Part shown: positions 1-50,860 of the stretch, piece by piece
Layout: every line of letters starts with the position of its first letter
Numbering within the stretch: the first letter of the stretch is position 1
Assembly (NCBI GenBank): GCA_903823025.1
Contig: CAIJRK010000036.1
Coordinates: 1 to 50,860 of the forward strand
Length of the DNA: 50,860 nt
Reading direction: 5' to 3'
Origin: an uncultured beta proteobacterium
GTDB lineage: Bacteria > Pseudomonadota > Gammaproteobacteria > Burkholderiales > Burkholderiaceae_C
The notes under the pieces: model-generated
Told to the model about the DNA's origin: nothing
What the model saw: the letters and a program-made list of their open reading frames with translations, nothing else
Database searches by the model: none
Made by a program: the position numbers and the translations under genes

Positions 1-2
1 AC

Positions 3-299
3 ACCAAAGGGGCGCTTTACGCCACCTTCCCACCAGAAGAGGCCCACCGACTGGCCAACAAAATCGAGATCAGGCACACGCCCAAGCATGGGTCATGGCT
101 CAACATTGCCGAACTGGAGTTCGCGGTTTTGGGTCGCACGGAGAGGATAGGCGATAAAGAGCAATTGCAACGCGAACTTGATGCGATTTGCGCGCACAGG
201 AACGTTGAGGCAAAACCCGTGCGCTGGCAATTCAACTTGAGTAAGGCACGCGAAAAAATGGCGTGGGTTTATCCTGAACTGGTTAAAAAATCAACTTGA
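3..299 (+). CDS. IS630-family transposase, C-terminal part (cut by window edge)
   Basis: An open frame from the window edge to the TGA at 297-299 encodes the last 98 residues of a DDE transposase. The motif HTPKHGSWLNIAELEF is the typical IS630 region around the third acidic residue (the final E of DDE), followed by the usual RNVEAKPVRWQF-like stretch near the C terminus. No start is visible because the gene begins upstream of the window, so completeness cannot be judged. It cuts and joins DNA to move its IS. The right IS end should lie in 300-331, just before ychF, but I cannot fix it without the left end. The family call is by motif recognition. Confidence 0.85.
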   Translation, partial: TKGALYATFPPEEAHRLANKIEIRHTPKHGSWLNIAELEFAVLGRTERIGDKEQLQRELDAICAHRNVEAKPVRWQFNLSKAREKMAWVYPELVKKST

Positions 300-331
300 C
301 TGTCTACTAGCCCATCCAGCGGTTTGAGCGC

Positions 332-1417
332 TTAAGAGCTGAACAGGAAGTTCATCACATCGCCATCCTTGACGACGTATTCTTTGCCTTCGCTGCGCAT
401 CTTGCCCGCATCTTTGGCCCCTTGTTCGCCTTTAAAAGTAATGAAATCTTCAAAGGCAATGGTTTGGGCGCGAATGTAGCCTTTCTCAAAGTCGGTGTGA
501 ATCACGCCGGCCGCTTGCGGGCCGGTGTCGCCCACATGAATCGTCCAGGCGCGCACTTCTTTGACGCCCGCTGTGAAGTAGGTTTGCAGACCCAGCAGCT
601 TGTAGGCGGCCATGATCAAGCGGTTTAAACCCGGCTCTTTCTGACCGATTTCAGCGAGGAACATCTGCTTGTCTTCGTCTTCCATATCCGCCATTTCGGC
701 TTCAATTTTGGCGCAGATGGCGACGACTGGGGCGTGTTGTGCTGCGGCGTAGGCGGTCAAACGGTCCAGAAACGGGTTGTTCTCGAAACCATCTTCGGCC
801 ACGTTGGCGACAAACATGGCGGGTTTGGCCGTGATCAGGAAAAACTGCGTCAGCAGCGGCAGCTCTTCTTTGCTGAAGTCCAGCGTGCGCACCGGCTTGG
901 CTTCGTTCAACGCCGCTTGGCATTTCTCCAAAATAGCAACCAGCTTGATGGATTCTTTATCACCCGAGCGTGCCGCTTTGGTCACGCGGTGCAAGGCTTT
1001 TTCAACCGCTTGCAAATCTGCCAGACACAACTCGGTCTGAATCACTTCCATGTCAGAGATCGGATCGACCTTGCCTGCGACGTGAATCACGTTGTCGTCT
1101 TCAAAGCAGCGCACCACGTTAATGATGGCGTCAGTTTCACGGATATGGGCTAAAAATTTGTTACCCAAACCTTCGCCCGTGCTGGCGCCGGCTACCAAAC
1201 CGGCAATATCGACAAACTCCACAATGGCGCGTTGCACCCGTTGCGGCTTAACAATCAGCGAGAGCGCGTCCAAGCGTGAATCCGGCACTTCAACAATACC
1301 CACATTAGGCTCGATAGTGCAAAAGGGATAGTTTTCGGCGGCGATGCCGGCCTTGGTCAGGGCGTTAAACAGCGTCGATTTACCGACGTTGGGCAAGCCA
1401 ACAATGCCACATTTCAT
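332..1417 (-). CDS. ychF: Redox-regulated ATPase/GTPase YchF
   Basis: 361 residues, the normal size for YchF (OLA1 homologue), a ribosome- and stress-linked P-loop NTPase that prefers ATP. The protein opens with [20 protein letters not shown], a P-loop of the Obg/YchF type (NVGKS). The switch region [12 protein letters not shown] and the [11 protein letters not shown]3 motif follow, and a TGS domain forms the C-terminal part (about residues 280-361). It is transcribed away from the UbiH-type gene; the 60-bp gap between them must hold both promoters, though none is clear. Its stop lies only about 30 bp from the end of the IS630 transposase, so the IS end sits very close to this gene without disrupting it. 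Confidence 0.97.
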
Positions 1418-1477
1418 TGAAAAATCCTCAAAAAATCTAGCCTTTTAGTGTATTCGATGCCTTCTACAATTCCGACC

Positions 1478-2608
1478 ATGACTCAATCCTTTGATATTTG
1501 CATTCGCGGCGGTGGCATTGTGGGCCGCACCTTGGCTTTGTTACTGGCGCGCGAGCGGCTGCGCGTGGGTCTGGTGTTGCACACACCCGAAACCCCCGCC
1601 CACCCAACGCCGCAGACAGTGGATGTGCGCGCCTATGCCTTGAACGCCAAGGCCCGTGCGCTGCTGGAATCGCTGCGCTGCTGGCCCGATGCACGCCACG
1701 CCACCGAAGTGTCAGCCATGCAAGTCAAAGGCGATGACGGCGGCGAGGTCAATTTTTCAGCAGCAGCGCTCCAAGTGCGTGGCCTAACCTGGATTGTGGA
1801 CGTGCCTGTGCTTGAAGCCCAACTGGCCGAAGCCGTGCGCTATCAGCCCTTGATTGAGCTACTCGACACCCCTCAGCCAGCCACCCTGACCGTCATTTGT
1901 GAAGGCAAAGCGAGTCAGACCCGCGCCGAGTTGGGCGTTAACTTTGCCATCACGCGCTATCCCCAAAGCGCCCTTGCCGCGCGCGTGAGCACCGATCAGT
2001 TGCATGGTCAAACCGCACGGCAGTGGTTTTCAAAACAGGATATTGTGGCTTTTTTGCCGCTGGAAGGACCACAGGGGAACGCGGTCGCCGTGGTTTGGTC
2101 GGCGCCCCATGCCAAGGCACAGGCACTGCTGGCGGCCAGTCCGGCTGATTTTTGCCAGCAACTTGACCAAGCCAGCGAAGGCTGTCTGGGGCCTCTGAAC
2201 CTGATCAGCGAACGCGCGGTCTGGCCCTTGCAAAAAGCGCAAGCGGATCACTGGACAGGTCGCCACGCAGGCCAAGCCTGGGCGTTGGCAGGTGATGCGG
2301 CACACAACGTGCATCCGCTGGCCGGGCAAGGCCTGAATTTAGGCCTGGCCGATGTGGCGACACTGGCTGCGCTGCTGCGTGAACGCGGCTACTGGCGCAC
2401 GGTGGACGACGCCCAACTGCTGCGCCGCTATGAACGCGCCCGCAAAGCTGACCTGCTCACCACGGGTGCCGCGATGGATGGTCTGCAACAATTGTTTTCA
2501 CAAGACAGCGCGCCGTGGCAGGCTGTGCGCAACTGGGGCATGAAGGGGTTTGAACGCAGTGGCCCGATCAAGCAATGGGTCGCACGGCAAGCCATGGGAT
2601 TCAAATAA
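1478..2608 (+). CDS. UbiH/UbiF/COQ6-family FAD-dependent monooxygenase
   Basis: 376 residues from the ATG at 1478; in-frame GTG (1448) and ATG (1457) codons upstream are possible but less likely, because the dinucleotide-binding motif (ICIRGGGIVGRTLALLLA) normally starts within the first ten residues. The C-terminal half carries GDAAHNVHPLAGQGLNLGLADV, the FAD-ribityl-binding GD motif of ubiquinone-ring hydroxylases. Enzymes of this family hydroxylate the benzoquinone ring during ubiquinone synthesis at the inner membrane. Which position (UbiH, UbiF, UbiI or UbiM) cannot be told from sequence alone. It is followed by about 117 bp without a gene and then dsbC, so it may be its own unit. Confidence 0.9.
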   Translation: MTQSFDICIRGGGIVGRTLALLLARERLRVGLVLHTPETPAHPTPQTVDVRAYALNAKARALLESLRCWPDARHATEVSAMQVKGDDGGEVNFSAAALQVRGLTWIVDVPVLEAQLAEAVRYQPLIELLDTPQPATLTVICEGKASQTRAELGVNFAITRYPQSALAARVSTDQLHGQTARQWFSKQDIVAFLPLEGPQGNAVAVVWSAPHAKAQALLAASPADFCQQLDQASEGCLGPLNLISERAVWPLQKAQADHWTGRHAGQAWALAGDAAHNVHPLAGQGLNLGLADVATLAALLRERGYWRTVDDAQLLRRYERARKADLLTTGAAMDGLQQLFSQDSAPWQAVRNWGMKGFERSGPIKQWVARQAMGFK

Positions 2609-2650
2609 TGAATGGAATAAATAAATTAATGACTCTGAGATTCCAATCTG

Positions 2651-2666
2651 CCGCCAACTTTGGCGG
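2651..2666. other. Short hairpin in the ubiH-like/dsbC gap
   Basis: CCGCCAA and TTGGCGG form a 7-bp perfect inverted repeat with a 2-nt centre (4 nt if the last pair is open). It lies 43 bp after the stop of the hydroxylase gene. No T-run follows, so it is not a standard intrinsic terminator; it may be a 3'-end stabilising hairpin or chance. The rest of 2609-2725 shows nothing clear. Confidence 0.3.
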
Positions 2667-2725
2667 TCAGCCCGTTAATCCACACGCCAGAGAAGATGGC
2701 TCAATTTTTCTACGATGACATCACA

Positions 2726-3484
2726 ATGCCAAAAATAATTTCCCTGAAACGGACACTTTCAAGCAAAACTGGTTGGCTAAAAAAGATGCTGATTGCCGCC
2801 CTGTTAACGACCACGTTTGGTGCCATCGCCCAAGAGGCCGCCATTCGTAAAAATCTGGGCGAACGCATTCCACAACTGAGCAAAATCGACGAAGTCACAA
2901 AAACCCCGATGGCAGGCCTGTTTGAAATTCGTGTCAATGACACCGAAATTTATTACACCGATGCCAAAGGCAACTTTTTGATTCAGGGCAATTTGATTGA
3001 TACCCAACAGCGACGTAACTTAACGGAAGAACGGGTGGACAAGTTAACCGCCATCCGCTTTGACGCCTTGCCCCTTAAAGACGCTTTTACCATCGTGCGC
3101 GGCAACGGCAAACGCAAAATGGCCGTTTTTGAAGACCCCAACTGCGGCTACTGCAAAAAGTTTGAACGTGAGCTGCAAAAAGTGGACAACGTGACGATCC
3201 ACATGTTTTTGTACCCCATTCTCGGCGCCGATTCGCTGGAAAAATCCAAACATATCTGGTGCGCCAAAGACAAAACCAAAGCCTGGCAGGACTGGATGGT
3301 GCGCGACCAAACCCCGGCTGTCGCCAGTTGTGACACCGCCGCCCTTGAGCGTAACGTTGAACTGGGGCACAAACACAAAATTACCGGCACGCCGACCCTG
3401 ATCTTCATCGACGGCGCGCGCATTCCGGGCGCTATCGGTGCCGCCGAAGTCGAAAAACATCTCGCTGAAGCCAAAGCGCCATGA
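2726..3484 (+). CDS. dsbC: Periplasmic disulfide isomerase DsbC
   Basis: 252 residues. The N terminus has a Lys-rich n-region and a hydrophobic core ending in TTFGAIAQ, a Sec signal peptide; ATG 2786 inside it would give a shorter signal. Residues about 40-110 resemble the DsbC dimerisation domain, and the thioredoxin domain holds the active site C140-G-Y-C143 within FEDPNCGYCKKFE, then a second Cys pair and the cis-Pro segment TGTPTLIF. DsbC reshuffles wrong disulfides in the periplasm and is kept reduced by DsbD. Its stop overlaps the start of the M61 peptidase gene (ATGA at 3481-3484), so the two are probably translationally coupled. Confidence 0.93.
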   Translation: MPKIISLKRTLSSKTGWLKKMLIAALLTTTFGAIAQEAAIRKNLGERIPQLSKIDEVTKTPMAGLFEIRVNDTEIYYTDAKGNFLIQGNLIDTQQRRNLTEERVDKLTAIRFDALPLKDAFTIVRGNGKRKMAVFEDPNCGYCKKFERELQKVDNVTIHMFLYPILGADSLEKSKHIWCAKDKTKAWQDWMVRDQTPAVASCDTAALERNVELGHKHKITGTPTLIFIDGARIPGAIGAAEVEKHLAEAKAP

Positions 3485-5283
3485 AGACTGTTGGCATTCA
3501 CTACCAAGTGCAGGTGCTCGACCTGCACGCCCACCTGTTCTTGGTCACTTTGACGATTGCCCGGCCTGCCGCCGGCCAGCGCGTGAGTTTGCCTGTGTGG
3601 ATTCCGGGCAGTTATCTGGTGCGCGAGTTTTCCAAAAACCTGCAACGTCTGCAAGCCCGCCAAGACGACCAGTCGATTGCTGTCATGCAGCGGGACAAGT
3701 GCAGCTGGCAAGTGGACAGCGCGCCCGGCAAGCCGCTCATCTTCAGCTACGAAATTTATGCTTTTGATAACTCGGTGCGCACCGCCTGGCTGGACGCCGC
3801 ACGGGGTTTCTTCAACGGCACCAGTCTATTTTTGCAAGTGGCAGATCAGCAAGACACGCCCCATGCGCTAGAGCTGCTCATTGACAAAACCCCGGCGCAT
3901 TGGCAAGTCGCCACTGGCTTGACCGCGCACAAAATCAACGCCAACGGCTTTGGCACTTATCGCGCTGCCAACTACGACGAACTGGTGGACTGCCCGGTTG
4001 AAATGGGCCTCTTTTGGCGCGGCTCTTTTGTAGCGGGCGGCCTGCCACACCAGTTGGTCGTCACGGGCGCACCGCCCAGTTTTGATGGCGCGCGCCTGTT
4101 GGCCGACACCCAAACCATCTGTGAAGCAGAAATCAGGTTTTGGCACGGCACCGAGGCCGACACCCGCGCCAGCCACAAGCCACCACATCAAAACTACCTC
4201 TTTATGCTCAACGCTGTTGATAACGGCTACGGCGGCCTGGAGCACCGCAACTCAACCGCTTTGATCTGCACGCGCCAAGACTTGCCGCGCTTGAGTCAAG
4301 CGGTGACCACGACAGAAACAAAGCCCAAACAGCCCGAGTCGTACACCACCTTGTTGGGCCTCATCAGTCATGAGTACTTCCACACCTGGAACGTCAAACG
4401 ACTGCGCCCGGCTGAGTTTTCCCGCTACGACTATGCCCAGGAAAACTACACCCAGCTGCTCTGGTTTTTTGAAGGTTTCACCAGTTATTACGATGATTTG
4501 TTGTTGCGTCGCGCCGGTCTGATTGACGACAACGCCTACCTGAAACTGCTCACCAAAACGATCAACCAAGTGCTGCAAACGCCAGGCCGTGACGTGCAAA
4601 GCGTCGCGCAATCGAGCTTTGACGCCTGGGTTAAATACTACCGGGCTGACGAGAACACGCCCAATGCCACCGTCAGCTACTACACCAAGGGTGCGCTGGT
4701 CGCCCTGTGTCTTGACCTGACGCTGCGCCAGGAAGGTAAAACTAACCTTGACGCCGTCATGCGCGCCTTGTGGCAGCGATGCCAGGGCGGGCCGATGACA
4801 CAGGACGATTTATCCAGCGTACTGACCGACCTCGGTGGTCGCTCGTTTGCCACAGAACTCGCCCACTGGGTGCACGGCACCGCCGACCTGCCCGTCAAGC
4901 CTTTGTTGCAAGCACAAGGCCTCACCGTGCATGAAGAACCCGCCCAACTCGCCCAACGACTTGGTCTGCGTGTAACCGAGCACAACGGAATTCATCTCAA
5001 AATTGTGTTGCGAGGTGGCGCCGCCGAGCAAGCAGGCTTTGCAGCGGGCGACGAATGGCTGGGTCTTGACGTAGGCACAGACCCGTCAGCGACGCACTGG
5101 CGCCTGTCAAAGCTTGACGATGTGCTGCTGTATGCCGGCAGTGCCACGCAAATGAGCGCGTTGGTGGCTCGCGACAAGCGCCTGCTCAAGCTGTCACTCA
5201 CCCTGCCAGAGTCAGTCACCAGTTGGCGACTGACAGTCTGTGAGCCTCAACAGACTGACCTTTGGCTCAATCAACCCCTTTAA
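3481..5283 (+). CDS. M61-family (glycyl aminopeptidase-like) metallopeptidase with PDZ domain
   Basis: 600 residues. The zinc-binding motif HEYFH lies at residues 297-301 within [15 protein letters not shown], and the third ligand is probably the Glu of [13 protein letters not shown] about 34 residues later; both are hallmarks of family M61. The N-terminal half is the beta-rich M61 domain, and residues about 490-590 look like a PDZ domain ([15 protein letters not shown]...[15 protein letters not shown]). No signal peptide is visible, so it is probably cytoplasmic. Family members release N-terminal Gly/Ala from peptides; the true substrate is unknown. The ATGA overlap with dsbC indicates an operon. 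The enoyl-CoA hydratase gene begins 16 bp after the stop. Confidence 0.9.
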
Positions 5284-5299
5284 ACCGATGGAGAATTTA

Positions 5300-6079
5300 A
5301 TGACTTTTGAACTGATTAACGTCCACACCGAAGCCGACAAAGTGGGGGTCATCACCCTGAATCGTCCCAAGCAACTCAACGCACTCAACGATCAGCTCAT
5401 GACAGAGCTGGGCGCCGCGCTGCAAGCCTTCGATGCGGACCCCGCCATCGGCTGCATGATCATCACCGGCAGCGAAAAAGCCTTTGCCGCCGGGGCCGAC
5501 ATTGGTGCCATGGCGAACCTGACCTTTGCCGAGGCCTACAAAGGGGACTTCATCACCCGCAACTGGGAGCAAATCCGCAGCGTGCGCAAACCCGTTATTG
5601 CCGCTGTCAGTGGTTTTGCGTTGGGTGGCGGCTGTGAGCTGGCAATGATGTGCGACTTCATCATCGCCGCTGACAACGCCAAGTTTGGGCAACCTGAAAT
5701 CAAACTAGGCATCATTCCAGGCGCGGGCGGCACGCAACGCCTGCCACGCGCCGTCAGTAAAGCCAAAGCCATGGATATGGCCCTGACCGGACGCATGATG
5801 GACGCCGCCGAGGCCGAGCGCGCCGGTTTGGTGAGCCGCGTGGTGCCCCTTGAAAAACTCATGGAAGAAGCGCTAGGCGCCGCCTTGATGATCAGCGACT
5901 ACTCGCAAATGGCCACCATGGCAGCCAAAGAGTCGGTGAACCGGGCTTATGAAGGCACGCTGAACGACGGCATTATGTTTGAACGCCGCCTGTTCCACGC
6001 CTTGTTTGCCACTGAGGATCAAAAGGAAGGCATGAATGCTTTCGTTGAAAAACGTAAAGCCCGGTTTTTGAACCAATAA
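5300..6079 (+). CDS. Enoyl-CoA hydratase (crotonase family)
   Basis: 259 residues, standard crotonase length. The ATG at 5300 is chosen because a GGAGA sits just upstream at 5290-5294; the ATG at 5288 lacks such a site. The oxyanion-hole segments are [10 protein letters not shown] and [16 protein letters not shown], and [17 protein letters not shown] carries a conserved catalytic Glu; both acidic residues of true hydratases appear present. It hydrates trans-2-enoyl-CoA in beta-oxidation or aromatic-acid degradation. Close to PaaF/EchA8-type proteins, but the substrate cannot be assigned. It is last in the dsbC - M61 - hydratase run and directly precedes a tRNA gene. Confidence 0.93.
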
Positions 6080-6085
6080 ATTGGT

Positions 6086-6091
6086 TATAAT
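6086..6091 (+). promoter_or_regulatory. -10 box of the tRNA-Met gene
   Basis: A perfect TATAAT ends 9 bp before the first base of the tRNA, at the right distance for a start just upstream of the mature 5' end. No good -35 is seen at 16-18 bp spacing. The hydratase stop codon lies immediately upstream. Confidence 0.65.
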
Positions 6092-6100
6092 TTGCGGCTT

Positions 6101-6177
6101 GGCGCTTTAGCTCAGTTGGTTAGAGCAGTGGAATCATAATCCATTTGTCCGCGGTTCGAATCCGTGAAGCGCCACCA
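6101..6177 (+). tRNA. tRNA-Met (anticodon CAU), probably elongator
   Basis: A full 77-nt cloverleaf with encoded CCA. The acceptor GGCGCTT pairs with AAGCGCC, the D-stem is GCTC/GAGC, the anticodon stem GTGGA/TCCAT encloses loop ATCATAA (anticodon CAT), and the T-arm is CGCGG-TTCGAAT-CCGTG. The G1-C72 pair rules out initiator tRNA. CAU could also belong to the lysidine-modified isoleucine tRNA; overall similarity to betaproteobacterial elongator Met tRNAs favours Met, but this is judged by eye. Confidence 0.95.
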
Positions 6178-6181
6178 AAAT

Positions 6182-6221
6182 AAAAGCCTCTTACCGATAA
6201 TTTATGGGTAAGAGGCTTTTT
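6182..6221. terminator. Strong intrinsic terminator, works on both strands
   Basis: AAAAGCCTCTTACC (6182-6195) pairs perfectly with GGTAAGAGGCTTTT (6207-6220) around an 11-nt loop, giving a 14-bp stem with A/T tracts on both sides. It ends the tRNA transcript on the plus strand and the dehydratase operon (stop at 6233) on the minus strand. Confidence 0.93.
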
Positions 6222-6232
6222 GCGTTAGGGCT

Positions 6233-8191
<1,959 letters not shown>

Positions 8192-8243
8192 TAGGCTTGT
8201 CTGAGCACCGGGTTGTTACTTTTGACATGAAAAGCACATCGAC

Positions 8244-8813
8244 TCAATGCGAGACGCCCTCCCGGCGCAGCACCTTGACCAGGGTCATCCACAAAATTTG
8301 AATATCAAACCTTAGCGACTGACGCGCCAGATAGACGGCATCGAGCTTGACTTTGTCTGCAATAGGCAGTTCATCGCGCCCGTTCACCTGTGCCCAGCCG
8401 GTCAGGCCTGGTACCAGCGCCTGCACGCCTTGGCGGGTGCGCAAAGCGATCAAGTCGTGCTGGTTAAACAAGGCAGGGCGCGGCCCTACAAAGCTCATCT
8501 CACCCTTAATAATGCTCCACAGCTGCGGCAGCTCATCGAGACTGCTTTGACGCAAAAAGCCACCCACCGGGGTGAGGTAGCGATCAGGGTCGTTCAACAA
8601 ATGCGTCGCCACTGCGGGCGTGCCTGTTTGCATACTGCGAAACTTGGGCATTCTGAATATCTGGTTGTTGCGGCCTACCCGATCCGACCAATACAAAACC
8701 GGCCCTTTGGAGGTCAAACGCACCAAAAGAGCGACCAGCAAGACAGGCAAGCACAAAACAAGACTGGCAAAGCCCGCCAGTAGGAGGTCAAAAATTCTTT
8801 TTATACGCATCAT
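8244..8813 (-). CDS. Small phosphoglycosyl transferase (PglC/WcaJ-type initiating enzyme)
   Basis: 189 residues, the minimal monotopic PGT size (PglC-like), without the multi-spanning N-terminal region of WcaJ/WbaP. One re-entrant hydrophobic helix occupies residues about 8-33 (LLLAGFASLVLCLPVLLVALLV). The catalytic Asp-Glu pair is in QSSLDELPQLW, followed by MSFVGPRPAL and PGLTGWAQVNGRD, all conserved. It moves a sugar-1-phosphate from UDP-sugar to undecaprenyl phosphate in the inner membrane. With the dehydratase downstream it forms the first two steps of a diNAcBac/QuiNAc-like or O-unit pathway; no aminotransferase, acetyltransferase, flippase or polymerase is in the window. Two adjacent ATG codons (8813, 8810) are possible starts. 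Confidence 0.93.
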   Translation of the reverse strand: MMRIKRIFDLLLAGFASLVLCLPVLLVALLVRLTSKGPVLYWSDRVGRNNQIFRMPKFRSMQTGTPAVATHLLNDPDRYLTPVGGFLRQSSLDELPQLWSIIKGEMSFVGPRPALFNQHDLIALRTRQGVQALVPGLTGWAQVNGRDELPIADKVKLDAVYLARQSLRFDIQILWMTLVKVLRREGVSH

Positions 8814-8904
8814 GGATTAAGCGGGTGGCAAAAGCAGCAGGGGCGATCAGCGAAGCGCTGAAAAGCGTCTAGCGGCTGCGCTTGACCCACTATAAAACTC
8901 AAAA

Positions 8905-9642
8905 TCAGACCGTCAAAGTAGCGCCGGCGCCACCAAATCGACGATCACGGGCGCCATACGAGTGAATCGCCTGATCCAGCTCATAGGCTGTAAAACTGGG
9001 CCACAGCACATCGGTGAAATACAGCTCGGTATAAGCCAACTGCCACAGCATGAAGTTGCTAACGCGTGATTCGCCACCCGTGCGAATGAGCAACTCGGGG
9101 TCGGGTGCGTAGGGAAGCCCGAGATGAACACTTAAGTCGGCCTCTGTCAGCGCCTCGACCGACTCCGTGGGATGGGCGACTTGCCACGCTTTAACGGCTT
9201 GCACCACGTCTTGACGACCCCCGTAGTTGGCCGCAATGGTGAGCGTCAGCGTGGTGTTGTGAGCGGTTTGCGCCTGTGCGTCGCCAATCAAAGCCTGAAT
9301 ACGCGTATCAAAACCGGCTATATCGCCCACCACTTTAAGACACACGCCTTTGGCATTCATGCTTTTAACTTCTTTTTTAAGATACAAAGCCAGCAAGCCC
9401 ATCAGGCTGGAGACTTCATCTTGCGGACGCCGCCAGTTTTCCGTACTGAAAGCAAACAAGGTGAGGTAGCGCACTCCGCGTTCCGCACAGGCTTTCACAA
9501 TGTTGCGCACCTGACGCGCGCCGCTGGCATGACCCAGCGCGACCGGCAAACTGTATTTCTTGGCCCAACGCCGATTGCCGTCCATGATGATGGCAATGTG
9601 CTGCGGGGTAGGGTTTTTAACGACGGATGAAGCGCTAGACAT
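8905..9642 (-). CDS. uppS: Undecaprenyl diphosphate synthase (UppS/IspU)
   Basis: 245 residues. The signature HIAIIMDGNRRWAKK (substrate-binding Asp near residue 21) and the C-terminal PDPELLIRTGGESRVSNFMLWQLAYTE-like block, given here by its ends only, with the RxGGE...SNF...WQ pattern, identify a cis-prenyltransferase. It condenses eight IPP units on FPP to give C55-PP, the carrier for peptidoglycan and O-antigen. In many Burkholderiales uppS heads the uppS-cdsA-dxr-rseP-bamA run; here the gene after it is a phosphoglycosyl transferase, so it is either relocated or a second copy. The 91-bp gap to the transferase gene shows no obvious terminator. Confidence 0.95.
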   Translation of the reverse strand: MSSASSVVKNPTPQHIAIIMDGNRRWAKKYSLPVALGHASGARQVRNIVKACAERGVRYLTLFAFSTENWRRPQDEVSSLMGLLALYLKKEVKSMNAKGVCLKVVGDIAGFDTRIQALIGDAQAQTAHNTTLTLTIAANYGGRQDVVQAVKAWQVAHPTESVEALTEADLSVHLGLPYAPDPELLIRTGGESRVSNFMLWQLAYTELYFTDVLWPSFTAYELDQAIHSYGARDRRFGGAGATLTV

Positions 9643-9822
9643 ACTTGTATTTGCTGACTTATTATTAATCTAATGTGAATGGCTACTTAAACTTCTGTCT
9701 TGAATTTCGGGCTTGACTTTACCGCATTGTGGGTATCACCAAACTAACTTCTCAACTCAAGCGCCGGTAAAATACCCGTTTGCCCACAGCCTGTGGAAAA
9801 CACCATAAACCGCTGAACCCCT

Positions 9823-11157
9823 ATGTCTAAAAAAGTATTTATCAAAACCTTCGGCTGTCAGATGAACGAGTACGACTCGGGCAAGATGGTCGATGTGTTG
9901 CAAGCCGCTCAAGGTTACGAGCCGACTGACAACGTCGAAGAAGCCGACCTCATTTTATTCAACACCTGCTCCGTGCGCGAGAAGGCGCAAGAGAAGGTTT
10001 TTTCTGATCTGGGCCGCGTCAAACACCTGAAGAAAAAAGGCGTGTTGATTGGCGTCGGCGGTTGTGTGGCCAGCCAGGAAGGCGCGGCAATTATTGAACG
10101 CGCACCGTATGTCGATGTGGTGTTTGGCCCGCAAACCTTGCACCGACTGCCACAGATGCTGGCGGCGCGTGAGCTGCAAAACCGCTCACAAGTGGACATC
10201 AGCTTTCCTGAAATCGAGAAGTTTGACCACTTGCCGCCGGCACGGGTCGAAGGTGCCACCGCCTTTGTGAGCATCATGGAAGGCTGCTCCAAATACTGCA
10301 GTTACTGCGTCGTGCCTTACACCCGGGGCGAAGAGGTTTCGCGGCCTTTTGAAGATGTGTTGGTCGAGGTGGCTGGTTTGGCCGATCAAGGGGTGAAAGA
10401 AGTCACGCTGCTGGGTCAAAACGTGAATGCCTACCGCGCCCGCATGATCAGCGATGCGGCGTCAATCACTGCGGAAATGGCCGACTTTGCCACGCTGCTG
10501 GACTATGTGGCCGACATTCCGGGCATTGAGCGCATTCGTTACATGACGAGTCACCCCAACGAGTTCACACCGTCGCTGATTGCCGCTTACGAGAAGATTC
10601 CCAAATTGGTGAGTCATTTGCATTTGCCGGTGCAGCACGGCTCAGATCGAATTTTGATGGCGATGAAACGCGGCTATACCGCGATGGAGTTCAAATCAAC
10701 TGTGCGCAAACTGCGCGCCATCCGGCCTGACATGGCGATGAGCAGCGACTTTATTGTCGGTTTTCCGGGTGAAACTGAAGACGACTTCGGCAAGCTGATG
10801 AAGCTGATTGATGATGTCGGGTTTGACAACTCGTTCAGCTTTATTTTCAGCCCGCGCCCCGGCACGCCGGCGGCCAATCTGCATGACGACACGCCACATG
10901 AGGTGAAACTGCGCCGTCTGCAACATCTGCAATCGGTCATCAACGCCAGCATCAAGCGCATTTCTGAAAGCCGCTTGAACACGGTGCAACGGATTTTGGT
11001 GGAAGGCCCGTCCAAGCGCGATGCGGCTGAACTGATGGGGCGCACCGAGTGCAACCGGGTGGTTAACTTTGTCGGGCAACCTGAGCTGGTCGGGCAGTTG
11101 GTGAACGTGAAAATTACCGAAACGCGCAGCTATTCGCTACGCGGTGATCTGGTGTAA
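9823..11157 (+). CDS. miaB: tRNA-2-methylthio-N6-dimethylallyladenosine synthase MiaB
   Basis: 444 residues. The N-terminal MTTase domain has the three cluster Cys ([28 protein letters not shown]). The radical-SAM motif CSKYCSYC (Cx3Cx2C) lies near residue 155 in [20 protein letters not shown], and a TRAM domain forms the end. MiaB adds the methylthio group to i6A37 of tRNAs reading UNN codons. It is divergent from uppS with a 180-bp gap; TAAAAT at 9768-9773 could be a -10 but no -35 is convincing. It converges on ffh, with only 6 bp between the two stops and no terminator hairpin. Confidence 0.97.
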
Positions 11158-11163
11158 GTCAGA

Positions 11164-12528
11164 TCAGAAAGGCATCTTCGGCATGCCTTTCATGCCGCCC
11201 ATGCGCTTCATCATTTTCATCATGCCGCCGCCCTTCATCTTTTTCATCATGTCTTGCATTTGCTCAAATTCCTTGAGCATCCGGTTCACTTCCTGAACCT
11301 GCACGCCCGCGCCAGCCGCAATGCGACGCTTGCGGGTGGCTTTGATGATTTCGGGTTTGCGGCGCTCCAGCTTCGTCATGCTGTGGATGATGCCTTCCTT
11401 GCGTTTGATGTCTTTTTCAACACGGCCCATGTCCATTTGACCGGCCTTGGCCGCCATTGAGGCGGGCAGTTTGTCCATCAAACTGGACAGGCCGCCCATT
11501 TGTTTCATTTGCTGAATCTGGGCCAGAAAATCGTTTAAATCAAAGCCAGCGCCGCTCTTAATCTTGGCCGCCAGCTTTTGCGCCGCCGCGATATCAACAC
11601 CCGACGTGACTTGCTCCACCAACGCCAAAATGTCGCCCATACCTAAAATGCGCCCGGCATGGCGCTCGGCATCAAACACTTCCAGGCCGTCCAGTTTTTC
11701 GCTAGTCCCGGCAAACTTGATCGGCGCGCCGGTGACTTGACGCACCGACAGCGCCGCGCCACCACGTGAATCACCATCGGTTTTGGTCAGGATGATGCCG
11801 GTGAGCGGCAGCGCCTCTTTGAAGGCCTTGGCGGTGTTGATCGCATCCTGGCCCTGCATGGCATCGACCACAAACAGGGTTTCAACCGGCTTCAGCACGG
11901 CGTGCAGTTCCTTGATTTCGCGCATCAACACGTCGTCAATCGCCAAACGACCGGCGGTATCGACCAGCAGCACGTCAAAGAAATGTTTGCGGGCGTAGTC
12001 CAGCGCCGCTAATCCAATATCAACCGGCTTTTGATCCGGCGTGCTGGGAAACCACTCGGCACCTGCTTGGGCGGTGACGGTCTTCAACTGTTCAATGGCC
12101 GCCGGGCGGTACACGTCGCCTGACACGGTCAGCACTTTTTTGTGACGCTTTTCGATCAAGTGTTTGGCCAGCTTGGCGGTGGTGGTGGTTTTACCCGCCC
12201 CCTGCAAACCGGCCATCAAAATCACGGCGGGCGGTTGCGCCGCCAAATTAATGTCGCTAACGCCTGCGCCCATGGTGGCGGCCAACTCTTTGTTGACAAT
12301 GCCAACCAGCGCCTGACCCGGCGAGAGCGAACCCAGCACTTCCTGGCCCAGCGCTTTTTCTTTGACGCGGGCAATAAAGTCGCGCACCACGGGCAGCGCC
12401 ACGTCGGCCTCAAGCAGAGCCATGCGGACTTCGCGCAGCATGTCAGACACGTTGGCTTCGGTAATACGGGCCTGACCTCGAATTTCTTTGACGAGGCGGG
12501 AGAGTTTGTCGGTAAGGGCTGAGGCCAT
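11164..12528 (-). CDS. ffh: Signal recognition particle protein Ffh
   Basis: 454 residues from the ATG at 12528 (MASALTDKLSRLVKEIRG); an upstream in-frame start at 12567 would add an atypical tail. N domain (1-90), G domain with the P-loop GLQGAGKTTTTAKLA and DTAGR, and a Met-rich M domain ending in GGMMKMMKRMGGMKGMPK. It binds 4.5S RNA and signal sequences and docks nascent membrane proteins to FtsY. Divergent from ypjD, the usual neighbour in betaproteobacteria, with a 76-bp gap for both promoters. Confidence 0.97.
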   Translation of the reverse strand: MASALTDKLSRLVKEIRGQARITEANVSDMLREVRMALLEADVALPVVRDFIARVKEKALGQEVLGSLSPGQALVGIVNKELAATMGAGVSDINLAAQPPAVILMAGLQGAGKTTTTAKLAKHLIEKRHKKVLTVSGDVYRPAAIEQLKTVTAQAGAEWFPSTPDQKPVDIGLAALDYARKHFFDVLLVDTAGRLAIDDVLMREIKELHAVLKPVETLFVVDAMQGQDAINTAKAFKEALPLTGIILTKTDGDSRGGAALSVRQVTGAPIKFAGTSEKLDGLEVFDAERHAGRILGMGDILALVEQVTSGVDIAAAQKLAAKIKSGAGFDLNDFLAQIQQMKQMGGLSSLMDKLPASMAAKAGQMDMGRVEKDIKRKEGIIHSMTKLERRKPEIIKATRKRRIAAGAGVQVQEVNRMLKEFEQMQDMMKKMKGGGMMKMMKRMGGMKGMPKMPF

Positions 12529-12604
12529 AAAGAGTAGTCCGATGAACGGAGCCAAGGTTGAGGCCAATAGACATTGGCCGGATGCAAAACGCTAAACTGT
12601 GCCC

Positions 12605-13408
12605 ATGATTTTAGCCAGTGCCACCCCCCTTAGTTTGAGTTTGGCCATTGCCGCCGCTGTGGCCTATGCGGTATCGGCCAATGGCAGCACGCGCCTGCGT
12701 GCGACAACCGCCCGATCCGCGACTTGGCTGGCGTGGCTGCTCCACGGCGCTTTGCTGGTGTGGAGTCTCTTTGGCAGTGCGCCCCGGTTTGGTTTTGCGC
12801 CCGCTTTGTCCGTCACTGCGTGGCTGGTGGCGGCAGTTTATGCGATTGAGAGCCATGTGTTTCCGCTGCTTCAGACGCGTTGGCCGCTGTCGGCGTTGGG
12901 CGCTATTGCCGTACTGTTGGCAGTGCTATTTCCTGGGAACCTCTTGCACGCGAATACCTCACCCTGGTTGCCACTGCATTGGGCGCTGGGCATTGCGTCT
13001 TATGGCTTGTTTGGGGTGGCTGTGGTGCACGCCTGGTTCATGACGCAGGCCGAGGCGCGTATCCGCCTGGCCACCGATACGCACAGTGGCATGCCGCTGC
13101 TGACACTGGAGCGCTTGACCTTCCGGTTTGTCGAGGCGGGGTTTCTGCTGTTAACAGCCACATTGCTGGTGGGATTTTTGTTTGAGAAACAACTTTACGG
13201 GTCAGCCCTGCCTTTGAAGTGGGATCACAAGACCTTGTTTTCAGTCTTGTCGTGGTTGGCGTTTGCCATTTTGCTAGTCGGGCGTGCCCGTTTTGGCTGG
13301 CGTGGCAGACGGGCGATACGGGTGTTGTACGTCGGCTCCGGGTTGCTGTTGCTGGCCTACGTCGGATCGCGTTTTGTGATGGAAGTTATCTTGGGCAAAG
13401 CCATATGA
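12605..13408 (+). CDS. YpjD-like inner-membrane protein of the CcsA/CcmC family
   Basis: 267 residues, about eight hydrophobic segments, CcsA-like (cytochrome c assembly) fold. The conserved region around LHWALGIASYGLFGVAVVHAWFM includes His residues that bind haem in relatives, and FLFEKQLYGSALPLKWDHKTLFSVLSW, given here as the stretch near residue 195-220, matches the family end. The true role of YpjD is not settled; in gammaproteobacteria the homologue is also next to ffh. ATG 12605 is preferred over the GTG at 12599. Its stop overlaps the next start (ATGA at 13405-13408), so translation is coupled. Confidence 0.85.
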   Translation: MILASATPLSLSLAIAAAVAYAVSANGSTRLRATTARSATWLAWLLHGALLVWSLFGSAPRFGFAPALSVTAWLVAAVYAIESHVFPLLQTRWPLSALGAIAVLLAVLFPGNLLHANTSPWLPLHWALGIASYGLFGVAVVHAWFMTQAEARIRLATDTHSGMPLLTLERLTFRFVEAGFLLLTATLLVGFLFEKQLYGSALPLKWDHKTLFSVLSWLAFAILLVGRARFGWRGRRAIRVLYVGSGLLLLAYVGSRFVMEVILGKAI

Positions 13409-13638
13409 TTAAATTTATTCTGATTATTTTGCTGGCGCTGATTGTCATTGGGCTTTGGCGTGCCAACCGGCCCGGCGGCACTCAAAAACAAACGTCCCGT
13501 CAGCCGAAAGACGCGCCTTTGGCGCTGGAGATGGTTCGCTGTCGGCTGTGTTCATTGCATTTACCGGCGGTGGAAGCGGTGCAAGGTCAAAAAGGCGTTT
13601 ATTGCTGCACGGATCATCTGCACCGCGCTGAACCTTGA
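13405..13638 (+). CDS. Small PP0621-like protein with Cys-rich C-terminal half
   Basis: 77 residues. It starts at the ATG that overlaps the ypjD stop. One N-terminal transmembrane helix (IKFILIILLALIVIGLW) is followed by a basic linker and a possible zinc knuckle CRLCSLHLP...CCTDH near the end. It is recognised by size, layout and position directly before pilS, where PP0621-family proteins commonly occur in Burkholderiales. Function unknown. Its stop TGA (13636-13638) shares one base with the ATG of pilS, so it is in the pilSR operon. Confidence 0.8.
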   Translation: MIKFILIILLALIVIGLWRANRPGGTQKQTSRQPKDAPLALEMVRCRLCSLHLPAVEAVQGQKGVYCCTDHLHRAEP

Positions 13639-15332
13639 TGCGGCACTCGTCCGAGGCGTCTTCCTGGTTTGAGTCTTCCACCCTCGAAACAAGCCATGAG
13701 TTTGCCGACAAACCGCAAGAGTTTGAAAGGTTGTGGCGTGGCTTGATGACCGCGCGCGTCACGCTCGGTCTGGTGTTGTTGGTCTTGCAGAGTGCCATTT
13801 ACGTTGTGGGGCCGCCTGCCAACGGTGCCCAGGTTCTGATTTGTGCGGGCTACTTTGCGGTCGCGCTGGCGGTGCGGTTGGTGGGTCGTGCGCGCGCGCT
13901 GGGCAAAACCTTTGATGCGCCGTGGATTGCCAGTATCGGTGTTGATATTTTGGCCTTTGCTGCTTTGCAAGCGGTACAGGGTCACAACGTCAATTACGCG
14001 CCTTTGTTTGCGCTGCCCATTTTGATGACCGCTGTGCTTGGCTCTTTGCTGCTGGCCATGGGCGTGGCGGCGGGCGTGACTTTGCTGCTGTTTGTATTTG
14101 CAGGCTGGATGTCGCTGCAACAACCAACAGGCGCCACCACTTATTTTTTTCAGGCCGCGCTAACAGGCACGGGCTACTTTGTGATGTCTTTTTTAGCGAA
14201 TCAGATCGCGACACGACTCGCCAATGTTGAGGTTCTAGCGCAACGCAATCAATGGATGGCCAAAGTTCAACGACAAGTCAACGAACTCGTCATTGCGGCT
14301 TTGCCGGACGGCATTCTGGTGGTCAACCCTCGCGGCACGGTGCGCTCGGCCAACCCGGCCGCACGCCTGCTGCTCGGGGCCGAATCAGCGCTTAAAGCCC
14401 CTTCTTTTGAACTGTCGTCGCAAACAGGCTGGCAAGGTCTGGTTGATTTGATGGCTTTCAGTTTTTCTGCACAGAGCGCCCAACAAGCCGAGATCAGCAT
14501 TCATCATGCGGGCCAGGGCAACCAGCGCGTGCGGGTGCGCACCCAACTCACTGCCCGGCAAAAAGGAAGCAGCGAGAGCCTGTGTGTGATGTTTATTCAG
14601 GATCAACGTGAGATGGAAGCCCGGATGCGCACTGAAAAACTGGCCAGCATGGGGCGCATGTCAGCGGCGGTCGCCCACGAGATTCGCAACCCGCTGGCCG
14701 CCATTGCCCAGGCCAATGCCCTGCTCGATGAAGACCTGTCAGAACCCCGACACAAACAACTCACCCAGATGGTGCAAAAAAACGCCAAACGTCTGGAAAA
14801 AATTGTGGACGACGTGCTCAATATCGCCCGGCTACAGCACCCAGCCAGCAGCCTTGCCGCCAGTCCTTTTGTTTTGAATGCGGGGGTTGGCAAAATTTGC
14901 GCTGACTGGCAAGCGCAGACCAGCAGCCAACGCCGACTTCGCGTTGACCTGTCGCCGCGCAGTCGGACGGTTTGTTTTGATACCGAGCATTTGCACCGTG
15001 TTTTAGTGAATTTGCTCGATAACGCCCAGCGCTACGCGAGTCCTCAGCGTGATGCCATTCAGGTGACCACCGGCCAATCGTCTGGCGGGCAAAGTACATT
15101 GAGCGTCTGGAGTGACGGGCCGCCGATGGATACGTCGGTTGAGCGCCACTTGTTTGAGCCTTTTTTCTCTTCGGAGAGTCGGTCAAGTGGGTTAGGCCTC
15201 TACATTTGCCGCGCTTTATGCGAAGGGCACGGTGCCGTCATTGGCTACCATCGAACTTCGCGCTACCTTGGCGGGCAAGCCACCGACGGCAACGAATTCC
15301 TCATCACCTTGCGAATACACCAACATCACTAA
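13638..15332 (+). CDS. pilS: Sensor histidine kinase PilS
   Basis: 564 residues from ATG 13638. Six hydrophobic segments fill about residues 30-190, as in PilS. A PAS domain follows (VIAALPDGILVVNPRG), then HisKA with the phospho-acceptor His in AVAHEIRNPLAAIAQ (about residue 347) and HATPase_c with NLLDNAQRYA and SGLGLYICR. PilS senses pilin in the membrane in Pseudomonas and phosphorylates PilR to control pilA with sigma-54. Gene order with pilR (4-bp gap) supports the name. No pilA is in the window. Confidence 0.92.
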   Translation: MRHSSEASSWFESSTLETSHEFADKPQEFERLWRGLMTARVTLGLVLLVLQSAIYVVGPPANGAQVLICAGYFAVALAVRLVGRARALGKTFDAPWIASIGVDILAFAALQAVQGHNVNYAPLFALPILMTAVLGSLLLAMGVAAGVTLLLFVFAGWMSLQQPTGATTYFFQAALTGTGYFVMSFLANQIATRLANVEVLAQRNQWMAKVQRQVNELVIAALPDGILVVNPRGTVRSANPAARLLLGAESALKAPSFELSSQTGWQGLVDLMAFSFSAQSAQQAEISIHHAGQGNQRVRVRTQLTARQKGSSESLCVMFIQDQREMEARMRTEKLASMGRMSAAVAHEIRNPLAAIAQANALLDEDLSEPRHKQLTQMVQKNAKRLEKIVDDVLNIARLQHPASSLAASPFVLNAGVGKICADWQAQTSSQRRLRVDLSPRSRTVCFDTEHLHRVLVNLLDNAQRYASPQRDAIQVTTGQSSGGQSTLSVWSDGPPMDTSVERHLFEPFFSSESRSSGLGLYICRALCEGHGAVIGYHRTSRYLGGQATDGNEFLITLRIHQHH

Positions 15333-15336
15333 CACC

Positions 15337-16785
15337 ATGGCTTCAAACACTCCCTTTGGCGATGCCTCGATTTTGGTGGTTGACGATGAACCCGACTTGC
15401 GCACGCTCTATGAGTTGACGCTTCTGCGCGAAGGCTACCGGGTTAGCACTGCTGAAAATCTGGCCGAGGCTCAAGCGCTGTTGAATGAACACCGTTTTGC
15501 GGTGGTCATCACGGACATGCGTTTGCCCGATGGTTTGGGACTGGCACTGATTCGGCACATTAAAGCGCAACAAAGGCAGGAACGCTGCCTGGTCATCACC
15601 GCTTACGGTTCGGCAGAAAATGCGGTGGAGTCCCTCAAGGCGGGCGCTTTTGACTATTTAACCAAACCGGTTGACTTGAAGCAGTTTCGGGCCGTTATTG
15701 CCGCAGCGGTGCATGAGCAACGCCCGTTGGCATGGGAAGCCAGTCGGGCGCCTTCGCCGACCACTATCGACCACATCACCCCCACTTCTTTGGCCGGGGG
15801 AGATGCTGCGCTGCAACGGTTGGTGGGGGATTCAAGCTGTTTGCAGCGGGTTAAAGCGTGCATCGTTAAAGTGGCCTGCAGCATGGCGCCGGTGCTGGTG
15901 CGCGGCGAGTCGGGCACCGGCAAAGAACTGGTCGCCCGAGCGTTGCACGCCAACAGTCACCGCGCGAATGGGGCGTGGGTGGCTGTTAATTGCAGCGCCA
16001 TTCCCGAGAGTCTGCTAGAGACTGAATTTTTTGGGGCCAAAAAAGGCGCCTACACAGGGGCTACCCAAGACCGTGACGGCTTCTTTCAAGCCGCGCAGGG
16101 CGGCACTTTGTTTCTGGATGAGATTGGCGATTTGCCGCTGGCCATGCAGTCCAAGCTGTTGCGCGCGATTCAGGAGCGCTGTGTCCGCCCCATCGGTGCC
16201 ACCCAGGAAGAGCCGGTTGATGTGCGAATCGTCAGCGCCACCCACAAAGACCTCGCCGCTGAAGTGCAAGCGGGACGCTTTCGACAAGATCTGTATTACC
16301 GCCTCAATGTGATTGAAGTTGTGATTCCACCCCTGCGTGAGCGACGGGAAGATTTACCCGCCCTGTGCCAAGCCTTGCTGTCGCGCATTGCCCACGAAGC
16401 AGGCCTCGCCGTCGTGCCCACGCTGCCCGCCGCCATGCTGGCGAAACTCGTTGACAATCCACTCCCTGGCAACGTGCGCGAGCTGGAAAATCTGCTGCAC
16501 CGGGCCGTGGCCTTGAGTGACCCCGATGATCTGCAAATTGAAGTGCCGGTCATCAGCGCCCCGACCCCGCCTGCCGAAGCCCCCCGACACCCGCCCGTCG
16601 ATTTGTGCACCTATCTGGAGCGCCAAGAGCACGACCTCTTGACGCAAACCCTGCAAGCCTCGGGCTTTGACCCCGCCATTGCAGCGGCCCGGTTGGGTTT
16701 AAGTACCCGCCAACTAGGTTACCGCCTGATTCGACTTCATATTGATTTACCCAACCTCCATGCCACCCCTGATGACGCCCTCTGA
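15337..16785 (+). CDS. pilR: Sigma-54-dependent response regulator PilR
   Basis: 482 residues from ATG 15337, four bases after the pilS stop; the longer frame upstream overlaps pilS and is not needed. Receiver domain with phospho-acceptor Asp in VVITDMRLPDG and Lys in LTKPVD, AAA+ domain with Walker A GESGTGKEL and the sigma-54-contact loop GAYTGA, Walker B GGTLFLDEIGDL, and a C-terminal Fis-type helix-turn-helix (AAARLGLSTRQLGYRL). It activates sigma-54 promoters, classically pilA for type IV pili. Its end overlaps ampD. Confidence 0.93.
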   Translation: MASNTPFGDASILVVDDEPDLRTLYELTLLREGYRVSTAENLAEAQALLNEHRFAVVITDMRLPDGLGLALIRHIKAQQRQERCLVITAYGSAENAVESLKAGAFDYLTKPVDLKQFRAVIAAAVHEQRPLAWEASRAPSPTTIDHITPTSLAGGDAALQRLVGDSSCLQRVKACIVKVACSMAPVLVRGESGTGKELVARALHANSHRANGAWVAVNCSAIPESLLETEFFGAKKGAYTGATQDRDGFFQAAQGGTLFLDEIGDLPLAMQSKLLRAIQERCVRPIGATQEEPVDVRIVSATHKDLAAEVQAGRFRQDLYYRLNVIEVVIPPLRERREDLPALCQALLSRIAHEAGLAVVPTLPAAMLAKLVDNPLPGNVRELENLLHRAVALSDPDDLQIEVPVISAPTPPAEAPRHPPVDLCTYLERQEHDLLTQTLQASGFDPAIAAARLGLSTRQLGYRLIRLHIDLPNLHATPDDAL

Positions 16786-17371
16786 ACTATCCCCTAACGC
16801 GCCCCTGTGGCGCGACGGCTGGTATCAATTTGCGGGCCGACGGGCCTCGCCTAACTATGGGCCACGACCGCCAGGCACGTCGATTGACTTGCTGGTGCTG
16901 CATTCCATCAGCCTGCCGCCGGGGCAATTTGGCGGAGATGCGGTGCAGCGCCTGTTTACCAACCAGCTTGACTGGAATCAGCATCCGTATTTCAAAAGCA
17001 TTGAAGGGCTGCAAGTCTCCGCTCACTTTTATATTGGGCGCAATGGCGACTTGCTGCAGTTTGTGAGCGTGCATGACCGGGCTTGGCACGCAGGGGCTTC
17101 CAGTTATCGGGGACGCCCCAATTGCAACGACTACGCCATTGGCATCGAGCTGGAAGGACTTGAAGGTGGGCCGTTTGAGCCGTGTCAATACGACACCTTA
17201 AGCAGTTTGGCTGCAGCTATTATTCAGCGTTATCCGGCTATGCACATTGCGGGTCATGAACACATTGCCCCCGGCAGAAAAACCGATCCGGGTGAAGGCT
17301 TTGACTGGCTGCGCTTACAACAATCCCTGGGTTTGTCGGCACTGAATTTCCCCACTGGGGTTTTGCCGTAA
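16760..17371 (+). CDS. ampD: 1,6-anhydro-N-acetylmuramyl-L-alanine amidase AmpD
   Basis: 203 residues from ATG 16760; a TTG at 16742 and an ATG at 16772 are alternatives, and all overlap the 3' end of pilR by 14-44 bp. Zinc ligands are visible: His in LVLHSISLPPGQFGG, and His and Asp in AGHEHIAPGRKTDPGEGFDW. AmpD cleaves the peptide from anhydroMurNAc in the cytoplasm, recycling peptidoglycan and keeping AmpR-type beta-lactamase induction low. This cytosolic form has no signal peptide. The function is unrelated to PilSR, so this is gene packing rather than a pathway. Confidence 0.94.
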   Translation: MPPLMTPSELSPNAPLWRDGWYQFAGRRASPNYGPRPPGTSIDLLVLHSISLPPGQFGGDAVQRLFTNQLDWNQHPYFKSIEGLQVSAHFYIGRNGDLLQFVSVHDRAWHAGASSYRGRPNCNDYAIGIELEGLEGGPFEPCQYDTLSSLAAAIIQRYPAMHIAGHEHIAPGRKTDPGEGFDWLRLQQSLGLSALNFPTGVLP

Positions 17372-17471
17372 AAAGATTCTAAAATTTGCCGTTTCGCAAC
17401 AGCGCGGCATTTACCACGGTATTTTTACCGGGTTTTACAAAAAGCACTTAGCGGCTCTGAATCCACAAGAT

Positions 17472-17518
17472 ACACTAGGGGTAGTGGTTACAGCAGCTAA
17501 TGCCCCCATATTTAGTGT
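17472..17518 (+). promoter_or_regulatory. Paired NrdR-like boxes before nrdA
   Basis: Two 16-bp sites resemble the known NrdR consensus (acaCwAtATaTwGtgt): ACACTAGGGGTAGTGG at 17472-17487 (11/16) and CCCCCATATTTAGTGT at 17503-17518 (12/16). They start 31 bp apart, three helical turns, which is the spacing typical of NrdR pairs. NrdR binds such pairs when ATP/dATP levels are high and represses ribonucleotide reductase genes. A possible -10 TACACT (17471-17476) overlaps box 1. The site calls rest on pattern and spacing; nrdR is not in the window. The rest of the 245-bp ampD-nrdA gap shows nothing firm. Confidence 0.65.
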
Positions 17519-17616
17519 GTCTCATTGGCAAAGACAGACCTTCCGCCCAGCGGAGATGAGGGTGCTCACCCAGCCCCTGAATCCACCCCCCACACCAGCA
17601 ACTGACGAGGAAATAA

Positions 17617-20517
17617 ATGCAATCTGCTTTGAATACACTAGCCACGCTCCCAACCAGCGACTTGGACTTGCACAGCACCGATGACACCGGCAATTTGGCC
17701 AATCAATCGTTTGATGAATACCAGATTCTTCGCCGCAATGGCGCCGTTGTGCCGTTTGAACCCACCAAAATTGCCGTGGCCATGATGAAAGCTTTTCTAG
17801 CCGTACATGGCACACAAGGCGCCGCATCGGCCAGCGTTCGTGAAAGCGTTGATGAATTGACACAAGGGGTAATTCGCGCCTTGGTGCGCTCCCGTCCAGG
17901 CGGCGGCACTTTTCATATTGAAGACGTGCAAGACCAGGTTGAACTGGGTCTGATGCGCAGCGGCCATCATGAAGTCGCCCGGGCCTATGTGCTTTACCGT
18001 GAAAAACGCACCCAGGAACGCGCCCAAAAGTTAACGCAAACAGCGCCTAAAGCCCCGGTCATGCACGCACTGGATCATGGCAAACGCATTGTGCTGGATC
18101 TTGCGCGCCTCCAAAACCTCATTCAATCCGCCTGTGCCGGCTTGGGCGCCGACATCAAACCCGAACCCATCATGGCGGAGACGATGCGCAACCTGTATGA
18201 CGGTGTGCCGATGGACGAGGTTTACAAAGCTTCCGTGCTGGCGGCGCGCACGCTGATCGAAAAAGACCCGGATTACACCTATGCCACAGCGCGTTTGCTG
18301 TTTCACACCATGGCCAAAGAGGCGCTGGGCCGTGACGTGGTGCAAGCCGACATGGCACAGGCCTATCTTGACTACTTTCCCCAATTTATCCAAAAAGGCG
18401 TCGATAACGAACTGCTCGATGCCAAGCTGCTGACCTTTGACCTGCCTCGTTTAAGCGCCGCTCTTAAGGCCGAACGTGATTTGCAGTTTGATTATCTGGG
18501 TCTGCAAACCCTGTATGACCGCTACTTCTTGCACATTGGCAAAACCCGCATCGAGTTGCCGCAAGCCTTTTTCATGCGCGTCGCCATGGGCTTGTCGCTC
18601 AATGAAACCGACCGCGAAGCCCGCGCCATTGAGTTTTATGAAATTCTTTCATCGTTTGACTTCATGTCGAGCACGCCCACGCTGTTCAACAGTGGCACCT
18701 TGCGCTCGCAATTGTCGAGCTGCTACCTCTCCACCGTGCCCGATGACCTGGAAGGCATTTACGACGTCATCAAAGAAAATGCCTTGCTCTCCAAATATGC
18801 AGGCGGTCTGGGCAATGACTGGACCCGCGTGCGCGCTTTGGGTGCTCACATCAAAGGCACCAACGGCGAATCACAAGGCGTTGTGCCGTTCCTGAAAGTC
18901 GTCAACGATACCGCTGTCGCGGTGAATCAGGGCGGCAAACGCAAGGGCGCCGTCTGCACGTACCTGGAAACCTGGCACCTCGACATTGAGGAATTCCTGG
19001 AGTTGCGCAAAAATACAGGTGATGACCGCCGTCGCACCCACGACATGAATACCGCGAACTGGATTCCTGATCTATTCATGCGCCGCGTGATGGAAAAAGG
19101 CCAGTGGACGCTGTTCTCGCCCAACAACGTGCCCGACTTGCACGACAAGTTTGGCGCTGAATTTGAAACCGCTTATGTCGCCTACGAAGCACAGGCGGCA
19201 CGCGGTGAACTCAAGCCCGCGCGCACCGTGCAAGCGGCTGATCTGTGGCGAAAAATGCTCACCATGCTGTTTGAAACCGGCCATCCCTGGATCACGTTCA
19301 AGGACGCCTGCAACATTCGCTCGCCACAACAACACGTCGGCGTGGTGCACTCCAGTAACCTGTGCACTGAAATCACGCTGAACACCAGCGACACCGAAAC
19401 CGCCGTGTGCAACCTGGGTTCTATCAACTTGCTGCAGCATTTGAAAGCGGGTGTGCTCGATCACGCCAAGCTGCAAAAGACCATCACCACCGCCATGCGG
19501 ATGCTAGACAACGTCATTGACATCAATTACTACGCCGTCCAAAAAGCGCGTGATGCCAATATGCGACACCGCCCTGTCGGACTGGGAATGATGGGTTTTC
19601 AGGACAGCCTGTATGAAATGCGCATTCCTTACGCCAGCGATGCTGCCGTGGAATTTGCCGACAAGTCGATGGAAGCCATCTGCTACTACGCCTATTGGGC
19701 CTCGACCGAACTGGCGCGTGAACGCGGGCAGTATTCCACCTTCAAAGGCTCACTCTGGGACCAAGGCATTTTGCCCATTGATACGCTGGATATGCTGGCC
19801 CGCGAACGTGGCGGTTATGTAGAAGTTGACCGTTCGTCCACATTGGACTGGAACGCCTTGCGCACCAAGATTGCCAAAGACGGAATGCGCAACTCCAACT
19901 GCACCGCCATTGCACCCACGGCCACCATCTCCAACATCATTGGTGTAGATGCCTCGATTGAGCCTTGCTTTGGCAATTTGTCGGTCAAGTCCAACTTATC
20001 AGGCGAGTTCACCATCATCAACAACTACCTGGTGCAAGACCTCAAGCGCCTGGGACTTTGGGACGATGTGATGGTGATGGACCTGAAGCATTTTGACGGC
20101 TCCTTGCAACCGATTGACCGCGTGCCTGGCGACATCAAGGCCTTGTACGCTACCGCCTTTGAAGTGGAAACACGCTGGTTGGTTGAGGCGGCCTCACGCC
20201 GTCAAAAATGGATTGACCAAGGCCAGTCGCTCAATATCTACATGGCGGGAGCCTCCGGTAAAAAGCTGGACGAAACCTACAAACTCGCTTGGGTGCGCGG
20301 CCTGAAAACCACCTACTACCTGCGCACCATGTCGGCCACACACGTTGAGAAATCAACCGTGACGGCAGGGCGCATGAATGCGGTGTCCGCCGGTCAGAGC
20401 GCCATGAGCGCCCTGGAGGCCGCTGCCGCGACTGCAAAAATTCAAATGGCGTCCGGCCCCGCCACAGACATCCGATTTTGTGGCGTGGACGACCCCACCT
20501 GCGAATCTTGCCAATAA
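17617..20517 (+). CDS. nrdA: Class Ia ribonucleoside-diphosphate reductase, alpha subunit
   Basis: 966 residues, the long beta-proteobacterial form. An ATP-cone (about residues 35-130, YQILRRNGAVVPFEPTKI) gives activity control by ATP/dATP. Active-site residues are all present: the first Cys in SQLSSCYLS, NLCTEI with Asn-x-Cys-x-Glu, the partner Cys in AVCNLGSINL, the Tyr-Tyr radical relay in KTTYYLRT, and the C-terminal CESC pair that exchanges with thioredoxin. It reduces NDPs to dNDPs with NrdB. Regulated by the paired NrdR-like boxes upstream. nrdB follows after 30 bp. Confidence 0.96.
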   Translation: MQSALNTLATLPTSDLDLHSTDDTGNLANQSFDEYQILRRNGAVVPFEPTKIAVAMMKAFLAVHGTQGAASASVRESVDELTQGVIRALVRSRPGGGTFHIEDVQDQVELGLMRSGHHEVARAYVLYREKRTQERAQKLTQTAPKAPVMHALDHGKRIVLDLARLQNLIQSACAGLGADIKPEPIMAETMRNLYDGVPMDEVYKASVLAARTLIEKDPDYTYATARLLFHTMAKEALGRDVVQADMAQAYLDYFPQFIQKGVDNELLDAKLLTFDLPRLSAALKAERDLQFDYLGLQTLYDRYFLHIGKTRIELPQAFFMRVAMGLSLNETDREARAIEFYEILSSFDFMSSTPTLFNSGTLRSQLSSCYLSTVPDDLEGIYDVIKENALLSKYAGGLGNDWTRVRALGAHIKGTNGESQGVVPFLKVVNDTAVAVNQGGKRKGAVCTYLETWHLDIEEFLELRKNTGDDRRRTHDMNTANWIPDLFMRRVMEKGQWTLFSPNNVPDLHDKFGAEFETAYVAYEAQAARGELKPARTVQAADLWRKMLTMLFETGHPWITFKDACNIRSPQQHVGVVHSSNLCTEITLNTSDTETAVCNLGSINLLQHLKAGVLDHAKLQKTITTAMRMLDNVIDINYYAVQKARDANMRHRPVGLGMMGFQDSLYEMRIPYASDAAVEFADKSMEAICYYAYWASTELARERGQYSTFKGSLWDQGILPIDTLDMLARERGGYVEVDRSSTLDWNALRTKIAKDGMRNSNCTAIAPTATISNIIGVDASIEPCFGNLSVKSNLSGEFTIINNYLVQDLKRLGLWDDVMVMDLKHFDGSLQPIDRVPGDIKALYATAFEVETRWLVEAASRRQKWIDQGQSLNIYMAGASGKKLDETYKLAWVRGLKTTYYLRTMSATHVEKSTVTAGRMNAVSAGQSAMSALEAAAATAKIQMASGPATDIRFCGVDDPTCESCQ

Positions 20518-20547
20518 GCGCTCACCCTCTACTGATTGGAATTATCT

Positions 20548-21648
20548 ATGTTGACTTGGGACGAAGACGTCAAAACTACCCCCCCTTTGGCTGCGACACA
20601 CGACACACCGGCGCCGCTCGCCAACACACCACGCCGCATGAACGCGGCTGACAAACGCATCATCAACGGCAAAACAGATGTGAACCAACTGGTGCCGTTC
20701 AAGTACAAATGGGCGTGGGAAAAGTATCTTTCGAGTTGCGCTAATCACTGGATGCCGCAAGAAGTCAACATGACGCGCGACATTGCGTTGTGGAAAGATC
20801 CCAACGGTCTGACCGACGACGAGCGCCGCATCATCAAGCGAAATTTAGGATTTTTTGTCACGGCAGATTCGCTGGCAGCCAACAACATTGTGCTGGGCAC
20901 CTACCGCCACATCACGGCCCCTGAGTGCCGTCAGTTTTTGCTGCGTCAGGCTTTTGAAGAAGCCATTCATACCCATGCCTATCAGTACATCGTGGAATCC
21001 TTGGGGTTGGATGAAAGCGAAATTTTCAACGCCTACAACGAAGTCAAGTCGATTCGTGACAAAGACGAGTTCTTGATTCCGTACATCGAAGCCATCATGG
21101 ATCCGGCGTTCAAAACCGGCACACACGAAACTGATCAAACTTTGTTGAAGTCGCTGATCGTGTTTGCGTGTCTGATGGAAGGCCTGTTCTTCTATGTCGG
21201 GTTTACGCAAATTCTGGCCTTGGGCCGTCAAAACAAAATGACCGGGGCCGCCGAGCAATACCAGTACATCTTGCGCGACGAGTCGATGCACTGCAACTTT
21301 GGCATTGACCTGATTAACCAGCTCAAACTTGAAAATCCGGATTTGTGGACGCCAGAATTCAAGGCCGAAATCAAAGCGCTGTTTGAAGAAGCCGTCGAAC
21401 TGGAATACCGCTACGCCGAGGACACCATGCCGCGTGGCGTGCTGGGTATGAATGCGTCAATGTTCAAAGGTTACCTGCGCTATATCGCTAACCGGCGAGC
21501 TACGCAAATTGGTCTTGAAACGCTTTTTCCTAATGAAGAAAATCCATTTCCGTGGATGAGCGAAATGATTGACTTGAAGAAAGAGCGCAACTTCTTTGAA
21601 ACTCGCGTCATTGAGTACCAATCCGGCGGCGCCCTTTCATGGGATTGA
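20548..21648 (+). CDS. nrdB: Class Ia ribonucleoside-diphosphate reductase, beta subunit
   Basis: 366 residues from ATG 20548; the frame opens earlier at a TTG (20536), which is less likely. Di-iron ligands fit [10 protein letters not shown] and DESMHCNFG plus the [13 protein letters not shown] segment; the C-terminal tail docks into NrdA. It carries the tyrosyl (or metal) radical needed by NrdA. Same operon as nrdA by spacing. After its stop there are 168 bp before the histone-like gene, containing a hairpin. Confidence 0.96.
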
Positions 21649-21722
21649 AAATTTCTTTGATTTAAAGAATCTGATAGCTTATTTAGGCATCAAAGAGGGC
21701 AAAATCAGTTGGTGCATTCGAA

Positions 21723-21756
21723 TTCATGGTAGCGGGACTCAATTCGCTGCCATGAA
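21723..21756 (+). other. 12-bp hairpin in the nrdB/histone gap
   Basis: TTCATGGTAGCG (21723-21734) and CGCTGCCATGAA (21745-21756) pair with one G-T mismatch around a 10-nt loop. No T-run follows, so it is not a normal terminator. It lies 60 bp before the histone-like ATG; it may stabilise the nrdAB 3' end or sit in the 5' UTR of the next gene. Confidence 0.5.
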
Positions 21757-21816
21757 CCGTTTCAAGCACTCCCATTCGCATGAAGTGCGCTTCACCAATT
21801 GATCAAGGAGAAAACA

Positions 21817-22272
21817 ATGGCAACTGCAAAAAAACCGGTCGTAAAAAAGACTATTCCTGCTAAGTCAGTGGCACCCGCTAAAAAAGTGGTCGCCCCCAAA
21901 GTCGTGACAGCCCCTAAAGCCGCACCGGCTGAAAAAGTAACTGCTAAAAAAGCAACGCCTGCACCTGTTGCAGCACCTGCTAAAAAAGTAGTGGTCAAGA
22001 AGGCTGCGCCTAAAGCGGTAGTTGCTAAAGCTGTCGTTGCGAAGGCAGTGCCTGCTAAAAAAGTAGTCGCAAAAAAAGCAGCGTCTGCGCCTAAAGCAGT
22101 ATCTGCCAAAAAAGTTGCTGCGACGCCAGCGGCACCGGCCAAGAAAACGGCTCCCGCAAAAAAAGCGACAGCCAAAAAATCAGCAATCAAAGCGATCTCA
22201 ACGGCCTCGTCGGCTCAGACTGTCCTGAACCCGCAAGCCGCCTGGCCGTTCCCAACATCCGGCAAGCCCTGA
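21817..22272 (+). CDS. Histone H1-like (Lys/Ala/Pro-rich) nucleoprotein
   Basis: 151 residues from ATG 21817, with AAGGAG at 21805-21810 as ribosome site. Almost wholly made of Lys, Ala, Val and Pro in degenerate repeats of the AKKVV / APAKK type (for example VVAKAVVAKAVPAKKVVAKK), with few other residues until a distinct tail TVLNPQAAWPFPTSGKP. This is the bacterial H1/HC-like family known from Bordetella and other beta-proteobacteria, which binds DNA through its basic disordered body. The conserved hydrophobic tail is seen in related proteins as far as I recall. Repeat copy number is likely to vary between strains. Confidence 0.85.
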   Translation: MATAKKPVVKKTIPAKSVAPAKKVVAPKVVTAPKAAPAEKVTAKKATPAPVAAPAKKVVVKKAAPKAVVAKAVVAKAVPAKKVVAKKAASAPKAVSAKKVAATPAAPAKKTAPAKKATAKKSAIKAISTASSAQTVLNPQAAWPFPTSGKP

Positions 22273-22304
22273 TCATTGCGCCAACGTTGTACCGACGTTG
22301 TGAC

Positions 22305-22336
22305 AAGCCCGATGCCGAAAGACATCGGGCTTTTTT
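22305..22336. terminator. Intrinsic terminator of the histone-like gene
   Basis: AAGCCCGATG (22305-22314) pairs with CATCGGGCTT around an 8-nt loop and is followed by a T-run ending at 22336. It sits between convergent genes, 6 bp from the stop of the PfkB-family kinase. Confidence 0.93.
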
Positions 22337-22342
22337 GTATTC

Positions 22343-23245
22343 CTACAAAACAAGCGCTTTCAAATCAACAGTGTAGTTTTGCGGGCCACGCTGTGCAATT
22401 TTGAGGGCACCTAACTGGTTTCCCAGTGCCGCGCACCGGACCAAAGACCAACCCTGCTCAAGACCAAACAGCAAAGCGCCGCGATAAGCGTCACCGCAGC
22501 CGGTAGGATCAACGACTGCTGTGGCTGTCACGGCAGGCACCAGCGTTTTTTCTCCTTCGACCCAAACCTCGCTACCTTCAGCGCCCAGCGTGACAACTAG
22601 GCCACGAACACGGCGTGAAATCTCGGCGCAACTCCAGCCCGTTCTATCACTCAGCATCTTACCTTCGTAGTCGTTAACCGTGACCCAACTTGCCTGATCA
22701 ATAAATGTCTTGAGTTCTTCGCCGTCAAACCGTGGCAATTGCTGACCTGGATCGAACACGAACGGAATTTCAGCTGCCGTAAATTGAGCGGCGTGCTGCA
22801 GCATGGCGTCGCGGCCATCGGGGGCGATGATGCCCAGCTTGATGTCCGGGCGCGCACGGATGGACGTTAACTGCGCAAAGTCCATGGCGCCGGGATGAAA
22901 GCCGGTAATCTGATTGTTGTCACCGTCGGTGATGATCATGGCTTGCGCGGTGTAAGCGTCTTCAATGGTTTGCACAAATTCTGTGCCAATACCCAACCCT
23001 TTCAATCGCTCCAGATAGCCGCCACCATCACTGCCGATAGTCGCCATTGGCAGCGGCGTGCCACCTAATTGTTTGAGGCTGTAGGCAATATTGCCTGCAC
23101 AACCGCCAAAATCGCGCCGAAGCGAAGGCACCAGAAACGATACATTCAAAATATGAAGCTGGTTGGGCAGAATTTGTTCAGAAAACTGGCCCTCAAAGTT
23201 CATGATGGTGTCAAAGGCCAAAGAGCCGCAAATAATAGAAGCCAT
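22343..23245 (-). CDS. PfkB-family carbohydrate/nucleoside kinase
   Basis: 300 residues from ATG 23245 (MASIICGSLAFDTIMNFEGQF); the open frame continues further upstream but lacks family similarity there. It has the PfkB glycine-rich segment DFGGCAGNIAYSLKQLGG and the C-terminal catalytic motif DPTGCGDAYRGALL, where the Asp is the base and the usual GAGD is GCGD. Relatives in beta-proteobacteria are annotated as adenosine or sugar kinases; I cannot choose the substrate. The zinc-ribbon gene lies 28 bp upstream on the same strand, so they may be co-transcribed. Confidence 0.87.
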   Translation of the reverse strand: MASIICGSLAFDTIMNFEGQFSEQILPNQLHILNVSFLVPSLRRDFGGCAGNIAYSLKQLGGTPLPMATIGSDGGGYLERLKGLGIGTEFVQTIEDAYTAQAMIITDGDNNQITGFHPGAMDFAQLTSIRARPDIKLGIIAPDGRDAMLQHAAQFTAAEIPFVFDPGQQLPRFDGEELKTFIDQASWVTVNDYEGKMLSDRTGWSCAEISRRVRGLVVTLGAEGSEVWVEGEKTLVPAVTATAVVDPTGCGDAYRGALLFGLEQGWSLVRCAALGNQLGALKIAQRGPQNYTVDLKALVL

Positions 23246-23273
23246 AGATTGAAAAAATGTTGAGGATAAAAAG

Positions 23274-24374
23274 TTAAGGATAAAAGGCGAGCAAACGGTA
23301 ACCTGTAATCCGGTCTGCCGAGCCGTTGGTTTTGACCTCGAAGGCCAGTGAAATTGACCAGTCTTCACCCGCTGCCAGTGAATCGGGGTGAGGCCCGAGT
23401 TCGGTAGTCAGAAATACACGCCGTAAAACCGGCTGATCAAGCGCATCCGTCAGCGTCAACTCAAGGGCAGGGGTTGCCAGTGCGAGCGTCGCTTTGTTTT
23501 TAACGATGAAGTTCAAACGATAACGGTCGGCCCGAATTCGGGTAAACGATGAGCTGTCAATCACAAGGGACTCCATGCGGCGCAGCGGCGATAAGGTGCA
23601 GTTCAAAGGTCGGCAAAATGTTTGCATCCACGGTGTAAGCGCTGGATTCAAGGCCACAATCCGGTCACGCTCATGCCACACGATTTGCCCAAGCAGACTC
23701 AGTGTTAACGCGAAGCTCATCAGCAGCAAGGTTCGGCGTTGCCATGATTTTGCTAAAGAAAATCTGATTTTTTGGGGGCGTAAAAAAGAAATGTCTTGGT
23801 GGTCTGGATGAGCTGCCTGGACGGGCGCATTCTGCACGATGGCGGTCAAGGGCGCAGTCAGATCCAGATCAAGCGCTGCGTGTACTTCCGGAATTGCGGC
23901 CTTAACAATCGGCTCCGGCACATCGGGCACGACATCCAGTGGCACTGATACCTGCTCTGATTCTGATTTCGGTTCTGGTTTCGGTTTTGACGCCAGTTCC
24001 AGCACAGGTTTCGGCTTCGCCACCGGTTTCAGTTCCGGTACTGGCTCCGTCATCGGTTCAAGCCGTAGCGCATCTAACACCAGCTTCGGCTTGAAACCTC
24101 CTTGCGGGCGATAAATTTCATCTGAAAGAGGGCTAACTTCTTCCAGATTCGCCCCTTCAGAGGCGTGGATTGAAACCTCGGCTTTGAGCGTCTCTTGATC
24201 AGGCGGCAAGAAGGCGGCCCGCCATGCGGGGGGCACGTCCTTCACCAAATGAAGCGCGGCGTCAAAGACTTCATCGCATTCACCGCATCGTACCCAGCCC
24301 TCAGAAATACGCAACTGATCAGGAACGACTTTGAATAAAGTCGCACAGGTTGGGCAACGGGTAATCTGGCTCAT
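23274..24374 (-). CDS. Zinc-ribbon membrane protein (MJ0042 finger, DUF3426)
   Basis: 366 residues from ATG 24374 (an in-frame TTG lies 6 bp upstream). The N terminus is a zinc ribbon, CPTCATLFKV...CGECDEVFDA, about residues 7-35. A long Pro/Glu/Lys-rich low-complexity linker follows (PEPKSESEQ-like, about 110-190), then one transmembrane helix (LLLMSFALTLSLLGQIVW, about residue 225) and a C-terminal beta-rich DUF3426 domain outside. Function unknown; it commonly accompanies prmA and accBC in beta-proteobacteria, as here (30 bp after prmA). Confidence 0.88.
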   Translation of the reverse strand: MSQITRCPTCATLFKVVPDQLRISEGWVRCGECDEVFDAALHLVKDVPPAWRAAFLPPDQETLKAEVSIHASEGANLEEVSPLSDEIYRPQGGFKPKLVLDALRLEPMTEPVPELKPVAKPKPVLELASKPKPEPKSESEQVSVPLDVVPDVPEPIVKAAIPEVHAALDLDLTAPLTAIVQNAPVQAAHPDHQDISFLRPQKIRFSLAKSWQRRTLLLMSFALTLSLLGQIVWHERDRIVALNPALTPWMQTFCRPLNCTLSPLRRMESLVIDSSSFTRIRADRYRLNFIVKNKATLALATPALELTLTDALDQPVLRRVFLTTELGPHPDSLAAGEDWSISLAFEVKTNGSADRITGYRLLAFYP

Positions 24375-24404
24375 AAGCAAAAATTGTAGAGCCTGATGAA
24401 CGCT

Positions 24405-25298
24405 TTAACGCATGGCGGTCATCAATACCCAGCCTTCTTGCGAGTCAGTCACTTGCAGCTGGCAGTAAGGTGCGTAAGCCACTTGCAACTCTTCGGTTTG
24501 ACGTTCCAAAATACCCGCCAGCACCAGCGAACCACCCGGCGCTACGCGTGACCACAACAGTGGCGCCAGCACTTTCAAAGGTGTTGCCAAAATATTGGCC
24601 AGTACGGTTTGATAAACCCCGGTCACGATGTCTGGCAAACCAACTTTCAACGTCACGTCATTGGCTTGTGCATTGAGCACCGACGACTGCACGGCGGCCT
24701 CATCAATATCCACTGCATCAATGTCTGTCGCGCCATGCTTGGCTGCGCCAATTGCGAGAATACCTGAGCCACAACCGTAATCCAGTACCCGCCCCCAACC
24801 GCCCTCACCGGGCTGACCCTGACGGGCAATCCAGCGTAAACACATGCGGGTGGTGGGATGCGTGCCCGTGCCAAACGCCAGACCGGGATCGAGCCGAATG
24901 ATGATGCGCGCCTGGGTGGGCGGCTCATGCCAGGTTGGCACAATCCAGAACGTCGGTGTGATGTCCACTGGCGTGAATTGCGACTGGGTCAAACGCACCC
25001 AATCTTGATCCGGCACCGCCTGCAGGCCCAGAAGCTGACAGTCTGCAAAAAAATCCTGAGCTTGCAGCAGCTCCAGCGCCTCTTGCGCCAGCGCCTCGCT
25101 GGCATACAAGGCGGTGACCCGCGAGCGCTGCCAGCCTTCTTTGGGCGGCGGCATACCGGGTTCGCCAAACAAGGCTTGCTCGGCATCGGTTTGTGCATCG
25201 GCATCTTCGACACTGACGCTCAAAGCATCCAGCGCATCAAAGGCATCACTCAAGGTCTCAACCCGGTTTTCCGGGCACATTAGGCTTAATTCAAACAT
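24405..25298 (-). CDS. prmA: Ribosomal protein L11 methyltransferase PrmA
   Basis: 297 residues. SAM-binding motif I is VLDYGCGSGILAIGAAKHGA, with the acidic residue in DIDAVDIDE, and the post-I motif VLANILATPLKVLAPLL carries the Asn-Ile-Leu signature of PrmA. It trimethylates Lys and the N terminus of ribosomal protein L11. 12 bp downstream of accC in the same direction, a common beta-proteobacterial order. Confidence 0.95.
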   Translation of the reverse strand: MFELSLMCPENRVETLSDAFDALDALSVSVEDADAQTDAEQALFGEPGMPPPKEGWQRSRVTALYASEALAQEALELLQAQDFFADCQLLGLQAVPDQDWVRLTQSQFTPVDITPTFWIVPTWHEPPTQARIIIRLDPGLAFGTGTHPTTRMCLRWIARQGQPGEGGWGRVLDYGCGSGILAIGAAKHGATDIDAVDIDEAAVQSSVLNAQANDVTLKVGLPDIVTGVYQTVLANILATPLKVLAPLLWSRVAPGGSLVLAGILERQTEELQVAYAPYCQLQVTDSQEGWVLMTAMR

Positions 25299-25310
25299 CT
25301 CAACCCTGAC

Positions 25311-26660
25311 TTATCGCTTATGTTGGCCAAGCCACTCTTCCAGATAATGAATATTGGTGCCGCCCAGCATGAACTTGGCATCCACCATCAACTCGCGGTG
25401 CAGCGCAATGTTGGTATTGATCCCCTCCACCACGGTCTCACCCAAAGCGGTGCGCATCCGCGCCAAAGCTTGCTCGCGCGTGTCACCATGCACAATGATT
25501 TTTCCGATCATGGAGTCGTAATTAGGCGGCACATAGTAGTTGGTGTAAATGTGGGAATCTACCCGCACGCCCGGCCCACCCGGTGCATGCCACATCGTGA
25601 CGCGCCCCGGCGAAGGCGTGAACTTGTAGGGATCTTCCGCATTCACACGGCACTCAATCGCATGACCGCGAATTTGAATCTGCCGCTGCGTAAACGGCAA
25701 CCGCTCACCAGCGGCCACCATGATTTGGGTTTTGACGATGTCAACCCCGGTAATCATCTCCGTCACAGGATGCTCTACCTGCACGCGGGTATTCATCTCA
25801 ATAAAGTAGAACTCACCATCTTCGTACAGAAACTCGAACGTTCCAGCGCCCCTATAACCAATTTTTTTGCAAGCCGCCACGCAACGCTCGCCGACTCGCT
25901 CAATGAGCTTGCGGGGAATGCCGGGTGCGGGCGCTTCTTCAAGAATTTTTTGGTGCCGACGTTGCATGGAGCAATCGCGTTCGCCCAGATAAACCACATT
26001 TTTGAACTTGTCGGCCAGAATTTGTATTTCAATATGCCGGGGATTTTGGAGAAATTTCTCCAGGTACACCGCCGGGTTGCCAAAAGCGGCGCCTGCCTCG
26101 GCTTTGGTCATGGTGACCGCGTTAATCAGCGCCGCTTCGGTGTGCACCACGCGCATTCCCCGTCCGCCGCCGCCGCCTGCAGCCTTGATGATGACCGGAT
26201 AACCGACGGCCTTGGCAATGCGACGAATTTGTAGCGGGTCATCAGGCAGTTCACCTTCAGAACCGGGCACGCAGGGGACGCCCGCCTTGATCATTGCCTG
26301 CTTGGCCGACACTTTGTCGCCCATGATGCGAATTGACTCAGGGGTCGGGCCAATAAACTGGAAACCGCTTTTTTCGACCCGTTCAGCAAAATCAGCGTTT
26401 TCGCTTAAAAAGCCGTAGCCGGGGTGAATAGCCTCGGCGTCGGTCACTTCAGCGGCTGAAATGATGGCGGGCATGTTGAGGTAGCTCAACGCCGACTGGG
26501 CCGGGCCAATGCACACGGCCTCCTCGGCCAGCTTGACATATTTCGCATCACGGTCGGCCTCGGAATAGACCATGACCGCCTTGATGCCAAGTTCACGGCA
26601 CGCGCGTTGAATTCTGAGGGCAATTTCGCCCCGATTGGCAATCAGGATTTTTTTGAACAT
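25311..26660 (-). CDS. accC: Acetyl-CoA carboxylase, biotin carboxylase subunit
   Basis: 449 residues from ATG 26660 ([20 protein letters not shown]); the frame continues upstream without family similarity. ATP-grasp features include the Gly-rich loop [14 protein letters not shown], the catalytic region [16 protein letters not shown] and the biotin-carboxylase C-terminal domain. It carboxylates biotin on AccB with bicarbonate and ATP, first step of malonyl-CoA formation. 19 bp after accB. Confidence 0.97.
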
Positions 26661-26679
26661 AAGGTTTGAACCGGTGACA

Positions 26680-27129
26680 TCATTCAATGACGAACAGAGG
26701 CTGTCCGTACTCGACGGCTTGACCGTTATCGCAAAGAATTTGCGTGACGATGCCCGATTTGTCAGCTTCAATTTCATTGAGAATTTTCATGGCCTCAATA
26801 ATGCAAACGGTCTCGCCTTCTTTGACGGTACCGCCCACTTCAACAAAAACTTTGGCTCCCGGTGAGGCCGAACGATAAAAAGTACCCACCATCGGGGACT
26901 TGACCATATGACCTGTGACAACTGGCAACACAGGCGCCGCGACTGGCGCAGCACTCAGAGGTGCCATGGCGAGCGGGGCCACCATTGCCGCCGGATTAGC
27001 AAAATGCTGGGTATGAATGCCACCTCCCTTGACGATGCGAACCTTGCCCTCGGCCTCTGTAATTTCCAGTTCCGAGACGTTTGATTCTGATACCAGATCA
27101 ATCAGCGTCTTTAGTTTTCTTAGGTCCAT
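26680..27129 (-). CDS. accB: Acetyl-CoA carboxylase, biotin carboxyl carrier protein
   Basis: 149 residues. The biotinyl Lys sits in [15 protein letters not shown] (Glu-Ala-Met-Lys). An Ala/Pro-rich linker separates the N-terminal domain ([20 protein letters not shown]) from the biotinyl domain. A GGAGA lies 6-10 bp before the ATG. In E. coli AccB represses its own operon; whether so here is not known, but a palindrome occurs in the promoter region. Confidence 0.97.
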
Positions 27130-27168
27130 GAAATCTCCAACGAATTTTGTGTAAAGAGTAGAGAATTT

Positions 27169-27188
27169 ACCTTAAATTTTATTAAGGT
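27169..27188 (-). promoter_or_regulatory. AT-rich palindrome upstream of accB
   Basis: ACCTTAA (27169-27175) and TTAAGGT (27182-27188) make a perfect 7-bp inverted repeat with a 6-bp centre, about 40-60 bp before the accB start. This is the right place for an operator or promoter overlap. A TATACC just upstream on the minus strand could be part of a promoter. No regulator is identified. Confidence 0.35.
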
Positions 27189-27255
27189 ATAGCTATCTGC
27201 TTTTATTTTGCATATTACTGACGTTACTTTTGCATCATCTGATGCGCTTGATGCA

Positions 27256-27822
27256 TTAACTGCGAGCTGTCCAAGCCTGCAAATCAGTGGGCGTCAATTG
27301 ACCTATTTTACGGTGCGCCACCCGACCGTCTGATTTCAGTACGACAGTAAATGGCAAGCCGCCGCTCACGTTACCAAGTGAACGACTAAGACCTATGCCT
27401 GCCAAACCGGCCATAGCCACCGGAAAAGTTACCGGAGACTTCTCCAAAAACTGATTTACAGAGGACGGCTGATCAACAGCCAAACCCAGAACTTGCCAAC
27501 CTTTATCGCTATTTTCTTGATAGAAGCGGCTTAATAACGGCAGTTCTTCCACACAAGGCGGACACCAGGTCGCCCAAAAATTAATTAGCAAAGGCTTTCC
27601 GCGCAACGAAGCCATGTTGAGCGTACCGCCTGCGGGCGTTGCAAATTGCAATTGCCAAAGCTGGGCGTCAACGGCAGAGGGTAAGGCTGGCGCCTGGCCG
27701 CGACGCCAAGCGATGCCCGCACCCGCTAGCGCCGCCAGGCCCGCGACGGCCCCTACCAGCCAGCGCCGACGGTTGCGCAATAAATTGGATGAAGCGTCTT
27801 GGGAAGGTGGTGATTCAGTCAT
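27256..27822 (-). CDS. TlpA/ResA-like thioredoxin-family protein
   Basis: 188 residues. An N-terminal signal-anchor (RWLVGAVAGLAALAGAGIAW, about residues 20-39) is followed by a thioredoxin domain with active site WATWCPPC (about residues 81-88) and cis-Pro region GGLPFTVVL. Likely a membrane-tethered periplasmic reductase of protein disulfides or cytochrome c maturation. Its start overlaps the stop of the upstream unknown gene (ATGA). 126 bp separate it from accB, so accB probably has its own promoter. Confidence 0.9.
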   Translation of the reverse strand: MTESPPSQDASSNLLRNRRRWLVGAVAGLAALAGAGIAWRRGQAPALPSAVDAQLWQLQFATPAGGTLNMASLRGKPLLINFWATWCPPCVEELPLLSRFYQENSDKGWQVLGLAVDQPSSVNQFLEKSPVTFPVAMAGLAGIGLSRSLGNVSGGLPFTVVLKSDGRVAHRKIGQLTPTDLQAWTARS

Positions 27823-28412
27823 GACGGCTGATCATGCAGCAAACGCTGCACCGCTGCCAAATCACCACGCGGTGTGCGTCCTTTGGCGTCCGCACGCAAG
27901 GCGCCGCGCACGTCATCATGGTCGTACACCAACAGGTGAACGCCCACCTCTTCATTCAAGTCAGCGCAGAAGGCATGAATACTCAAGGCCTCGATCGACT
28001 CGCCATGAAACCCGGTCACGGTGCGCGGCACATAGCTCACTTGGTGGTCAATTAACGCGATCTCTGCTGATTTGCTGTCATCACAAAACAATTGAATGTA
28101 AATATCAGATAAACGGGTGGCGGTCCCGTGCCAGACAGCACCCCCCAAATAAGGCCGAAACGCGGCCATGCGGGTCATCCACACCACGGCCAATCGACGC
28201 AGGGCGAGCAATTCAGGCGGCTGCGTGTCCGCACAAAAGATAGAGAGGTACTCAACCACAGCATCCTCAATCTCGTCATTGCCGGGCAAGGCGGTGCGCG
28301 CGGGCAAGCCCATTTGCTTGACGGCGCGGCGTTTGGCCGGGCCATATTCAAGCCCTTCCTCCACGACCAAGCTGGCTGCATGAGCGGCAATTTCTGATTT
28401 CAAATGTTCCAT
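27819..28412 (-). CDS. Conserved protein of unknown function next to mpl
   Basis: 197 residues, no signal peptide or membrane helix, few repeats. The N-terminal part has basic and Glu-rich helices (EEGLEYGPAKRRAVKQMGLPART), with DDxx-type acids later (VYDHDDVRGALRADAKGRTPRGD). I do not assign a fold; similar proteins are found beside mpl in Burkholderiales, as far as I recall. It is divergent from mpl with a 43-bp gap and translationally coupled (ATGA) to the thioredoxin gene. Confidence 0.8.
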   Translation of the reverse strand: MEHLKSEIAAHAASLVVEEGLEYGPAKRRAVKQMGLPARTALPGNDEIEDAVVEYLSIFCADTQPPELLALRRLAVVWMTRMAAFRPYLGGAVWHGTATRLSDIYIQLFCDDSKSAEIALIDHQVSYVPRTVTGFHGESIEALSIHAFCADLNEEVGVHLLVYDHDDVRGALRADAKGRTPRGDLAAVQRLLHDQPS

Positions 28413-28455
28413 AGAACGCTATTTTGCCCGCATTGCGCCAGCCTAAAATCCAGTC

Positions 28456-29880
28456 ATGCATATTCATATTCTTGGTATTTGCGGCACCTTCATGGGAGGT
28501 CTGGCCGCGTTGGCGCGTGAATCCGGTCACAAAGTCACCGGCTGCGACACCGGCGTTTATCCGCCCATGAGCGACCAGTTGCGCGCGCTTGGCATTGAAC
28601 TGATTGAGGGGTTTGGGGCTGATCAGTTAGCTCTTCAACCGGATTTATTTGTCGTGGGCAACGTCGTCAGCCGCGTTCACCTGGCCGATGGCACGCCGAA
28701 GTTTGCGTTGATGGAAGCCATTCTGGACGCCGGGCTGCCTTACACCAGCGGCCCGCAATGGCTGGCAGAACATGTGCTGCAAGGCCGACACGTCATTGCT
28801 GTCGCCGGCACGCACGGCAAAACCACCACCACCGCCATGATTGCCTGGATACTGGAACATGCCGGCTTGCAACCCGGTTTTCTGGTGGGCGGTGTGCCGA
28901 TGAATTTTGAGGTGTCTGCCCGATTGGGTGGCCCGGCGGTGCCGCCTCTTGAACGCCCGTTGTTTGTGATTGAAGCTGACGAATATGACACCGCGTTTTT
29001 TGACAAGCGCAGCAAATTTGTGCATTACCGCCCCCGTACCGCCGTACTGAACAACCTGGAGTTTGACCACGCTGACATCTTTGATGATCTGGCGGCGATT
29101 GAGCGCCAATTTCATCACCTGGTGCGAACTGTGCCTGGCCAAGGCCCGCATGGATCGGGTCGCATCGTGGTCAATGGGCTGGAGGAAAGTCTGACGCGGG
29201 TGCTTCATGCGGGTTGCTGGAGCGAGGTACGCAGCTTTGGCTCGGCGGTGAGCGACTTCACGGCGGCAGGCGAACCGCATGACTTTGATGTGTTGCACCA
29301 AGGCCAAAACGTGGGCCATGTGGCATGGTCACTGAGCGGTACACACAACCAACTCAACGCCTTGGCCGCCATTGCCGCCGCCCAACACGTAGGCGTTTCA
29401 CCCGATGTTGCGGCCAACGCTTTGGGGCGCTTTGAAAACGTGAAACGACGCATGGAAGTGCGCGGCACGGTCAAACGCACGAACGGCAACATCACCGTTT
29501 ACGACGATTTTGCCCATCACCCAACGGCCATCCGGACGACGGTGGATGGACTTAAGCGCCGAATCAGGCTGGATGAACGCATCTTGGCAGTCTTTGAGCC
29601 ACGTTCCAACACGATGAAACTTGGCGCGATGAAAGCCCAGTTGCCGTGGAGTTTGGCGCAGGCTGATCTGGCGTTTTGTCACAGTGCCGGTCTCGGTTGG
29701 GATGCCCGCGAGGCTTTAGCCCCAATGGGTGACAAAGCGCAAGTTGCCGACACGCTTGACGAGCTGGTCGCGCAGGTCACGCGCCACGCCCGGCCCGGTG
29801 ACCATATCGTTTGCATGAGCAATGGCAGCTTTGGTGGCGTTCACCTCAAGCTGCTGCAAGCCCTGAACGCTAAATGTTAA
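28456..29880 (+). CDS. mpl: UDP-MurNAc:L-Ala-gamma-D-Glu-meso-DAP ligase
   Basis: 474 residues. Mur-ligase P-loop AVAGTHGKTTTTAM lies near residue 115, after an N-terminal Rossmann domain (HIHILGICGTFMGGLA). Other conserved points are EADEYDTAFFDKRSKF and YDDFAHHPTAI. Mpl joins the recycled murein tripeptide to UDP-MurNAc in the cytoplasm, the step that complements the AmpD amidase also in this window. Its TAA stop shares the bases TTAA with the stop of convergent aroG (29877-29880). Confidence 0.95.
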   Translation: MHIHILGICGTFMGGLAALARESGHKVTGCDTGVYPPMSDQLRALGIELIEGFGADQLALQPDLFVVGNVVSRVHLADGTPKFALMEAILDAGLPYTSGPQWLAEHVLQGRHVIAVAGTHGKTTTTAMIAWILEHAGLQPGFLVGGVPMNFEVSARLGGPAVPPLERPLFVIEADEYDTAFFDKRSKFVHYRPRTAVLNNLEFDHADIFDDLAAIERQFHHLVRTVPGQGPHGSGRIVVNGLEESLTRVLHAGCWSEVRSFGSAVSDFTAAGEPHDFDVLHQGQNVGHVAWSLSGTHNQLNALAAIAAAQHVGVSPDVAANALGRFENVKRRMEVRGTVKRTNGNITVYDDFAHHPTAIRTTVDGLKRRIRLDERILAVFEPRSNTMKLGAMKAQLPWSLAQADLAFCHSAGLGWDAREALAPMGDKAQVADTLDELVAQVTRHARPGDHIVCMSNGSFGGVHLKLLQALNAKC

Positions 29881-31004
29881 CGTGCCCGACGTGCCTTGAC
29901 GGCTTGCGACAACACTTCTAGTGTCTCGCACGAATCATCCCAGCCCAGGCAAGCATCGGTGATGCTTTTGCCATATTCCAGTTGGCTGGCATCGTCCTTG
30001 CCCGGTGTGAACTTCTGGGCACCCGCTTGCAAGTGACTCTCCACCATCACGCCGAAGATGCGGGTGGAACCGCCCGCAATTTGCGCGGCAATGTCGCTTG
30101 CCACGTCCCGTTGTTTTTCAAACTTTTTGCTGCTGTTGGCGTGGCTGCAATCCACCATTAAAGAGGCTGGCAGTTTGGCTTTTTCCAAATCTTTGCAAGC
30201 GGCGGCCACACTCTCTGCGTCATAGTTGGGCGTTTTGCCGCCCCGCAGAATGACGTGACAGTCTTTGTTGCCATGGGTTTGCACAATCGCCACTTGGCCA
30301 TTTTTATGCACTGACAAAAAGTGATGCCCATCGGCGGCGGCTTGAATCGCATCGGTGGCGATTTTGATGTTGCCGTCGGTGCCGTTCTTGAAGCCAATCG
30401 GCGCTGACAGACCCGACGCCAGTTCGCGGTGAACCTGACTCTCAGTGGTGCGGGCACCAATGGCACCCCACGAAATCAAGTCACCCAAGTATTGGGGCGA
30501 AATCACGTCCAAAAATTCACTGCCAGCGGGCAAACCCAAGCGGTTGATTTCAATCAGCAACTGGCGTGCAATGCGCAGGCCTTCGTCAATGCGATAGGTT
30601 TCATCCAGGTAAGGATCGTTGATCAGACCTTTCCAGCCGACCGTGGTGCGTGGTTTCTCGAAATACACACGCATCACGATTTCCAACGTATCGGCGTATT
30701 TCTCGCGCTGCACCTTGAGTTGGCGGGCGTAGTCCAAAGCAGCGGCAGGGTCGTGAATAGAACAGGGGCCAATCACCACCAGCAGGCGGTCTTCTTTGCC
30801 CCGCATGATGCTGTGGATATGGCGCCGGGTCGCGCTGATCAGCGACTCAATGGCGGTGCCTTGAATCGGAAAGAAACGGATTAAATGTTCGGGAGGTGGC
30901 AGCACAGTGATGTCCTTGATGCGTTCGTCGTCGGTCTTGCTGGTGCGTTCAATGGGACTCGCATACCAGGGATCGGAACTGGCAACAGTGGTTTTAGCAT
31001 TCAT
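29877..31004 (-). CDS. aroG: DAHP synthase (3-deoxy-7-phosphoheptulonate synthase), AroG type
   Basis: 375 residues, class I DAHP synthase. Conserved blocks: VVIGPCSIHDPAAALDYA, MRVYFEKPRTTVGWKG, and the phosphate/metal region SWGAIGARTTESQVHRE. It joins PEP and erythrose-4-P, the first step of aromatic amino acid synthesis; AroE of the same pathway is in this window at 37583. Which amino acid inhibits it cannot be told. TAGGAG at 31011-31016 is the ribosome site, and GGAG-C-CTCC around it can fold back. A leader peptide and terminator upstream indicate transcription attenuation. Confidence 0.96.
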   Translation of the reverse strand: MNAKTTVASSDPWYASPIERTSKTDDERIKDITVLPPPEHLIRFFPIQGTAIESLISATRRHIHSIMRGKEDRLLVVIGPCSIHDPAAALDYARQLKVQREKYADTLEIVMRVYFEKPRTTVGWKGLINDPYLDETYRIDEGLRIARQLLIEINRLGLPAGSEFLDVISPQYLGDLISWGAIGARTTESQVHRELASGLSAPIGFKNGTDGNIKIATDAIQAAADGHHFLSVHKNGQVAIVQTHGNKDCHVILRGGKTPNYDAESVAAACKDLEKAKLPASLMVDCSHANSSKKFEKQRDVASDIAAQIAGGSTRIFGVMVESHLQAGAQKFTPGKDDASQLEYGKSITDACLGWDDSCETLEVLSQAVKARRAR

Positions 31005-31045
31005 GGGAGGCTCCTAGGTCAATTAAATTAAAGTCAAAAAAGCAT

Positions 31046-31076
31046 AAAAAAACCGCCGGGGGTGCCGGCGGTTTTT
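31046..31076 (-). terminator. Attenuator hairpin between leader peptide and aroG
   Basis: On the minus strand AAAAACCGCCGG pairs with CCGGCGGTTTTT around a CACCC loop, 12 bp, then runs into T (complement of 31046-31052). It stands 42 bp before the aroG start and 31 bp after the leader-peptide stop. ACCGCCG of its left arm (31066-31072) is an exact complement of CGGCGGT (31119-31125) inside the leader ORF, a 7-bp antiterminator alternative. It may also terminate read-through from tldD. Confidence 0.9.
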
Positions 31077-31106
31077 GGAAGTCAGGACGTTTTCTTTTAG
31101 GTACGT

Positions 31107-31175
31107 TCAGAACTCTCTACCGCCGCAGGCGCTTGAGAACCAAAAATAACCAAAGTAAAAACGTGCTGAATTCAT
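31107..31175 (-). CDS. Aromatic-rich leader peptide of aroG (attenuator)
   Basis: A 22-codon ORF, starting MNSARFYFGYFWFSSA and ending in Phe. Residues 6-13 are Phe-Tyr-Phe-Gly-Tyr-Phe-Trp-Phe: seven of eight are aromatic, five Phe in the whole peptide, two Tyr and one Trp. That composition is strongly non-random and is the hallmark of a leader that senses charged aromatic tRNAs. Stalling in this run would leave CGGCGGT (31119-31125) free to pair with the left arm of the downstream terminator; full translation would let the terminator form. CGCC/GGCG inside the ORF provides the competing first hairpin. No clear Shine-Dalgarno precedes the ATG, and the promoter is uncertain (a CTGACA and TATGCT pair with 19-bp spacing is the best guess), so the 5' UTR may be very short. 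Confidence 0.82.
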   Translation of the reverse strand: MNSARFYFGYFWFSSACGGREF

Positions 31176-31214
31176 GGAGTTAAATGTAGCATAGACCCAG
31201 TCGTCAGCCTGATG

Positions 31215-32675
31215 TCAGGCCGTGCCGCCTACCGTCAAACCATCAATCCGCAAAGTGGGTTGACCCACACCAACCGGCACGCTCTGGCCCTCTTTGCCGC
31301 AGGTGCCAACGCCACTGTCGAGCTTCATATCGTTGCCGATCATGCTGACGCGGGTTAAGGCATCCGGGCCATTGCCGACGATAGTGGCACCTTTAACGGG
31401 ATACAAAATCTTGCCGTTTTCGACCCAATACGCTTCGCTGGCCGAGAACACAAACTTGCCTGATGTGATGTCCACTTGCCCACCGCCAAAGTTGGTGGCG
31501 TACAAGCCCTTTTTGATACTGGCCACAATTTCTTCAGGTGATTTATCGCCCGCCAACATATAGGTGTTGGTCATGCGCGGCATGGGAATAGAGGCGTAGC
31601 TTTCACGGCGGCCATTGCCCGTGGGTTTGACGCCCATCAGACGCGCGTTCATGGCGTCTTGGATGTAGCCTTTCAAAATGCCGTCTTCAATCAGCACATT
31701 GCGCTGACTGGTGTTGCCTTCGTCGTCCACATTGAGCGAACCCCGGCGATCAGGCAGCGTGCCGTCATCAAGCACTGTCACGCCTTTGGCTGCAACCCGC
31801 TGACCGATACGCCCGGAAAATGCGCTCGAACCCTTGCGGTTGAAGTCACCTTCCAGGCCGTGACCAATCGCCTCATGCAACAAAATACCGGGCCAGCCTG
31901 GGCCAAGCACCACCGTCATTTCACCAGCGGGTGCCGGACGCGCCTCCAGATTGGTGAGCGCCGCTTTGACCGCCTCATCGACATATTGCGTCATGATGGC
32001 CTCATCAAAATAAGCCAGGCCAAAACGCCCGCCGCCTCCGGCTGAACCGACTTCACGACGGCCTTTTTGCTCGGCGATCACCGTCACGCTCAGGCGCACC
32101 AGCGGGCGTACATCAGCGGCTAACGTGCCATCGGCCCGCGCCACCATCACCACATCGTATTCACTGGCTAACCCGGCCATGACTTGCGCCACACGCGGGT
32201 CTTTAGCCCGTGCCATTTTTTCGATTTTCTCCAGCAGCTTGACCTTGGCCGCGCTATCGAGCGTAGTAATCGGATCCAGCCCTTGATACAAGGAGCGAGC
32301 ACCCGCTATTTTTTGAGTCGCCGTTTTGACACGCTTCGACTGGGTCGCAGCAGATATGGTACGCACCGTGCGCGCCGCATCCAGCAGCGACGCTTCGGAA
32401 ATGTCGTCCGAGTAGGCAAACGCGGTTTTCTCACCGCTCACCGCCCGCACGCCAACGCCTTGGTCAATGCTGAACGAGCCGGTTTTAACAATGCCTTCTT
32501 CCAGACTCCAGCCCTCTGAGCGGGTGTACTGAAAATAAAGGTCGGCTTCATCAACTTGATGGGCTTTTATTTCTGCCAAAGCGCGCGTCAAATGGGACTC
32601 ATCCAGACCAAACGGGGTGAGCAGCAGGGACTTGGCAATAGCCAAGCGTTCAAGGGTAGGTTCGCGAGAAATCAT
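31215..32675 (-). CDS. tldD: Metalloprotease TldD
   Basis: 486 residues from ATG 32675; a GTG at 32699 would add eight residues. The zinc-protease motif HEAIGH is present in ILLHEAIGHGLEGDF. TldD acts with PmbA (TldE) as a heterodimer that trims unfolded or modified peptides such as microcin precursors and CcdA. PmbA is not in the window. The gene is upstream of the aroG leader in the same direction and 69 bp downstream of rodA. Confidence 0.95.
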   Translation of the reverse strand: MISREPTLERLAIAKSLLLTPFGLDESHLTRALAEIKAHQVDEADLYFQYTRSEGWSLEEGIVKTGSFSIDQGVGVRAVSGEKTAFAYSDDISEASLLDAARTVRTISAATQSKRVKTATQKIAGARSLYQGLDPITTLDSAAKVKLLEKIEKMARAKDPRVAQVMAGLASEYDVVMVARADGTLAADVRPLVRLSVTVIAEQKGRREVGSAGGGGRFGLAYFDEAIMTQYVDEAVKAALTNLEARPAPAGEMTVVLGPGWPGILLHEAIGHGLEGDFNRKGSSAFSGRIGQRVAAKGVTVLDDGTLPDRRGSLNVDDEGNTSQRNVLIEDGILKGYIQDAMNARLMGVKPTGNGRRESYASIPMPRMTNTYMLAGDKSPEEIVASIKKGLYATNFGGGQVDITSGKFVFSASEAYWVENGKILYPVKGATIVGNGPDALTRVSMIGNDMKLDSGVGTCGKEGQSVPVGVGQPTLRIDGLTVGGTA

Positions 32676-32744
32676 GGCGTTGATTTTAGGCGTTAACACA
32701 ATTCCCGCATGACGACGTCTCGCAGCAACCTTGCAGCTAAATTT

Positions 32745-33899
32745 TCAGGATTGCAACAAGCGTTTTGATTTGGCAATCGACATCAAAATGCCCAACCCCA
32801 TGCCCAGCGTCACCATTGCCGTGCCGCCATAACTGATGAAGGGCAGCGGCACCCCCACCACCGGCAAGATACCGCTGACCATGCCCATATTCACAAACGC
32901 ATAGGAGAAGAAAATCATCGCAATGGCCCCGGCCAGCAAACGCGAAAACATGGTGGGTGCTTCCAGCGCAATCACCAGCGCGCGCAAAATCAAAAAGATG
33001 AATCCGGTGATCAACAACACATTGCCAATAAGCCCGAATTCTTCTGAAAACGACGCAAAAATAAAATCGGTGGTGCGCTCTGGAATAAATTCCAGGTGCG
33101 TCTGGGTTCCCTGCATAAAACCTTTGCCCCAAATGCCGCCAGAACCAATCGCGATCATGCCTTGAATAATGTGAAAACCTTTGCCCAAAGGGTCACGTGT
33201 GGGGTCCAGCAAGGTGCAAATACGCTGTTGCTGGTAGTTGTGCAGCACCGGCCAGCGCACGCCGTCAGCACACAACTGCGGCTCAAACCCGACGATCAAC
33301 GCAATGCCGATGCCACCCAGCAACACTGGTGGAATGATCCACTTCCAGGACAGACCGGCAAAAAAAATAACCGACAACCCCGCCGACATCACCAAAAGTG
33401 AGGTGCCCAAGTCGGGCTGTTTGGCGATCAAGCCAATCGGCAAGGCCAGCAACATGCCTGCCACCGCAAAATCCAAAGGTCGTAATTGACCTTCTCGCTT
33501 TTGAAACCACCAAGCCAGCATCAGCGGCACCGCGATTTTGAGAATCTCGCTGGGCTGGATATCAATGCCCACATTGAGCCAGCGTTGCGCCCCTTTTTTG
33601 GTGACCCCGAAAATGGCTACGGCAATTAACAAAGTCACGCCTAACGCATAAAGCGGCACCGCCAAGGCCATCAGCCGCTGGGGCGAAATTTGCGCCACAC
33701 CGAACAAAATCGCGCCTGCAATCAACATGTTGCGACCGTGATCCATAAACCGACTGCCATGGTCATAGCCCGATGAATACATGCTTAACAAACCGGCGCA
33801 CACCAGCAACAGCACGGCCAGCGCCAGCAGGCCATCAAAGCCGCGAAACAAGGGCGGGATGCGCCGCCACAGCGAGGGATTTTCAAATACAGAGGACAT
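32745..33899 (-). CDS. rodA: Rod-shape SEDS peptidoglycan polymerase RodA
   Basis: 384 residues, about ten transmembrane helices. Conserved SEDS features include WLNVGIDIQPSEILKIAVPL, KQPDLGTSLLV and the C-terminal GVPLPFISYGGTAMV. RodA polymerises glycan strands for elongation together with PBP2. No pbp2 or mre genes are seen directly upstream (the gene upstream is divergent), so rodA is either split from the usual mre-mrdA-rodA cluster or a separate copy. Confidence 0.95.
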   Translation of the reverse strand: MSSVFENPSLWRRIPPLFRGFDGLLALAVLLLVCAGLLSMYSSGYDHGSRFMDHGRNMLIAGAILFGVAQISPQRLMALAVPLYALGVTLLIAVAIFGVTKKGAQRWLNVGIDIQPSEILKIAVPLMLAWWFQKREGQLRPLDFAVAGMLLALPIGLIAKQPDLGTSLLVMSAGLSVIFFAGLSWKWIIPPVLLGGIGIALIVGFEPQLCADGVRWPVLHNYQQQRICTLLDPTRDPLGKGFHIIQGMIAIGSGGIWGKGFMQGTQTHLEFIPERTTDFIFASFSEEFGLIGNVLLITGFIFLILRALVIALEAPTMFSRLLAGAIAMIFFSYAFVNMGMVSGILPVVGVPLPFISYGGTAMVTLGMGLGILMSIAKSKRLLQS

Positions 33900-33967
33900 G
33901 GGGCGAGATTATCGTCATTCCGTGCCCATTTAGCGCCCCCCGCGATTTCGCCCCTATCATTCGGCTT

Positions 33968-34573
33968 ATGCCCAACTCACACCCGAACCCTCCCATCACT
34001 CATCTGCTTTATCTGCATGGCTTTCGGTCTTCACCGCAATCCAGCAAAGCCCGCATCATGGCGCAGCAAATGGCCGCCTTGCACCCGCAGGTGCATTGGT
34101 GGTGCCCGCAACTGCCGCCGTCACCGCGTGACGCCATGGCGCTGTTGATGCAAGGTGTGAAAGATTGGCCGCCCGAGTCTATGGCCGTCGTCGGCTCCTC
34201 GCTGGGCGGGTTTTATGCGGCTTGGATTGCCGAAAAAACCGGCTGCCAAGCGGTGCTACTGAACCCGGCGGTCAACCCCGCGCGTGATCTGGAAAAGTAC
34301 ATTGGCGAACAAACCCTTTGGAATAATCCAGACGAACATTTTTTCTTTCGCCGTGAATTTATTCAGGAATTAGTGGCTATTCAAAGCGCGCCCCCCACGC
34401 AACCCGGTCACTATCTGGCACTCATCACTCAAGGCGATGAGGTGCTGGACTGGCACGAAGCGCACGCACACTATGCAGGCGCCCACCGCCATTTGATTGA
34501 GGGCGGCGACCACGCTATTAGCGACTTCGAGGCGTATTTGCCTGAAATCATGGCCTTTTTGGGACTGCGTTAA
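33968..34573 (+). CDS. YqiA-like alpha/beta-hydrolase (esterase)
   Basis: 201 residues from ATG 33968; the longer frame runs antisense into rodA and is not needed. Hydrolase features: LYLHGFRSSPQSSKA, the nucleophile elbow VGSSLGGFYA (Gly-x-Ser-x-Gly), Asp in ITQGDEVLDW and His in GGDHAISDFE. Family YqiA/YcfP; small soluble esterase of unknown natural substrate. Followed after 57 bp by the RNB exonuclease gene. Confidence 0.88.
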   Translation: MPNSHPNPPITHLLYLHGFRSSPQSSKARIMAQQMAALHPQVHWWCPQLPPSPRDAMALLMQGVKDWPPESMAVVGSSLGGFYAAWIAEKTGCQAVLLNPAVNPARDLEKYIGEQTLWNNPDEHFFFRREFIQELVAIQSAPPTQPGHYLALITQGDEVLDWHEAHAHYAGAHRHLIEGGDHAISDFEAYLPEIMAFLGLR

Positions 34574-34630
34574 AGCGCGGTCACAACAAGGCAAACAACA
34601 CAGCTCTTTTTTACTGGGACAATATCGCCT

Positions 34631-36709
34631 ATGTTTTTATTGTTTGAAGAAGCCGGAAAATTCATGGCCGGTCGGGTGCTGTCGGAGGCGGACGCCTCTG
34701 CACAGGTGGAATTGGATAGCGGCAAGCGAGTCAAGGTCAAGACGGCCAACTTTTTGCTGAAATTTGAGAAACCAGAGCCAGCGCAATTGCTGGCAGCGGC
34801 GCACGCCGTGAGCGAGACCATCGAGCTGGAGCTGGCCTGGGAGTTTGCGCCGGAAGATGAGTTCGGTTTTATCGACTTGGCCCGCGAATATTTCAGCGAC
34901 AAACCCACGCTGGAACAGCAAGCAGGCGCTTTGGTGCGCCTGTTCGAGTCGCCGCATTACTTTCGCCGGGCGGGCAAAGGACGTTTTCGCAAGGCACCGG
35001 CGGACATCATCGCGCTGGCCTTGGCTGCGATCGAGAAAAAGAAACAAATTGCGCTGCAAACAGAACAATGGGTGAAAGACCTAAGCGATGGTGTTTGCCC
35101 AACGCCAGTTCGTGAGCAGCTTTACAAAATTCTGTTCAAGCCTGACAAAAATGCGCCTGAATACAAAGCCGTGGTTGAAGCTTCACGCGCCACGCATGTG
35201 GGGCCGCTGGAGCTGCTGGTCAAAGCAGGCGCGATTGATTCGCCCTACCAATTCCACTGGCGTCGGTTCTTGCTGGAAAACTTTCCCAAGGGCACGGGAT
35301 TTCCCAAGCTGGATGCACCGCTCATCCGCGACGAACTGCCTTTGTCCAGCGCCCGCGCCTTCTCGATTGACGACTCCGCCACGACCGAGATTGATGACGC
35401 GCTGTCCGTGCAAGGTTTGGGCAGCGGCACCGTGGTGCTGGGCGTTCACATTGCCGCACCCGGTTTGGCCGTGCTGCCCGGCAGCCCGATTGACCAACTG
35501 GGCCGCGACCGTCTGTCCACCGTTTACATGCCGGGCTACAAAGTCACTATGTTGCCCGACGATGTGGTGCAAAGCTACACGCTGCAAGAAGGGCGCGATT
35601 GCCCGGCGGTGTCTTTGTACGTCACGCTGGATGAAGCCACACTGGAAATTAAAAACACCGAAACCCGGCTGGAGCGCGTCCACATCGGTGCCAATTTGCG
35701 CCACGACCAACTCGACGCCATCGTGACGACCGAATGGCTGGAAGACCCGGCGTTTTTACACGCCGTTGACCCGCAGCCTTTGTTGCAAAAACGCGCCTCG
35801 CTCACGTTTTTGTTCCGCTTGGCCAAGCATCTGAAAGCCGGACGCGAAGTCGTGCGCGGCAAGCCCGAAAACTTCAACCGACCCGACTACAACTTCAAAC
35901 TGGTCGGCAATGACGGCGCAGAACCGCAAGGCCAGGAGCAAGTGCAAATCAGCATTCGCCAACGCGGCGCACCGCTGGACTTGATCGTCTCCGAAGCCAT
36001 GATTCTGGCCAACAGCACCTGGGGCAGTTGGATGGACGAGTTGGGCGTGCCCGGCATCTACCGCAGTCAGGCCTCAATGTTGCCGGGCGTCAAAGTGCGC
36101 ATGGGCACGCGGGCTTTGCCGCACGCGGGTTTGGGCGTCAAAAGCTACGCCTGGAGCACCTCGCCGCTGCGCCGTTACACCGATTTGGTCAACCAGTGGC
36201 AAATTATTGCCTGCGCACGTCACGGCAAAACAGCGGCTTTGGTGGCCCCGTTCAAGCCCAAAGACGCCGACCTGTTTTCAATCATCTCCAGCTTTGATGC
36301 CACCTACTTTGCCTACAACGACTACCAGCGCGCCATCGAACGCTTCTGGACGCTCAAGTACGTGCAGCAAAACGGCATCACGGAAATCACCGCCACTTTG
36401 TTCAAAGACGACTTAGTCCGTGCGGATGATTTGCCGCTGGTCTTGCCCGTCATGGGCGCGAGTGGTTTGCCACGCGGCGCACGTGTTCGCGTCAAGCTGG
36501 GTGAGATTAATGAAGTCACGCTGGACATTAACGGTACCGTGGTGGAACACCTCAATGCGGTCGATGAAAACGCGGTCAACGTGGCAACAGACAACCTCGC
36601 CGATGACGACGATGATGTCGGCACCGGCTCCCTGGCTATTGCGGTGGATATGAGTGAGAGCGACACCGAAGCCGTGCCTGTTGCCACCCACACGCTGCCT
36701 GTGCCGTGA
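34631..36709 (+). CDS. RNB-domain 3'-5' exoribonuclease
   Basis: 692 residues. The catalytic RNB motif ARAFSIDDSATTEIDDAL carries the Asp ladder that holds two metal ions, near residue 245. The N-terminal about 200 residues are not a clear pair of cold-shock domains as in E. coli RNase II, and fit better the RNase II type that has a helical or winged-helix module (as in the Deinococcus enzyme); this is inference. The C terminus is acidic and low-complexity (NLADDDDDVGTGS). It degrades single-stranded RNA. Its stop overlaps the GTG start of the TonB-like gene (GTGA at 36706-36709). Confidence 0.9.
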   Translation: MFLLFEEAGKFMAGRVLSEADASAQVELDSGKRVKVKTANFLLKFEKPEPAQLLAAAHAVSETIELELAWEFAPEDEFGFIDLAREYFSDKPTLEQQAGALVRLFESPHYFRRAGKGRFRKAPADIIALALAAIEKKKQIALQTEQWVKDLSDGVCPTPVREQLYKILFKPDKNAPEYKAVVEASRATHVGPLELLVKAGAIDSPYQFHWRRFLLENFPKGTGFPKLDAPLIRDELPLSSARAFSIDDSATTEIDDALSVQGLGSGTVVLGVHIAAPGLAVLPGSPIDQLGRDRLSTVYMPGYKVTMLPDDVVQSYTLQEGRDCPAVSLYVTLDEATLEIKNTETRLERVHIGANLRHDQLDAIVTTEWLEDPAFLHAVDPQPLLQKRASLTFLFRLAKHLKAGREVVRGKPENFNRPDYNFKLVGNDGAEPQGQEQVQISIRQRGAPLDLIVSEAMILANSTWGSWMDELGVPGIYRSQASMLPGVKVRMGTRALPHAGLGVKSYAWSTSPLRRYTDLVNQWQIIACARHGKTAALVAPFKPKDADLFSIISSFDATYFAYNDYQRAIERFWTLKYVQQNGITEITATLFKDDLVRADDLPLVLPVMGASGLPRGARVRVKLGEINEVTLDINGTVVEHLNAVDENAVNVATDNLADDDDDVGTGSLAIAVDMSESDTEAVPVATHTLPVP

Positions 36710-37563
36710 ACCTGCGGTCTTTCAGCGTTCTTCAATTGGCGCTGGGCATCTCCATTGCGGTGCATGCCGCTTTGCTAACGGTGCGCTTTGTCGATCCCGA
36801 GGCCTTCAACCGGGTCTTTGAAGACACGCCGCTGGAGGTCATTTTGGTCAACTCGCGTACCACGGAGCGGGCCGAAAAAGCCCTCGCTATTGCCCAAGCC
36901 TCCATGGCAGGTGGCGGTGAGGCTGACCGGGGTCGCGCCACCAGCCCGTTGCCACCAGCCATGTTGACTGAAAACGGGAGTGACGTTGAACAAGTCACGC
37001 AGCGCCGCCTTAAAAACATGAAAGAGCAACAAAATATGTTGCTCAGTCAGGTTAAAGACGCGCTGGCGGCTCTGCCGCCCCCGGACCCCAAACAACTCAG
37101 CATTTCATCTGACGAGTTGGATCGTGAAGAAAAGCGGCGTCAACTGATCAAACTACTGGCTGAAATCGAACGGCGCATCACGCTGGAAAATGAGCGCCCC
37201 AAAAAACGCTATATCAGCCCCTCAACGCGAGAGGCTGTGTATGCGGTTTATTACGATTATTTGCGGCGCGCGATTGAAGACAAGGGCACTAAAAACTTTC
37301 CCGAAGCCGGGGGCAAGAAGCTGTATGGCGAGTTGATGATGTCGATCACCGTTAATTTTGATGGTCAGATTGTCAAAATTCAAATTGATCAAAGCTCCGG
37401 CAATCCCATATTGGACCGACGCGCCGAGGCTATTGTGCAAAATTCAGCCCCTTTTGGGGTTTTCAATGACACCATGCGCCAGCAAGCAGACCAGATTGTG
37501 GTGGTGTCGCGCTTCAAATTTACCCGCGATGCCACGCTGCAAACGCAGCTCACCGGCAACTAA
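36706..37563 (+). CDS. TonB-like energy transducer (TonB C-terminal domain)
   Basis: 285 residues from the GTG that overlaps the upstream stop. One N-terminal signal-anchor (LALGISIAVHAALLTVRFV), a coiled Gln/Glu/Arg-rich middle, and a C-terminal TonB domain (about residues 195-275, YGELMMSITVNFDGQIVKIQIDQ... with LDRRAEAIV). No Pro-rich EP/KP spacer typical of E. coli TonB is obvious, and exbBD are absent nearby, so it may serve another envelope role. This gene pair with the exonuclease, then aroE and mtgA, recurs in Burkholderiales to my knowledge. Confidence 0.85.
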   Translation: MNLRSFSVLQLALGISIAVHAALLTVRFVDPEAFNRVFEDTPLEVILVNSRTTERAEKALAIAQASMAGGGEADRGRATSPLPPAMLTENGSDVEQVTQRRLKNMKEQQNMLLSQVKDALAALPPPDPKQLSISSDELDREEKRRQLIKLLAEIERRITLENERPKKRYISPSTREAVYAVYYDYLRRAIEDKGTKNFPEAGGKKLYGELMMSITVNFDGQIVKIQIDQSSGNPILDRRAEAIVQNSAPFGVFNDTMRQQADQIVVVSRFKFTRDATLQTQLTGN

Positions 37564-37582
37564 AACCCGCTCAAAAACAACG

Positions 37583-38422
37583 ATGTCTATCGATCTTTAT
37601 TGCGTTATGGGCAACCCGGTGGCGCACAGCCAGTCACCGTGGATTCATGCCCGTTTTGCCGAACTCACCGGCCAGTCGCTGCACTATGACAAGCGACACA
37701 TTGCGCTGGACGGCTTTACCCCGGCGGTGCGCGCCTTTATTCAAGAAGGGGGTCGGGGCTGCAACATTACCGTGCCGTTCAAGTTTGAAGCGGCCGCGTT
37801 GGCCACCCACATCAGTGCGCGCGCCACGTTGGCTCAAGCGTCCAACCTGCTGCAATTCAACGCAGGTGCCATCTTTTCTGACAACACCGATGGCGCCGGA
37901 CTGGTCAACGACATTCAACGCAACGCCGGGTTTGATTTGAGTGGCCGCCATCTGCTGCTGATCGGCGCAGGCGGTGCTGGCGCTGGCGTGTTGGGGCCTT
38001 TGATTTTGGCGAGTCCCGCCAGCATTACCGTAGCCAACCGCACCTTGTCGAAGGCGACTGTGCTGGTAGCGCGTCATGCGGCGCTGGCGTTGCTGCAAAA
38101 AACAGAGTTGAGCGCTCAAAATTTACAAACATTAGCGGGTCGTTTTGATGTCGTCATCAATGCCACCGCGAGCAGCCTGAGCGGCACGGGCGTGCCGATT
38201 TCGGCCAGCACGCTCAAACCCGGCGCACTGGCTTACGACATGATGTATGGCCCCGCAGCTCAGGGCTTTATGACTTGGGCGCGTGAGCATGGCGCCACAC
38301 CGCGCGACGGCTTGGGCATGTTGGTCGAACAAGCCGCTGAAGCCTTTTTAGTCTGGCGTGGCGTGCTGCCGCCCTCGCAACAGGTGCTGACCGAGTTGCG
38401 ACTGGCCCAACACACTGGCTGA
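37583..38422 (+). CDS. aroE: Shikimate 5-dehydrogenase
   Basis: 279 residues from ATG 37583. Shikimate-binding MGNPVAHSQSPWIHARF with the two Ser residues, the catalytic Lys in NITVPFKFEA, Asp in NTDGAGLVND, and the NADP loop LLIGAGGAGAGVLGPL. It reduces 3-dehydroshikimate. Same pathway as aroG in the window. mtgA starts three bases after its stop. Confidence 0.95.
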   Translation: MSIDLYCVMGNPVAHSQSPWIHARFAELTGQSLHYDKRHIALDGFTPAVRAFIQEGGRGCNITVPFKFEAAALATHISARATLAQASNLLQFNAGAIFSDNTDGAGLVNDIQRNAGFDLSGRHLLLIGAGGAGAGVLGPLILASPASITVANRTLSKATVLVARHAALALLQKTELSAQNLQTLAGRFDVVINATASSLSGTGVPISASTLKPGALAYDMMYGPAAQGFMTWAREHGATPRDGLGMLVEQAAEAFLVWRGVLPPSQQVLTELRLAQHTG

Positions 38423-38425
38423 TTG

Positions 38426-39175
38426 ATGCAACCGCTTCTACGCTGGCTCGGGCTGGTGCTTGCTGCTGTGCTGGCGTTGCAGCTTTTCTTTGTCGTGCGC
38501 ATTGCCGCCATGACGGTGATAAACCCGCAATCCACCACTTTCGAGCGCTCTGAAATGTGGCGTTTATTCGCTGAAAAAGGCACGATTGCCTGGCGCCAGC
38601 ACTGGGTGGCCTATCCTGACATAGCCAACAACCTCAAGCGAGCCGTGATCACCAGCGAAGACGACAGTTTCACCAACCACGACGGTGTGGACTGGGATGC
38701 GCTGGAAAAAGCCTGGCAAAAAAACATCAAAGCAGAGGCCAGTGTGGCTAAAAAAGCCGAAGCCGCACGCGCTCAAGGCAATAACCCACCCACCACGCGG
38801 GCACCCAAAGTTGTGGGCGGCTCCACCATCACACAGCAACTGGCCAAAAACCTGTTTTTGTCGGGCGAACGAACCCTATTACGCAAAGGTCAAGAATTTG
38901 TGTTGACCCTGCTGCTTGAAACCTTGCTGACCAAAGAACGAATTCTGGAAATTTATCTCAACAACGTCGAATGGGGCGAGGGCGTGTTTGGCGCCGAAGC
39001 CGCCGCACAGCACTACTTTCGCAAACCCGCCTCGCGCCTGAGCACCTACGAGGCGGCCCGCTTGGCCGTGATGTTGCCGCGCCCCAGGTATTTTGAAAAT
39101 TTACCCAACTCCAGCTATCTGGCAGGGCGCACCCAAGTCATTGTGCGTCGCCTCAATAGCGCCGAACTGCCCTGA
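38426..39175 (+). CDS. mtgA: Monofunctional peptidoglycan glycosyltransferase
   Basis: 249 residues from ATG 38426. One transmembrane helix ([20 protein letters not shown]), then a GT51 domain: [13 protein letters not shown] (catalytic Glu), [20 protein letters not shown], and the second block [21 protein letters not shown]. No transpeptidase domain, so it only extends glycan strands from lipid II. Probably co-transcribed with aroE; ruvC follows after 10 bp. Confidence 0.95.
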
Positions 39176-39185
39176 TCCAAACCGC

Positions 39186-39737
39186 ATGAGAATTTTAGGG
39201 ATTGATCCCGGCTTGCGCACCACCGGTTTTGGCTTGATTGATGTCAACGGCTCCGACTTGAGCTACGTGGCCAGCGGCACCATCAACACCACCAAACACA
39301 TTGAAAGAGGCCAGTTACCGGCCCGACTCAAAATTTTATTTGACGGCATCCGCGAAGTCGTCGCCCGCTACGAGCCTGATTCAACGTCGGTTGAAATCGT
39401 ATTCGTCAACGTCAACCCGCAATCCACTTTGCTACTGGGCCAGGCACGTGGCGCCTGCATCACCGCGCTGGTGTCGCTCGATTTGCCGGTGGCCGAATAC
39501 ACCGCATTGCAAATGAAACAAGCTGTGGTCGGCTATGGCCGCGCCGACAAAATCCAAGTGCAAGAAATGGTGCGCCGCCTGCTTGCCCTGCCCGGTCTGC
39601 CCGGCCCGGACGCCGCCGACGCGCTGGGTTTGGCCATCACCCACGCCCACGCCGCCAAAGCCATGGCTCGGTTAGCGCAGGCGGACAGCGCCATGGGCGT
39701 GAGTAGCGGTCAATATAAGGCGGGACGCAGCCGCTGA
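39186..39737 (+). CDS. ruvC: Holliday junction resolvase RuvC
   Basis: 183 residues from ATG 39186. Acidic catalytic residues are visible: [14 protein letters not shown] (Asp), the Glu in TSVEIVFV, and the Asp pair in [15 protein letters not shown]. It resolves four-way junctions with RuvAB, which are not in the window. The 199-bp gap after its stop to the convergent mocA-type gene shows only a weak 6-bp hairpin (AACCAA/TTGGTT, 39922-39936). Confidence 0.94.
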
Positions 39738-39936
39738 ACGACACAATTTAGGCGTTGTGACCCCCGTGATTTTTACAAGTTTTGAAGACATTGAAAATCA
39801 GTTTCAAGCTGATTGGACAGCACTCAGGCGCAAAGCATGAACAACGTCACTCTTGGCGCAAGCGGGTCTGGTGAAGCGATGGTAATGTAACACCTTCCAT
39901 CTCAAAGAATAGGGGATGCTTTAACCAATTTTTGGT

Positions 39937-40476
39937 TTATTCAACAACGCGCACAAGTTTCGCCACCAGATTCAAATCATGAAGCGTATCAATGTCGATC
40001 ACGGTACCTGCGTCTGAAACTATTAATTCAATAGCGCGATGCGAACGAACCACAAGGGCTGCACCCTGATGACCTTTCAGGCTCATAAGTTCGTCGCGGC
40101 ATACCCTAGAAAATCCGACCGGGTGTCCACGTTGCCCTTCAAACATGGGGAGCACCACGACTTGGGACTTCAAAGCGTGTGCGACGGCCCATAGTGTGTC
40201 AGGCTGAATCAGCGGCAAATCGCCGGGCAGGATCAGCCACCCGTGAGCCTCTTGAGTAGCATGAACTGCCGCTGCGATGGAGTCGCCCATCCCAAAGTGC
40301 GTGCCAGACTCCAGGTGATAAGGTAAACCGCTGGCACACACTGCGTCCAGTGTGTGCTGGAGCACTGTTTTACCCTGCAGCAGGGCCTGCAATTTGGAAC
40401 CCTGGCCGCCGGAAGCCCTAAAGCGCTCGCCGCGCCCACTGGCCAGAATCAGGACAGTGGGTTGTTGAGCAGGCAA
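39937..40476 (-). CDS. MocA-type nucleotidyltransferase (molybdopterin cytidylyltransferase-like)
   Basis: 179 residues. The N-terminal loop LILASGRGERFRASGG and Lys in GSKLQALLQGKTV match the MobA/MocA fold, and GDLPLIQPDTLW is the metal-binding Asp region. MocA makes molybdopterin cytosine dinucleotide, the cofactor of xanthine-oxidase family enzymes. It overlaps the upstream xdhC-type gene by 28 bp and belongs to the Mo-hydroxylase operon, which supports the assignment. Confidence 0.85.
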   Translation of the reverse strand: MPAQQPTVLILASGRGERFRASGGQGSKLQALLQGKTVLQHTLDAVCASGLPYHLESGTHFGMGDSIAAAVHATQEAHGWLILPGDLPLIQPDTLWAVAHALKSQVVVLPMFEGQRGHPVGFSRVCRDELMSLKGHQGAALVVRSHRAIELIVSDAGTVIDIDTLHDLNLVAKLVRVVE

Positions 40477-41474
40477 GCGCGAGGCTCCGGAACTGATTGA
40501 ACAGAAAGCGCTGCATTCTTGACTTGGATGATGTGGGCCATTATTGAGATCGCGATTTCCGCCGGTGTCTTGGCCCCAATAAATAAACCTACAGGGCCGT
40601 GCAGACGGGCTAGCTCCGCAGGCGTCAGGCCAAAGTGTTCGGCGAGACGCTCCTTTCGGGAGGCCTGATTACGCCGGGAACCCAGCGCACCTACGTAAAA
40701 CGCGTCTGATACAAGCGCTTCCAGCAAAGCCATGTCGTCTAGCTTGGGGTCATGCGTGAGCGCCACGATGGCGGTGTGTGCATCGGGCACCAGCGCTCGC
40801 ACCACATCGTCAGGCATGCCCATAACTCGTTTCACGCCATCCAGACGCAGCGTCGCAGCATATTCGTCCCGGGGATCACACACTAACACCTCGAAATCCA
40901 GCATCAACGCAATTTGTGCTGCCGCCTGCGACAACTGTCCCGCACCAATCAACAGCAGCCGCCAACTGGGGCCAAACACGCAGGAGAGCACGCTGCCATC
41001 AAAGTGCATGGCTTGCCCCCGCACGGCTGGCAGCAAACGCACGCTCCCGGTAGCCAGGCTCAGTTGCCGGGCAACCAATTCATGCCGGGCAGTGCGATCC
41101 AGTAGCGATTCGACCCAAGTCGTATCCACCAGTGGCTCGCGCACCAGACGCAGCGTGCCGCCGCAGGGCAAACCAAAGCGCGCGGCCTCTTCTTGACTGA
41201 CACCATAAGTGAGTATGGAAGGGCGATCAAGCGTGTGTAGCTGTGTGGCGGAGCGGTCTTGCCTAGAGGCCTGGATTTGTGCAATCAAGTCGTCCTCGAC
41301 ACAACCACCAGATACCGAACCACTCACCACGCCATCGTCGCGCACGGCCAGCAGCGCACCGGGGGGGCGAGGCGCGCTACCCCAAGTCTCGACCACGGTC
41401 ACCAGCGTAACCGCATGGCCGACGCGCCGCCATTGCAAGGCGTCAGCCAACACGCGCAGATCCAAGCTTTCCAT
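40449..41474 (-). CDS. XdhC/CoxI-family molybdenum cofactor chaperone
   Basis: 341 residues. N-terminal XdhC domain (VTLVTVVETWGSAPRPPGALL) and C-terminal Rossmann domain (LLLIGAGQLSQAAAQIALMLDFEVLVCDPRD-like region, named by its ends) are both recognisable, and VALTHDPKLDDMALLEAL is typical. XdhC binds Moco, protects it during sulfuration and hands it to the large subunit. It starts three bases after the stop of the Mo subunit gene, so the whole cassette is one transcript. Confidence 0.9.
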   Translation of the reverse strand: MESLDLRVLADALQWRRVGHAVTLVTVVETWGSAPRPPGALLAVRDDGVVSGSVSGGCVEDDLIAQIQASRQDRSATQLHTLDRPSILTYGVSQEEAARFGLPCGGTLRLVREPLVDTTWVESLLDRTARHELVARQLSLATGSVRLLPAVRGQAMHFDGSVLSCVFGPSWRLLLIGAGQLSQAAAQIALMLDFEVLVCDPRDEYAATLRLDGVKRVMGMPDDVVRALVPDAHTAIVALTHDPKLDDMALLEALVSDAFYVGALGSRRNQASRKERLAEHFGLTPAELARLHGPVGLFIGAKTPAEIAISIMAHIIQVKNAALSVQSVPEPRACLLNNPLS

Positions 41475-41477
41475 GAG

Positions 41478-43757
41478 TCAAGCCAGTTTAAAAGGCAAAT
41501 CCCGTGGCGTCTTGCCAGTCAGTTTGGCAATGGCGTTGGCAAACGCCGGTGCCAAGGGGGGCAGCCCCGGCTCACCCATGCCGGTGGGGGCATCGGCACT
41601 GGGAACGATATGCACCGCCATGCGCGGCATATCCGGCAAACGTGCCACGATGTAGTCAGCAAAATTACTTTGCTCAACCACGCCGTCCTTCAAGGTGATG
41701 GCCGCGCCTGGCAGGCAGGTGCCCAAGCCCATCAGCGCCGCACCTTGTACCTGGGCCTCAATCGTTTTGGGGTTAACGGCCAGATTGCAATGCACCCCAG
41801 CGGTCACCGCGTGCAGCTTGGGCACCCCTTTGGTGACCGAGGCTTCCGCCACATAGGCCACCACCGTCCCAAATGATTCATGTACCGCCACGCCCCAGGC
41901 TTGGCCGACGGGCAACTGGCGCTTGCCATAACCCGACTGATCCACCGCGAGCTTCAAGGCCGCAGTGTGACGCGGGTGTTTGTCGCCGAACATCTGCAGC
42001 CGATAAGCCACCGGATCTTGCTGTGTAGCCCGGGCGATTTCGTCGATCAAGGTCTCCATCACATACGCGGTATGAGTGGATCCAACACTGCGCCACCACA
42101 ACACAGGCACATTGACTTTGGGATGGTGCACCGAGAGGCGCATCGGCACGTCATACGGGTCCCGCATACCTTCCAGTGCGGTGCCGTCAATGCCGTCTTT
42201 GATCATGAAGCCTTCAAAAGGCGTGCCCTGGGCAATGGATTGCCCAACTACCACATGGTCCCAAGCCAACACCGTGCCTTGGGCATCAAAACCGATCTCG
42301 GCGTGGTGCACATGCATCGGACGGTAGTAGCCGCCTTTGACGTCGTCCTCACGGCTCCACATCACGCGCACCGGCACGTCCAGCCCGGCGACGCGGGCCA
42401 GTTTGGCGACATGGCAGGCTTCCACCACGTAGTCCGCCGTGGGCACACCGCGCCGACCAAAACCGCCACCGGCCATCTGCACGTTGACCTTGACGTTTTT
42501 CGGCAGCACCTCCAGCACTTTGGCCGCAGCCAAGGCGTCAAAACCGGGCATCTGGGTGCCCAGCCACAAATTAACTTTGGCATCGGCCCCTGAACCTGTG
42601 ATTTGCACGGTGCAATTGAGCGGCTCCATTGGCGCATGGGCCAAGTAGGGGAAGGTGAACTCGGCGCTGATTTTCTGCGGCGCCGTGGCCAAAGGGCTCA
42701 TGTCGGCATTGAACTTGACCAACCCGGTCTTGCTGGCCAACGCTTTGTAGGCGGCCAACTGGGCCACGCTGTCTACCTTTTCCAGGGCGGAGGTGTCCCA
42801 CGTCGCGATCAAGGCATCACGGCCCTGCTTGGCGGCCCAATAACCTTGCGCCACCACGGCAACGCCTTCGCCGCCACGGTCGGTAGGTGTTCGAAACACA
42901 GCCTTCACGCCGGGGATGGCTTTGGCGGCGCTGATATCGAGCGACTGGAGTTTGGCGCCAAACACCGGCGGGTGCATCACCACCGCCGTCAGCATGTTGG
43001 GCAATTGCACGTCGATGCCAAAGTTTTGTTTGCCGGTCGATTTGGCCGGTGCATCGAGTCGCAGAGTGGCCTGGCCGATGAGGCGGAATTCTTTCGGATC
43101 TTTCAACACTACTTTTTGCGGCACGGGCATTTTCATGGCCGCTTCGGCCAAATCGCCATAGGCCAATGTCTTGCCACCGGCCCCGATGACTTTGCCATGC
43201 GCGGTGCGCAAGCTGTTGGGGTTAACGCCCCACTGCTCGGCGGCGGCGGCCAGCAACATGGCGCGCGAGCGTGCGCCCAATTCGCGGTACTGCGTGAACG
43301 AGTGGCTGATGGAGCCGGAACCGCCGGTGATGTGCATGCCAAACGCCGGGTCGATATAAGCGGGATCGGCATCACCATGAACACCGCGCACTTGCGCCCA
43401 GTCGGCGTCCAGTTCTTCCGCCAGAATCATCGGCAGCGCCGTCAACACCCCTTGTCCAAACTCCAGCCGGTTGATGGTGACGGTGACGGTGCCGTCTTTG
43501 TCAATTTGCACAAAGGCAGCCGGTTGCTCATATGGTTTCAGACCAACAGGCGTGACCGGTGCGGCGTCTTGTGCGCCAGCCATCAGGGGGAAGGCGCCTA
43601 GCGCAAAGCCCGAGGCCACGCTCATTTTTAAAAAAGAGCGTCGCGGCAGGCCTTCGCTGGCGGTTGTTGGCGCGGTGTCCAGCCCCAGTTCCATACGGGC
43701 TAGCAGCCCTTTTGGCAACTGATGGGCGAGGCCATTGAAGGCGGAGTCGAAATGCAT
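41478..43757 (-). CDS. Molybdopterin-binding large subunit, isoquinoline 1-oxidoreductase beta/aldehyde oxidase type
   Basis: 759 residues. A twin-arginine signal is present (PRRSFLKMSVASGFALGAF, about residues 37-56), so the enzyme is probably exported folded. The catalytic Glu is in the motif MGEPGLPPLAPAFANAI near the C terminus, and Mo-pterin contact regions such as GGGFGRRG and MWSREDDVKGGYYRP are seen. The subfamily (IorB-like) is periplasmic and pairs with a small 2Fe-2S subunit, with no FAD subunit here. Substrate (aldehyde or N-heterocycle) cannot be told. It ends three bases before the xdhC-type gene. Confidence 0.9.
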   Translation of the reverse strand: MHFDSAFNGLAHQLPKGLLARMELGLDTAPTTASEGLPRRSFLKMSVASGFALGAFPLMAGAQDAAPVTPVGLKPYEQPAAFVQIDKDGTVTVTINRLEFGQGVLTALPMILAEELDADWAQVRGVHGDADPAYIDPAFGMHITGGSGSISHSFTQYRELGARSRAMLLAAAAEQWGVNPNSLRTAHGKVIGAGGKTLAYGDLAEAAMKMPVPQKVVLKDPKEFRLIGQATLRLDAPAKSTGKQNFGIDVQLPNMLTAVVMHPPVFGAKLQSLDISAAKAIPGVKAVFRTPTDRGGEGVAVVAQGYWAAKQGRDALIATWDTSALEKVDSVAQLAAYKALASKTGLVKFNADMSPLATAPQKISAEFTFPYLAHAPMEPLNCTVQITGSGADAKVNLWLGTQMPGFDALAAAKVLEVLPKNVKVNVQMAGGGFGRRGVPTADYVVEACHVAKLARVAGLDVPVRVMWSREDDVKGGYYRPMHVHHAEIGFDAQGTVLAWDHVVVGQSIAQGTPFEGFMIKDGIDGTALEGMRDPYDVPMRLSVHHPKVNVPVLWWRSVGSTHTAYVMETLIDEIARATQQDPVAYRLQMFGDKHPRHTAALKLAVDQSGYGKRQLPVGQAWGVAVHESFGTVVAYVAEASVTKGVPKLHAVTAGVHCNLAVNPKTIEAQVQGAALMGLGTCLPGAAITLKDGVVEQSNFADYIVARLPDMPRMAVHIVPSADAPTGMGEPGLPPLAPAFANAIAKLTGKTPRDLPFKLA

Positions 43758-43781
43758 GCTGATTTCCTTGCGTGAGGGGAG

Positions 43782-44240
43782 TTAAGCCAAAACCGCCGCA
43801 GCGGCGTGGATGGCGCTGCGCACGCGGGCGTAAGTGCCACAACGGCAGATGTTGCCGGCCATGGCCGCATCGATGTCGGCATCGGACGGTTTTTTGTTGC
43901 CTTTGAGCAAAGCGGTGGCGCTCATCACCTGACCGCTTTGGCAATAACCGCACTGCGCGACATCGTGCGCAATCCAGGCGGTTTGCACGGCCAAGCCAAC
44001 CTTGTCGGTGGCTATGGCTTCAATCGTGGTGATTTTTTTGCCCGCTACAGCAGAGATTGGCGTGACGCAAGAACGCGTTGCCACCCCATCCACATGCACG
44101 GTACAGGCACCACACAAGGCCACGCCGCAGCCGAATTTGGTACCTGTCATGCCCAGCGTGTCACGCAGAGCCCAAAGAATAGGCGTATTGGCATCGGCTT
44201 CGACCCGTGTGTCTTTTCCGTTGATGTTGAGAGTTTGCAT
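43782..44240 (-). CDS. (2Fe-2S)-binding small subunit of the Mo hydroxylase (IorA-like)
   Basis: 152 residues. The plant-type cluster motif [16 protein letters not shown] (Cys-x4-Cys-x2-Cys, plus a later Cys) and the second-cluster motif QCGYCQSGQ...[11 protein letters not shown] are both present. No export signal is seen, so it likely travels with the Tat-tagged large subunit. Preceded by AGGAAG about 7 bp upstream of the ATG and by a 113-bp region with two palindromes. Confidence 0.93.
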
Positions 44241-44257
44241 GAGCGCTTCCTAGGTCA

Positions 44258-44298
44258 CGGCCACAGTGGCCGGGTCGGAAGACTTTAATTCAAGTCTT
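44258..44298 (-). promoter_or_regulatory. Two palindromes upstream of the Mo-hydroxylase operon
   Basis: CGGCCAC-A-GTGGCCG at 44258-44272 is a perfect 7-bp inverted repeat with a 1-bp centre, 18 bp before the start codon. AAGACTT-6 bp-AAGTCTT at 44279-44298 is a second perfect 7-bp repeat. Both lie where operator or regulator-binding sites are expected. No regulator gene sits next to the operon, so the factor is unknown. Confidence 0.45.
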
Positions 44299-44353
44299 GA
44301 AATAATGCTGATGAAGTGTTATCTCTACAGTGCCCCAACAACGCCCGTTTGAT

Positions 44354-44770
44354 TCATGCCCGACTATCGCCGGATTCCGTGCGAATCCCGGTCGCCCCTC
44401 CTGTGCGGCGCACCATGGAGATCAACGCATGAAACACAACGCCGCCAATCACCAAAACTACAAACCCGATACTCCACAACAACCAAGCAAGCGGGCTAAA
44501 CCAGTTGGCGGCAGATGGAAATTCAGCCAGTACAGACTGGATCCATGGCAGAACGGTTGTGCTGCCTTCCTTGATCGCCAAAATGAAGTCGGATGGCATC
44601 CAGAGAGCGACCCACCCGGGTGGCATCAAGCGTTCCACGGGCTGCGAGTGATTGACTAACATTCCAACACCTGCGATAGACCAGACTGCGAAGGAATGCA
44701 GCACCCAAACACCCATAGACCAGATGGCGAGCAGTGTCAGAATCAGAAACCAGGAAATCGTATAGAGCAT
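44354..44770 (-). CDS. Small two-helix membrane protein, function unknown
   Basis: 138 residues from ATG 44770; a GTG at 44818 would lengthen it by 16. Two hydrophobic segments flank a central soluble part: an N-terminal one (LYTISWFLILTLLAIWSMGVW) and a C-terminal one (LAWLLWSIGFVVLVIGGVVFH). It resembles a short membrane protein common in Burkholderiales without known role. No clear ribosome site at ATG 44770. It is 113 bp upstream of the Mo operon and on the same strand, but its stop and the palindromes there suggest separate units. Confidence 0.65.
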   Translation of the reverse strand: MLYTISWFLILTLLAIWSMGVWVLHSFAVWSIAGVGMLVNHSQPVERLMPPGWVALWMPSDFILAIKEGSTTVLPWIQSVLAEFPSAANWFSPLAWLLWSIGFVVLVIGGVVFHALISMVRRTGGATGIRTESGDSRA

Positions 44771-44883
44771 GAGAAGTTCGATATGTCGTTGTTGTAGCGG
44801 GCTGATGATACCGACCACTCCCGAGACTCAAGTGAGCACTGGATTTAAGACATAGTTTTGCGCTGGATATCTGAAACGACCCC

Positions 44884-46083
44884 TTAAACAGGGACTGAGA
44901 CCAAGGCCAATCGCCGGGTTTCCCACTCACATTGCCAAGCTGCTATTTTTTCAAGAGGCATCGGTCTGGCTATGAAATAGCCTTGCGCCAACTCGCAGCC
45001 AGCGGCGCGCAGCCAGTGCCAAAGGGTTTCGTTTTCAACGCCTTCGGCCAGCACCTTCAGGCCCAACTGGCTCCCCAGCGCAATGGAACTCTCGACGATC
45101 AGGCGCGAGCCAGTGTCGGTCTCAGCCGCACGCACAAATCCCAAGTCGATTTTGAGTTCACTAAAAGGCAAATGTTGCAGATTCTCCAGCGATGAATGCC
45201 CAGTGCCAAAGTCGTCAATTGACAAGGCAAAACCTTTAAGTCGCAAGCGGGTCAAGATTTCAATCGCCTTGGCCGGGTCTTCAGGCACTGAGGTCTCGGT
45301 CACCTCAAACATGATTTTTTCGGGCTTGCAGCCAACCTGGGCTACGGCGGCTACTACGGTCTCGGGAAACGTCAGATCAGTCATAGCCACCGGGGGCAAG
45401 TTGATGGACAACGTGCCGGTAAAACCCAAGGTGCTGGAACTGCGCGTGCATTCCTCCAAGGCCAAATTGATTACTTTGCGGGTGAGGGGTAGAGCCAGTC
45501 CACTGGTTTCAGCCAATGAAATAAAGGCATCCGGGTACAGCAAGCCGTGCTGCGGGTGCTGCCAGCGCACCAAAGCCTCCACGCCCACCCAAGCACCGTC
45601 GGTCAGCCTGACTTGTGGCTGGTAGTGCAGCACCAGTTCATTGTTCTCAATGCCGCGTGCCAAGTCCGCCCGGCTGATCTCATGCTGCACCTGCGGCGTG
45701 CTAACCCGCAACTCAGGCGCTTGCAGCAAAGCCAGCAAACTCTCGGCTCGAATCGGCTTGGTCAACACGCCCGCGACCCGCACATCCTGCAACTCAGCCA
45801 ATAGTTTGGCCGACTGGAGCATGGTCGCGCTGTGGCCGCTCACAATCACCAATCGCCCTGGGAAGCGGGCCTCCGCCAATTGGCGAATCACCTCAAGGCC
45901 GTCCATGTGGGCCATGGCAATGTCCAGCACCAGCAACACCGGCTGCGCGGCCAGCAAGGTGGCCAGCTCGCGCCCGTCGTGGGCGGCGAGAGTGCGGTAG
46001 CCCGCTGTTTGGGCGACCTTGCTCATGAAGACACACAAAGCGACGTCATCGTCTAGCAGGGCAACGTAGGGGCGGTTGATCAT
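44884..46083 (-). CDS. REC-EAL response regulator (c-di-GMP phosphodiesterase)
   Basis: 399 residues. Receiver domain first: acidic pair LLDDDVALC, phospho-acceptor Asp in LLVLDIAMAHMDG, Lys in LTKPIRAESL. The EAL domain (about 135-390) keeps its motif EALVRWQHP, the Asn in SINLPPVAM, FEVTETS, IDDFGTGHSS, KIDLGFV, EGVEN and QGYFIARPM, so activity is expected. It degrades c-di-GMP under control of a phosphorelay. Its ATG overlaps the stop of the hybrid kinase (46080-46083), so they are coupled and very likely form one signalling pair. Confidence 0.93.
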   Translation of the reverse strand: MINRPYVALLDDDVALCVFMSKVAQTAGYRTLAAHDGRELATLLAAQPVLLVLDIAMAHMDGLEVIRQLAEARFPGRLVIVSGHSATMLQSAKLLAELQDVRVAGVLTKPIRAESLLALLQAPELRVSTPQVQHEISRADLARGIENNELVLHYQPQVRLTDGAWVGVEALVRWQHPQHGLLYPDAFISLAETSGLALPLTRKVINLALEECTRSSSTLGFTGTLSINLPPVAMTDLTFPETVVAAVAQVGCKPEKIMFEVTETSVPEDPAKAIEILTRLRLKGFALSIDDFGTGHSSLENLQHLPFSELKIDLGFVRAAETDTGSRLIVESSIALGSQLGLKVLAEGVENETLWHWLRAAGCELAQGYFIARPMPLEKIAAWQCEWETRRLALVSVPV

Positions 46084-49000
46084 GTGACTTCTTTCAATTG
46101 TTGGTCTAACGCTTGGCGCACCAACGTGGCTAAGGCGGGTTGGCGAAATGGCTTTTCAAGAATGGCCCCGCAGGGCCGCGTGCGGCCCCGGTCTGCCACA
46201 TCGGCAAAGCCTGAGATGTAGAGCAGTGCCAGCGCCGGTTGAGTGGTGCGGGCCGTGCGGGCCAACTCAAACCCATTCATGCCGGGCATGATGACGTCGG
46301 TCACCATCAGAGCGTAGGGGCGCCCTGATGTCAGGGCGCCTTGCAATGCGGCCAGTGCGGAGGTTGGTGTCATACAAGGGGTTACCTCATAGCCGAGCGC
46401 CTTAAGCCAAGTGGCGGTGACGGCCAGCAGTTCAATTTCGTCATCCACCACCAGCACGCGTTCGTGGCCCCGGGGCATGGTTTGAACGGTTTCTTCGTCT
46501 GCCGTCCTGGGGACTGTGCCGGATGACTGCGCTGTGATTGGCAACATCAATCGCAGTGTGGTGCCATAGCCGGGTTCGCTGTAAATCGTCAGGTCGCCGC
46601 CGCATTGTTTGACAAACCCATGCGCCATCGACAGCCCCAAGCCGGTGCCACGGCCGCGCTCCTTGGTGGTGAAAAACGGGTCCAGGGCGCGAGCCAGAAT
46701 CTCGGGACTCATGCCGTTACCCGTGTCGCTCACGCTCAGTTCGGCGTAAGGGCCGGGCTTCAGTGCGGTGCCGACTTCATCTGCATGAATTGTGTGCCGC
46801 TTGGTCGTCAACGTGAGGTGGCCCCCGCCAGGCATGGCATCGCGGGCGTTGAGTACCAGGTTCAAGACGGTGCTGGCCAGCCCGCCGGGGTCGACTTCCA
46901 CCACCGGGTGGTCTTCCAGTATCAATATCACTTCAATGGCATTGCCTGCCGTGTGCTGCACCAGTGGCAGCAGCTCTTGGAGTCGGCTATTCAAGTCCAC
47001 GGGTTCCGAGTTGATCGCCTGGGTGCGGGCCACGGCCAGCAAGGCGCGTGTCAGGTCGGCCCCCCGTAGCGCAGCGGTCAGGGCGGTGTTCAGATTGGCC
47101 TGCACCGGTTCGTTGTCTCCCAGCTGGTCGTTCAGCAGATCCAAGTTGCCAATAATGACGCCCAGCATGTTGTTGAAGTCGTGCGCCAAGCCCCCGGTGA
47201 GTTGACCAATGGCATCCATCTTTTGCGATTGCGCCAGTTGGAATTCAGACTTGCGCCGGGCCGAGATATCTTCGGCCACCGACAACAGGATGGTTCGGCC
47301 GTTGAACTCTACGCGGCGCCCACGCACCTGCACCGGCACACGGCTGCCATCAGGGCGAACATATTCCTTTTCATAGGGGCCATAGCTCCCCGTGGTATGC
47401 AAGGTGAGCATCTGCGCGGTATCTGCCGCCCTGAACTCGGGGGGCGTGACTTGTTTGTTGTTTAAGTTCAGGACTTGATCGCGGGATCGCCCCAGCAGTT
47501 CAAGAAATGCCGGGTTGGCATCGATATAGTCACCCTGCAGGGTGCGCATCGCTACGCCAATGGGCAGTTGCTCCAGCAGCTGCTTGATGAATTCGGTTTC
47601 TTCATGGCGCACGGCATCTGATACTTGTAATCGCTTTTCCTGCACCTCGCGTCGGCCTTGAAAGTACAACAACATGCCCGCCAGCACAAAGCTAAAGACC
47701 GTCATCAACCAGCCATCCCAGTTGATCGACATCAGGGCGGCGTTGGGGTCGGGCCGCACGATCATCAGGCGTTGGCGCCCGGCAAATTCAAACGTGCGCT
47801 CAACGTAAAGACCTTGACGTAACTGGTCTGGGTCAAGGTGGAGGTCAGGCTGTTCTTTTAAGCCGGGCGTAGACCAGGCAATCAGTTGATCCTTGGCGCC
47901 GTCCGGACTGGTTTCCTGATCAAAGACGAAATACTCAATGTGAGTTGGGCGTAAGCCATGGCGTATTTCTGCAAAGCGCGTATTGGGGTCGAAGGCGCTG
48001 GTAACCATGCCTTTGAGCGCTTGTTGACGCTGATCAGCGGTAGCCAATGGCATATCTTGACGGTAAACCGGTGCTACGGTCAAGACGGCGGGTAAGCCGC
48101 TTTGATCTTGCACTAAATGAACCGGCGCACTGGCAGTTGGCCTGCCGCTGACTGCGGCTTGTTGGATAACAGCGAGGCGCAAAGGATCCGACCCCAAGTC
48201 AAACCCTCGTATCGGGCCGAAGGTGGCCAGCGGCGCGATGAAGGTGATGGGAAAGTACGCCTCCCGTACCCCCGCTGCAACTTTGTTGTTCGAGGTGCCC
48301 AGCTCGTAAATCAAAAAAGAAGGTTGTCCTTCTTGCTGCATTTTCATTTCAAAAGGAACGCGCTCTGCCGCCGGTACGTGGGGAGTCCAGCTCATTGCCC
48401 GTGTGACCGGGTCTTGCTTTAGCAGTTCTGCCGTAAATATCTGGAACTCTTTGGGCGTGACGTCTTGCGATGATTCAAAAAAAGATTTCAGTGCCAAAAC
48501 TTGCGTGACTTGGGCGCGCATCAGACCTTGGTGCATGGCGATTAATTCATTGGCATCCGCGCCCATGGATTCAACTTTTTGTTGGGTGTCGGACTGCTCA
48601 TTAACGGCATACGCCAAGACGCCTGCGCCCGCCAGCAAACACGCCAGAAAAAGTACAACTGAGTCACGCTGAAACGTCGCCTTGCGCCATGACAGTGCCA
48701 GAAAATACAGCAATGGGCCAAAACCCAGCATACCGGCCAAGTCGCCCAGCCACCAGATATGCCACAGCGCGGGCGCAGCAGAACGCGGAGTCTCACCCGA
48801 TAGCACCAGACTGGTTATGCCGATACTGGGCGCCAAGGTGGTGGTCAGCGCAAAAAGGACGACCATGAACGTCGCTAGGCGAAGCGGTGTCATGTCCAAC
48901 ATTCGTTGCGTGCTGGCAGGGGTCGCGAATTGACCCAAGCCAAGCAAGCGCCCAGTGAGCCAAGCGGCCAAAGCGGCCTGCGCGGTGGCGCCACTGGCCG

Positions 49001-49313
49001 TCACCACCAAGGACACCATGGCGTGCAGGTCGACTTCGCCCGTGATCAGTACACCTTGGGTGGCGAGAGCACCCAACCAGACGCCGACGCCGGCCCGCCA
49101 ACCCAGCAACATGAAGGCGGCGAGCGCGAGGCCAGCGGGTGGCCAAAACAAAAATAGATTACCGGACAACAACGAGTGCGCCAATAGCGTGCAAACCTTG
49201 CCCAGCGCGGCATACAGCGCCGTGAGAATCAGGGTTTCAAGCAGCAGCGGTCGGACTGTAGGAGCGTTGGTGTGCGCATTTGTTGGTGTTGGGGGAGAGG
49301 ATGGCATGTCCAT
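46080..49313 (-). CDS. MASE1-CHASE-PAS hybrid histidine kinase with C-terminal receiver
   Basis: 1077 residues. MASE1 membrane sensor (about 20-290, eight to nine helices; LFLFWPPAGLALAAFMLL), CHASE periplasmic domain (about 330-540), one further helix (about 555-575), a PAS domain (EQLPIGVAMRTLQGDYIDANPAF), HisKA with His in LAHDFNNMLGVIIGNLD, HATPase_c with NARDAMPGGG and GRGTGLGLSMAHG, and a REC domain (ERVLVVDDEIELLAV with Asp in MVTDVIMPGMNG). MASE1 and CHASE together in one protein suggest two different ligand inputs. Acts with the adjacent REC-EAL protein; no HPt is visible, so the phosphate may pass directly or via an HPt elsewhere. Confidence 0.92.
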   Translation of the reverse strand: MDMPSSPPTPTNAHTNAPTVRPLLLETLILTALYAALGKVCTLLAHSLLSGNLFLFWPPAGLALAAFMLLGWRAGVGVWLGALATQGVLITGEVDLHAMVSLVVTASGATAQAALAAWLTGRLLGLGQFATPASTQRMLDMTPLRLATFMVVLFALTTTLAPSIGITSLVLSGETPRSAAPALWHIWWLGDLAGMLGFGPLLYFLALSWRKATFQRDSVVLFLACLLAGAGVLAYAVNEQSDTQQKVESMGADANELIAMHQGLMRAQVTQVLALKSFFESSQDVTPKEFQIFTAELLKQDPVTRAMSWTPHVPAAERVPFEMKMQQEGQPSFLIYELGTSNNKVAAGVREAYFPITFIAPLATFGPIRGFDLGSDPLRLAVIQQAAVSGRPTASAPVHLVQDQSGLPAVLTVAPVYRQDMPLATADQRQQALKGMVTSAFDPNTRFAEIRHGLRPTHIEYFVFDQETSPDGAKDQLIAWSTPGLKEQPDLHLDPDQLRQGLYVERTFEFAGRQRLMIVRPDPNAALMSINWDGWLMTVFSFVLAGMLLYFQGRREVQEKRLQVSDAVRHEETEFIKQLLEQLPIGVAMRTLQGDYIDANPAFLELLGRSRDQVLNLNNKQVTPPEFRAADTAQMLTLHTTGSYGPYEKEYVRPDGSRVPVQVRGRRVEFNGRTILLSVAEDISARRKSEFQLAQSQKMDAIGQLTGGLAHDFNNMLGVIIGNLDLLNDQLGDNEPVQANLNTALTAALRGADLTRALLAVARTQAINSEPVDLNSRLQELLPLVQHTAGNAIEVILILEDHPVVEVDPGGLASTVLNLVLNARDAMPGGGHLTLTTKRHTIHADEVGTALKPGPYAELSVSDTGNGMSPEILARALDPFFTTKERGRGTGLGLSMAHGFVKQCGGDLTIYSEPGYGTTLRLMLPITAQSSGTVPRTADEETVQTMPRGHERVLVVDDEIELLAVTATWLKALGYEVTPCMTPTSALAALQGALTSGRPYALMVTDVIMPGMNGFELARTARTTQPALALLYISGFADVADRGRTRPCGAILEKPFRQPALATLVRQALDQQLKEVT

Positions 49314-49446
49314 GTTCTTTCAGGACCCAAAGGTCAACGCTAGGGCAGTGAGGCGCCGACGCATTTGATTGATTGCAAGCGCCAGTGCAGGTGCGACCCG
49401 GCGCGCCATCAAGCGGGCCATCAAAGTGTTGTTGAAAGGACAGGCC

Positions 49447-49644
49447 ATGAATTCAAGTTCTTATGCAAAAGAACGAGATGGCAAGATTTCGGGCTGGAGC
49501 GTGAAGGGCAACGGGTTGCAGCTGCTCCAAGGTGGAGGAGCGTCAAAATCACGGGTGACACCGGACTCGACTGGGCAACCCCGCTGCCATTGCACAAAAT
49601 GCGACAGGCCGGTGGCTTTGCGACCCCGTCTTTCGAGCGGGTGA
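49447..49644 (+). CDS. Possible small Cys-rich protein
   Basis: 65 residues from ATG 49447, with AAAGGA 7 bp upstream. It has a short motif CHCTKCDRP near the C terminus, like a zinc knuckle, in an otherwise polar Gly/Ser-rich sequence. No homologue recognised. It sits in the gene-poor strip between the hybrid kinase and the mobile region, and codon use is plausible. The overlapping frame at 49365-49652 looks less protein-like. May be a chance ORF. Confidence 0.3.
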   Translation: MNSSSYAKERDGKISGWSVKGNGLQLLQGGGASKSRVTPDSTGQPRCHCTKCDRPVALRPRLSSG

Positions 49645-49750
49645 GCTGTTAACAAAATTTAACAAAATCAGATTTTAAGTGTTAATTATTTATTAACAAA
49701 CATATAAAACACTGAAAAATAAAATTTGATTTATTCATCGAAATTGCGCG
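49645..49750. other. AT-rich strip with short direct and inverted repeats
   Basis: No gene is seen. TTAACAAAAT occurs twice and TTAACAAACA once, and TGTTAAT-5 bp-ATTAACA is a perfect inverted repeat at about 49680-49698. Base composition is far more AT than the flanking genes, suggesting acquired DNA or a regulatory/insertion hot spot. Confidence 0.6.
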
Positions 49751-49755
49751 GGAAA

Positions 49756-49775
49756 CCTCGGCATTTATGCCGGGG
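49756..49775. other. Hairpin, candidate transposon end
   Basis: CCTCGGCA (49756-49763) pairs with TGCCGGGG (49768-49775) around a TTTA loop, 8 bp with one G-T pair. Once the MITE is removed, it lies about 50 bp past the iscB stop. IS200/IS605-type Y1 transposases recognise such short hairpins near element ends, so this could be the right-end signal of the former iscB element. No T-run. Confidence 0.4.
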
Positions 49776-49795
49776 AGGTAGAGCGCATTGCCTTA

Positions 49796-49985
49796 GAACC
49801 TGTTCATGATCTTTAATAGGCTACTGAAATACTGGTTTCGTATTCAAAAACCGCCTTCTTGAGTGACTACCTACCCCTCAAGAACTTGAAAACAATAGCC
49901 TGTAGGCAATTTTATGAGGTCGAAAATTTTCAAAAGATGAGTCTCTGAAGTATTTCAGCAGCCTGTAAAGATCGTGAACAGGTTC
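49796..49985. mobile_element. 190-bp MITE with about 37-bp inverted repeats, TSD TTA
   Basis: The ends begin GAACCTGTTCATGATCTTTA (left) and GAACCTGTTCACGATCTTTA (right, read on the minus strand). Similarity runs through about 37 bases, with three substitutions and one 1-nt indel, to CTGAAATACT. It is flanked by direct TTA repeats (49793-49795, 49986-49988), fitting a TNA target duplication of IS5-family (IS427/IS1031-type) elements. The 190-bp body contains no coding sequence. Its ends match those of the IS at 50688 (GAACCTGTTTACGATCT), so that IS or a relative could move it. Confidence 0.88.
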
Positions 49986-50077
49986 TTATACACAAGTACA
50001 AAAAACCGTTATAAATCAACGATGTTCGTTTTTGGCAACATCGTTGATTTCATTGAGTTTTTTCGACTTGTGTATAA
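49986..50077. repeat. Nested perfect palindromes at the 3' end of iscB
   Basis: Outer arms TTATACACAAGT (49986-49997) and ACTTGTGTATAA (50066-50077) are perfectly complementary, and AAAAAAC/GTTTTTT adds seven more pairs. Inside, ATCAACGATGTT (50015-50026) and AACATCGTTGAT (50037-50048) form a second perfect 12-bp stem with a 10-nt loop. Together this makes a long two-stage hairpin. The iscB stop codon lies in the inner stem. The outer arms match the DnaA-box consensus TTATnCACA as an inverted pair, perhaps by chance. Confidence 0.85.
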
Positions 50078-50687
50078 CGTGATGGGTAGAGCGCGTCGTG
50101 CGACCAGCACGACCCAATCCCGCATCCTTTTTAGTTAAGCTCTGAAGTTGGCTATAACCATAGCCATCAGCGCGCTGCGCCAACCGGCAATGTTTGTGTG
50201 AAATCCCCTGCACCACCTCGGTGCCGGTTTGTATATTGAAGCTGCCCGATGCCCGGACCGCCAAGCGGCCCTGGTAGCTGCCGGTTTTTTTGCCAGAGGG
50301 CACGTCAGCGCGCACCCTATCCCCGGTGCCAAAACCATGAACCCGCTTGGTGCGCATCAGGTAGCCACGCGGAAAGCCAAATTTATCAAGGCGCGTGCGC
50401 TGGTAACTGCCCCGGCCTGTGCACTTGAGCACTTGGGTGGGCACACGCCAGCCAATGGCAAAGTCCATGCCGCCCACGCACACCGCGTCCAAAGCGTGTG
50501 ACTTCGGGATGTCAAGCCTTGTGCGGTTGAACTTAGTGCGCCCACCGGTGCCAGTCTCCACCGGTAAGCCAGTAGCCTTCAAGGCTTGAAATAACGCCCA
50601 GCGCGTGCTATTGACGGCGGCCGCATCCTTCAATGGCTTTTTAACTTGCGCCAGGATGCGCGTCAGGCGCGCCGGCTCCTTGACTAA
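50016..50687 (-). pseudogene. iscB: iscB remnant: C-terminal half of RNA-guided nuclease IscB
   Basis: 223 residues of a normally about 400-500-residue protein. Kept parts: the RuvC-III region (LKDAAAVNSTRWALFQALKATG-like segment, then PKSHALDAVCVG with the catalytic His/Asp around residues 64-67) and the target-adjacent-motif-binding domain (RTKRVHGFGTGDRVRA, VRASGSFNIQTG, HCRLAQRADGYGY). The PLMP, RuvC-I, bridge helix, RuvC-II and HNH parts are missing, cut off at 50687 where an IS5-family element begins. The first 35 codons of the open frame upstream belong to the IS in another frame. IscB is the Cas9 ancestor of IS200/IS605-like elements and uses an omega-RNA encoded upstream of its gene, thus outside this window. 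Nuclease activity is lost unless the N-terminal half survives beyond the IS, split. Confidence 0.85.
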
Positions 50688-50860
50688 GAACCTGTTTACG
50701 ATCTCCGAATGAGCAAAATAAGAAAAGCCAAATGGACAAACTGCAGGCTGGTATTGAGATGTCGCTCGCAGTTTTTCCATAACCGCCTGCATTTCTCCAG
50801 CCAGGCAAAGGATCGTTCCACCACCCAGCGCTGCGCGATCACCACAAAGGTGTGCAAATC
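50688..50860 (-). mobile_element. IS5-family insertion sequence, right end (cut by window edge)
   Basis: The end begins GAACCTGTTTACGATCT at 50688, preceded by TAA (50685-50687), a likely TNA target duplicate. 16 of its first 17 bases match the MITE end. It interrupts iscB; the other end lies beyond the window. Confidence 0.85.
50696..50860 (-). CDS. IS5-family transposase, C-terminal 54 residues (partial)
   Basis: The minus-strand frame entering at the window edge ends with TAA at 50696-50698. It holds the DDE-domain end with the signature RWVVERSFAWLEKCRRLWKN, where the third acidic residue (Glu) of the catalytic triad sits, and a tail LLIRRS. The pattern is typical of IS5-family transposases. 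The start lies outside the window. Confidence 0.88.
   Translation of the reverse strand, partial: DLHTFVVIAQRWVVERSFAWLEKCRRLWKNCERHLNTSLQFVHLAFLILLIRRS

Follow-up and report, generated by a model that had tools for sequence, protein, structure and literature searches.

A conserved aromatic leader peptide and a predicted attenuator in front of aroG-type DAHP synthase genes of proteobacteria

The DAHP synthase gene aroG in the window, by which we mean the whole stretch of 50,860 nucleotides analysed here, is preceded by a leader that is very probably a ribosome-mediated attenuator; judged from sequence comparison, it would sense how much Phe-, Tyr- and Trp-tRNA is charged and would open aroG when one of the three runs low. 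Ribosome-mediated attenuation is a classic class of mechanism, and DAHP synthase governs how much enters the synthesis of every aromatic amino acid. A preliminary description of this DNA had reported a 22-codon open reading frame with Phe-Tyr-Phe-Gly-Tyr-Phe-Trp-Phe, a 12-bp terminator with a T-run and a DAHP synthase gene downstream, and all three are present. The features are as follows, in the order in which they would be transcribed.

31183-31191, minus strand: extended -10 element TGCTACATT, read in the sequence; the transcript is predicted to begin 0-2 nt ahead of the leader ATG.
31107-31175, minus strand: leader peptide ORF of 22 codons with an ATG start, MNSARFYFGYFWFSSACGGREF, from ORF reading.
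31137-31160, minus strand: putative control codons 6-13, Phe-Tyr-Phe-Gly-Tyr-Phe-Trp-Phe, from the ORF translation and stall modelling.
31128-31144, minus strand: segment 1, the predicted 5' arm of the protector hairpin, with the outer arm TTCTC at 31135-31139, from folds.
31119-31125, minus strand: segment 2, CGGCGGT, predicted to pair with segment 1 (protector) or segment 3 (antiterminator), from complementarity and covariation.
31065-31076, minus strand: segment 3, the left terminator arm, AAAAACCGCCGG, from the terminator scan and covariation.
31048-31059, minus strand: segment 4, the right terminator arm, CCGGCGGTTTTT, running into the T-run, from the terminator scan.
31011-31015, minus strand: Shine-Dalgarno sequence of aroG, AGGAG, 6 nt before the aroG ATG, read in the sequence.
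29877-31004, minus strand: aroG, a class I DAHP synthase of 375 aa, from NCBIfam profile matches.

In the mechanism that we propose, the first transcribed nucleotide would be that of the leader ATG or lie no more than about 2 nt from it, and a ribosome would load without a Shine-Dalgarno sequence. With ample aromatic tRNAs, the ribosome would reach the UGA stop codon and cover segment 2, segments 3 and 4 would pair, and transcription would end about 45 nt before aroG. In short supply, the ribosome would stall in F-Y-F-G-Y-F-W-F while sitting on segment 1; with segment 4 not yet made, segment 2 could then pair with segment 3, no terminator would form, and aroG would be transcribed. If the ORF is not translated, segment 2 would be taken up by hairpin 1:2, which would favour termination. 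Judged by eye, the terminator (12 bp with a 5-nt loop) is likely to be more stable than the 2:3 helix (7 bp with a long loop), therefore antitermination would have to be kinetic.

The product of the downstream gene scored above the cut-offs of TIGR00034 (aroFGH), NF009395 and NF009396 (Trp-sensitive AroH), and its score of 546.5 against the AroG equivalog model NF006723 lies below the cut-off of 568. The gene is a class I DAHP synthase gene, for which we keep the label aroG from the preliminary description as a working name. A second DAHP synthase gene, 55% identical, is located elsewhere in the same genome. At its 3' end aroG (minus strand) converges with mpl (plus strand, 28456-29880), the stop ends of the two genes overlapping by 4 nt at 29877-29880 with no intergenic space. 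Elsewhere in the window, a c-di-GMP-I riboswitch aptamer is found at 49571-49657 on the minus strand (62 bits).

Short reading frames as rich in aromatic residues as the leader are rare. Among ORFs of up to 60 codons on both strands of the window (50.9 kb), the leader is the only one with at least 6 aromatic residues per 11 codons; three reach at least 5 per 11 codons, and a terminator was found at the leader only. Both strands of 466 kb of DNA from 80 loci of relatives yielded four more ORFs with 7 aromatic residues in 11, and the one of these that has a terminator is the aroG leader of locus L013 itself.

The preliminary description had proposed that the peptide should be looked for in relatives, and there it was found to be widely conserved. 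The sample comprised 80 named aroG loci and 100 searched genomes of the same family, 99 of which gave a match; the upstream region of the main aroG was taken from 89 of these 99, the remainder being partial or lower-ranked matches. Together with 79 of the named loci (L015 was too short), the window's own aroG and the paralogue L002, this gave 170 upstream regions, and an aromatic leader was present in 150 of them: in 87 of the 89 family genomes, one per genus, in 62 of the 79 named loci and in front of the window's own aroG, and absent from L002. These 150 leader loci are the 149 analysed for terminators plus L013, and all occurrence and covariation counts given here are of sequences, not of independent events. 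Named carriers include Variovorax, Polaromonas, Acidovorax, Burkholderia, Paraburkholderia, Massilia, Rugamonas and Xanthomonas. The regions counted as lacking the leader are the paralogue L002, L026 (a weaker variant containing His), L030, L032, L033, L038, L039, L047, L049, L050, L053, L062, L065, L070, L078, L079, L080, L082, L150 and L169; three of these (L050, L062 and L078) had initially been flagged and were discounted as having no leader. No leader was seen in the upstream regions, read directly, of aroG from Cupriavidus (L038 and L039) or Polynucleobacter (L030, L032 and L033), and in these relatives the control seems to have been lost or replaced.

Further DAHP synthase genes were also inspected, and the leader was absent upstream of all 20; three of these regions passed a loose threshold of 4-5 aromatic residues, without a T-run, and for one locus (L174) the region comprised only 125 nt. 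The products of L173 and L174 are 63% identical to AroG and those of the other further genes 54-59%. In the loci checked, the leader goes with the aroG-type DAHP synthase gene and not with the paralogue.

We then considered which amino acids the leader is suited to report. In 143 non-redundant leaders, Phe occurs in 143, Tyr in 141 and Trp in 122, with all three in 120 and Trp absent from 21; the form with Phe, Tyr and Trp is typical, not universal. The first 17 residues contain on average 4.39 Phe, 1.67 Tyr and 0.87 Trp. His codons are found within the aromatic run upstream of aroG in L026 (RYHFWHFH) and L135 (RFYFWHFH). Phe is encoded by TTT in 64% of cases in the leaders versus 17% in the aroG genes, an excess that fits slow or unstructured control codons and could alternatively stem from pairing needs.

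The predominance of Phe leaves it possible, if on balance doubtful, that the attenuator answers in practice to Phe alone, or to Phe and Tyr, and that the Trp codon is incidental. The means above and the 21 leaders without Trp are in keeping with this, as is the aroR leader of Corynebacterium glutamicum (Phe-Tyr-Phe), for which Phe limitation is reported to be effective and Tyr limitation not (PMC11802643). The placement of Trp speaks against it. The four codons that end at the protector arm are Tyr in 41, Phe in 56, Trp in 45 and Phe in 45 of 59 aligned leaders; in 45 of these 59 it is Trp that directly precedes the protector arm; the switch window modelled below takes in 116 of 128 Trp codons; and leaders from a second class also contain Trp.

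The preliminary description had further claimed that CGGCGGT within the ORF is exactly complementary to the left arm of the terminator and that this gives a four-segment attenuator layout. Both statements hold, and the protector hairpin 1:2 was located in addition. CGGCGGT occupies nucleotides 51-57 of the ORF (31125-31119) and is the exact complement of ACCGCCG in the left arm, with seven contiguous Watson-Crick pairs. The terminator hairpin (31076-31048) has 12 bp, of which 7 are G-C pairs, a 5-nt loop and a T-run, and the 132-nt region has a folding energy of -50.3 kcal/mol (z -5.6), which none of 200 shuffles equalled. Across the leader loci, a terminator with a T-run was found in 149 of 149 with a relaxed scan and in 131 of 149 with a stricter one.

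For comparison between species, alignment A1 was assembled from 59 leaders of at most 80% mutual identity by the script's measure; it omits 18 listed loci with odd starts, weak terminators or too great a distance. In the outer protector helix TTCTC:GAGAG, which has two-sided changes, 92.5% of cells were paired, and in the terminator 97.0%. Helices 1:2 and 3:4 taken together were paired in 95.4% of cells, compared with 44-61% for slid structures, and they include 6 pairs with two-sided change versus 1.6 in shuffles (0 of 500 as high). For 2:3 there were 9 two-sided cells versus a mean of 2.4 in shuffles (0 of 500 as high), and slid versions reached 18-55%; the share of paired cells, 78.4%, is barely above the 77.2% of the shuffles, 4 of 500 of which were as high. 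The clearest exchange is at position 53:108 of a separate alignment of 142 sequences (L158 was left out), with G-C in 119, A-T in 6 and C-C in 16 (permutation p < 0.001). In the 6 of 142, a change from G to A in segment 2 goes together with a change from C to T in segment 3, and the G of segment 4 is kept as a wobble partner; the 16 C-C cases reflect either misalignment or a true mismatch. A comparable exchange was read in the sequence of L276.

Segment 2 can form at least 6 contiguous pairs with the left arm, G-U allowed, in 126 of 143 leaders. The match was equalled by at most 5 of 100 shuffled leaders in 111 of the 143 and by more than 5 in 32, a caveat to all pairing evidence here being that GC-rich leader sequences pair easily. 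Segment 2 occurs in three reading frames, in 50, 8 and 1 of 59 leaders, and it is therefore conserved at the RNA level. RNAalifold run on the alignment predicted the terminator alone and neither 1:2 nor 2:3, and the 1:2 segment by itself had no folding signal relative to mononucleotide shuffles (mean z -0.01, 0 of 143 below -2), so that the case for 1:2 is made by its pairing in different species. The covarying stems for which the preliminary description had looked to relatives are borne out in that compensatory changes occur in 1:2, 2:3 and 3:4, with a signal that is modest for 2:3. Not all three of these helices can form at once.

The hairpin could also be explained by the neighbouring gene. 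The end of tldD, which is on the same strand, lies at 31215, a distance of 39 nt upstream of the leader, and 81 of 119 leader loci have tldD in the flank that was fetched. The hairpin might be no more than the 3' terminator of this gene, with the aromatic ORF a chance frame. We consider this barely credible. Thirty-eight of the 119 loci have a leader without tldD in the flank, some of these flanks perhaps having been ended by the contig; the leader is kept in most upstream regions, its segments covary, and such ORFs are very rare in the background. The combination of a chance ORF and a tldD terminator was rejected on the tldD-less loci and the background rarity.

To return to attenuation, its prediction is that the position of a stalled ribosome decides which helix forms. 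We modelled this with the front edge of the ribosome 9 nt past the A-site codon and the free RNA folded up to and including segment 3. For the window RNA, the modelled probability of 2:3 pairing, P(2:3), is 0.84-0.98 with codons 6-13 in the A site, 0.83 with codon 14 and 0.30 with codon 15, and about 0 at codons 2-5, at codons 16-23 and without a ribosome; at codons 2-5 the left arm is half paired, its partner there not being segment 2. The high values at codons 6-14 coincide with the aromatic run at codons 6-13. Averaged over 143 leaders, P(2:3) is about 0.83-0.87 at the last aromatic codon and then falls to 0.53, 0.18 and 0.05 at the codons that follow; it is 0.64 seven codons before the last aromatic codon and 0.15 without a ribosome. 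The 3' edge of the switch window is sharp in these averages and the 5' edge is not, the latter being well defined for the window RNA. Over the 143 leaders, aromatic codons make up 63% of those within the switch window and 9% of those beyond it, and the result is similar with other front-edge offsets (57% and 12% at 6 nt, 65% and 10% at 12 nt). In the folding model, the control codons are placed such that a stalled ribosome would free the antiterminator.

The preliminary description had regarded the missing Shine-Dalgarno sequence and the possible near-leaderless start as an extra oddity. The Shine-Dalgarno sequence is indeed missing and the start is predicted to be leaderless, and both features are common to most relatives and hence not an oddity. 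No Shine-Dalgarno-like tetramer precedes the leader start in the window, unlike aroG, and among 143 leaders such a tetramer was found before the start in one. In 89 of 143 leaders, the motif TGNTANNNT has its end 6-8 nt ahead of the start, compared with 0.12 expected from its frequency further upstream, and an extended -10 element lies within 24 nt of the leader start in 100 of 143. A sigma-70 scan, which needs a -35 element, returned no promoter at the leader. Transcripts usually start about 7 nt past the -10 element, and from this and the spacing of the extended -10 element the leader ORF is predicted to lie at the 5' end of the RNA. The window leader thus has the sequence marks of a leaderless mRNA, with a -10 element directly upstream of the ATG and no Shine-Dalgarno sequence. 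A TGnTA extended -10 has been described upstream of mapped leaderless mRNAs in Bradyrhizobium japonicum (PMC4842269). Leaders of Burkholderia and Oxalobacteraceae have no extended -10 element next to the ATG, and several have a TATAA- or TATAG-like box further upstream; these leaders (e.g., L057 and L069) are not leaderless by sequence, yet they too are without a Shine-Dalgarno sequence. Several in these groups have a U- and A-rich stretch before the ATG.

A leaderless terminated transcript would also raise the question of action in trans. In Sinorhizobium meliloti, trpL/rnTrpL has an established leaderless leader-peptide ORF at the 5' end of its transcript and attenuates trpE(G) (PMC7298713, PMC10117765); it is a Trp leader for trpE(G), whereas in the window leaderlessness is predicted and the target is aroG. 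The aroG leader might similarly act through its peptide or the released 5' RNA, in the manner of peTrpL and rnTrpL, with cis attenuation secondary. Termination would leave a small leaderless mRNA of about 130 nt, similar in format to rnTrpL (PMC7298713). We regard this as very unlikely as the main function, in that the N- and C-termini of the peptide vary widely and segment 2 is kept in different frames. These two features indicate that codon supply and RNA pairing are conserved rather than the peptide sequence.

The distribution of the attenuator candidate beyond the family was surveyed with a covariance model, R1, built from the 59 leaders and run over whole genomes. In its own genome, R1 matched the leader at 101.8 bits, followed by 25.5 bits for the antisense of the same place and then 24.2 bits, with no further real match in that genome. 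Matches were found in 69 of 250 genomes of the order at E <= 0.01, where 13 candidates per genome were scored and a failure to find the leader is weak evidence, in 18 of 274 genomes of the class at E <= 0.01 and in 39 of 299 of the phylum at E <= 0.001; part of these matches was checked for gene context. Of the strong matches (E <= 1.5e-8) fetched from the scans of order and class, 31 in number, every one is immediately followed by aroG, three of them (G020, G087 and G088) belonging to the sample from which the alignment was drawn. None of the 17 weak matches fetched from these scans lies before aroG, a set that includes 2 matches from the own genome and 5 incomplete loci. Low-scoring matches without aroG (L228-L242, L194 and L196) were rejected.

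Of 20 further R1 stretches, 16 lie before aroG, including some from families that the phylum scan labels as lying outside this class, and so do 11 of another 16, six of whose places repeat the earlier set of 20. The leaders from outside the class, e.g., MITVATSYFWYFSYDSLLAAGGSRSI and MIHLTASFWYFYSSSLAAGGLRSI, have the same layout, and Trp occurs in them too; we infer that the other class is Alphaproteobacteria. Occurrence is patchy in two of these families, with matches in 6 of 81 and 6 of 61 genomes at E <= 0.001, of which 4 and 4 were confirmed before aroG. Matches rejected for want of aroG were L255-L258, L269, L271, L272, L277 and L278. Since L269 reached an E-value of 5.3e-6 without aroG, such an E-value does not prove membership. 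At L255 (G647), the match covers a leader, MQSYVIDNFWWSFWWS, and a terminator comes after it, while the stretch contains no aroG; this leader looks like a Trp leader.

In the window and in 18 more loci, none of the known Rfam leader families scored as high as its gathering threshold. The best Rfam match of the window region was RF01859 (Phe_leader), the pheA leader, over its full length (1-125) at 21 bits, below the gathering score of 55; its target gene differs from that in the window, and in 20 family loci it was not listed at E <= 1. Leaders that carry codons for several amino acids are familiar from branched-chain operons of the ilvGMEDA type, in which one ORF has codons for all the end products of a shared pathway. 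The two kinds are alike in carrying codons for more than one amino acid, Ile, Val and Leu there and Phe, Tyr and Trp here.

Attenuation of DAHP synthase genes has precedents. The aroR leader of C. glutamicum, located before aroF, is described as a ribosome-mediated attenuator of the DAHP synthase operon that raises transcription on Phe limitation and not on Tyr limitation (PMC11802643). Like the window leader, it places Phe and Tyr codons before a DAHP synthase gene; it comes from another phylum and has Phe-Tyr-Phe with no Trp mentioned, and the likeness is one of description. For two Vibrio species, including V. vulnificus, Table 7 of PMC1173090 lists, from Merino's web database, an attenuator predicted before a DAHP synthase-tyrA operon. 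This is likewise a prediction before a proteobacterial DAHP synthase gene, which differs in that the gene is that of a different isozyme and stands in an operon with tyrA; neither a leader peptide nor a structure is given in the entry. The motif uORFC-13-1 (PMC8632094) consists of a Phe-coding uORF and an intrinsic terminator predicted before aroF of Acholeplasma, with 24 representatives from Acholeplasma and unassigned environmental sequences. It shares with the window leader a predicted uORF and terminator before a DAHP synthase gene, and differs in having a ribosome-binding site and in that a single Phe codon is the minimum, with no run of Tyr and Trp described.

A combined aromatic leader on aroG had been called less familiar in the preliminary description. 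This needs to be divided, since attenuation of DAHP synthase genes is already known (reported in PMC11802643, predicted in PMC1173090), and the three-amino-acid form is indeed typical of the present leaders (Trp in 122 of 143). In the literature searched, whose coverage is incomplete, we found no report of this leader, and it may have been predicted elsewhere; in the main text of Naville and Gautheret 2010 (PMC2965389), the words DAHP, phosphoheptulonate and aromatic are absent. The unusual points are the codon block for three amino acids, the predicted leaderless start and the span over two proteobacterial classes.

Textbook control of DAHP synthase genes, by the repressors TyrR and TrpR, comes from enteric bacteria. 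For Burkholderiales, a Xanthomonas-type family of gammaproteobacteria and parts of a second class, the leader is a candidate control of the DAHP synthase step. It would be a natural sensor with the codons of three amino acids at defined places, and swapping these could show how an attenuator weighs its inputs. It could also address whether leaderless initiation suits attenuation, with ribosome and polymerase starting together, and it bears on strain engineering for aromatic compounds. Going further, we suggest tentatively, with confidence falling just short of even, that one leaderless attenuator reading three tRNAs across alpha-, beta- and gammaproteobacteria, absent from Rfam, may be the main expression control on the entry to the shikimate pathway and may also release a small leaderless mRNA. 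If this is true, starvation for any single aromatic amino acid would open the gate.
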